Shown here one piece after another: positions 1 to 37,101 of a stretch of 37,101 nucleotides of DNA. The stretch is from contig PHCA01000003.1 of the NCBI GenBank assembly GCA_002842085.1, positions 1 through 37,101 of the forward strand, written 5' to 3'. This DNA is from Chloroflexi bacterium HGW-Chloroflexi-1. GTDB lineage: Bacteria > Chloroflexota > Anaerolineae > CG2-30-64-16. A program made the translations under genes and the position numbers. Within the stretch, counting starts at the first letter, position 1; the number at the start of each line of letters is the position of its first letter. The notes beneath the pieces are model-generated. The model searched no databases, was not told the DNA's origin, and saw nothing but the letters and a program-made list of their open reading frames with translations.

Positions 1-2
1 TG

Positions 3-161
3 CTCGCTACGCGTCTGAAGCTGACGGTCCCGCAATATCGGCACATCGAGGAGCGCGTCGAGACCCTGGCGGGCGAAACGCGCCTGCGCAGTCTGCTGCA
101 TACGGCCATCCTGACCGGCGACGTGGCTGAGTTCGAGGCCAGCCTGGCCGCGGCGGGGTGA
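3..161 (+). CDS. C-terminal tail of an unidentified protein (5' end outside window)
   Basis: An open frame runs from the window edge to a TGA at 159-161 and encodes the last 52 residues of a protein. The tail is charged and probably helical (it contains YRHIEERVETLAGE and LRSLLHTAILTGDVAEFEASL). The ending with an L..LL..A......FE..L pattern is reminiscent of the tails of Rpn/DUF4351-type nucleases, but this is a weak resemblance and I do not name the gene from it. It converges on the DUF5684 gene. Confidence 0.55.
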   Translation, partial: LATRLKLTVPQYRHIEERVETLAGETRLRSLLHTAILTGDVAEFEASLAAAG

Positions 162-177
162 CGCGGCGGGCAACATG

Positions 178-263
178 ACGTGCCTGGCACGTGACCCGGC
201 GGAGAGCGGTTGACGCGGTGGGCAACACAGGCAGATGTAGCAGTAGTCGCGCTACATCTGCCT
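178..263. repeat. Two inverted repeats between convergent genes
   Basis: ACGTGCC-T-GGCACGT lies at 178-192. A 13-bp perfect inverted repeat, AGGCAGATGTAGC (229-241) and GCTACATCTGCCT (251-263), encloses a 9-nt loop. It sits between the ends of the partial plus-strand gene and the minus-strand DUF5684 gene. It could act as a bidirectional transcript end, but there is no T-tract on either strand, so a simple intrinsic terminator is not shown. Nothing else is seen between 162 and 327. Confidence 0.5.
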
Positions 264-327
264 GCTCTGATCACCAAATACGCTTCGGCAACAGGTCTCC
301 GGATCCACAACGATGTGATGACGGACG

Positions 328-708
328 TCAGGCAGCGGCCGGCCTAACATAGGCCGCATCACTGAAGCCCAGGTGGATGAGGAAGATCGGACTCAGCAAG
401 AGCAATCCGATGCCATAGAGGGCGCTACGACCAAACGACTTCGCCAGGTCCAACGTCATGATGATGTACACGATGATGTTTACTACCGGGACCAGGAGCA
501 ACAGCAACCACCACCCCGGCCGGCCGATGACCTTGAGCCACACATAGACGTTGTAGATCGGAATGATGCTGGCCCAGCCGGGCTGACCGGCCTTGGTGTA
601 CACCTTCCACAGCGCAACAATTTCCACCAAAACCAGGACGAGCATAAGCAGGGTAACCAAGAGGCTCCCCCCGGCGTCAGAGTTCTGCCAGTAGGTCGAA
701 TACAACAT
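328..708 (-). CDS. DUF5684-family small membrane protein
   Basis: The 126-residue protein has a first membrane segment at about 15-35, then the signature stretch KAGQPGWASIIPIYNVYVWL (about 39-58), a second hydrophobic segment at about 65-85 and a third at about 97-113. The GQPGW..IIPIYN motif followed by PGWW and AKSFG is the hallmark of DUF5684 proteins, sometimes annotated as signal-peptidase-like; no catalytic Ser/Lys dyad is evident and the function is unknown. AGGAG lies 8 nt before the ATG. A decayed LIM zinc-finger gene is 98 nt upstream on the same strand and probably shared its promoter near 1023-1051. Confidence 0.85.
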   Translation of the reverse strand: MLYSTYWQNSDAGGSLLVTLLMLVLVLVEIVALWKVYTKAGQPGWASIIPIYNVYVWLKVIGRPGWWLLLLLVPVVNIIVYIIMTLDLAKSFGRSALYGIGLLLLSPIFLIHLGFSDAAYVRPAAA

Positions 709-805
709 TGAAAGACTCCTTTTGTTTGGATTGATGACGAAGATCGGAACGGAGAAACAGCGAATGCAGAGACGCCTGACACTAATGCGATCCTACCACC
801 TCCTT

Positions 806-952
806 TCAAACCATCTTGGGGGAGAAATGCAATTGCTGGCCAATGGGCCGTCCGCAGCCGGCGCAGCGGAAACAGTCGGGGTGTCACGACCGGTCGAGCG
901 CCGTGATGGAATCGTGGCCAATTGGCTTCTGGCAGCCAGCGCAAACCGGCAT
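806..952 (-). pseudogene. LIM-domain zinc-finger gene with in-frame stop
   Basis: From an ATG at 952 (GAGG 6 nt upstream) the frame reads MPVCAGCQKPIGHDSITALDRS, a TGA (884-886), then HPDCFRCAGCGRPIGQQLHF and a second stop at 806-808. This is the LIM layout C-x2-C ... (W)H-x2-C-x2-C-x2-C, and the TGA sits exactly where LIM domains have their conserved Trp before the His. A TGG-to-TGA change would explain the break. The expected last zinc ligands (H..C after a second loop) are also missing, so the 3' end is degraded or frameshifted. LIM domains are typical of eukaryotes and uncommon in bacteria. UGA recoding is unlikely because UGA ends many other genes here. Confidence 0.7.
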
Positions 953-1022
953 AGAGACCTCGAAGTAGGTGGAACAGCCGACGCCAGGGAGAGACAACGC
1001 GCGAAAACACTGTGCGGAACAG

Positions 1023-1051
1023 ATTATAGTCTGCAAAAAGAAAAACCGTCA
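1023..1051 (-). promoter_or_regulatory. Probable promoter for LIM pseudogene and DUF5684 gene
   Basis: On the minus strand a perfect TATAAT (1023-1028) lies 17 bp downstream of TGACGG (1046-1051), a poor -35. Transcription would start near 1015 and read first the LIM remnant (start 952), then the DUF5684 gene. From 1052 to 1207 I see no gene or clear signal. Confidence 0.4.
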
Positions 1052-1207
1052 CATATACGGGATGCTGTGCATCAGCGCGTCTCGCGTTGTTGGACGTGAA
1101 ACCGACGCTGGGCTTCAATCTTAACATGGAATGCCCCTGTGTTTGGGCACTGGCAACATGGACAAGTGGGCCGCAGGGGATTTCCGCAGTATCACGTTTG
1201 CGACCGG

Positions 1208-1236
1208 TTGCGAGTTTTGGCTGCTGAGGCTATAAT
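1208..1236 (+). promoter_or_regulatory. Promoter of the DUF433/DUF5615 pair
   Basis: TTGCGA (1208-1213), a 17-bp spacer and a perfect TATAAT (1231-1236). The leader to the first ATG at 1355 is about 110 nt and holds no recognised structure. Confidence 0.6.
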
Positions 1237-1354
1237 AGGGCCTAACCAGTTAAATCCTTGCACGACAGACAAGAATTTTCTGATGGCATTTGCCTGGTTG
1301 GCTTTGGCTTGTCCAGGTTAGGGGTGAACAGAACGAACCGACAAGAGGCAGACA

Positions 1355-1702
1355 ATGCAACTAGAAGACTACTTCAACTTTCTGGATCCAACCGACATTC
1401 GGGTCAAAGGCACGCGGGTCGGTATCGAGACGATCCTGAGCGACTATCTTGATCTGGGGCTATTCCCCGAGGCCATCGCCTTGCGCTATCCCTCGGTAAG
1501 CCTGGAAGGTGTGTACGCTACCATCACCTACTACTGGCACAACAAAGAGCGGGTTGACGCCTACCTGCGGGCCTGGCGGGAGCATGGCGAGCGGATGCGA
1601 CAGGAGCAAGAGCTAAACCCCTCGCCAGCCTATCAACGGTTACGCACGATGATTCGTGAGCGCGGTTTGGAATCGTACACCACAACCCCAACACGAGGAT
1701 GA
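1355..1702 (+). CDS. DUF433 antitoxin-like protein
   Basis: The 115-residue protein carries the DUF433 helix-turn-helix-like core: DPTDIRVKGTRVGIETILSD (about 10-29), then the G.FPEAIALRYPSVSLEGVYATITYYW segment. DUF433 proteins are paired with PIN-like nucleases in VapBC-like type II toxin-antitoxin modules and are thought to bind both DNA and the toxin. GAGG lies 6 nt before the ATG. Its stop overlaps the next start (ATGA at 1699-1702), so the two are translationally coupled. The C-terminal 30 residues are charged and probably form the toxin-binding tail (inference). Confidence 0.85.
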   Translation: MQLEDYFNFLDPTDIRVKGTRVGIETILSDYLDLGLFPEAIALRYPSVSLEGVYATITYYWHNKERVDAYLRAWREHGERMRQEQELNPSPAYQRLRTMIRERGLESYTTTPTRG

Positions 1703-2064
1703 GCGCGCCCAAGTTTTTGCTTGACGAACACCTGCCGCCAAGCATCGTTGATGAGCTTCGCCGCCGAGAACCGACACTAGAGGTTCGTGCGATCGGCCAA
1801 GCCCCCGCGCCTCCCAGAGGAACCCTTGATCCAGATATCCTCGCCTGGATCGAGATCAATGGTTATCTCTTGGTCACAAACAACCGCGCCAGCATGCCAG
1901 TTCATCTCGCCGCACACCTGGCTAACAGCCATCACATCTCCGGCATTCCGGTCACGCCAGCTCCTCTGAGAATCGGCCCACTCATCAATGTGCTGCTGCT
2001 CGTCTGGGGCGCCAGCCTCCCCGACGAGTATCGGGACAAAATCACATACCTGCCGCAAATCTAA
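1699..2064 (+). CDS. DUF5615 PIN-like toxin candidate
   Basis: The 121-residue protein starts with KFLLDEHLPPSIVDELR, matching the first acidic site of the DUF5615 PIN-like fold (LLDEnlp...v..Lr). It continues with LDPDILAWIEINGYLLVTNN, which holds the second acidic position and the conserved hydrophobic strand ending in TNN/TxD. The usual third acidic residue in VT.D is replaced by N (VTNNRA), so activity may be altered. It is probably an RNase toxin neutralised by the DUF433 protein upstream (established pairing; activity inferred). Confidence 0.8.
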   Translation: MSAPKFLLDEHLPPSIVDELRRREPTLEVRAIGQAPAPPRGTLDPDILAWIEINGYLLVTNNRASMPVHLAAHLANSHHISGIPVTPAPLRIGPLINVLLLVWGASLPDEYRDKITYLPQI

Positions 2065-2078
2065 TTCGTGCTGCGTAG

Positions 2079-2108
2079 AGCGCAAGGTCAGACAGGTTGC
2101 GCTGTTCG
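2079..2108 (+). terminator. Weak terminator-like hairpin after the DUF433/DUF5615 pair
   Basis: AGCGCAA (2079-2085) pairs with TTGCGCT (2097-2103) and is followed by GTTCGTTTTA. It lies between the ends of the convergent toxin gene and uvrB and could end the plus-strand transcript. The stem is short. Confidence 0.35.
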
Positions 2109-2110
2109 TT

Positions 2111-4153
2111 TTACGTTTTGTCCCGCAACTGCTCCCAGATCGGCCGGTTGTCCGTCAACTGCAACGTCCGCCGCAGCTCGATGATCTCGTCGCGCAGCGC
2201 GGCGGCTTTCTCGAACTCCATGGCGGCCGCGGCGGCCTTCATCTGCTTTTCCAGGTCTTTGATCAGGCGCGCAGCCTCGTCCCGGGGCATGGTCGTCGGG
2301 GTGACGCGATACTCAGGGCCGGATTCCGCCAAGGCAAGTTGCCCGGCCACCTGCCCGGCCGCCACGCGCTGGGTCAGATCCCGCACCGACTTGACGATGG
2401 ATGCGGGCACGATGCCGTGGGCCGCGTTGTAGCTTTCCTGCTTCTGCCGCCGGCGGTCCGTCTCGTCGATGGCCTGCCGCATGGCGTTGGTGATCTTGTC
2501 CGCGTACATGATGGCCATGCCGTGAAGATGGCGCGCCGCCCGGCCGATGGTCTGGATCAACGCCTGCTCGGAGCGGAGAAACCCCTCCTTGTCCGCGTCC
2601 AAAATCGCCACCAGGCTGACCTCGGGCAGATCCAGCCCCTCGCGCAACAGGTTGATGCCCACAACCACATCATAGATCCCCAACCGCAGATCGCGCAAAA
2701 TCTCGACCCGCTCCAGGGTTTGCACCTCGGAGTGCAGATAGTGCACCCGCACGCCCACTTCCTGCAGGTAGTCGGCCAGGTCCTCGGCCATCCGCTTGGT
2801 CAACGTGGTCACCAGCACCCGCTCACCGGCCGCCACCCGCCTGCGGATCTCGGCCAACAGGTCGTCCACCTGACCCGTGGTGGGCCGGATGATCACCTGC
2901 GGGTCCACCAGCCCGGTAGGGCGGATGATCTGCTCGACCACCTGGGCCGAGTGCTGGAGCTCGTAAGGGCCGGGGGTCGCGCTGGTGTAGATCACCTGTT
3001 TCAACGACGCCTCGAACTCCTCGAAGCGCAATGGGCGGTTGTCCATGGCGCTGGGGAGCCGAAAACCGTAGTCCACCAACACCTGTTTGCGCGAGCGATC
3101 GCCGTTGTACATGCCCCGCACCTGCGGGATGGTCATGTGCGACTCGTCCACGATTAGCAGCCAATCGGGCGGGAAGTAGTCGAGCAACGTCCACGGCCGC
3201 GAACCGGGTGGTCGCAATGAAAGCGGGCGGCTGTAGTTTTCGATGCCGGAGCAGTAGCCGATCTCGCGCAGCATCTCCAGGTCGTAGCGGGTGCGCTGCT
3301 CGATCCGCTGCGCCTCCAGCAGCTGATCCTGCTCCTTGAACAGCTTCACCTGCGCGTCCAACTCTGTCTCGATGATCCCCAGGGCCTCGGTCAGCTTGTC
3401 TTGCGGGGTGACGAAGTGCCTGGCCGGGAAGATCTCGATCTCGTCCGGCCGGGCCACCATCTCGCCGGTCAGTGGGTCGATCTCGGTGATCCGCTCCACA
3501 TCGTCGCCGAAGAACTCGACCCGGTAAGCCATGTCCGCGTACGCGGGCATCACCTCCAGCGTGTCGCCGCGCACCCGGAACTTGCCGCGACGCAGCTCGA
3601 AATCGTTGCGCTCGTAAAAGATGTCCACCAGCTCGCGCAGCGCCAGCTCCCGGCGCACCCGCCCACCCCGCTTCAGCTTCACCGTCACCCGGCCATATTC
3701 GGCCGGATCGCCCAGGCCGTAGATGCACGAGACCGACGCCATGATCAACACATCGCGCCGGCTCAACAACGACGACGTCGCAGCCAGCCGCAGTCGCTCG
3801 ATCTCTTCGTTGATGTCGGAGTCCTTCTCGATGTAGGTGTCGGTGCGCGGCAGGTAGGCCTCGGGCTGATAGTAATCGTAGTAGGAGACGAAGTACTCGA
3901 CCGCGTTGTGCGGGAAGAACTCCTTGAACTCGCTGTAGAGTTGGGCCGCGAGGGTCTTATTCGGCGCTATGACGAGGGTAGGCCGCTGCAACTCGGCAAC
4001 TACAGCGGACATCACGTACGTCTTGCCCGTTGCCGTTGCGCCGAGCAAAGTCTGGTGTTTGTAGCCGGCCCTCAATCCTTCAACCAGCTTCTGGATAGCC
4101 TGGGGTTGATCGCCGCTCGGCTTGAAAGGAGATGAAAGCTGGAACTCGCTCAT
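2111..4153 (-). CDS. uvrB: Excinuclease ABC subunit B (UvrB)
   Basis: Full-length UvrB of 680 residues. The Walker A is GATATGKT (38-45), with Ala in place of the more usual Gly at the fourth position. The [12 protein letters not shown] beta-hairpin follows, which inserts between the DNA strands, then DESHMT and the helicase motifs ending in QTIGRAARH. The C-terminal UVR domain (about 640-670) is the UvrC/UvrA contact. UvrB receives damage from UvrA, opens the duplex and recruits UvrC for dual incision in nucleotide excision repair. GAGG is 8 nt before the ATG. A homing-endonuclease remnant ends 21 nt upstream. Confidence 0.97.
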
Positions 4154-4174
4154 GGTATTGCCTCTTCGCGACCT

Positions 4175-4657
4175 TTACATTCCGCGATTGCCAAACCTGC
4201 GGTTGCGTTCCTCGATGTTTTCGCGCGTTCTGTTCATGTCGTAACGACGTTTGGCGTGCTTCAAGTATGGCTCGATCAACTCGCAAAAGCGCATCAATGC
4301 GTGCTTGGCGCCGATCTTGAGTTCCCAGTAATCCTTATTGTACCTGATGTCGTATTTATTGGCATAACCCGCAGGGGAGTGGATCCTGGGCGGCGGGCAC
4401 TCGACATCAAATCCCAACAGCGCGTGATATATCTGGTGTAGAATGTTCTTATCGCACGAGCACAGAGCGAAGGCGACAAAACCGTTCGACATCCAAAAGC
4501 TACCTTCCGCATCTACATACCCCGCCAGGAAGGCACGAAACGCTTCGGGACTGGCTGAGACCCACTCTGGAATAGCATCTTCAAGGGTGAGTCTGAGCGG
4601 GTCTGTCCCTGAACTCTCGTTACGGCGTGACGCCAGCGAAGAATCCGTTCGCTGCGC
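4175..4657 (-). pseudogene. LAGLIDADG homing-endonuclease remnant
   Basis: The frame is open from just after a stop at 4658-4660 to a TAA at 4175-4177. It contains FLAGYVDAEGSFWMSNGFVA, a clear LAGLIDADG motif with its catalytic acidic residue. Downstream come the conserved W.LKIG.K...RFCELIEPYLKHAKRR block and an ...N..ER tail. The first ATG (4492) lies after the catalytic motif, and no ATG, GTG or TTG precedes it in frame, only a CTG at 4636. So the 5' end seems lost, although a CTG start cannot be excluded. It is free-standing: uvrB, 21 nt downstream, is not interrupted. Confidence 0.7.
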
Positions 4658-4731
4658 TCAGGACAAGTTCTCCTTGCCGCGACGAGACCCTTCGTTGGAT
4701 TCTCGCAGCAACGCACCTCACGGGGCTGACC

Positions 4732-4881
4732 CGTTGCCGCCTCCAGCTTCCCCAGGCGCTCGCCCAGCCGGGCTTTGGCGACCGCGCGCACCTGGCGCGT
4801 CAGAACCACTGCATCCACCCGCAGTCCGCCTTCAGGCGCGGGCGCCGGCACATCGCTGGGATAGAGGTGGGTGACGTTTAC
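4732..4881 (-). pseudogene. C-terminal fragment of a MazF/PemK-family toxin
   Basis: In the frame shifted by one from the upstream antitoxin, 50 codons read VNVTHLYPSDVPAPAPEGGL, RVDAVVLTRQVRAVAKARLG and ERLGKLEAAT. The GGL..D.V.L..QVRA..K.RLG..LG.L pattern is the conserved second half of MazF/PemK endoribonucleases. The N-terminal half with the GDI(V)...G.E...RP catalytic region is absent, and the fragment joins directly onto the antitoxin at about 4880. An internal deletion that removed the antitoxin end and the toxin start explains this. Confidence 0.65.
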
Positions 4882-5086
4882 CCTCAGCCATGGCCGCAAA
4901 CTGGGCATCGAGCCATTGCCGTTCGACAGCCTGCAAGAACCGCTCAATGGCCTGCACGATCAAGGCATTTTGGCTTCTCGCCGCGCCGTGCTCCACCGCG
5001 GCCTGGATCCGATCCCGGGTCGGAACGGGCAGATCCACCGTGGTCCGGACCTTCTCGTGGGGAACAGCATAGATGGGCTTGAGCAT
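4832..5086 (-). CDS. RHH/CopG-type antitoxin with a fused, out-of-frame tail
   Basis: The start at 5086 (MLKPIYAVPHEK) has GAGGAG 6 nt upstream, better placed than the ATG at 5110. Residues 12-35 (KVRTTVDLPVPTRDRIQAAV) form a ribbon followed by helices, ending in ALIVQAIERFLQAVERQWLD, the ribbon-helix-helix layout of CopG-like antitoxins. After about QFAAMAEG the frame reads through DNA that in the next frame encodes a MazF/PemK fragment, so the last 15 or so residues are not native. It is probably the antitoxin of a type II module whose toxin was partly deleted. Confidence 0.65.
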   Translation of the reverse strand: MLKPIYAVPHEKVRTTVDLPVPTRDRIQAAVEHGAARSQNALIVQAIERFLQAVERQWLDAQFAAMAEGKRHPPLSQRCAGARA

Positions 5087-5220
5087 GGGTTCTCCTCTTT
5101 CATTCGGCAAGTGTCAAAATGCCATAATGCTCTGATTGTACTTCTTGCCAGTAGATTACGCAAGCCGATGGGCGCATACAGTACTTGGGGGAGCGTCGCA
5201 AGTCTGCCACGAATTTCACG

Positions 5221-5331
5221 GTATCTTCTCAATTTTTCGGGGAATCGCTCGCTGTGGCCGGTCTCCTGACCGAGCCACCGTGGCTCGGTCAGGAGACCGG
5301 CCACAGTCACCCCGGATTACTGAGAAGATAC
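5221..5331. mobile_element. MITE-like palindromic element, family 1, copy A
   Basis: A 111-bp element with exact 11-bp terminal inverted repeats GTATCTTCTCA (5221-5231) and TGAGAAGATAC (5321-5331). The core is a perfect 27-bp palindrome (5252-5278 with 5280-5306) around one unpaired base, built on GTGGCCGGTCTCCTGACC. It has no coding capacity. It lies between the RHH antitoxin and the GH3 gene. Copies B, C and D are at 9772, 15900 and 25281. Confidence 0.8.
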
Positions 5332-5332
5332 A

Positions 5333-5408
5333 TTTCACGAATTGACACGAAACAAGATGGCAAATTCGTGAAAAGGGCCTTTCGTTGAAAGGGCATTTCA
5401 ACGAAAGG
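5333..5408. repeat. Pair of inverted repeats next to MITE copy A
   Basis: TTTCACGAATT (5333-5343) and AATTCGTGAAA (5363-5373) form an 11-bp inverted repeat. CCTTTCGTTGAAA (5378-5390) and TTTCAACGAAAGG (5396-5408) form a 13-bp hairpin with a 5-nt loop. They fill the gap between the MITE and the GH3 promoter. No T-tract follows, so they are more likely repeat debris than terminators. Confidence 0.6.
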
Positions 5409-5449
5409 GGTTTGGTTGCGACGAGAGGCCGCGCTATGAGGTCTGACAG

Positions 5450-5478
5450 TTGACCCCTCTCCCACTTGAGGGTACAAT
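5450..5478 (+). promoter_or_regulatory. Promoter of the GH3 gene
   Basis: TTGACC (5450-5455), 17-bp spacer, TACAAT (5473-5478). The predicted start near 5485 leaves only about 10 nt before the ATG at 5495, so the mRNA would be almost leaderless. The in-frame ATG at 5450 lies inside the -35 box and is therefore not the start. Confidence 0.7.
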
Positions 5479-5494
5479 ATGGCTGCCTGTGATT

Positions 5495-8400
5495 ATGAAA
5501 CAACTGCGCATCTTCCTGTGGCTGCTCACCAGCCTGTTGCTCGCCTGGCTACCGCTGATCGCGCCGGCCGCGGCGGCTCCCGCGCGCCAGCAAGCCACCA
5601 CCCCGACCCCCACGGCCACGACAGCGCCCGTGGCGCCTGATGTCCAGGCCATTCTGGACGAAATGACAGTAACCGAGAAGGTCGGCCAACTGTTCCTGGT
5701 CACCTTCGTGGGCGATGACGTGTCAGAGGAATCGGACATCGCGACCCTGGTGCGGGACTATCGCGTCGGCGGTGTCGTGCTACTGCCCGCCAACGCGAAT
5801 TTTCGCAACGTCCCGGCTCCGCCCTCCGGAGCCGGCCCCGGCCAACCCGACACGTCAGTAGAACACAACCTGCTGGACACACCGCAACAGATCGTCCGGC
5901 TGACCGATGCGCTCCAGGCGCTGGCGATGAGCCCGGCGAGACCGATCACCGTCGCAGCCGAAGCGCCAGCCGCCATCACCACGACCGTCGCGCTGACGAC
6001 CACTCTCGAAGTAACCACCACCGCGCCGATCACGGAGGGCACATCCATCCCCTTCCTGCCCAGAACGCCGGAACCGGAGACGGTTCCGGTCACCGAGACG
6101 GCGCCGGTGGAGAGCGCCGTGGGCATTCCGCTGCTGATCGGCCTGGATTGGGTCGGCGACGACAGCTCCTTTTTCTCGGGTAACGGCGGCTTCACGCCGC
6201 TGCCCAGCGCGATGGCCATCGGCGCGACCTGGTCGCCGGACCTGGCCGAAGCGGTCGGCCAGGTGGTGGGCCAGGAACTGCAAACGGTCGGGGTCAACCT
6301 GCTGTTGGGACCCACTCTGGACGTGCTCGATGTGCCGCGGCCGGGGAGCAAAGGGGATCTGGACACCCGCACCTTTGGCGGCGACCCGTACTGGGTCGGC
6401 CAGATGGGCCAGGCGTTCATCCGCGGCGTGCAAACCGGCAGCGAGGGAGGGGTGTTCACCGCGGCCAAACACTTCCCGGGCCAGGGCGGCAGCGATCGCC
6501 GGCCGGATGACGAAGTCGCGACCGTGCAGAAGTCGGTCCAGCAGTTGCGGCAGATCGAGCTGGCGCCGTTCACCGCGGTGACCTCGGGGGGCAACCTGAA
6601 CGGCCGGGGCGCCACCGCCGCGTTGATGACCTCGCACATCCGCTATCGCGGCTTCCAGGGCAACATCCGCCAGCTCACGCCCCCCATCAGCCTGGCTCCC
6701 GAGCTCCAAGCCCTGATGGAGCTGAAGGAATTCGCCGACTGGCGGGCAGCGGGCGGCGTATTGATCAGCGACGCGCTCGGCGTGCCGGCCGTGCGGCGCT
6801 ACTACGACCCCCAGTTGCAGAAGTTCCCGCATCGCCAGGTGGCGCAGGACGCCTTCCTGGCCGGCAACGACATCCTCTATCTCTCACGCTTCGCGCTGAC
6901 CGACGATTGGGATGCCCAGTTCACCGCCATCAAAGAAACGATCCTGTTCTTCCAGAACAAGTACCAGACCGACGCCGATTTCCGCGCGCGCGTGGATGCC
7001 GCGGTCAGGCGCATCATCGGGCTAAAGCTGCGCGCCTACGGAGAAAACTGGCAGGCCGGCACGCTGTATCACGCTCCGGACGAGATCGGTCAAAATGTGG
7101 GCCAGAGCGCGTCGATCACCGGCGCGGTCGCCCGCGCCGGGCTGACCCTGATCTACCCCGGCCGAGAGGAATTGGCCGATCGCATGCCCTCTGCGCCCCT
7201 GGCCGACGAAAACATCGTGATCTTCACCGACGCCCGACCCATCCAGGAGTGCGCCACCTGCGACCCGGCTCCCGCCATCTCCCCCACCGCGCTGGAAGAG
7301 ATCATGCTCCGGCTCTACGGCCCCGACGGCTCCGGCCAGATCGCGCCCAAAAACCTCCGGAGCCTGACGTTTCGCGATCTCCACCGGCTGCTGAGCGTTC
7401 AACCCGGTCAATATCCGGGCATCGAAGCCGCCATCGCCAATGCCCAATGGATCATCTTCGCGCAGTTGGACTACAACCCGGACGAGTATCCCGAATCGGC
7501 CGCACTGCGCACGTTTCTGGCCAAGCGTTCGGACAGCCTGCGCGATAAACGGCTGGTGGTCATGTCGTTCAACGCGCCCTACTACCTGGATACCACCGAG
7601 ATCAGCAAGCTAACCGCGGATTTTGGTATCTACAGCAAGACCGCGCCCTTCCTGGAGACCGCGGTGCGGGCGCTGTTCCGGGAGTTCAGCCCGGTCGGCT
7701 CACCACCCGTCACGATCACCGGCATCAACTACGAGCTGATCAAGCGCCTGGAACCCGCGGCGGGCCAGATCATCTCGCTGGGGCCGGTGGGACCGGCTGA
7801 AGATCAAAGCGGCAACAAGACGAGCATCCAGGTGGGCCGCCTCCTGCTGCTGGAGACGGGCGTCATCCTCGACGGAAACGGGCGCCCCGTCCCCGACGGC
7901 ACCCCGGTGGAGTTCCACCTGCGGTATCCCACGGAGGCGTTGGAACTGGCGCCGAAGGTCGAAACCACTGCAAGCGGCAAAGCACGCACGACGGTGACGC
8001 TGGATCGCCCGGGCGAGCTGTGGATCACCGTACGAGCCGGCGAAGCGAAGAACTCCACCCGTATCGAGCTGAAAGTGGGCGGCGACACCCCGGGCAGCAT
8101 CGCTGCGGTCGTACCATCACCGACGCCGCAACCCACGGCGACCCCGACCCCGGAACCGACCAGCACGCCCACCCCCACGACGGAGCCCAGCCCTACGCCA
8201 ACCGCCACGCCGCAGCCGCCGGTTCCGACGTCGCGGCCGCGGGTGACGTGGCCGGCTTTTCTATATGGCGTGGCCGGCATGGTGGTGTCCGGGGGCACGG
8301 CATTCGCCGCGGGCAAACGCCGCGGCCGCGGCCAGAGTCATCCACGCTCCCACGCGGTCGGAAGCGCTTTGCGAGCCGGGACAACCGCCTGGATCGGCTA

Positions 8401-8572
8401 TCTGCTCTATGCAACCGGCTGGCTACCCGGATCAACGCAGTGGCAGGCCGACGGCCGCGTCTGGGTGGCTGGCGTGGTCACCTTGATCGCGGGGTGGCTC
8501 TCGTTGCTGAGGCTTGGACAAGACGAGCACGCGTGGACAGATCGCCCGGCCGAAACGAGACACCAGCCGTGA
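5495..8572 (+). CDS. Secreted, membrane-anchored glycoside hydrolase family 3 protein
   Basis: The 1025-residue protein begins with a signal peptide (about 1-30, ending APAAAA) and a Thr/Pro linker. The GH3 (beta/alpha)8 domain starts at [13 protein letters not shown]. It carries KHFPGQG (Lys325) and GVLISDALG, whose Asp426 is the expected nucleophile. A low-complexity Thr-rich insertion interrupts the early barrel (roughly 140-205). A second alpha/beta domain, an Ig-like domain (about 770-870), a Pro/Thr stalk (about 875-915) and two C-terminal hydrophobic segments follow. NagZ-type enzymes have KHFPGHGD...DSH with a catalytic His; here it reads [13 protein letters not shown], so a standard N-acetylglucosaminidase mechanism is doubtful. 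It probably acts on cell-surface or environmental glycans. Confidence 0.88.
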
Positions 8573-9609
8573 AAACCTGTCAGCGCACTTCCGCTCTCAA
8601 GCGGCAACTCCGGCGACCAGATAGTGACCAGAACTGCCACCAGCGTTAACAACAGCACGATTACCAGCAGCGCCCGATGTGATAACAGGGCGGCGCGCCA
8701 GGTAAGTTCCTGCGTCGCCTGGAGCGGCGTTGAGTGGGCGGCAGGATCGGGGGTCTCTTCAGCGAACAGTATCTGCCGGAACGCTTCGACTGAAGCGGGC
8801 CGGTCGTCGGGGTGCTGGGCCATCGCGGCCAGGAGCGCCCGTTCCACACGGGGTGAGACGCGCGGGTTCAGGTCACGGGGGGGGATCAGGCTGCCCGGCC
8901 TGAGAAAACGCTGTTTGGCATCGGCGGGCGGCTGGCCGGTCAAGAGATGATAGAGGGTCGCGCCCAGCGAATAGAGATCGGAACGCACGTCGGTGTGGCC
9001 GGTGTCGCCGCCGTATTGTTCCAACGGGGTATAAGCGACCGTACCGCGACCCTGCACTACTGTCACCGTGCGGCTCTCGTCCGGCTGGAGCAGTTTCACC
9101 AGGCCGAAGTCCACCAGTTTGATCAGGCCGCGCGGGGTGAGTTTGATGTTCGACGGCTTGATGTCCCGGTGCAACACCGGTGGTTCCTGGGTGTGCAGAT
9201 AACTGAGGGCCTCGCACAACTGCGCGGCCCAGCTCAGAACCGTCCGCTCGTCGAGAAAGGTGTCCCGGCGGCGCGCCGCCTCGAGGAGTTGACGCAGGTC
9301 CTGGCCCGGCACGAAGTCCATGACCAGATACTCGCGGCCGTCCTGGGCGAAATAGTCGGAGACCTTGGGCAGGTTGGGCTGATCCAGCCGGGCCAGGGTG
9401 CTGGCCTCCCGGTAGAACTGGTCGTGGGTCGGGCTCTCCATGCCGGGCGCGCTGATCAGCTCGGGCAGGATCTCTTTGACTGCGCAGATCCGTCCGCGCA
9501 GGCGCAGGTCGTCCGCCTGGTAGACAGCGCCCATGCCGCCCTGACCGACCAGCCCGATGATTTCGTAACGCTCTCGTAAGATCGTCCCTACCGGCAATGT
9601 CTGAGACAT
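8407..9609 (-). CDS. Membrane Ser/Thr protein kinase (PknB-like), tail antisense to GH3 gene
   Basis: The start at 9609 ([20 protein letters not shown]) fits the kinase fold; the longer upstream frame has no support. Hanks motifs are all present: glycine loop [10 protein letters not shown] (21-30), Lys45 in [23 protein letters not shown] and [11 protein letters not shown]. One membrane segment ([16 protein letters not shown], about 315-332) follows. Normally an extracellular sensor domain would come next; instead the frame enters the antisense of the GH3 3' end and stops at 8407, giving a 166-bp convergent overlap and a Cys-rich tail that is probably not native. The FHA regulator at 10038 is a plausible phospho-reader partner (inference). 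Confidence 0.88.
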
Positions 9610-9771
9610 CAACTCACTCGCTGAATCGAGAATGGGAAAACCAGGGGTCGCGACCGGCGCGCCCCGCAGCTCCCGTATCCCTGGCCGGCAGCATAGCGCG
9701 TCCCGATCAGAGACCATCCTGATTATGGCGCAGGTTGTCGTGGCTGTCAAGGCACGCTCAAAACGATTTCA

Positions 9772-9970
9772 GTATCATCTCAATAATCCGGGGTGGCTGT
9801 GGCCGGTCTCCTGACCGAGCCACGGTGCTCAATAATTTGGGGTGGCTGTGGCCGGTCTCCTGACCGAGCCACGGTGCGGTCACAGACCGGCCACAGCCAG
9901 CGATTCCCCACCCGTGGCTCGGTCACAGACCGGCCACAGCCAGCGATTCCCCAGAAAACTGAGAAGATAT
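9772..9970. mobile_element. MITE-like palindromic element, family 1, copy B (rearranged)
   Basis: About 199 bp bounded by GTATCATCTCA (9772-9782) and TGAGAAGATA (9960-9969). Inside are two tandem left halves (GGGGTGGCTGTGGCCGG..., from about 9788 and 9839) and two right halves (...ACCGGCCACAGCCAGCGATTCCCC), so it is a tandem or partly duplicated version of the 111-bp unit. It occupies most of the 428-bp gap between kinase and FHA gene; no promoter was evident in the rest. Confidence 0.75.
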
Positions 9971-10037
9971 TGTTGTGAGATGAGAGCAACTGCATCCAGT
10001 CCATTGGGGTGCGTTCAAAAAAGGAGCGCGAAGAGGC

Positions 10038-10694
10038 ATGTCCTACGGATCGAATGTGCGCGAATCGGCCATGCTTATCTTGCAACGCGGCGCCGAAGCC
10101 GGGATGACCTGGCCTTTGGAGCGTCACACTATCACCATCGGCAGAAGCCCGGACTGCAACATCGTCCTGGACGATCGACAGGTCTCGCGCTTTCACGCCC
10201 GCATCCTCTGGAGCGGCGATCACTATGAGATCGAAGACCTGAGCAGCAAAAACGGCACGCACCTCAATGGGCGAGACATCATCAGCCGCCAGATGCTGCG
10301 CGACGGCGACGAGATCCAGATCGCCTTGCGTTACAAGCTGGCTTTTGTGGACACCGGGGCCACCGCGCCGTTGCTGTTCGAGGGCCAGGATGAGGTCGGA
10401 TTGCGCATGGACACAGCCACCCATCAGGTGTGGATCAACGGCGCCCTGATGGAGCCCCCCCTGTCGGCCCAGCAGTACCGGTTGCTCGAGCTGATGTACA
10501 ACAACGCTGGCATCGTCGGCCGAGACGAGATCGTGCACGCTGTCTGGCCCGAGTCCGCGGAAGGGGGCGTGTCCGAGCAATCCATCGACGCGCTCGTACG
10601 CCGGTTGCGCGAACGTCTGGTCGAACTGGACACCGAACACCAATACCTGGTGACCATGCGCGGGCATGGGTTCAGGTTCGAGAACAGAATCTGA
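10038..10694 (+). CDS. FHA-domain / winged-helix response-type regulator
   Basis: The 218-residue protein joins an FHA domain (about 13-107) to an OmpR/PhoB-type winged helix (about 125-218). FHA landmarks are [24 protein letters not shown] and [12 protein letters not shown], the residues that bind phosphothreonine peptides. The winged helix shows [32 protein letters not shown] and [12 protein letters not shown]. There is no receiver domain, so the phosphopeptide-binding module probably replaces it as signal input. It is divergently placed to the Ser/Thr kinase, a likely source of the phosphothreonine signal (inference). AAGGAG lies 11 nt before the ATG. Confidence 0.9.
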
Positions 10695-10710
10695 CGAGTG
10701 AAACGGATTG

Positions 10711-10846
10711 CGGATTGGTAGATTGGTAGATTGGTAGATTGGTAGGTTGGGACGGTCACTCGTCGTCCCGTCACCCTGTCACCCCGTCACCAATTTACCA
10801 ATTTACCCCGTTACCAATTTACCAATTTACCCCGTCACCGTGTCCA
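10711..10846. repeat. Octamer-phased repeat array with inverted arms
   Basis: Four GATTGGTA units (10713-10744) are followed by a spacer and then units of CCCGTCAC, CAATTTAC and CCCGTTAC, all kept in strict 8-nt phase. The left arm (GATTGGTA) is nearly the reverse complement of the right arm (TACCAATT). The array fills the gap between the FHA gene and hemW. A TATAGC at the extreme right (about 10848) might serve as a -10 for hemW, but this is weak. Confidence 0.75.
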
Positions 10847-10855
10847 GTATAGCTC

Positions 10856-12067
10856 ATGCACCCACCCGTTGCCCTGTATATTCACGTTCCCTTTTGCGCG
10901 GCCCGTTGCCCGTACTGCGACTTCAACACCTGCGCCGGGTTGGAGGCGCTGTTCGAGCCGTACGCGGCCGCGCTGGTCGCGGAGATTCGCCGGGCCGGCG
11001 CGGCGCTAAACCGGCCATCGGCGCGCACGATCTTCATCGGCGGGGGCACGCCGACCGCTTTGCCGCCAGCCCTGCTCGCCCGCGTGCTGGCCGCGTGTCG
11101 AGGAGCGTTCGAGGTCGCGACCGACGCGGAGATCACCGGCGAGGCCAACCCCGGCACAGTGGACCAGGCCCGCTTCGCCGCCCTGCGCGAGATGGAGGTC
11201 AACCGGCTCAGCATGGGCGTGCAGAGCTTCGACGACGGCGAACTGCGCTGGCTGGGCCGCATCCACACCGCCGAAGAGGCCGTGACCGCGTTTGCGGCCG
11301 CTCGCGCTGCGGGGTTCGATAACATCAACCTGGACTTCATCTTCGGGCTGCCCAACCAGGACCCGGCGACGTGGGACCGCACCCTGGCCCAAGCCATCGA
11401 CCTGGGCCCTGAACACCTGTCCCTCTACAGCCTGACCGTCGAAGACGGCACACCCCTGGCGGATCAAGTGCGCCGGGGGTTCATCCCCAAGCCGGACGAC
11501 GACCTGGCCGCCGATCTGTACCTGGCCGCATGCGAGACCCTGGCCGCCGCGGGTTATGTCCAGTACGAGATCTCGAATTGGGCGCGGGGAATCAGCGAAT
11601 CAGCGAATCAGCGAATCAGCGAATCGCAAATCCGCAATTCGCAATCCGCAATCCGCAATCAGTGTCGCCACAACCTGGTCTACTGGCGCCGCGAACTCTA
11701 TCTCGGCTTCGGCGCGGGGGCGCACAGTTTTGCGGGGGAGCGCCGGTGGTGGAACGTGCGATCCGTGCCCGCGTACATCCAGCGGATCGGCGGGGGTAAA
11801 TCGCCGGAGGCCGGCCGCGAGACAATCGAGCGCCGGCTGGCGATGGGCGAGACGCTGATGCTCGGTCTGCGGCTGGTGACCGAGGGGGTGCCGGACGCGC
11901 GGTTCGAGGCGCGGTTCGGGGTCGGGCTGGATGCGGCCTTCGGCCCGCAGATCCGCCGTTTGGTCGCCCAGGGGCTGCTCGAACGCCTGCCCGACCGCGT
12001 GCGGCTGACGCCGACGGCGCGGCTGCTGGGGAACCGGGTGTTTGCGGAATTTTTGCCGGGAGAATGA
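10856..12067 (+). CDS. hemW: Radical SAM protein HemW
   Basis: The 403-residue protein starts MHPPVALYIHVPFC with the radical-SAM cluster CAARCPYC (Cys14, Cys18, Cys21), followed by DFNT, the heme-chaperone/HemN-like variant motif. IFIGGGTPT, GEANPGT, RLSMGVQSFDD and YEISNWA are typical of HemW, and the HemW_C-type winged domain lies at about 330-403. HemW is thought to insert heme into respiratory proteins rather than oxidise coproporphyrinogen. Between NWARG and CRHNLVYW, where the family has only a few residues, sits a 24-residue insert made by a 72-nt octamer array (11589-11660). No good ribosome binding site is visible. Confidence 0.93.
   Translation: MHPPVALYIHVPFCAARCPYCDFNTCAGLEALFEPYAAALVAEIRRAGAALNRPSARTIFIGGGTPTALPPALLARVLAACRGAFEVATDAEITGEANPGTVDQARFAALREMEVNRLSMGVQSFDDGELRWLGRIHTAEEAVTAFAAARAAGFDNINLDFIFGLPNQDPATWDRTLAQAIDLGPEHLSLYSLTVEDGTPLADQVRRGFIPKPDDDLAADLYLAACETLAAAGYVQYEISNWARGISESANQRISESQIRNSQSAIRNQCRHNLVYWRRELYLGFGAGAHSFAGERRWWNVRSVPAYIQRIGGGKSPEAGRETIERRLAMGETLMLGLRLVTEGVPDARFEARFGVGLDAAFGPQIRRLVAQGLLERLPDRVRLTPTARLLGNRVFAEFLPGE
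11589..11660. repeat. Nine-unit octamer array inside hemW
   Basis: Four GAATCAGC units followed by five related octamers (GAATCGCA, AATCCGCA, ATTCGCAA, TCCGCAAT, CCGCAATC) total 72 nt. Because nine octamers equal 24 codons, the frame is kept. The encoded insert is rich in Ser, Asn, Gln, Ile and Arg and lies in a probable surface loop. Confidence 0.8.
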
Positions 12068-12099
12068 TTTCTCAGGATTTCACTTCGCCTCTGCTGGAT

Positions 12100-12128
12100 T
12101 TGCAAATTCCCGAAATTCATATTAGTAT
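12100..12128 (+). promoter_or_regulatory. Possible promoter of ATPase 1
   Basis: TTGCAA (12100-12105), 17-bp spacer, TAGTAT (12123-12128), in a locally AT-rich stretch after hemW. The start would fall close to the ATG at 12136, giving a nearly leaderless mRNA. The -10 is imperfect. Confidence 0.4.
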
Positions 12129-12135
12129 AGGGAAC

Positions 12136-13308
12136 ATGATCCCAAGATTACTTGAACAGACAGTCTTTGAGCAACTGGCCGCCCTGCGTAAGATCATCTT
12201 GATCCTGGGCGCCAGGCAAGTCGGGAAAACGACCCTACTGCGCGCCATCGAGACCAGGCTCGTGGGCGATGGCCGGCGTGTCCGCTACCTGAACTGTGAC
12301 GTGGAAGAGGACCGGCGCGCCGTCAACACGACGTCGCGGATGCTGTTGGACAGGCTGGTGACGGGAGTAGATGCGGCGCTGGTGGACGAGGCGCAACGCC
12401 TGGACAACCCCGGACTGACTCTGAAGGTCCTCTACGACCTGTACCCGCAACTGGTCGTGATCGCCACGGGGTCATCGAGCTTCGATCTGCGCAATCGGGT
12501 GACCGATGCGCTCACAGGGCGTTATCTCGACTTCGCCATGTTCCCGTTTGCGCTGGGCGAAGTGCTGGCGGCTGCCGACGTCCTATCCGACCTGGCGTTG
12601 CGCCAGCCATCCGCCGATGCGCTGCTCCCCGATGTCTTGCTGTATGGCCTTTACCCGGAGGTCTACCTGGCGGGCGACCCCAAGACCAGGCAGCTCCTGC
12701 TCGCCAAACTGGTCGAGAGCTACCTGTTCAAGGACATCCTGGCCTTCCAGCGCATCCGCTATTCCCAGGTCATCGTGGATCTGGCGCGAGCCCTGGCGTA
12801 CCAGATCAGCAACGAAGTGAATGAGAGCGAGTTAGCCAGCCGGCTGAAGGTTGACCGCAAGACGGTCGTGAGCTACCTCGACATCCTGGAGAAGTCGTTC
12901 GTGATCACCCGCCTGCACCCGTTCTCGAACAATCCGCGTCGCGAGGTCGGCAAGCAGGCCAAGATCTACTTTCTCGACCTGGGCATCCGCAACGCGCTCA
13001 TCGACGACTTCAACGACCTGGCGATCCGCGCTGACCGTGGGCGTCTATGGGAGAACTTCCTGGTCGTGGAGCGCCTGAAGCATTTCGCCAGTCGGGGCGA
13101 GACGATCCGCAGCCACTTCTGGCGTGCTTACGGCGGCGCTGAGGTGGACTACCTGGAAGAATCGGCCGGCGGCGTGGCCGCGTACGAGTTCAAGTATGGC
13201 AGCGGCTCGCTACGGGCCGGCGGCGAAGCGTTTCGCCGCGCGTACGGTGCAGCCGTTCAGCTCATCAATCAGGACAACTATCTCGATTTCGTCTCAGGTT
13301 CGTCCTAA
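12136..13308 (+). CDS. AAA-family ATPase with DUF4143 C-terminal domain (ATPase 1)
   Basis: I take the start at 12136 (MIPRLLEQ), where the family normally begins; the frame is open back to an ATG at 12064 overlapping the hemW stop. Walker A is GARQVGKTT (25-33, Lys31), Walker B is ALVDEAQRL and the sensor region is ATGSSSF. A winged-helix-like segment (ELASRLKVDRKTVVSYLDIL) and a restriction-endonuclease-like DUF4143 end with ...EVDYLE...YEFKYG follow. The acidic residue and Lys there resemble a PD-(D/E)XK site. The cellular role is unproven; such genes are abundant and mobile in Chloroflexota. The stop codon TAA lies inside a MITE end (13305-). Confidence 0.88.
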   Translation: MIPRLLEQTVFEQLAALRKIILILGARQVGKTTLLRAIETRLVGDGRRVRYLNCDVEEDRRAVNTTSRMLLDRLVTGVDAALVDEAQRLDNPGLTLKVLYDLYPQLVVIATGSSSFDLRNRVTDALTGRYLDFAMFPFALGEVLAAADVLSDLALRQPSADALLPDVLLYGLYPEVYLAGDPKTRQLLLAKLVESYLFKDILAFQRIRYSQVIVDLARALAYQISNEVNESELASRLKVDRKTVVSYLDILEKSFVITRLHPFSNNPRREVGKQAKIYFLDLGIRNALIDDFNDLAIRADRGRLWENFLVVERLKHFASRGETIRSHFWRAYGGAEVDYLEESAGGVAAYEFKYGSGSLRAGGEAFRRAYGAAVQLINQDNYLDFVSGSS

Positions 13309-13453
13309 GGACTGAGAATTAAATAACTTGGGCGATTAGCCTTGCGAAGGTTCCCGAAGACGCCATTTCTAGCCCAAGTCGGAGCAAAAACCTTCGCAAG
13401 GCTGTCCTTTGCCGGAGCAAATGGGTAAGTTATTAAGCCTTAGCCGTCCTTAG
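13305..13453. mobile_element. MITE-like element, family 2 (CTAAGGAC ends), copy 1
   Basis: A 149-bp element with ends CTAAGGAC (13305-13312) and GTCCTTAG (13446-13453), plus subterminal AATAACTT and AAGTTATT. It carries a nested 15-bp inverted repeat, AGCCTTGCGAAGGTT (13338-13352) and AACCTTCGCAAGGCT (13389-13403), related to the hairpin at 35023-35114. The left end provides the TAA of ATPase 1. A shorter copy without the nested repeat is at 33983-34062. Confidence 0.75.
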
Positions 13454-13486
13454 CCCTAATCCCATCCGAAAGCGAGCATCTTTCCT

Positions 13487-14758
13487 TTGTCTGACGCAGT
13501 CGCGCCCGCCAACGGCGCCAACCAGAGCCGCCTCTGGGACGTGTTATTCCGCCCGGCCTCGCTGGAACAGTTCAACCAGCGCCACGTGCTGATCGATGGC
13601 ATCGGCGTCGGGCTCACGGCTGGGGTAGGCAGCTTTCTCTCGGTGTTCCTGGTGCGCCTGGGCGCGTCCAGCTTTCTGATCGGCCTGCTCACCGCCATGC
13701 CCGCGCTGACCGGCATGCTGCTGGCGATGCCGGTGGGCCAGTTCCTGGCCGGCCGGCCGCAGATCGTGCCGTGGTTCGCCCGTTCACGCTTCTTCGTGCT
13801 GCTCTGCTACGTGCTCACGGGCCTGGCGCCGTTCGTCTTCCGCAGCCATCAGCCAGAGGCGATCATCGTCATCTGGGCGCTGGCCACCCTGCCGCAAACC
13901 ATCGTCTCGGTGGCGTTCACCGTCGTGATGGGCGCCGTGGCCGGGCCAGGCGGGCGGTTGACGTTGATGAGCCGGCGCTGGTCGATACTAGGGCTGGCCA
14001 ACATGCTGACGGTGCTCGCGGTGGGCCAGGTGCTCAGGGTGTTCGAGTTTCCGCTCAACTACCAGGTGGTCTTCATCGGTTCGGCGGCGGGCGCGTTGAT
14101 CAGCTTCGCCTGCTCCAGCAGCATCAAACTCCCGGCGATCGAGGCGCCGACCACGCAGCAATCGCTGATCCACACTCTGCGCGAGCACGGTAGCACGTTG
14201 CGGGCCAACCAGCGCTTCGTGCGTTTCACCGTGAGCCAGTTCATCTTCCGCTGGGGCATGACGCTGGTGGTCCCGCTGTTCCCCATCTACTGGGTGCGCA
14301 ACGTGCACGCCTCCGACCCCGCGATCAGCGCCATCAACAGCGTTCAGATTGCGGTGACCATGGTCGCGTACTTTCTCTGGGCGCGGATCTCGCAGCGCCG
14401 CGGCGAACGGGTGGTGCTACTGATCGCCGCGCTGGGCGTCAGCTTCTATCCGCTGCTGACCGCGTTCACCCATCGCGTAGAGCTACTGGTGGTCTGGGCC
14501 GGGCTGGCGGGGTTATTCTCCGCTGGCATCAACCTGGTTTTCTTCGACATCGTGCTGAGCACCTGCCCGGCGGACCAACAGCCGGCCTACGTGGGCATGT
14601 ATCAAACCACGGTCTACAGCGCCACTTTTCTGGCCCCGTTGCTCGGCGCCGCGCTGGCCGACGCGATCGGCATCGGGCCCGCGCTGGTCCTGGGCGCCGT
14701 CCTGCAACTGGCGGGGTGCGGGTTGATGACGGCCTTGGGGGTAGGGCGAGAGGCCTGA
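13487..14758 (+). CDS. MFS transporter
   Basis: The 423-residue protein has about 12 hydrophobic helices, with a cytoplasmic loop near 215-240. The first is preceded by FNQRHVLIDGIGVGLTAG. I use the TTG at 13487 because the first in-frame ATG lies well inside helix 3; a GTG slightly downstream is an alternative. Family-type loop motifs are degenerate (MPVGQFLAGR after helix 3), and the substrate cannot be told from sequence. It follows MITE copy 1 of family 2, which separates it from ATPase 1, and precedes a glycosyltransferase by 42 bp. Confidence 0.85.
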   Translation: MSDAVAPANGANQSRLWDVLFRPASLEQFNQRHVLIDGIGVGLTAGVGSFLSVFLVRLGASSFLIGLLTAMPALTGMLLAMPVGQFLAGRPQIVPWFARSRFFVLLCYVLTGLAPFVFRSHQPEAIIVIWALATLPQTIVSVAFTVVMGAVAGPGGRLTLMSRRWSILGLANMLTVLAVGQVLRVFEFPLNYQVVFIGSAAGALISFACSSSIKLPAIEAPTTQQSLIHTLREHGSTLRANQRFVRFTVSQFIFRWGMTLVVPLFPIYWVRNVHASDPAISAINSVQIAVTMVAYFLWARISQRRGERVVLLIAALGVSFYPLLTAFTHRVELLVVWAGLAGLFSAGINLVFFDIVLSTCPADQQPAYVGMYQTTVYSATFLAPLLGAALADAIGIGPALVLGAVLQLAGCGLMTALGVGREA

Positions 14759-14800
14759 GCATTCTGTGATCTTCGAGACGGCCCTCCCGGAGTAGCGGCT

Positions 14801-15832
14801 GTGGGTTCCGAAGCCAATCATCTTCCGAGGCTGGCAGACATGGGTTTCGTCAGCATCATCATGAAGGTCTGGAATGCCCTGGAGCATGTCCGGCCTTGCC
14901 TGAAAACGTTGTTGCAGCATACGGATGACCCGTTCGAGTTGATCGTGATCGACAATGGCTCGAGACCGGAGGTCGTTCGATTCCTGCGCGCCACGGCGCG
15001 CGGCGATCCCCGGATCCGCCTGGTAGAAAACCCGGACAACGTCGGACCGGGACACGCGAATCGTCAAGGGTTTGCATTGGCCAGGAGCAGCACGATCTGC
15101 CTGATCGACAGCGACGTGCTCGTGCCGCACCATTGGTTGGCGCGGCTGGCCATGGAATTCGAAAAGCATCCTGGCGTAAAAATGCTTGCCCCGCTGAACT
15201 ATCATCAGACACTGGGTCACCCATGCGGGCCTGGCAACAGCGCGGAAGCGTGGTTCAGAACAAAGCGGGAGAATCCGCGGCTTCTGCCGCTGCAGCAGTT
15301 TCACGCCTATTCCGGAGGACTGAGCATCGACGAATTCGACGAGCTCATGTGCAGCACCCATGCGCAGGAGCTGGAAGCTCAGGAATGCCCGCCCATGTTC
15401 ATAGGCGCCTGTTGTGCACTGCTGGACGCCGACTGCGTTGCATCCGCGGGTGGGATCGCCGATCCCCGGTTTGAAGGGTACGGCAGCGAAGATGTCGATC
15501 TGTGTTGGCGTATCGGTGAGAAGGGAGGTCAGGTCGCGAGAACCACGGCGGTGTATGTGCATCACTTCCACAACTCCAGCCTGATCGATAACGCAGTGGA
15601 TACCGATGCCGCCTTACGGCGGGCAAATCAGATCCTGTACGCCAAGTGGAGGCCAAAACTGATCGGCCTTGTGCAGGCCGAAATGCTGCGGGGTGGTTCG
15701 ATCAGGGACTATCTCAGCGCGCATTTCATATTCCAGCCTTTATCGCATCATACGTCATTCATCGAGGATCTGCGCGCGGCCACGGGTTGCGCAGACATCC
15801 CTGACCATTGCACCTGGAGACCCAAACCCTGA
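14801..15832 (+). CDS. Family 2 glycosyltransferase
   Basis: The 343-residue protein has the GT-A fold signature: VSIIMKVWN (strand 1), ELIVIDNGS (nucleotide-sugar site), RLVENPDNVGPGHANRQG and the metal-binding CLIDSDVLVP (DxD at about 107-109). The acceptor-side ED is in GYGSEDVDLCWRI. This is the rhamnosyl/galactofuranosyl-like GT2 layout; the donor is unknown. GGAG sits 8 nt before the GTG at 14801; an ATG at 14840 (MGFVSIIMK) is a second possibility. There is no membrane segment. It is probably co-transcribed with the MFS gene upstream. Confidence 0.88.
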   Translation: MGSEANHLPRLADMGFVSIIMKVWNALEHVRPCLKTLLQHTDDPFELIVIDNGSRPEVVRFLRATARGDPRIRLVENPDNVGPGHANRQGFALARSSTICLIDSDVLVPHHWLARLAMEFEKHPGVKMLAPLNYHQTLGHPCGPGNSAEAWFRTKRENPRLLPLQQFHAYSGGLSIDEFDELMCSTHAQELEAQECPPMFIGACCALLDADCVASAGGIADPRFEGYGSEDVDLCWRIGEKGGQVARTTAVYVHHFHNSSLIDNAVDTDAALRRANQILYAKWRPKLIGLVQAEMLRGGSIRDYLSAHFIFQPLSHHTSFIEDLRAATGCADIPDHCTWRPKP

Positions 15833-15899
15833 GTCCACAGCCGTTCTACAGATCAGCAGATCAGCGGGGGATTTATGAGCTTACCGATACGCCCATCGC

Positions 15900-16002
15900 G
15901 TATCTTCTCAGTCTTTCGGGGCGCGTGCCCGCTGTGGCCGGTCTCCTGACCGAGCCACGGTGGCTGACCGGCCACAGCCACCCCGGATTATTGAAAGGAT
16001 AC
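15900..16002. mobile_element. MITE-like palindromic element, family 1, copy C
   Basis: Ends GTATCTTCTCA (15900-15910) and TGAAAGGATAC (15992-16002); the core has GTGGCCGGTCTCCTGACC. The right half lacks about 10 nt compared with copy A, so the palindrome is imperfect. Its right end supplies the last codons and the TAA (15988-15990) of metW. Confidence 0.75.
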
Positions 16003-16596
16003 ACGGATCACGAATACCGCGGTCGTCGAGAAGAGGTTTTTGAACTTACGCACGTGAATACGCCGACCGCGCGCCAGGTAGACTTGTCGTTCGATCCGCA
16101 TACCCGCCGCCTGGCAGAAATGGGCGAAATCGGTGATGGTAAACGCCTGCCAACGCGGCTTGTCGTGCCACCGCTGCGGCAGATCAGGCGCCTGGGGGAT
16201 GCAGCCGGTCAGCAGCAGCTCCAGCCGGCAACGCCAATAGCCCCAGTTCGAGAAGCTCACGATCGCCCGCTTGCCCACTCGCAGCATTTCCCCCAGGATC
16301 ATCTCGGGGTCGTCGAGATAGGGCAGCGTCTGGCTGAGCACCACGTAGTCGAAGCTCCCGTCGGGGTAGTCGGCCAGCCCTTCCCCCAGGTCACCCTGGC
16401 GCACGCTGAGCCCGCGGCGCACGCACGTCAGAACCCCCTCCTCGCTCAGCTCGATCCCCCGGCCGCGCACTCCCTTTGCGCGCGCCAGGTGCTCCAACAA
16501 TGCGCCGTCCCCGCACCCCAGGTCTAGCAGCTTGACCCCAGGCGGGACGAGATCGGCGATGATTTGCAGATCAGGACGCAGACTATCAGTAGCCAT
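15988..16596 (-). CDS. metW: MetW, methyltransferase-fold partner of MetX
   Basis: I start at 16596 (MATDSLRPDLQIIADLVPPG), which matches the usual MetW beginning; a GTG at 16614 is upstream. The SAM-binding motif is LLDLGCGDGALLEHL, then GIELSEEG and the MetW-typical SFDYVVLSQTLPYLDDP and SNWGYWRCRLELL. MetW works together with MetX in homoserine O-acylation in several bacteria. The gene follows metX by about 30 bp. The last residues (about IRVSFQ) come from MITE copy C, so the native C-terminus may have been slightly different. Confidence 0.9.
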   Translation of the reverse strand: MATDSLRPDLQIIADLVPPGVKLLDLGCGDGALLEHLARAKGVRGRGIELSEEGVLTCVRRGLSVRQGDLGEGLADYPDGSFDYVVLSQTLPYLDDPEMILGEMLRVGKRAIVSFSNWGYWRCRLELLLTGCIPQAPDLPQRWHDKPRWQAFTITDFAHFCQAAGMRIERQVYLARGRRIHVRKFKNLFSTTAVFVIRVSFQ

Positions 16597-16626
16597 GTCT
16601 CTCAGCCCGACCACAGCGTGCGAACA

Positions 16627-17787
16627 TCAACATCTCTCCTCCCGCGCCAGCCGGTCCATGAAGCTGCCGAGCAGCCGCGTCATGGTATCCACTTCCACCA
16701 GGAAAGCATCGTGGCCGGCGCTGCTCTCGATATCCAGGTACGAGACATCCGCGCCGACCGCGGTGAGCGCGCTGACGAGCTCCTTGCTGTGGTGGGATGG
16801 GTAGAGCCAGTCGCTGGTGAAGCTCACTACCAGGAACTTGCTGTGCGCAGCCCCTGCCAGCGCCGCGGCCAACGACCCACTCCCGGCGCTCAGGTCGAAG
16901 TAGTCTATCGCTTTGGTGATGTAGAGATAGCTGTTCGCGTCGAAGCGTTGGATGAAGGCGTGGCCCTGGTGTTTCAGGTAGCTCTCCACCTGAAACTCGG
17001 TCTGGAACTGGTATCCAAAACGTTCCTGAGATTGCAGGCGCCGGCCGAACTTACTGTGCATCGACTGTTCGCTCAGGTAGGTGATGTGGGCGATCATGCG
17101 CGCCACGGCCAGCCCCGCGTCAGGCCGCCGGCCGTTGGCATAGTAGTCGCCGCCCTGCCAGTTCGGGTCGGCGTAGATCGCCTGGCGGCCCACCTCGCTC
17201 AGCGCGATCTGCATCGCGTTGCTGCGCGCCGTGGTCGCCAGCGGGATCGCCGCCTTGACCCGGTCCCCGTGGCGGGCAGCCCATTCCAGCACTTGCATGC
17301 CCCCTATCGAGCCGCCGGCCACGCACAGCAGCTTCTCGATGCCAAGGTGATCGATCAACGCCAACTGCGCCCGCACCATGTCGCCGATAGTGACCACCGG
17401 GAAGTGCAGCCCATACGGCTGGCCCGTGGCCGGATCGATGCTGCTCGGGCCACTGGAGCCGTAACAGCTCCCGAGCACGTTGCTGCAGATCACGAAAAAG
17501 CGGTCGGTGTCGAACGCCTTGCCCGGACCGATGGCGTCATCCCACCAGCCAGGCTTCGGATCGTCCGGCGACCGATAGCCGGCCGCGTGCGCGCCGCCGC
17601 TCAACGCATGGACGATCAGCACGGCGTTGGAGCGGACCGCGTTGAGCCGGCCGTATGTCTCGTACGCCAGCGTCACCGGGCTCAGCGTCGCGCCGCTCTC
17701 CAGCTCGAACGGTTGATCCTGGGCGAAGGTGTAGTGTTGGGTCTGGACGATGCCGATGGAGCTCGACAAGGAAGTCTCGGTGCTCAT
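16627..17787 (-). CDS. metX: Homoserine O-acetyltransferase (MetX)
   Basis: The 386-residue alpha/beta hydrolase has the MetX nucleophile elbow GGSIGGMQ (Ser160), the catalytic Asp in FTSDWLYP and His in SAGHDAFL. HALSGGAHAAG and GSCYGSSGPSSIDP are the conserved substrate and oxyanion regions. It transfers the acetyl (or succinyl) group from CoA to L-homoserine; acetyl is expected because the neighbour is MetY, but the acyl choice is not proven. It starts 4 nt after metY stops, so it is co-translated with metY. Confidence 0.95.
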   Translation of the reverse strand: MSTETSLSSSIGIVQTQHYTFAQDQPFELESGATLSPVTLAYETYGRLNAVRSNAVLIVHALSGGAHAAGYRSPDDPKPGWWDDAIGPGKAFDTDRFFVICSNVLGSCYGSSGPSSIDPATGQPYGLHFPVVTIGDMVRAQLALIDHLGIEKLLCVAGGSIGGMQVLEWAARHGDRVKAAIPLATTARSNAMQIALSEVGRQAIYADPNWQGGDYYANGRRPDAGLAVARMIAHITYLSEQSMHSKFGRRLQSQERFGYQFQTEFQVESYLKHQGHAFIQRFDANSYLYITKAIDYFDLSAGSGSLAAALAGAAHSKFLVVSFTSDWLYPSHHSKELVSALTAVGADVSYLDIESSAGHDAFLVEVDTMTRLLGSFMDRLAREERC

Positions 17788-17791
17788 GGGA

Positions 17792-19260
<1,469 letters not shown>

Positions 19261-19279
19261 TCTGCCGGAATTGGCACCA

Positions 19280-19420
19280 TGGATTGGTGGATTGGTGGAT
19301 TGGTGGATTGGTGGATTGGTAGGTTGGTAGATTGGTGGCAAGTCGCTGCCCATCGAGCAGACCACCAATTTACCAATTTACCAGTTTACCAGTTTACCAG
19401 TTTACCAGTTTACCAACACC
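19280..19420. repeat. Octamer-phased repeat array with inverted arms
   Basis: Left arm of GATTGGTG/GATTGGTA units (about 19281-19338); right arm of ACCAATTT and ACCAGTTT units (19364-19411). The arms are near reverse complements and can fold into a long hairpin. It lies between copA and the metY leader. From 19421 to 19597 there is only non-coding sequence, with no recognised signal. Confidence 0.75.
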
Positions 19421-19597
19421 TGGTTGCCGAGGCTTCACAGGGCCGGTCCCTCTGCCTCTCTGGATAAGAGTTTTTGATGCTATGCGATTGTTGCCGGGGA
19501 CTATACCAGCCTGGCGGGGATTTGTCAAATCGCTCGGGTACGTTTTATTTCACTTTGTGCCCTTCGTGTCTAAAAATTTCCTTATCCACTTAAATGT

Positions 19598-22081
19598 TTA
19601 CATCTTTGTCCTGCGTAATCGCAAGCTATTGCTCACCACGAACACGCTGCTGAACGCCATCGCGCCAGCCGCGATCATGGGGTTCAAAAAACCTGCCGCC
19701 GCAGCCGGGATGAGGATGACGTTGTAGAAAAACGCCCAGAACAGGTTCTGCTTGATCGTGCCGAGCGTCTTGCGCGAGAGCGAGATCGCCCGCGCCACGC
19801 CGCGCAGATCGCCGCTGATGAGCGTGACCGGGGCAGCCGCCATGGCCACATCCGTGCCGGTGCCGATGGCAATGCCCACGTCGGCCTGGGCCAGGGCGGG
19901 TGCATCGTTCACGCCGTCGCCGACCATGGCAACAACGTTTTCATGCATGCCAATGCCTGATTGCAAACGCTTGATTTCCGCAGATTTGCCTTCCGGCAGC
20001 ACTTCTGCCAAAACTATGTCCACACCAACCTGCTTGCCAATCGCTTCGGCGGTTTTACGGTTATCACCGGTAAGCATGACCACTTTTAAGCCCATACGTC
20101 GCAGTTCAGCAATTGCCTCCGCAGAGCCATCCTTGAGCGGATCGGCCACCGCGATGACGCCACACACGGCTCCGTCTACAGCCACCAGCATGGCCGTCTT
20201 GGCTTCGGATTGCAGGCGTTCGACTTCACCCCTCAGGAACCCGTTTTCTTCGAGAAAACGGGTTCCTGCGATGCTTTCCATCATACGCAGATTGCCCACC
20301 ACAACCGCGTGCCCCTCCACCTCGGCTTCGACGCCGTTCCCGGCCTCGGCCTTGAACCCGCCCGGTTCGGCCAGCAGCAGGCCACGGGTCGTGGCTTCCG
20401 CCCAAATCGCCTCGCCCAGCGGATGCTCACTGTCCTTCTCCACTGACGCAGCCAGCCTGAGAATTTCAGATTGCGGATCGCGGATTGCGGAATCTGAAAT
20501 CCGAAATCCGAAATCCGAAATCACAACATCTGTCACCGCTGGTTGCCCCTTCGTCACCGTTCCCGTTTTATCGAGCACTACGATTGAAACCTTGCCAGCC
20601 CGTTCCAATGCCTCGGAACTGCGGAAAAGGACGCCCATTTCTGCCCCCTTGCCGGCGCCGACCATCACCGCGGTCGGCGTGGCCAAACCCATGGCGCACG
20701 GACAGGCGATGACCAGCACAGCCACCATGTTGATGAGGGCATTGGTAAATTTGGAATCGGTAATTGGTAAATTAGTAAATTGGGGGAGGAGGAAATACCA
20801 GGCGGCAAAGGTGGTGAGGGCGATGAGGATGACGCTGGGGACGAACACCGCCGAGACCTTGTCGGCCAACTGCTGGATAGGCGCCTTGCTACCCTGCGCC
20901 TCCTCCACCAGGCGGATGATCTGCGCCAGCGCGGTCTCTTTGCCGACTTTGGTCGCCTCGAACTTGAGCATTCCCAGTTTATTGAGCGTCGCCCCGATGA
21001 CCGGATCGCCCGGCCCCTTCTCCACCGGCAGCGACTCGCCGGTCAGCATGGCTTCGTCCACCGCCGAACGCCCGGCCACCACTACGCCGTCCACCGGGAT
21101 TTTCTCACCGGGGCGCACCAGCACCACGTCGCCGACGCGCACGTCATCCACCGGCGCTTCCATTTCCACGCCATCCCGGACGATGCGGGCGGTTTTGGCG
21201 CGCAGTCCCATCAGCTTTTTAATGGCTTCGCTGGTGCGACCTTTAGCCCGCGCCTCGAGGAGCTTGCCCAAGCGGATGAGCGTGATGATAACCGCCGCGG
21301 TCTCGAAATAGACATGCCCTGAAATGACATCCAGGGCGACAAAAATCGAATAGAAATATGCCACCGACGAGCCCATGGCGATGAGCACGTCCATATTGGC
21401 CGAGCCGTTGCGCAGCGCCTTGTACGCGCCGACGTAATACTGCCCGCCCACGTAGAACTGCACCGGCGTCGCCAGGGCGAACATCAGCAGCGCCGGCCAC
21501 GCCTGCTCCATCCACATCATCGGCAGGAGGCGAAAATCCAGCCCCATCGAGAAGAGGAACAGCGGGACGGTGAAGATCAACCCAGCGACGAGCAGACGCT
21601 TCTGCTGGCGGATCTCGGCCTCGCGCGCTTTCGCCTCGGTGTCTTCGGCTGCGCCGCCCAGCTCCACCGCCTCGAAACCGGACCTGGCAACTGCCGCTCT
21701 TATTTCGGCCTGACTCACCACCGTCGGCACGTACTTCACCAGCGCCCGTTCGGTCGTCAGGCTGACCTGGGCCTCCAGCACGCCCTCCAGTTTGAGCAGG
21801 GACTTTTCCAGCCGCCGCACGTCGTTATCGTCCGACAGTCGCTTGATGACCAGGTCCGCTTCGCCGGTGGCGACGCTGTAGCCGGCGCGCTCGACACGGG
21901 CAATCAAGTCGGGCAACCCGACCTGAAGCGGCTTGAATTCTACGCTGGCACGCTCAGAGGAAAGATTGACAACCGCCTTCTCCACGCCCTCGAGTCTCTT
22001 CAGATTTCGCTCGACAGTGGCGACACAGTTGGCACAGGTCATGCCGGTGATCGGCAAGGTGAGTTGTTTGGTTTCAGGCAT
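19598..22081 (-). CDS. copA: Copper-exporting P1B-type ATPase
   Basis: The true start is 22081 ([14 protein letters not shown]); the upstream frame extension is a shadow of copZ. The 827-residue protein has one intact HMA domain (GMTCANC, Cys16/Cys19) and a second HMA domain (about 70-140) that kept the fold but lost its CxxC. Ion-pump motifs are MLTGES, the transport-site CPC (460-462), DKTGT with phosphorylated Asp504, SEHPLGEA and [11 protein letters not shown] plus the C-terminal MxxSS-like MAFSSVFVV point to Cu(I). Two octamer arrays have been built into the coding frame (near residues 432-447 and 521-540). It is last in the csoR-copZ-copA operon. Confidence 0.94.
20463..20521. repeat. 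Octamer array inside copA (P-domain to N-domain linker)
   Basis: GATTGCGG-type units followed by AATCCGAA-type units, near reverse complements, in 8-nt phase. They encode about 20 residues ([18 protein letters not shown]) between TDVV and LRLAASVE, where the family has a short variable loop. The frame is intact. Confidence 0.7.
20741..20787. repeat. Octamer-type repeat inside copA before the CPC helix
   Basis: TTGGTAAA/AATTGGTA-type units encode about [16 protein letters not shown] just ahead of the helix carrying VIACPCA. The same TTGGTAAATT vocabulary is found in the intergenic arrays. The insert lengthens an extracytoplasmic loop. Confidence 0.6.
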
Positions 22082-22087
22082 AGGACA

Positions 22088-22163
22088 GTGTTCCAGTGTT
22101 TCAGTGTCAAGTGTCACGTGCTCCGGTGTCAGGTGACACGGGAGCACGTGACACCGGAACACG
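22088..22163. repeat. Repeat with nested hairpins between copZ and copA
   Basis: GTGTCACGTGCTCC (22111-22124) and GGAGCACGTGACAC (22141-22154) are perfect reverse complements. Within their loop GTGTCA and TGACAC (22126-22139) pair again. To the left GTGTTCCA and GTGTTTCA continue the octamer phase. It lies within the operon, so it would be in the mRNA and could influence copA expression relative to copZ (inference). Confidence 0.7.
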
Positions 22164-22169
22164 TATAAA

Positions 22170-22376
22170 TCAACCCGCGGCTGGATAATTGATTTCGGCC
22201 AGCAGCGCCTTGATCTTGACCTCGTCCGCCGGGGCGTCGAAGGCAATCTCGACCTTCTTGCTGGCCGCGTCCGCCTTGACAGATTTGACGCCAGCCAGCT
22301 CAGCGACCTCGGTCCGGATGGTATGCACACAGTGCATGCAGGAAATGTTGGGGACAGAGTAAGTTACTGTTTGCAT
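22170..22376 (-). CDS. copZ: Copper chaperone, HMA domain (CopZ-like)
   Basis: The start at 22376 ([16 protein letters not shown]) has AGGAG 8 nt upstream. The 68-residue protein is a single heavy-metal-associated domain with the metal-binding SCMHC (Cys13, Cys16) and a typical beta-alpha-beta-beta-alpha-beta length. The usual Gly-Met before the first Cys is replaced by Ile-Ser. It probably delivers Cu(I) to the first HMA domain of CopA and perhaps to CsoR. Confidence 0.9.
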
Positions 22377-22402
22377 GAGGAACTCCTTTTGGGGGAAAGT
22401 AT

Positions 22403-22490
22403 CAGGTACACAAGTAGACAGGTACACAAGTAGACAGGTAAACAGGTAAACAGGTACTTGTCTACTTGTCTACTTGTTTTACCTGTTTAC
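22403..22490. repeat. Octamer-phased repeat array between csoR and copZ
   Basis: Eleven 8-nt units: CAGGTACA, CAAGTAGA, CAGGTACA, CAAGTAGA, CAGGTAAA twice, CAGGTACT, TGTCTACT twice, TGTTTTAC, CTGTTTAC. The two halves are reverse complements centred near 22455. The right end contains the TAA stop codon of csoR (22487-22489). Confidence 0.8.
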
Positions 22491-22756
22491 ACTTTATTCG
22501 CCATCTCGAACACCTCGCTGATCTCTTTCAGCACCCGCTCGCGCTCGCTTGGGTCCTCCCCGCGGATGGCAGTCGTCACGCACGAATTCAGGTGATTCTT
22601 CAGGATAGCCGTGCTGACCTTGTTCAGCGCGGCCTGCACGGCCTGGATTTGGCGGATTACGTCGATGCAATAAGCATCTTCCTCCACCATGCGGATCACA
22701 CCGCGCATGTGGCCCTCGATGATCTTCAATCTTTTCAGTGCATCTTCATTTTTCAT
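22487..22756 (-). CDS. csoR: Cu(I)-sensing repressor, CsoR family
   Basis: The 89-residue all-helical protein starts MKNEDALKRLKIIEGHMRGV and has the copper-ligand triad Cys30 (DAYCID), His55 and Cys59 (NHLNSCV). That Cys-His-Cys pattern separates CsoR from the Ni/Co sensor RcnR and from the persulfide sensors. Binding of Cu(I) releases DNA. The gene is first in the copper operon and the operator sits directly ahead of its start, so autoregulation is expected. Confidence 0.92.
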   Translation of the reverse strand: MKNEDALKRLKIIEGHMRGVIRMVEEDAYCIDVIRQIQAVQAALNKVSTAILKNHLNSCVTTAIRGEDPSERERVLKEISEVFEMANKV

Positions 22757-22766
22757 ACCAACCTCC

Positions 22767-22791
22767 TACCCCACCCCCTTGGGGGGGATAC
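22767..22791 (-). promoter_or_regulatory. Probable CsoR operator
   Basis: TACCCCACCCCCTT followed by GGGGGGGATAC: a G/C-tract pseudo-palindrome flanked by TAC/GTA, the usual style of CsoR-family sites. It lies between the -10 box and the csoR start codon (11 nt away), so bound CsoR would block the promoter. Confidence 0.7.
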
Positions 22792-22795
22792 AAAC

Positions 22796-22825
22796 ATTTT
22801 ACACCTGAACGGTCTGGTTCGTCAA
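22796..22825 (-). promoter_or_regulatory. Promoter of the csoR-copZ-copA operon
   Basis: On the minus strand TTGACG (22825-22820), 18-bp spacer, TAAAAT (22801-22796), immediately upstream of the CsoR operator. Confidence 0.7.
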
Positions 22826-22868
22826 GATGCCCGCGTTCATTCATGTAAAATGTTACCGAACGTGGCGC

Positions 22869-22897
22869 TTGACAGCCGTTAACGGATCGGCTATAAT
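22869..22897 (+). promoter_or_regulatory. Consensus promoter of ATPase 2
   Basis: TTGACA (22869-22874), 17-bp spacer, TATAAT (22892-22897): a full consensus housekeeping promoter. It is divergent from the copper operon promoter 44 bp away and outside the CsoR operator. Confidence 0.8.
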
Positions 22898-22941
22898 GCA
22901 GTTGCAATGCAGATTAGACGCTCAGCGCAAGGAGTATCGGC

Positions 22942-24165
22942 ATGTATGTCGCCCGCACACTCGAGACCTACGTGACCAGGGCCACGGAGCAGTTCCCGGT
23001 CGTGTTGTTGACCGGGGCCAGACAGGTCGGTAAGACCACCCTCCTCAGGCATCTCAGTCAGGCGGATCGCACCTACGTGACCCTGGACGATCCGCTCGTC
23101 CTGAGCCTGGCGAAGTCGGAGCCGGCGCTGTTCATGCAGCGGTTTCCGCCCCCCGTGCTTATCGACGAGATGCAGTACGCGGCGGAGCTGTTGCCCCACA
23201 TCAAGATGGCCGCCGATCGCGCCCAGCGGCCGGGGCTGTTCTGGCTCACCGGCTCGCAGCAGTTTCACCTCATGCGGGGCGTATCCGAATCGCTGGCCGG
23301 CCGGGTTGCCGTGATGCAGTTGCTGGGGCTTTCCAGGAGAGAACTGCTGGGGCAAGGGCGGGAGGCTCGGCCGTTCCTGCCGACGCCCGAAGAGCTCGGT
23401 CGCCGAATCGGTGCGGGAGGCAAGCTCACGCTGAAGGAGCTTTACCGGCTGATCTGGCGGGGCGCGCTGCCCGCGATTGCCCTCGACGATGCGGTGGAGC
23501 GCGACCTGTTCTATAGCTCCTACGTGCAGACCTACTTGCAGCGCGACGTGCGCGATCTGGCACGGGTCGGCGATGAGATGGCGTTTCTGCGCTTTCTGCG
23601 GGCCGCAGCAGCCCGCACCGGGCAACTGTTGAACCTCGCCGAACTGGCGCGTGATGCTGACGTTGCCCCAAACACGGCCAAGAGTTGGCTCTCGATCTTG
23701 CAGACGGCTGAGATCGTCTATCTGCTGGAGCCGTACTACACCAACCTGAGCAAGCGCCTCGTCAAGTCGCCCAAACTCTACCTTCTCGACACAGGCCTGG
23801 CCGCCTATCTGACTGAATGGGCCAGTCCGGAGACGTTGGAGGCCGGCGCCATGTCCGGCCCGATCCTGGAGACCTGGATCGTCGCCGAACTGCTCAAGAG
23901 CTACTGGCACACCGGCCGGCGCGCGCCATTCTACTACTACCGCGACAAGGACCAAAGGGAGATCGATCTGCTGCTGGTGCAGGATGGCATCGCCTATCCG
24001 CTGGAGCTCAAGAAGACCGCCGCGCCGAGCCGGGAGGATGTCCGGCATTTCGGGGCGCTGGAGCGGCTCGGTTTGCCCGTCGGCCCGGGTGGCGTGATCT
24101 GCCTGGCGGAGCAGTCTCTGCCGCTCACGGCGTCCGCCCAGTCTATTCCGGCCTGGGTCATCTGA
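22942..24165 (+). CDS. AAA_14/DUF4143 ATPase (ATPase 2)
   Basis: The 407-residue protein has Walker A GARQVGKTT (25-33, Lys31), Walker B PVLIDEMQY, sensor LTGSQQF and the conserved RDVRDLARVGD. A helix-turn-helix-like segment (NLAELARDADVAPNTAKSWL) and a DUF4143 end with KDQREIDLLL...YPLELKKT follow. The E-x-D...E-x-K spacing resembles a PD-(D/E)XK nuclease site. It is a distant relative of ATPase 1. AAGGAG lies 8 nt before the ATG. The role is unknown; defence or selfish-element functions have been suspected for such families but are not shown here. Confidence 0.88.
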   Translation: MYVARTLETYVTRATEQFPVVLLTGARQVGKTTLLRHLSQADRTYVTLDDPLVLSLAKSEPALFMQRFPPPVLIDEMQYAAELLPHIKMAADRAQRPGLFWLTGSQQFHLMRGVSESLAGRVAVMQLLGLSRRELLGQGREARPFLPTPEELGRRIGAGGKLTLKELYRLIWRGALPAIALDDAVERDLFYSSYVQTYLQRDVRDLARVGDEMAFLRFLRAAAARTGQLLNLAELARDADVAPNTAKSWLSILQTAEIVYLLEPYYTNLSKRLVKSPKLYLLDTGLAAYLTEWASPETLEAGAMSGPILETWIVAELLKSYWHTGRRAPFYYYRDKDQREIDLLLVQDGIAYPLELKKTAAPSREDVRHFGALERLGLPVGPGGVICLAEQSLPLTASAQSIPAWVI

Positions 24166-24196
24166 ACCTCATCTATTTGGAATTCCTGGTTGGAAG

Positions 24197-24225
24197 TTGA
24201 CGGCCGTTGAGAACCGGAATACAAT
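24197..24225 (+). promoter_or_regulatory. Promoter reading into decayed sequence
   Basis: TTGACG (24197-24202), 17-bp spacer, TACAAT (24220-24225). An AT-rich partly palindromic GTTGTATACACAAC follows just downstream and could be an operator. The only following frame is the 19-codon stub at 24286. Confidence 0.5.
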
Positions 24226-24285
24226 ACTGTTGTATACACAACAAGACTAATTCAGTTATACAGTGCATACTGAAAGAGGATCGGC

Positions 24286-24405
24286 ATGTCTGACCAGATC
24301 CAACTCAGTCATCTCGATCAGACGGCATACTGCGCAGCTTTGTGATCCGGATCCTCACGCGCTGCCAGAGTTGGACGAGTCGAACAACGTGGCGGTGGCG
24401 CGGTA
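24286..24405 (+). pseudogene. Gene debris: 19-codon stub and a CARDB-like fragment
   Basis: An ATG with GAGG 7 nt upstream begins MSDQIQLSHLDQTAYCAAL and stops at 24343-24345. In an overlapping frame the next DNA reads DPDPHALPELDESNNVAVAR before a stop at about 24404, similar to the E.dEsNN signature near the end of CARDB adhesion-like domains. The two pieces look like joined remnants of different genes. The rest of 24406-24450 shows nothing. Confidence 0.3.
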
Positions 24406-24450
24406 AAGAGAGTTGGGATCACTTCGTAGCCCGCGTCTCCGTCGTCTCTG

Positions 24451-24479
24451 TTGACGTTAATGCGCCAGGGCTGTACGAT
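24451..24479 (+). promoter_or_regulatory. Promoter of the antitoxin/MazF pair
   Basis: TTGACG (24451-24456), 17-bp spacer, TACGAT (24474-24479). A 14-codon frame (24480-24524, MAVKSKIGDREETP) ends 2 nt before the antitoxin GTG and might couple translation. Confidence 0.5.
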
Positions 24480-24526
24480 ATGGCCGTCAAGAGCAAAATC
24501 GGGGACAGGGAGGAGACACCCTGAAC

Positions 24527-24778
24527 GTGACAACCGCAGGATACGCCCGTCTGATCGTGAAGGTACCCTTGAAGTTAAAGCAGCGCGCCCAGTTGGTTTG
24601 TGCTCGTCGCCAACTGTCCATGCGCGAGTACTTGACGAAGGCGCTGGAGGAGCGCCTGGCACGCGATTTGACTTTACCGACCGAAGGCAGTCATCTGCTG
24701 GCCCTGACAGCGCAAGCCGATCCGGTATTGGCCGAATTATGGGCTAACGAGAAGGATGCCGCCTATGATCGTCTGTGA
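24527..24778 (+). CDS. Antitoxin of a MazEF-like pair
   Basis: The 83-residue protein starts at a GTG (24527); AGGAG is 13 nt upstream. It has a short ribbon (YARLIVKVPLKLKQRAQLVC) followed by helices (LSMREYLTKALEERLAR), consistent with a ribbon-helix-helix-like DNA-binding antitoxin. The C-terminal third (VLAELWANEKDAAYDRL) is the likely toxin-binding tail. It overlaps the toxin gene start by 14 nt. The assignment rests mainly on this context. Confidence 0.7.
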   Translation: MTTAGYARLIVKVPLKLKQRAQLVCARRQLSMREYLTKALEERLARDLTLPTEGSHLLALTAQADPVLAELWANEKDAAYDRL

Positions 24779-25103
24779 ACAGGGGGATATTGTACTCGTC
24801 GTTTTTACTTTCACCGCCGAAAGCGGCGACAAACGTAGCCCGGCGGTTATCCTCAGCACAAGCGATTATCACCGCAACCGGCAGGAGGCGATCATCGCCG
24901 CGATCACCAGTAACGTAGACCGGATGCTCTGCGGTGATCATCTCATCGCAGGCTGGCGAGAGGCCGGCCTGCTCTGGCCTTCGGCGGCTACAGGTATCAT
25001 TCGCACTGTCAAACGTTCCATGATCGAACGCCGGCTGGGCAGGATGCCTGCTGCGGACATGGAGGCGATCCGCGGCCAGTTACGCCGCGTGCTGGCGCTT
25101 TGA
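24765..25103 (+). CDS. MazF/PemK-type endoribonuclease toxin
   Basis: I choose the ATG at 24765 (MIVCEQGDIVLVVFTFT); AAGG is 9 nt upstream, whereas the ATG at 24756 has none. The QGDIVLV start, the SGDKRSPAVILST strand (family RP.lV.s) and the late GIIRTVKRSMIERRLGRM block (family q.r.v...r...lG.l) are MazF/PemK features. The 112-residue length is normal. It probably cleaves mRNA when released from the overlapping antitoxin. Confidence 0.85.
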   Translation: MIVCEQGDIVLVVFTFTAESGDKRSPAVILSTSDYHRNRQEAIIAAITSNVDRMLCGDHLIAGWREAGLLWPSAATGIIRTVKRSMIERRLGRMPAADMEAIRGQLRRVLAL

Positions 25104-25216
25104 GCAACGAACGAGGGGGATTGGCAGATCATCGTCACGGCGACCGTCTGCTTCCTGGCCATCGGCGGGGAGACGACCGTCGATGGCATGCTTGCCGGTC
25201 AACCAGCCAACCTTTC

Positions 25217-25245
25217 TTGTGAGAGTGGTGGTCTTGGGCTATAAT
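25217..25245 (+). promoter_or_regulatory. Orphan promoter upstream of MITE copy D
   Basis: TTGTGA (25217-25222), 17-bp spacer, TATAAT (25240-25245). It reads into a 28-codon frame (25249-25335) that enters MITE copy D and stops, so the gene it once served is lost or lies beyond the element. Nothing is seen from 25104 to 25216. Confidence 0.5.
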
Positions 25246-25280
25246 TGATGTGTGAACCCGGTGCCAGAAGGAACGTTATC

Positions 25281-25402
25281 GGCATCCTCTCAAGCGACAG
25301 CCATAATCCGGGGTGGCTGTGGCCGATCTCCTGACCGGGCCACGGTGGCCCGGTCAGGAGACCGGCCACAGCGAGCGATTCCCCGAAAAATTGAGAAGAT
25401 AC
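25281..25402. mobile_element. MITE-like palindromic element, family 1, copy D
   Basis: The core GTGGCC.ATCTCCTGACCGGGCC and its reverse complement form the same palindrome as copy A, with compensating changes at the tip (GGGCCAC/GTGGCCC). The right end TTGAGAAGATAC (25391-25402) is exact; the left end is degenerate (GGCATCCTCTCAAG, 25281-25294). Orientation is opposite to copy A. Confidence 0.75.
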
Positions 25403-25445
25403 CTGATCGCGACCATTACAGAATTTATCAAGACGTATAGACATT

Positions 25446-25474
25446 TTGACATTTGACTTTCCATGTGCTATAGT
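25446..25474 (+). promoter_or_regulatory. Promoter of the aldolase-isomerase-kinase operon
   Basis: TTGACA (25446-25451), 17-bp spacer, TATAGT (25469-25474), about 55 nt of leader before the ATG at 25536. A second TTGACT overlaps at 25453-25458. Confidence 0.75.
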
Positions 25475-25535
25475 CCAGCCATAAACGCGGTCCTTGTCCT
25501 CACGATCAGCCAGCGATCCTCGTGAAAAGGCGCCT

Positions 25536-26477
25536 ATGACCATCGTCAGCATGCAGGAGATCCTCGCCCAGGCTCTTCAACACGGTTATGCCATTGGCTA
25601 TTATGAGTCCTGGGACCAATACTCCCTGGAGGGCGCCATCGAGGCAGCGGAAGAAGCTCACGCGCCCGCCATTCTGGGTTTCGGCGGGGCCGTGACGAAC
25701 CCGGACTGGCTGAACACTCGGGGAGTAGCCGGCCTGGCTTGCCTGGCCCGTTGCCTGGCTGAGCATGCCGGGGTACCGGCTGCGGTGCTGTTCAACGAGG
25801 GCCAGACCCTGGGCCAGATCAGGCGCGCGCTGGAGGCCGGCTGCAACGCGGTCATGCTCGATAGTTCGGGCCTGCCTTTCGAGGAAAACGTCGCCCTGAC
25901 GCGCCAGGTTGTAGCTGCCGCGCGTGCGGTGGGAGCCACCGTCGAAGCCGAGCTGGGGCGCCTCCCCGACGCCATCGCCGAAGCGCAGCACGCAGCGCTA
26001 ACCGACCCCGACCAGGCGCGGCGCTTCGTGGAACGCACCGGGGTGCACGCCCTGGCGGTATCCATCGGCAACACTCATCTGGTCCTTGAAGGGGAGATCG
26101 CCGTGGACCTGGACCTGCTGGCTCGCATCCACGAGGCCGTGCCGGCGCCGCTGGTCCTGCACGGTGGAACCGGCTTCCCCCGTGCCGCCGTGCCCGACGC
26201 CATCACGTGCGGCGTGGCCAAGTTCAACCTGGGGACTCGGCTGAAGCGGCTATTCCTGGCCGGCGTACGCGACGCGATGCCTGATCCTCTGCGTGTCCGC
26301 AATATCCACCCCTACGTAGGCTCACGGGACAAAGACGACGTCTTGCTCCGCGGCAAAGAGCGTATGAAGGCGGAGATCATCGAGTTGACGAAGCTGTACG
26401 GCAGCGCCGGCAAGGCCAGCCTGTACTCCAAACCCATCCAGGAGCGATTCTGTGTTGACCAAGGAACAGTGGCGTGA
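25536..26477 (+). CDS. Variant class II (ketose-bisphosphate) aldolase family protein
   Basis: I start at 25536 (MTIVSMQEILAQALQHGYAI), the usual family beginning. The 313-residue TIM barrel shows AVMLDSSGLPFEENV, VEAELG, SIGNTH (Zn-ligand His) and LVLHGGTGFP (second Zn-ligand His), then KFNLGTRLK. The canonical catalytic Asp and Zn-ligand His of the LDHG motif are replaced by Asn87-Glu88 (VLFNEGQ), and the N-terminal AFN motif is YYESWDQYS. It therefore belongs to a divergent subgroup whose substrate need not be fructose 1,6-bisphosphate. It overlaps the next gene by 26 nt and probably cleaves the phosphorylated ketose made by the two downstream enzymes. Confidence 0.85.
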   Translation: MTIVSMQEILAQALQHGYAIGYYESWDQYSLEGAIEAAEEAHAPAILGFGGAVTNPDWLNTRGVAGLACLARCLAEHAGVPAAVLFNEGQTLGQIRRALEAGCNAVMLDSSGLPFEENVALTRQVVAAARAVGATVEAELGRLPDAIAEAQHAALTDPDQARRFVERTGVHALAVSIGNTHLVLEGEIAVDLDLLARIHEAVPAPLVLHGGTGFPRAAVPDAITCGVAKFNLGTRLKRLFLAGVRDAMPDPLRVRNIHPYVGSRDKDDVLLRGKERMKAEIIELTKLYGSAGKASLYSKPIQERFCVDQGTVA

Positions 26478-26994
26478 AGCTCGTGACCGCGCTTGGGCTA
26501 TGCTCCGGAAAGCTGGCATTGTCCTGACAGCCGAAGAACTCGAGCGCCTGGAGGTAGCCGACTTCGGCCTGGAGATGCTAGAAGACATCGGCCTGGAAGT
26601 GTTGACCTACGTCAACACCGACCGTGTCTGCGCCAAGGAAATCATCGGGTTCCCCTGGCAGATTTGCCCCGAGCACATGCATCCGTCCGTCACAGGCCGG
26701 CCGGGTAAGGAGGAGACCTTCCGCTGCCGCTGGGGCGAGGTGCGCCTGTACGTCGATGGGCCGGCGAGCGAAACTTTCCTGGCGCGCCTACCAGCGCAGC
26801 GGGGCGAATACCTGACGGTGCGGCACCAGATCGTACTGCATCCGGGCGAGCAGTATACGCTGATGCCAGAAACCTGGCATTGGTTCCAAGCCGGACCAGC
26901 AGGGGCCATCGTCTCCGAGTTTTCCACCCACAGCACCGACGAGGCTGACATCTTTAGGGACCCGGCCATCGCCCGCATACCCGTCGTTGAGTAG
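26452..26994 (+). CDS. D-lyxose ketol-isomerase family protein
   Basis: The 180-residue cupin-fold protein starts at GTG 26452 with AGGAG 8 nt upstream. The metal site is seen as CPEHMHPSV (two His), GKEETFRC (Glu) and PETWHWFQAG (His), as in D-lyxose isomerases. These interconvert D-lyxose and D-xylulose and often D-mannose and D-fructose. The FRDP tail (DIFRDPAIARIPVVE) also matches. Lying between an aldolase and a PfkB kinase, it probably supplies the ketose for phosphorylation. The true sugar is not determined. Confidence 0.88.
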   Translation: MLTKEQWREARDRAWAMLRKAGIVLTAEELERLEVADFGLEMLEDIGLEVLTYVNTDRVCAKEIIGFPWQICPEHMHPSVTGRPGKEETFRCRWGEVRLYVDGPASETFLARLPAQRGEYLTVRHQIVLHPGEQYTLMPETWHWFQAGPAGAIVSEFSTHSTDEADIFRDPAIARIPVVE

Positions 26995-26998
26995 GGGT

Positions 26999-27134
26999 CG
27001 GGTCTCCCGGCCCGGCAGCGGGGTGCAACGCACTTCCGGCAGGTCCTCCGGCGAATACTCAGATCGGTTCGAGGGCGCGCCGGGGCGTCGCCAGAGGCCA
27101 GTAAAGTGCGTTGCACCTGGAGGACGGAGACCCG
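26999..27134. repeat. Inverted-repeat element between isomerase and kinase genes
   Basis: Outer CGGGTCTCC (26999-27007) pairs with GGAGACCCG (27126-27134); inner GGTGCAACGCACTT (27022-27035) pairs with AAGTGCGTTGCACC (27104-27117). It has no coding capacity. It lengthens the gap inside an otherwise tight operon, so it looks inserted. Confidence 0.65.
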
Positions 27135-27165
27135 CGCTCCACATGCATCCCCTGGGAGGTCTCGC

Positions 27166-28131
27166 ATGCCTGGCTCCATTTATGACGCGCTGTGTGTCGG
27201 CATCCTGGTTGCGGATATGTTTGCGCCGCCGCTGCCCCGGCTCCCGTACGCCGGCGAATTGTTGCGGGTTGACGACATGCTGCTCAGCACTGGAGGCTGC
27301 GCAGCCAACACCGGCGCCGACCTGGTCAGGTTGGGGGCCCGGGTAGCCGTCGTCGGCAAAGTGGGTAACGACATCTTCGCCGACTTTGTCTCCCGCGATC
27401 TGCGCGCTAAGGGCCTGGACATCTCCGGTCTGTGCATCTCTCCCACCACGCCCACTTCGCGCACTATCATACTCCCCGTCGTCGGCGAGGACCGCCGCTA
27501 CATCCACATGATAGGCGCCAACGCCGAGCTGACACCCGCCGATGTGGACCTCGACCTGGTGGCCCGCTCGAATATCCTCTATGTGGGTGGCTATCAGCTC
27601 TTTCCCGGCTTCGACCAGGCCTCGCTGACCCGGCTCTTCCAGTTTGCTCGCCAGCGGGACATCAAGACGGTCCTGGACGTAGCAGGGGTGCACCCCAACG
27701 AAGGCATGAAGCCGTTTGAGCAGGTTTTGCCCCTCACCGACGTCTTCCTGCCCAACGACGACGAGGCTGCGCTCATCACCGGCGAGAGTGACCCTTTCTA
27801 TCAGGCGGCGCGCTTCATCGAGTGCGGCGCCGGCACGGTCGTCATCACCCTGGGCGCCGAGGGCGCCGTGGCTTGCACACGCGAGCGTGCGCTGCGCGCC
27901 GGCGCCTTCAAGGTCAACGTGGTCGATCCCTCGGGGGCAGGAGATGCCTTCGACGCCGGCTGCATCATCGGCCTGCTCGAGGGCTGGGACCTGGAGCGCA
28001 CCGTCGAGTTCGCCTCGGCTATCGGCGCCTCGGCTTGTACCAGGCTGGGCACTACGGCGGGGGTCTTCACCAGGCCGGAAGCGCTGGATTTCCTGGCCCA
28101 TAACCGGCTCCCGATCGAGAGGATGACTTGA
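27166..28131 (+). CDS. PfkB-family carbohydrate kinase
   Basis: The start at 27166 (MPGSIYDALCVGILVADMFA) has GGGAGG 7 nt upstream. The 321-residue ribokinase-fold protein has TGGCAANTGADLVRLGA (first PfkB signature region), LPNDDEAALITGE and VVDPSGAGDAFDAGCI (second signature with the catalytic Asp in GAGD). It phosphorylates a sugar with ATP. By context the product is a ketose phosphate for the aldolase at 25536 (inference). There is no transporter in the operon. Confidence 0.9.
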   Translation: MPGSIYDALCVGILVADMFAPPLPRLPYAGELLRVDDMLLSTGGCAANTGADLVRLGARVAVVGKVGNDIFADFVSRDLRAKGLDISGLCISPTTPTSRTIILPVVGEDRRYIHMIGANAELTPADVDLDLVARSNILYVGGYQLFPGFDQASLTRLFQFARQRDIKTVLDVAGVHPNEGMKPFEQVLPLTDVFLPNDDEAALITGESDPFYQAARFIECGAGTVVITLGAEGAVACTRERALRAGAFKVNVVDPSGAGDAFDAGCIIGLLEGWDLERTVEFASAIGASACTRLGTTAGVFTRPEALDFLAHNRLPIERMT

Positions 28132-28132
28132 C

Positions 28133-28390
28133 ATGGTCAACGTCGTCAACATCCGCATCACCAGCGACGAATTGCAGGAGCGCGGCGAGTATTTTCACCC
28201 ACGATACCGGCAACAACAAAGTAGATCCTTGGCCTGTTCATGCGATTCCTCCTCCAGACCTGCAACTTGCCACCGTCGGTGGAAACCTGGGAGTGCAATG
28301 GCAGTGCTTTGGCTTGAGCGCACATCATCCAGCCGAGGTAAAGCCGGACGATCGAGACCTATTGGATCAGCCCGAACTCACGGCGGGTGA
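28133..28390 (+). other. Possible truncated gene start after the kinase
   Basis: An ATG 2 nt after the kinase stop begins MVNVVNIRITSDELQERGEY and keeps open for 85 codons, but after about residue 30 the composition turns Ser/Arg/Cys-rich, as in a non-coding frame. It may be the 5' stub of a fourth operon gene cut by rearrangement. It faces the hicA remnant end to end. I do not recognise it. Confidence 0.3.
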
Positions 28391-28571
28391 TGCCCAGTTC
28401 TCAGATGACCGCCCGTACGGTGCCCAGGGTCAGGTCTCTGGCGCTCCAATCGGGAATGCTGGTCACCTTTTCGGTGAGTGGGTTGTACCAGATGCGATGG
28501 CTGCCCTTTCCGGCGTGCATCTCGTCACAGCCGAGGTCGCGTAATCGCCGCGCAAGATGTTGGTAGCGCAT
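28359..28571 (-). pseudogene. hicA: HicA toxin gene with premature stop
   Basis: The ATG at 28571 overlaps the hicB stop (TGATG). The frame reads MRYQHLARRLRDLGCDEMHA, then GKGSHRIWYN with the catalytic His, and ends TVRAVI at a TGA (28401-28403) after 56 residues. The same frame continues ELGITRREFGLIQ to a TAG (28359-28361), which is the normal HicA ending, so a CGA-to-TGA change fits. The catalytic core is intact but the last helix would be lost; activity is uncertain. Confidence 0.75.
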
Positions 28572-28816
28572 CAGGCAGCTACCAACATCTCGACGGTCTG
28601 GGGACGATCAGCCAGAGCGGGACGCAGCGCAGGCGGGAACTCCTGGCCCAACTCGTGCCACGCCTCCACCAGACCAGCCAGAGCCTCTTGGACGTTACTC
28701 ACGATCTCGGTGGGTGTACGGCCCTCGGTGACAAGGCCGGGCACATCGGGGCTGGTCACAGTGTAGATACCAGTCGTATCGGGTTCGAGATAGAGACGGA
28801 TCGAATAGAGATTCAT
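28571..28816 (-). CDS. hicB: HicB antitoxin
   Basis: The start at 28816 (MNLYSIRLYLEPDTTGIYTV) has GGAG 6 nt upstream. The 81-residue protein has the HicB partial RNase H fold: YTVTSPDVPGLVTEGRTPTE followed by an amphipathic helix (EIVSNVQEALAGLVEAW). It neutralises HicA. The frame is open farther upstream to 29020 but without a good start; I see no gene in 28817-29044, although the peptide there (DYGEWHQERQETL) is not random-looking. Confidence 0.85.
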   Translation of the reverse strand: MNLYSIRLYLEPDTTGIYTVTSPDVPGLVTEGRTPTEIVSNVQEALAGLVEAWHELGQEFPPALRPALADRPQTVEMLVAA

Positions 28817-29044
28817 GGCTGCTCCGATGGAGTGCGGTAAGATTTCCTCAAGCGCTACACCAAAAACCTGGTCGAAGAACTGCTGGGGAACAAGGGTCTC
28901 CTGCCGCTCTTGATGCCACTCGCCATAGTCACGCTCCCCAGGCTGTTGAACTCTCGGGCTGGCGTCAGGGGTCATGTCGTTGTCTCCGTAGCCCTCATTG
29001 TACCGCCGAAAACTCAGCATGGTAAACGATTGCGGCGCATGGTT

Positions 29045-30496
29045 TCACCTGGATTGTCCCCGATCATCCAGGATTCGCTCGACAGCCAGGCGAGCGGAAA
29101 TCAAAGCCGTCGGCGCGCCTGTGCCGGGATGGGTGCTGGCACCCACGAAGTACAAGTTGCGGTAGTAGGCGTGCCGGTTGTGGGGGCGGAAGTAACCCAA
29201 CTGGGTCAACGTATGGCAAAGCCCATGGGTGGAGCCCTTCATCAGGTTATAGCGCTTCTGCCAGGAGAGCGGGAGGTAGCAAACCTCGAACTTCAGGTGC
29301 GCTTCCAAGTCTGTAATCCCCAGCCGAATTTCGCTCCAATCCTGTTCGCCGGTCTCGTCCAGGTGCCCAACGGGGACGATGGCGGTCAGGGTGTCCTCAC
29401 CCGGCGGGGCCATCGAGGCGTCGAGTCGCGCCGGGACATGCACGTACAGGCTGGGGTTATCCGGCAAAGCCAGGTCACGGATGATACTCGTGAAGTTCTC
29501 TCGATAATCGTCTGCCAGGAAGAGCGTGTGAGGGCCCAATTCCTGATAGGGTCTGTCAACGCCCCAGAAAAAGCTGATCGTCGAGCAGGAGTAGCGTTTG
29601 CGGGCCAGCCGCTCAGCCGCGCCATCCGCCGGCAGCAGATGCCGGTACACGTAAGGCAGGTCGGCGTTCGCCACGATCGTGTCCGCTTCCAGCCGGCGAC
29701 CGTCCGCCAGAGTCACCCCGCGGGCGCAGGTCCCATGCACCTCGATCCGCGCCACCTCGGCATCGAAAACGAATTCCACCCCAGCCCGGTAAGCGAGTTC
29801 CACAAGCGCCTCCACGATCTGGTACATGCCCCCCCTGGGATACCAGACCCCGTGGGCCAGCTCGGTGTAGGGCATCATGGAAAAGGTCGCCGGAGCCTCG
29901 AAGGGACTCAGCCCCATGTAGACGTCCTGGAAGGTGAAAGCCGCCTTCAGACGAGGTTCAGTGAAGTAGGCCGCCATATTGCGGTAGTGTCCGACGAGCG
30001 GCTTCAACCTGAATAGCAGGGGCACGTTGCTCAAGTTGAAGAACTCGGGGGCGGTGCGGAAGTCCTTGTTGACCAGCCGTGCCATGGCCAGGTGGTAGTG
30101 GCGGTGGCCCTCCTCCATGTAGCGCAGATATCCCTGAAAACTGCCCGGCTCGATGGATTCCAACTGCTCGCACGTGGATGTCATGTCGGAAGTGAGGACC
30201 AGTTGGCTGCCATCATCGAAGACCAGGCGGTAGCTCGGATCAACCCGCTGCAAGGCCAGCATCTCACGCAGCGGCGTGCCCAGCGCGGCGAATTCCGCCT
30301 CGAACACATGCGGCATGATGAACAGTGTCGGGCCGGTATCGAACCGGTGGCCGTCGCGGGCGAAATAATCGCAGCGACCGCCCGGCCGGAAGTTCTTTTC
30401 GACCACCGTCACCTGCCACCCACGCCTGGCCAGGTGCGTCGCGGCGGCGATGCCGCCGATCCCGGCGCCGATGACGATCGCGGAGAGAGGTGTCAT
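29045..30496 (-). CDS. crtI: CrtI-type carotenoid desaturase (FAD)
   Basis: The 483-residue protein opens with the FAD dinucleotide fold IVIGAGIGGIAAATHLARRG, followed by VVEKNFRPGGRCDYF and DTGPTLF. The CrtI C-terminal signature is present as NLYFVGASTHPGTGAP. It inserts double bonds into phytoene or a related C30/C40 product; which product cannot be told. It lies 19 nt after crtB in the same operon. The usual length is about 490-500, so it is complete. Confidence 0.92.
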   Translation of the reverse strand: MTPLSAIVIGAGIGGIAAATHLARRGWQVTVVEKNFRPGGRCDYFARDGHRFDTGPTLFIMPHVFEAEFAALGTPLREMLALQRVDPSYRLVFDDGSQLVLTSDMTSTCEQLESIEPGSFQGYLRYMEEGHRHYHLAMARLVNKDFRTAPEFFNLSNVPLLFRLKPLVGHYRNMAAYFTEPRLKAAFTFQDVYMGLSPFEAPATFSMMPYTELAHGVWYPRGGMYQIVEALVELAYRAGVEFVFDAEVARIEVHGTCARGVTLADGRRLEADTIVANADLPYVYRHLLPADGAAERLARKRYSCSTISFFWGVDRPYQELGPHTLFLADDYRENFTSIIRDLALPDNPSLYVHVPARLDASMAPPGEDTLTAIVPVGHLDETGEQDWSEIRLGITDLEAHLKFEVCYLPLSWQKRYNLMKGSTHGLCHTLTQLGYFRPHNRHAYYRNLYFVGASTHPGTGAPTALISARLAVERILDDRGQSR

Positions 30497-30515
30497 AGTT
30501 TTCCTTCTGAAGTCT

Positions 30516-31445
30516 TCAATATGGAAAGCGATGCGCGGGGCGCCGCCTCACCCTGCGAGGGTTGAGCGCCAACGCGAGCACCGACCAACCCGACGCGATC
30601 CCGCTTCTCAGACTCTTGCACTCAGGGTATGCGCTCCGCAGCCGGTAGCCATCCCGCTCGATGGCGTCCAGCACCCCGACGAACCGCGCGATGTAGGCGT
30701 AACCGGCGATGCGGCAGCGTAGATTCTCGACCTGAGAGAGGTAAACCTTGCCGGCCTCGAAGCAGGCGCGCGCCATCCGGACCCTGCTCTTGACCCACGC
30801 CCGGTAGGCATCGCTGCCCACATCCTGCGGCGTGATCGCCGCTTCCAGGATCTCGCGGGGGACGTTGAAGTAGCCTGCGGCGGCATCGTCCAGGGTGTCC
30901 CGCAGCATGTGGGCGATGTGCGCGCCAGTGGCAGCGAGATAGCGCGCTTCGCTGTGCGGCGCGGCGCAGCCATGGCCGACGAAATAGTGCAAGGCCTCCG
31001 TCACCGCGGTAGCCAGGGCGCGCGAGTACTCAGCCAGCTCCTCCTGGCCGATCAGCCGGCCTCTGCGGTGCGCGTCGAAAGCCATCACAGCCATCATCTC
31101 GCGGATATAGACCCGCAGCCCGCTGTTCTGCCTGGGGTCGCCGCGGATCAGGTCCACCAGCATACGCTCTTCGACGCTCGCTCGGCGCGGCCACTCGCCC
31201 CGGAAACAGCTTTCCATGAGCGCCCTTTGGCGCTCCACGAACGCAATCCTTTCCAGCCCACTCATCAATTCCCCGTCCAGTTGATCATCCAACCAGCGGA
31301 AATAACCATAGGCCCGGTAGGCGTCAGCGATGAGATCGCGGTCTACAAGGAAGCGGACCGTAAAGTAGGTCTGCTTGCTGGCCGCCCAGGTGATCGCGGC
31401 GGCCGGGGTATGAACAGGTTCGGATTGATGTGATATCAGTTTCAT
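30516..31445 (-). CDS. crtB: Phytoene/squalene synthase family protein
   Basis: I use the ATG at 31445 (MKLISHQSEP), which has GGGAG 9 nt upstream, rather than 31487. The 309-residue protein has both Asp-rich motifs: YFRWLDDQLDG (first) and LRDTLDDAAAGYFNVP (second), with the RD..DD..GY..vP pattern of prenyl head-to-head synthases. It joins two geranylgeranyl (or farnesyl) diphosphates to make the carotenoid backbone for CrtI. The operon is crtB-crtI. The promoter is not convincing (TATAAC at about 31470 without a good -35). Confidence 0.9.
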   Translation of the reverse strand: MKLISHQSEPVHTPAAAITWAASKQTYFTVRFLVDRDLIADAYRAYGYFRWLDDQLDGELMSGLERIAFVERQRALMESCFRGEWPRRASVEERMLVDLIRGDPRQNSGLRVYIREMMAVMAFDAHRRGRLIGQEELAEYSRALATAVTEALHYFVGHGCAAPHSEARYLAATGAHIAHMLRDTLDDAAAGYFNVPREILEAAITPQDVGSDAYRAWVKSRVRMARACFEAGKVYLSQVENLRCRIAGYAYIARFVGVLDAIERDGYRLRSAYPECKSLRSGIASGWSVLALALNPRRVRRRPAHRFPY

Positions 31446-31517
31446 CTCGTTGAGCTCCCAATGTTTGTTATACTGGTCGGAAATCAAACGAGTGCATTAG
31501 AAGCCAGAACCGCAAGC

Positions 31518-31619
31518 GGTCATTGCGAGCGTTTTTTGCGAAGCAATCTCGATTGCCGCAATCGGGATTGCCGCAATCCCCCTATCGCAACGAGGAGATT
31601 GCTTTGCTTCGTGCCTCGT
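31518..31619. repeat. TTGCGAGCG repeat, family 5, copy 1
   Basis: GTCATTGCGAGCGTTTTTTGC begins at about 31519 and GAAGCAATCTC (31540-31550) is partly repeated in inverse as GAGATTGCTTTGCTTC. ATTGCCGCAAT occurs twice in tandem (from 31552 and 31566). It shares its left part with the element at 33107. It fills the gap between crtB and ATPase 3. Confidence 0.6.
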
Positions 31620-31704
31620 ATATCAGGATGTCCACCTTGATGAAGGTCCCGCATCGTGCTCGTCGTCCGCTGCTGGTCGCCCTCGTCGTTCTCCCGCGCT
31701 AGAT

Positions 31705-31743
31705 TCGACAATAATACGAATCGTGATTATAATAATCGTGATT
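31705..31743 (+). promoter_or_regulatory. Promoter of ATPase 3 with a direct-repeat operator candidate
   Basis: TCGACA (31705-31710), 17-bp spacer, TATAAT (31728-31733). AATCGTGATT occurs twice (31719-31728 and 31734-31743), 15 bp apart, straddling the -10 box. That arrangement suggests a regulator binding two half sites, perhaps the product itself (inference). Confidence 0.6.
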
Positions 31744-31779
31744 TGTAAACTACCGGACACAACCTGACAGGAGGGTCTC

Positions 31780-33084
31780 ATGTTCATCAACCGCAAGGTG
31801 GAGCTGGCTAATCTCGAAATGCTCTATCGTTCCGACCGTGCGGAGCTTTTCGTGCTCTACGGCCGGCGGCGGGTGGGCAAGACCGAGCTCTTGCGCCATT
31901 TCTGCGCGGATAAGCCGCACGTCTTCTTCATCGCCACCCTCAGTTCCGACCTCGACCAACTCGCCTCCTTCTCTCAGGATATCTGGCGCTTTACGCACGC
32001 CGAGACGCCTGATGGTTTCACCTTCCCTACCTGGGAAGCCGCCTTCCGCGCCCTGGCCGAGCTGCCGGGCCGGCCGGTGGTCGTGCTGGACGAGTTTACC
32101 TACCTGTTCAGCGGCAACAAGGCCATCCCCTCCCTGCTGCAGAAGACCTGGGATGAGACTTTGCGTAACACCCGGGTCTTCCTGATCTTGTGCGGGTCCT
32201 ACGTGGGGATGATGGAGCGGGAGATCCTGGGTTACCAGGCGCCGCTCTACGGCCGCCGGACAGGCAGTTACCTGCTGCCAGCGCTGGAATTGCCCGCTGC
32301 GGCCGCCTTCTTCCAGGGTCCAGCAGAACCGGCTTACACCCCGATCCAGCAGATCGAGGCCTGGGCAGTGCTGGGCGGCATGCCCTATTACTTGGCGGCG
32401 TTCTCGTCTGAGGCCGACATCTTCGCCAACATCCGCGCCCACATCCTGGACAGCCAGGGCCTGCTGCGCCGCGAGCCCCAACTGCTACTCATGGAAGAGT
32501 TGCGGGAACCGCGCAACTACTTCTCGATCCTGCGCGCCATTGCCCAGGGGGCCGAGAGCCGCCCGGAAAAGAGCAAGCGCGGCCTCTATCACATCGGCGA
32601 CGCCTTCCTACGCTTTTGGTTCCGCTACGTGCATCCGCACCACAGCGCGCTTGACCTGGGCCTGGCTGACGCGGTGTTGGTGCAGCGCATCCGGCCGACC
32701 TTCGACCAGTTTGTCGGCTACGCGTTTGAGGAGGCGGCCCGCGCGCATGTCGCGCGGCTGGCCCGCGCTGGCGAGATCGACTTTCTGCCGGAGCGCATCG
32801 GCAGTTGGTGGGGCCGAGAGGGGGAAGTGGACGTGGTTGCGGTGAGCGACGCGGACGGCGCCCTGCTGCTGGGCGAGTGTAAGTGGTCGGCCAAACCAGT
32901 GGGTGTCGATGTGTTGGACGACCTGCAACGCAAGGCCCACCTGATTGATCCCAAAGGCCGCTGGCCGGCCGTCTCCTACGCGTTGTTTGCCAAAGCCGGT
33001 TTCACGCCAGCCGTGGTCACTCGCGCCGCGGTCGAGGGGGTACGCCTGGTGGGACCGGATGCGCTTGTGGCGGGTGACTTCTGA
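31780..33084 (+). CDS. ATPase_2/DUF234-type ATPase (ATPase 3) lacking its winged helix
   Basis: The 434-residue protein has Walker A GRRRVGKTELL (28-38, Lys34), Walker B VVVLDEFTYL and the CGSYVGMM sensor. Its DUF234 end is RGLYHIGDAFLRFWFRYV...GEVDVVAV...LLGECKWS, with E-x-D...E-x-K in nuclease-like spacing. Relatives carry a winged helix of about 35-40 residues between ILRAIAQG and the ESRPEKSKRGLY segment; here the two are fused directly, as by an in-frame deletion. AGGAGGG lies 5 nt before the ATG. DNA binding may be lost although the ATPase and C-terminal domains remain. Confidence 0.87.
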   Translation: MFINRKVELANLEMLYRSDRAELFVLYGRRRVGKTELLRHFCADKPHVFFIATLSSDLDQLASFSQDIWRFTHAETPDGFTFPTWEAAFRALAELPGRPVVVLDEFTYLFSGNKAIPSLLQKTWDETLRNTRVFLILCGSYVGMMEREILGYQAPLYGRRTGSYLLPALELPAAAAFFQGPAEPAYTPIQQIEAWAVLGGMPYYLAAFSSEADIFANIRAHILDSQGLLRREPQLLLMEELREPRNYFSILRAIAQGAESRPEKSKRGLYHIGDAFLRFWFRYVHPHHSALDLGLADAVLVQRIRPTFDQFVGYAFEEAARAHVARLARAGEIDFLPERIGSWWGREGEVDVVAVSDADGALLLGECKWSAKPVGVDVLDDLQRKAHLIDPKGRWPAVSYALFAKAGFTPAVVTRAAVEGVRLVGPDALVAGDF

Positions 33085-33106
33085 TCTGCTCACAAATGAG
33101 TTTTTC

Positions 33107-33210
33107 CGTAACTACTCAGCCACCGTGTCATTGCGAGCGTTTTTTGCGGTTGCTTCGTGCCTCGCAACCGCAAAAAACGCCTCCTCGCAATGACAAGCTG
33201 AGTAGTTACG
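33107..33210. mobile_element. MITE-like element, family 5, copy 2
   Basis: Terminal 14-bp inverted repeats CGTAACTACTCAGC (33107-33120) and GCTGAGTAGTTACG (33197-33210) enclose a hairpin of TCATTGCGAGCGTTTTTTGC and its near complement GCAAAAAACGCCTCCTCGCAATGA. It sits between the convergent ATPase 3 and ABC permease genes. Confidence 0.75.
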
Positions 33211-33223
33211 TTTTTCCCTACTC

Positions 33224-33967
33224 TTACTCCCAACGGAATGTCTTGATCGAGACCAGTACTCCCACTACCAGCAGCGCCAGCAGGACGATCACCTCAGTGG
33301 TGTGCTGGCTCCAGGCCTCGCCGATCCACAGGCCGCGCAGCAGGGTGACCACGTGCGTCAGCGGCAGGAAGCGGGCAAATGAGCGTACCCCCTCGGGCAT
33401 GACTTCGAGCGGGATGGCGGACCCGGAGAGGAAGATCATCGGGTAGAAGATGACCATGCCTACCACCTGGGCGGTGCGGGCGGTCGGCATCAGGCCGGCC
33501 AGCACGAATCCGAGGGCGAAGAAGGACAGGCTGCCGAGCACGAAGGCGGCCGCCACGCTGAGCGGGTTCCCGTCAAAGCGCAGGTGATAGACCAGTTTCC
33601 CGGCCAGGACCAGCAGGGCCATGCCGAGGAGCGTCATCAGGAAGATGACCACCACCTGGGCCGACAGGATGGTCTGCGGCCGCAGGGGGGTGGCGCGCAG
33701 GCGGCGCAGGATGCCGAACTCGCGGTAGACCGCCATGGTGATTGTCAGGGTCAGGAGGCCGCTGGTGCCGATGATCATGGCGGTATAGGCTGGCACCGAG
33801 ACGTCCACCGTGCCGTAGCCGCCGAAGTAGGGCGAGGGCTCGTTACCGTAGATGGCCCCGAACAGGAAGAGCAGCATCAGCGGGAAGGCCAGGGTGAAGA
33901 AGGCCCCATACGGCTCGCGGAAGAAGAGCTTGATCTCGACCCGGGTCAGTTTCAAGAAAGCACGCAT
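33224..33967 (-). CDS. ABC-2 type exporter permease
   Basis: The protein (about 247 residues from the second ATG at 33967, which has AGGAG 8 nt upstream) has six hydrophobic segments and the ABC-2 layout: FFREPYGAFFTLAFPLMLLF, REFGILRRLRATPL after helix 2, and the late PMIFLSGSAIPLEVMPEGVR...LPLTHVV loop. It forms the membrane channel for the ATPase encoded 98 bp upstream. The substrate is unknown; drug or lipid export is common for the type. The gene end faces ATPase 3 across a MITE. Confidence 0.9.
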   Translation of the reverse strand: MRAFLKLTRVEIKLFFREPYGAFFTLAFPLMLLFLFGAIYGNEPSPYFGGYGTVDVSVPAYTAMIIGTSGLLTLTITMAVYREFGILRRLRATPLRPQTILSAQVVVIFLMTLLGMALLVLAGKLVYHLRFDGNPLSVAAAFVLGSLSFFALGFVLAGLMPTARTAQVVGMVIFYPMIFLSGSAIPLEVMPEGVRSFARFLPLTHVVTLLRGLWIGEAWSQHTTEVIVLLALLVVGVLVSIKTFRWE

Positions 33968-33982
33968 ATTCATTTCTCCTTG

Positions 33983-34062
33983 CTAAGGACTGAGGATTGA
34001 ATAACTTGGACGAATCATCCCTTCATTTGCCGGAGCAAGTGGGGAAGTTATTAAGTCCTTAG
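33983..34062. mobile_element. MITE-like element, family 2 (CTAAGGAC ends), copy 2
   Basis: An 80-bp element with CTAAGGACTGAGGATTGAAT (33983-) and AAGTTATTAAGTCCTTAG (to 34062), sharing TTTGCCGGAGCAA with copy 1 but lacking the nested hairpin. It lies inside the ABC operon between the ATPase stop (34065) and the permease start. Confidence 0.75.
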
Positions 34063-34064
34063 CC

Positions 34065-34997
34065 CTAGTCTCGCATGGCCTGCCCGGTCAGGGTCAGGAA
34101 GACGTCTTCCAGGCTGGGCTGTTCGGTGCGCAGGTCATCGAAGCGCACCCCCCGGCTGGTGAGGGCGTTGACGACCTCGGCCACCAGCGGGGCATGACCG
34201 TTCTGGCCGTTGGTCCGCCCGTAGACGACGATCCGGTCGCCGAGGTTTTCCACGCGCGTGACCGACGGCAGGTCCGCCAGCCCCTCGGGCGTGCGGCCGC
34301 CCTCCACGCTGAAGACAATCCGGCTCTCGATCCCCAGGCCCTGGATCAGGTTGGCGGGCGTATCGAGGGCCACGATGCGGCCGTGATCCAGGATGGCCAC
34401 CCGGTCGCACAGGCGCTCGGCCTCTTCCATGAAATGGGTGGTCAGGACGATGGTCTTGCCGCGCTGGCGGACGTCGCGCATCAGGTCCCAGATGGCGTGA
34501 CGCGCCTGGGGGTCCAGGCCGGTGGTCAATTCGTCGAGGAAGACCAGTTGCGGGTCGTTGACCAGGGCCAGGGCGATGAACAGGCGCTGTTTCTGTCCGC
34601 CGGAGAGTTTGTGGAAGGCGGCATCCCGCTTCTCGGCCAGGCCGAGCTGCTCGATCAAACCCTTCCAGTCCACCGGGTGCGGGTAGAACGAGGCGTACAG
34701 GTCGAGCGCCTCCCAGACCTTGAGATGCTCAGGCAGGTTGGCCTGCTGGAGTTGGACGCCGAGCAGCGGGCGCAGGGCCCGTTCCTGGCGGGTGGGGTCC
34801 AGCCCCAGAACGCGCACCGTCCCCCGCTCCGGCCGGCGCAGACCCTCGACGCACTCGATGGTGGTGGTCTTGCCGGCCCCGTTCGGGCCGACCATCCCGA
34901 AGATTTCCCCTTCCCGCACCTCGAAGGAGACCTCGTCCACGGCGACGGTGGCGCCGTAGGTCTTGCGTAATTTTTCGACTTGCACGACCTGGTTCAT
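34065..34997 (-). CDS. ABC transporter ATP-binding protein
   Basis: The start at 34997 (MNQVVQVEKLRKTYGATVAV) has GAGG 6 nt upstream. The 310-residue protein has Walker A GPNGAGKTT, the Q-loop, signature LSGGQKQR, Walker B LVFLDELTTGLD (the usual Glu-Pro is Glu-Leu) and the switch His in TTHFMEEA. The C-terminal 90 residues are the DUF4162-like extension common in ABC-2 drug exporters. It drives the permease encoded downstream. The gap to the regulator gene upstream holds a hairpin repeat. Confidence 0.93.
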   Translation of the reverse strand: MNQVVQVEKLRKTYGATVAVDEVSFEVREGEIFGMVGPNGAGKTTTIECVEGLRRPERGTVRVLGLDPTRQERALRPLLGVQLQQANLPEHLKVWEALDLYASFYPHPVDWKGLIEQLGLAEKRDAAFHKLSGGQKQRLFIALALVNDPQLVFLDELTTGLDPQARHAIWDLMRDVRQRGKTIVLTTHFMEEAERLCDRVAILDHGRIVALDTPANLIQGLGIESRIVFSVEGGRTPEGLADLPSVTRVENLGDRIVVYGRTNGQNGHAPLVAEVVNALTSRGVRFDDLRTEQPSLEDVFLTLTGQAMRD

Positions 34998-35022
34998 GTT
35001 TGCCTCACTTGTAGTTGCGTAT

Positions 35023-35114
35023 CCCTGCGAAGGTTTGACCGGTTCATGAATATGCTTGCAGATCGAACTCTTGCTCGCGGGCAAGGTTTTGCCGATCAGG
35101 AAACCTTCGCAGGG
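35023..35114. repeat. Inverted repeat CCCTGCGAAGGTTT
   Basis: CCCTGCGAAGGTTT (35023-35036) and AAACCTTCGCAGGG (35101-35114) are exact reverse complements 64 bp apart. The same motif, with one change, forms the nested repeat at 13338-13403. The right arm provides the final codons of the regulator gene (about NPAKV). Confidence 0.7.
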
Positions 35115-35404
35115 TTGTTCTTCAAAATCGATTCCAGCGCCGCCACGTGCTCGCTGAAGACCTTGCGGCCTTCAACGGTGGCAGAGACGTAGGTGCGCGG
35201 CTTGCGCTCGACGAAGGTCTTGTTGACGGCGATGTAACCGGCCTCTTCCAGTTTGCGCAGGTGGGCGCCCAGGTTGCCGTCGGTGACCTCGAGCAGGCCG
35301 CGCAGATAGGTGAAATCTACTTCCTCGTCCGGCTTGAGGGTCACCAGGGCGGCCATGACGCGCAGGCGCACCGGCTGGTGGATGGTTTCGTTTAGCTCGG
35401 CCAT
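35096..35404 (-). CDS. Winged-helix transcriptional regulator (HTH_27-like)
   Basis: The 102-residue protein is a single winged helix: HQPVRLRVMAALVTLKPDEEVDFTYLRGLL, recognition helix DGNLGAHLRKLEEAGYIAV and the wing FVERKPRTYVSATVEGRKVF. This matches the PF13601/ArsR-like small regulators that often sit with ABC-2 exporters. It starts 4 nt after the preceding gene stops, with AGGTGG upstream. The C-terminal residues come from a hairpin repeat. It may bind the 15-bp palindrome at 36987-37001 (inference). Confidence 0.9.
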   Translation of the reverse strand: MAELNETIHQPVRLRVMAALVTLKPDEEVDFTYLRGLLEVTDGNLGAHLRKLEEAGYIAVNKTFVERKPRTYVSATVEGRKVFSEHVAALESILKNNPAKVS

Positions 35405-35408
35405 GGGT

Positions 35409-35978
35409 CTACCACCTGTAGCGGATGTAGATGCCCATGGCGATCATCCCGCCGCCGCCCAGGATGGCCATCCAGAGATAGAAGATATCCAGCAGCAGGA
35501 AGTAGCCGATCAGCGCCAGGGCGGCAATGACCAGCCCGGGCAAGATGGAGTCGAAGGAGAGCAGCAGGTCCATGGCCAGCCAGCCGACCATGACGAACAG
35601 GATGATAAACATGGCAACCTGCTTGCCGTCTACCGGCCAGGCGACTCCGATAGCGGCCGCGCTGTAGATGATCAGCAGCAGCCAGAACCAGCCGATCCGT
35701 TTTCCGGAGGCGGCTGCCAATGGACTGCGCACCTGCCTGCCCATGCGGATGCCGATGATGGCAGAAAGGACGCCGCCGAGAATGTCCAGTCCCATCCAGA
35801 TGTAGCCGGCGATTTCATCGGGCAGGAAATGGGAACACAGGAAACCAAGCAGCCAGACGACACCCCAGACGATAAGGAATCCGTAGGCGCCGCTGGCGGA
35901 AATTGCCCGGCGGGTTTTCTTCATCGTGGCCTGGATGGCGGCCAGGGCTTCTTCGGCTTCGGTAGGGGAGATGTTCAT
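35409..35978 (-). CDS. Multi-pass membrane protein of the regulator/ABC operon
   Basis: The start at 35978 (MNISPTEAEEALAAIQATMK) has AGGAG 7 nt upstream. The 189-residue protein has a cytosolic amphipathic start (1-26) and about five membrane segments. I do not recognise a named family; such proteins commonly lie beside small winged-helix regulators and may sense membrane state. Its first 45 codons are duplicated at 36832-36967. It overlaps the AT-rich gene by 4 nt (ATGA) and is followed by the regulator. Confidence 0.75.
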   Translation of the reverse strand: MNISPTEAEEALAAIQATMKKTRRAISASGAYGFLIVWGVVWLLGFLCSHFLPDEIAGYIWMGLDILGGVLSAIIGIRMGRQVRSPLAAASGKRIGWFWLLLIIYSAAAIGVAWPVDGKQVAMFIILFVMVGWLAMDLLLSFDSILPGLVIAALALIGYFLLLDIFYLWMAILGGGGMIAMGIYIRYRW

Positions 35979-35992
35979 GCGGATGCTCCTTT
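35857..35992. repeat. 136-bp direct repeat, left copy (start of the membrane-protein gene)
   Basis: This covers the first 40 or so codons of the gene at 35978, its ribosome binding site and a few upstream bases. It matches 36832-36967 with 4 mismatches (about 97%). Together the copies bracket the AT-rich gene. Confidence 0.9.
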
Positions 35993-36814
35993 TTCTACTT
36001 TCGCCTTCTTTTCTTTCAACGGTCTCTTTTTGAAAGAAAGAATTAAGCCATATATGGAAATGATTACCAATGGAAAATGTAACACGCCATTCCACCATAA
36101 ATTTGGAGTAGTGAAATTAACCACCATATTCCAAAAACCGATAATTATTCCGGCAAGAGAAGTAACCCGCAGCGTTGCGATATTTACTTTTGGATAATAG
36201 AGGATAAGCATTGTTAGATACACGGGCGTCATCATACAAAAGGCTAAACCAACAGGGTTTGTGAATAGATAAAGTGGATTGAAATCTGGATGCACGGTTT
36301 CAAGATTGGTTGGATACCAAAAAGCTAAAAATGCCAATGGCAAAACCCAGTAATTCCAGATTGAAAACTTCCTTGGTGTAAAGTCGTTCTTCCTCATCTT
36401 TGCTTCCCAGAGCCAAAAACCCGCAACTACGAGCAGCATAATAACATTTCCAGTAACAATACCAATACCATACCTTTCAGTAATAGCGACACCTTGAAGG
36501 ATTGCAAAAAGAATATAGGTTATGCCAGCATAGACGCTAAAAAGCCTTGTAATTCGATTCCCCAAAAGAATTATGAAAACAATCAAAAGGATGGGGATGA
36601 CTTTGAAAATTGGGTAAAGTAACGGATCGACATGATCGATCAAAGCCTTACCTAATATATAGCCACTCACTTCCCCTATTTTCGAATATTCATATCCTTT
36701 TGAAGCATACGGTGGCAGTACGGTTCCCATCAAAATAAAAATGAGAATAAACCACCACCTTCCGGTCAGCCATTCAAGTTTTCCCTGAATTTTGTCAAGA
36801 TTTTCTTTATTCAT
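35975..36814 (-). CDS. AT-rich multi-pass membrane protein, unrecognised family
   Basis: The start at 36814 (MNKENLDKIQGKLEWLTGRW) has GGAGG 6 nt upstream. The 279-residue protein has about eight hydrophobic segments and a basic C-terminus. The DNA is far more AT-rich than any neighbour, with Asn, Ile, Lys, Phe and Tyr in place of the Ala, Arg and Gly typical here, so recent transfer is likely. It lies exactly between the two 136-bp repeats. Its last four codons (GASA) come from the left repeat and its TGA overlaps the next ATG, so it is cleanly fitted into the operon. I know no function for it. Confidence 0.8.
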   Translation of the reverse strand: MNKENLDKIQGKLEWLTGRWWFILIFILMGTVLPPYASKGYEYSKIGEVSGYILGKALIDHVDPLLYPIFKVIPILLIVFIILLGNRITRLFSVYAGITYILFAILQGVAITERYGIGIVTGNVIMLLVVAGFWLWEAKMRKNDFTPRKFSIWNYWVLPLAFLAFWYPTNLETVHPDFNPLYLFTNPVGLAFCMMTPVYLTMLILYYPKVNIATLRVTSLAGIIIGFWNMVVNFTTPNLWWNGVLHFPLVIISIYGLILSFKKRPLKEKKAKVEKGASA

Positions 36815-36953
36815 TTTTTGCCTCCATCTTAACGACACCCCAGACGATGAGGAATCCGTAGGCGCCGCTGGCGGAAATAGCCCGGCGGGCCTTCTTCATC
36901 GTGGCCTGGATGGCGGCCAGGGCTTCTTCGGCTTCGGTAGGGGAGATGTTCAT
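36807..36953 (-). pseudogene. Truncated duplicate of the membrane-protein gene 5' end
   Basis: From ATG 36953 the frame repeats the first 41 residues of the protein at 35978 with one change (MKKARRAI for MKKTRRAI), then runs into a short foreign end KMEAKNE and stops at 36807-36809, inside the start of the AT-rich gene. It keeps the promoter and ribosome binding site, so it probably acts as a leader peptide gene coupled to the AT-rich gene. Confidence 0.8.
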
Positions 36954-36967
36954 GCGGATGCTCCTTT
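36832..36967. repeat. 136-bp direct repeat, right copy
   Basis: Second copy of 35857-35992, 4 mismatches, same orientation. It lies next to the operon promoter, so it is probably the original 5' end of the gene, with the left copy recreated or acquired together with the AT-rich insert. Confidence 0.9.
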
Positions 36968-36986
36968 GGTCTTGTGATTTAGAGGA

Positions 36987-37001
36987 CTCTGTAATACAGA
37001 G
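36987..37001 (-). promoter_or_regulatory. 15-bp palindromic operator at the operon start
   Basis: CTCTGTA-A-TACAGAG is a perfect palindrome lying just downstream of the -10 box, over the expected transcription start. It suits a dimeric winged-helix repressor; the operon encodes one (35096-35404). Confidence 0.65.
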
Positions 37002-37002
37002 C

Positions 37003-37031
37003 ATTCTATAACGAATAGGGGAAAATGTCAA
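37003..37031 (-). promoter_or_regulatory. Promoter of the membrane protein/regulator/ABC operon
   Basis: On the minus strand TTGACA (37031-37026), 17-bp spacer, TAGAAT (37008-37003). It is the only clear promoter for the run of genes down to 33224. Nothing further is seen from 37032 to the window end. Confidence 0.75.
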
Positions 37032-37101
37032 GTGAAGACCAAACACTTCTCGCAGTCCGGAAGCCCTGCGGGAAGTTCCATCTCCCCTAATTCATAACGC
37101 G

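Follow-up and report, generated by a model that had tools for sequence, protein, structure and literature searches.

In Helicobacter pylori, restriction-modification genes are described in PMC1643837 and PMC3031569 as inserting with long target duplications, both papers citing the original report (Nobusato et al. 2000), and in Escherichia coli conjugation single crossovers with circles left duplications of 109-950 bp (PMC3240628). The locus described here lies within a 37,101-nucleotide stretch of DNA from Chloroflexi bacterium HGW-Chloroflexi-1 (contig PHCA01000003.1, positions 1 to 37,101, hereafter the window), where one AT-rich gene stands between two long direct repeats at the front of an exporter operon. 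The event is of a known kind, an insertion with long target duplication; what is unusual is its cargo and the operon-preserving outcome. As in H. pylori, the insert lies between long direct repeats, relatives have the repeated sequence only once and a transposase is absent, whereas the cargo here is one membrane-protein gene and not a restriction-modification pair, the operon is kept with both junctions coupled, and the relatives compared are other species. The partial target duplication beside the insert is shared with the E. coli case, but the circle used there carried engineered homology, whereas we infer the joining of the foreign gene to host sequence in the window.

Two further described systems bear on the locus. 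Integron gene cassettes occur in archaeal MAGs as well (PMC9668308), and the closest homologues of the AT-rich gene adjoin attC-like sites, whereas the copy in the window has no attC and lies in no array. The operon itself resembles DrrAB-type ABC exporter operons with a winged-helix HTH_34 regulator in gene content and regulator family; it differs in having extra membrane-protein genes in front, and its DrrA match falls under the curated cut-off. With moderate confidence we read the locus as the insertion of one foreign gene, which probably came from the integron-cassette pool, at the front of a self-regulated operon of the drug-exporter type, with duplication of 136 bp of the recipient; the gene would have been joined by a single crossover or a template switch and would serve an accessory function for the exporter.

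The direct repeats occupy positions 35857-35992 and 36832-36967, all features of the locus being on the minus strand. Each is 136 bp long, they are spaced by 975 bp, and 132 of the 136 positions are identical, a pair far beyond chance. The initial annotation had described two such repeats, with four mismatches, around one AT-rich gene, and both coordinates and identity were recovered. The right repeat is a truncated copy of the operon's first gene, made up of leader, ribosome binding site and 42 initial codons, and the left one holds the ribosome binding site and the beginning of the intact first gene. As had been proposed, the promoter lies 5' of the truncated copy only. The order of transcription is promoter, truncated first gene, AT-rich gene, intact first gene, HTH_34 regulator, ATPase and ABC-2 permease. 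The segment between the repeats (35993-36831, 839 bp) has a GC content of 37.7% and holds one intact gene, with neither a transposase nor terminal inverted repeats; the insert is a single ORF. The AT-rich gene (35975-36814, 279 codons) has 38.0% GC and a GC3 of 37.5%, compared with 61.5% GC for the whole window and with 61-68% GC and a GC3 of 83-90% for the four operon genes, which bears out the expected difference from the flanks.

Both new junctions join reading frames. The truncated frame (36807-36953, 48 codons) starts at 36953, has 42 codons in common with the first gene and terminates at 36807, just inside the AT-rich gene, which begins with an ATG at 36814. At the other end, the AT-rich gene terminates with a TGA (35975-35977) that forms an ATGA overlap with the start codon of the intact first gene (ATG, 35978-35976), so that the tight coupling first suspected at the two junctions is present at both. 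The duplicated host 5' leader supplies the final codons of the AT-rich gene (..GASA*), implying that the gene's own stop codon was lost; comparison with relatives indicates that the incoming gene lost a few codons at most from its own end. The gene still has its own ribosome binding site, GGAGG. The insertion broke no gene and gave the AT-rich gene the operon promoter.

That promoter, TTGACA-17-TAGAAT, matches 11 of 12 positions and extends from the -35 box at 37031 to the end of the -10 box at 37003, with a palindrome, GCTCTGTATTACAGAGT, at 37002-36986 (promoter and operator together, 36986-37031). Given its position directly behind the -10 box, the palindrome is very probably the site of the HTH_34 regulator itself. 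Behind the intact first gene, which encodes a 189-aa membrane protein of an unnamed family (35409-35978), lie the winged-helix regulator (35096-35404; PF13601, E 7e-27), a DrrA-like ABC transporter ATPase (34065-34994; PF00005, 1.5e-27; TIGR01188, 265 bits, under the cut-off of 312) and an ABC-2 type permease (33224-33973; PF01061, 1.6e-26). The locus thus has an HTH_34 gene beside those of an ABC ATPase and permease, together with a conserved operator-like palindrome, as an HTH_34-regulated exporter operon does, and the conservation of the operator suggests that the regulator also controls the AT-rich gene.

Comparison with relatives revealed what the operon looks like without the insert. Homologues of the first gene were found in 32 of 396 genomes of the same class, this one counted, nearly all of them followed by the regulator (about 30 of the 396 genomes) and most then also by the ABC ATPase and permease. 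Five homologous operons, the nearest of which belong to other genera, contain no insert and start with an intact first gene directly behind the promoter (G005, of the same family, G386 contig 2, G167, G330 and G176), as predicted in the initial annotation. Their TTGAC..TAGAAT promoter and a palindrome like ACTCTGTATTACAGAGT are homologous to window positions 36986-37031, and more distant operons have an equal layout with an operator of the version TACTTT..AAAGTA. Two earlier claims are borne out by this comparison: promoter and gene order of the operon were retained, being the same in the relatives, and the insertion proceeded by duplication of the start of the host gene without a transposase, as supported by the repeats and these empty sites. 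No empty site was found in the same species or genus, in which the only other genome (G001, 75% complete) lacks the operon. In one further genome of the sample (G389; L102 6423-7552) the first gene is present as two diverged tandem copies ahead of the regulator.

The repeats themselves indicate whose DNA was duplicated. Orthologues of the first gene in other genera reach at most 72% protein identity, whereas the repeats are 97% identical to each other, which argues that both are recipient sequence. Only one of their four differences changes an amino acid (Thr/Ala); the intact copy keeps the Thr found in all six aligned relatives, the Ala of the truncated copy being derived, and the other three differences are silent. 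The repeats therefore fit a duplication of recipient DNA after which the truncated copy drifted, and a donor-derived start fits less well. The latter would be expected of a homologous transfer from a donor operon in which the AT-rich gene lay directly ahead of the first gene, one repeat then being donor-derived. Three silent differences out of four are what diverged functional copies would show, and members of the AT-rich family do occur in the same operon of two other genomes (G302 and G126). However, a genome in which the AT-rich gene precedes the same first gene, which had been anticipated, was not encountered among about 30 operons of the class sample, and this, the high identity of the repeats and the placement of the window gene apart from the operon-borne copies in the tree (see below) make such a transfer quite unlikely.

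The assembly is fragmented (419 contigs), and a false join made through the repeat could in principle mimic the arrangement, as the repeats share an identical stretch of 76 bp and a 5-N scaffold gap begins at 37102, immediately beyond the locus. We consider such an artefact very improbable: the sequence is continuous across both junctions, four positions distinguish the copies, the reading frames fit together exactly at each end, and 76 bp is less than an ordinary read length.

Elsewhere in the window, other repeated elements were observed. A full match to the SAM riboswitch aptamer model (RF00162, 78.9 bits) at 19241-19470 on the minus strand has one hairpin loop enlarged by about 130 bases, which are largely an 8-base tandem repeat, ACCAGTTT/ACCAATTT, around 19363-19422. 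A similar 8-base array (ACCAATTT and variants) lies at 10764-10855, distant from the riboswitch, and GCTGTGGCCGGTCTCCTGACCGAGCCAC, a dispersed element that is partly a long palindrome, occurs at 5251, 9796, 9845, 15931 and 25316.

The product of the AT-rich gene is a membrane protein of an unnamed family, with roughly 7-8 membrane segments in hydropathy analysis. Profile searches of the family against Pfam, NCBIfam, PHROG and PDB gave no usable match, and an AlphaFold2 model built from four sequences had a pLDDT of 51 and a pTM of 0.41. Its closest homologues are encoded in a Methanosarcinales MAG (L002, 72% identity) and a Dehalococcoidia MAG (L003, 63%), by genes of 34-35% GC, and the homologue in G302 is 60% identical. 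No homologue was found in nine other genomes of the host's family or in the plasmids and viral contigs searched. A foreign origin of the AT-rich gene is supported.

In the Methanosarcinales contig the homologous gene lies within a run of genes on the same strand, between attC-like sites at 4759-4849 and 6147-6230, and in the Dehalococcoidia contig an attC-like site (2256-2337) begins 16 bp beyond the stop of the gene. Upstream of the gene both contigs carry GTTATACGCAATC-GCTTAATCAAAA, of which GTTATACGCAATC is the half-site. A covariance model built from five attC-like sites, which match it by construction as the others do not, detected 19 sites in the genome of L002 and 14 in that of L003, and single-strand folding gave a clear hairpin for some of the sites only. 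Neither of these two genomes contains an integron integrase above the curated cut-off. The closest homologues are nevertheless probably carried on integron-cassette arrays, a well-supported reading that applies to contigs possibly misbinned.

The genome of the window gave no match to the attC-like model, in the window or anywhere else, but it does encode an IntI-type integrase with an intact frame, which scores 490 bits against a cut-off of 265 and lies at the end of a contig. At this locus (G000:C220; L063 5144-6109 and 6306-6403) the integrase gene is adjoined by a half-site, GTTAGGC, and by a stretch that may be attC-like, and an array there may be cut off by the assembly. An integron integrase might have placed the cassette at a non-classical, attG-like site, with later rearrangement removing the attC. 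The intact integrase, the attC-like sites adjoining the closest homologues and the resemblance of the front junction, G/TTAAG, to an integrase crossover speak for this. Yet the G-TT match is short and possibly due to chance, and attG sites follow GWT whereas the target here reads GTC. No attC is present at the 3' junction, and insertion by an integrase explains neither its absence nor the duplication; we know of no integrase insertion that produces a duplication of 136 bp. We regard this route as improbable.

The family was also found in the same type of operon outside the window. G302 (L047) has the homologue of the AT-rich gene behind first gene and regulator and ahead of a small membrane protein and the ATPase, with coupling of the ATGA type; G126 has the same order, its homologue (L100 5286-5426) decayed to 50 codons. 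No flanking repeats surround the homologues in G302 and G126, and none those in L002-L004 apart from the attC-like sites. In phylogenetic trees, where the AT-rich sequences have an odd amino-acid composition that may draw them together, the window gene grouped with that of L002 (support 99/96 in the larger set and 91/94 in the smaller one) and G126 grouped with G302 (95/95). A grouping of the window gene with G302 was rejected (AU p = 0.008), implying that the family probably entered this operon type at least twice, at two positions; the tree is indifferent to direction, from cassette to operon or the reverse. The proposal that the gene came from a donor with the same operon is thus upheld in one part, as G302 and G126 do carry the homologue in the operon, at another position, and contradicted in the other, the window gene grouping with copies near attC-like sites. 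As both repeats also look like recipient sequence, the donor most likely contributed the AT-rich gene only.

For the insertion of the foreign gene with duplication of recipient sequence, we suggest that the incoming DNA would first have been joined to a piece of the start of the first gene, and that the joined circle or fragment would then have integrated by a single crossover, leaving the 136-bp duplication. Alternatively, one template switch during replication might have done both the joining and the insertion; we infer the joining step in either form. The AT-rich gene would as a result be transcribed from the promoter and operator of the operon, with the truncated leader frame coupled in front of it and the intact first gene behind. 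ComEC was found in the genome. End joining of a staggered break is an unlikely route, as it depends on Ku and a Ku gene gave no match in this genome, which is 97.9% complete. Homology-facilitated illegitimate recombination was also considered, but the deletion expected at the illegitimate end is absent and a duplication is found instead.

It is the gene neighbourhood that suggests what the protein does. Tentatively, and at somewhat less than an even chance, it would act as an accessory partner, either of the exporter or of the small membrane protein that the first gene of the operon encodes, and would be made upon release of the HTH_34 regulator. The gene could also have been inserted as described but have nothing to do with the exporter, a passenger whose position reflects a chance landing with expression. 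This we hold to be rather unlikely, although most of the remaining members of the family are in unrelated neighbourhoods: the close subfamily, five members here, is found in three genomes, at two positions, within one rare type of operon, and two probable entries into it favour a functional tie.

Unknown genes are carried on integron cassettes in huge numbers, and their fixation in ordinary operons is poorly documented. The locus in the window is a likely end point of such a process: the gene is bare of any attC, a native promoter and operator precede it, and both frames are coupled. It is a speculative and, in our view, unlikely extension that a family circulating on integron cassettes among distant groups was recruited at least twice, at different positions, into the same exporter operon as a real functional module, and that operon-preserving target duplication would be a general route from integrons to fixed chromosomal genes. 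The repeated link with one exporter operon gives this unnamed family of membrane proteins a testable function.
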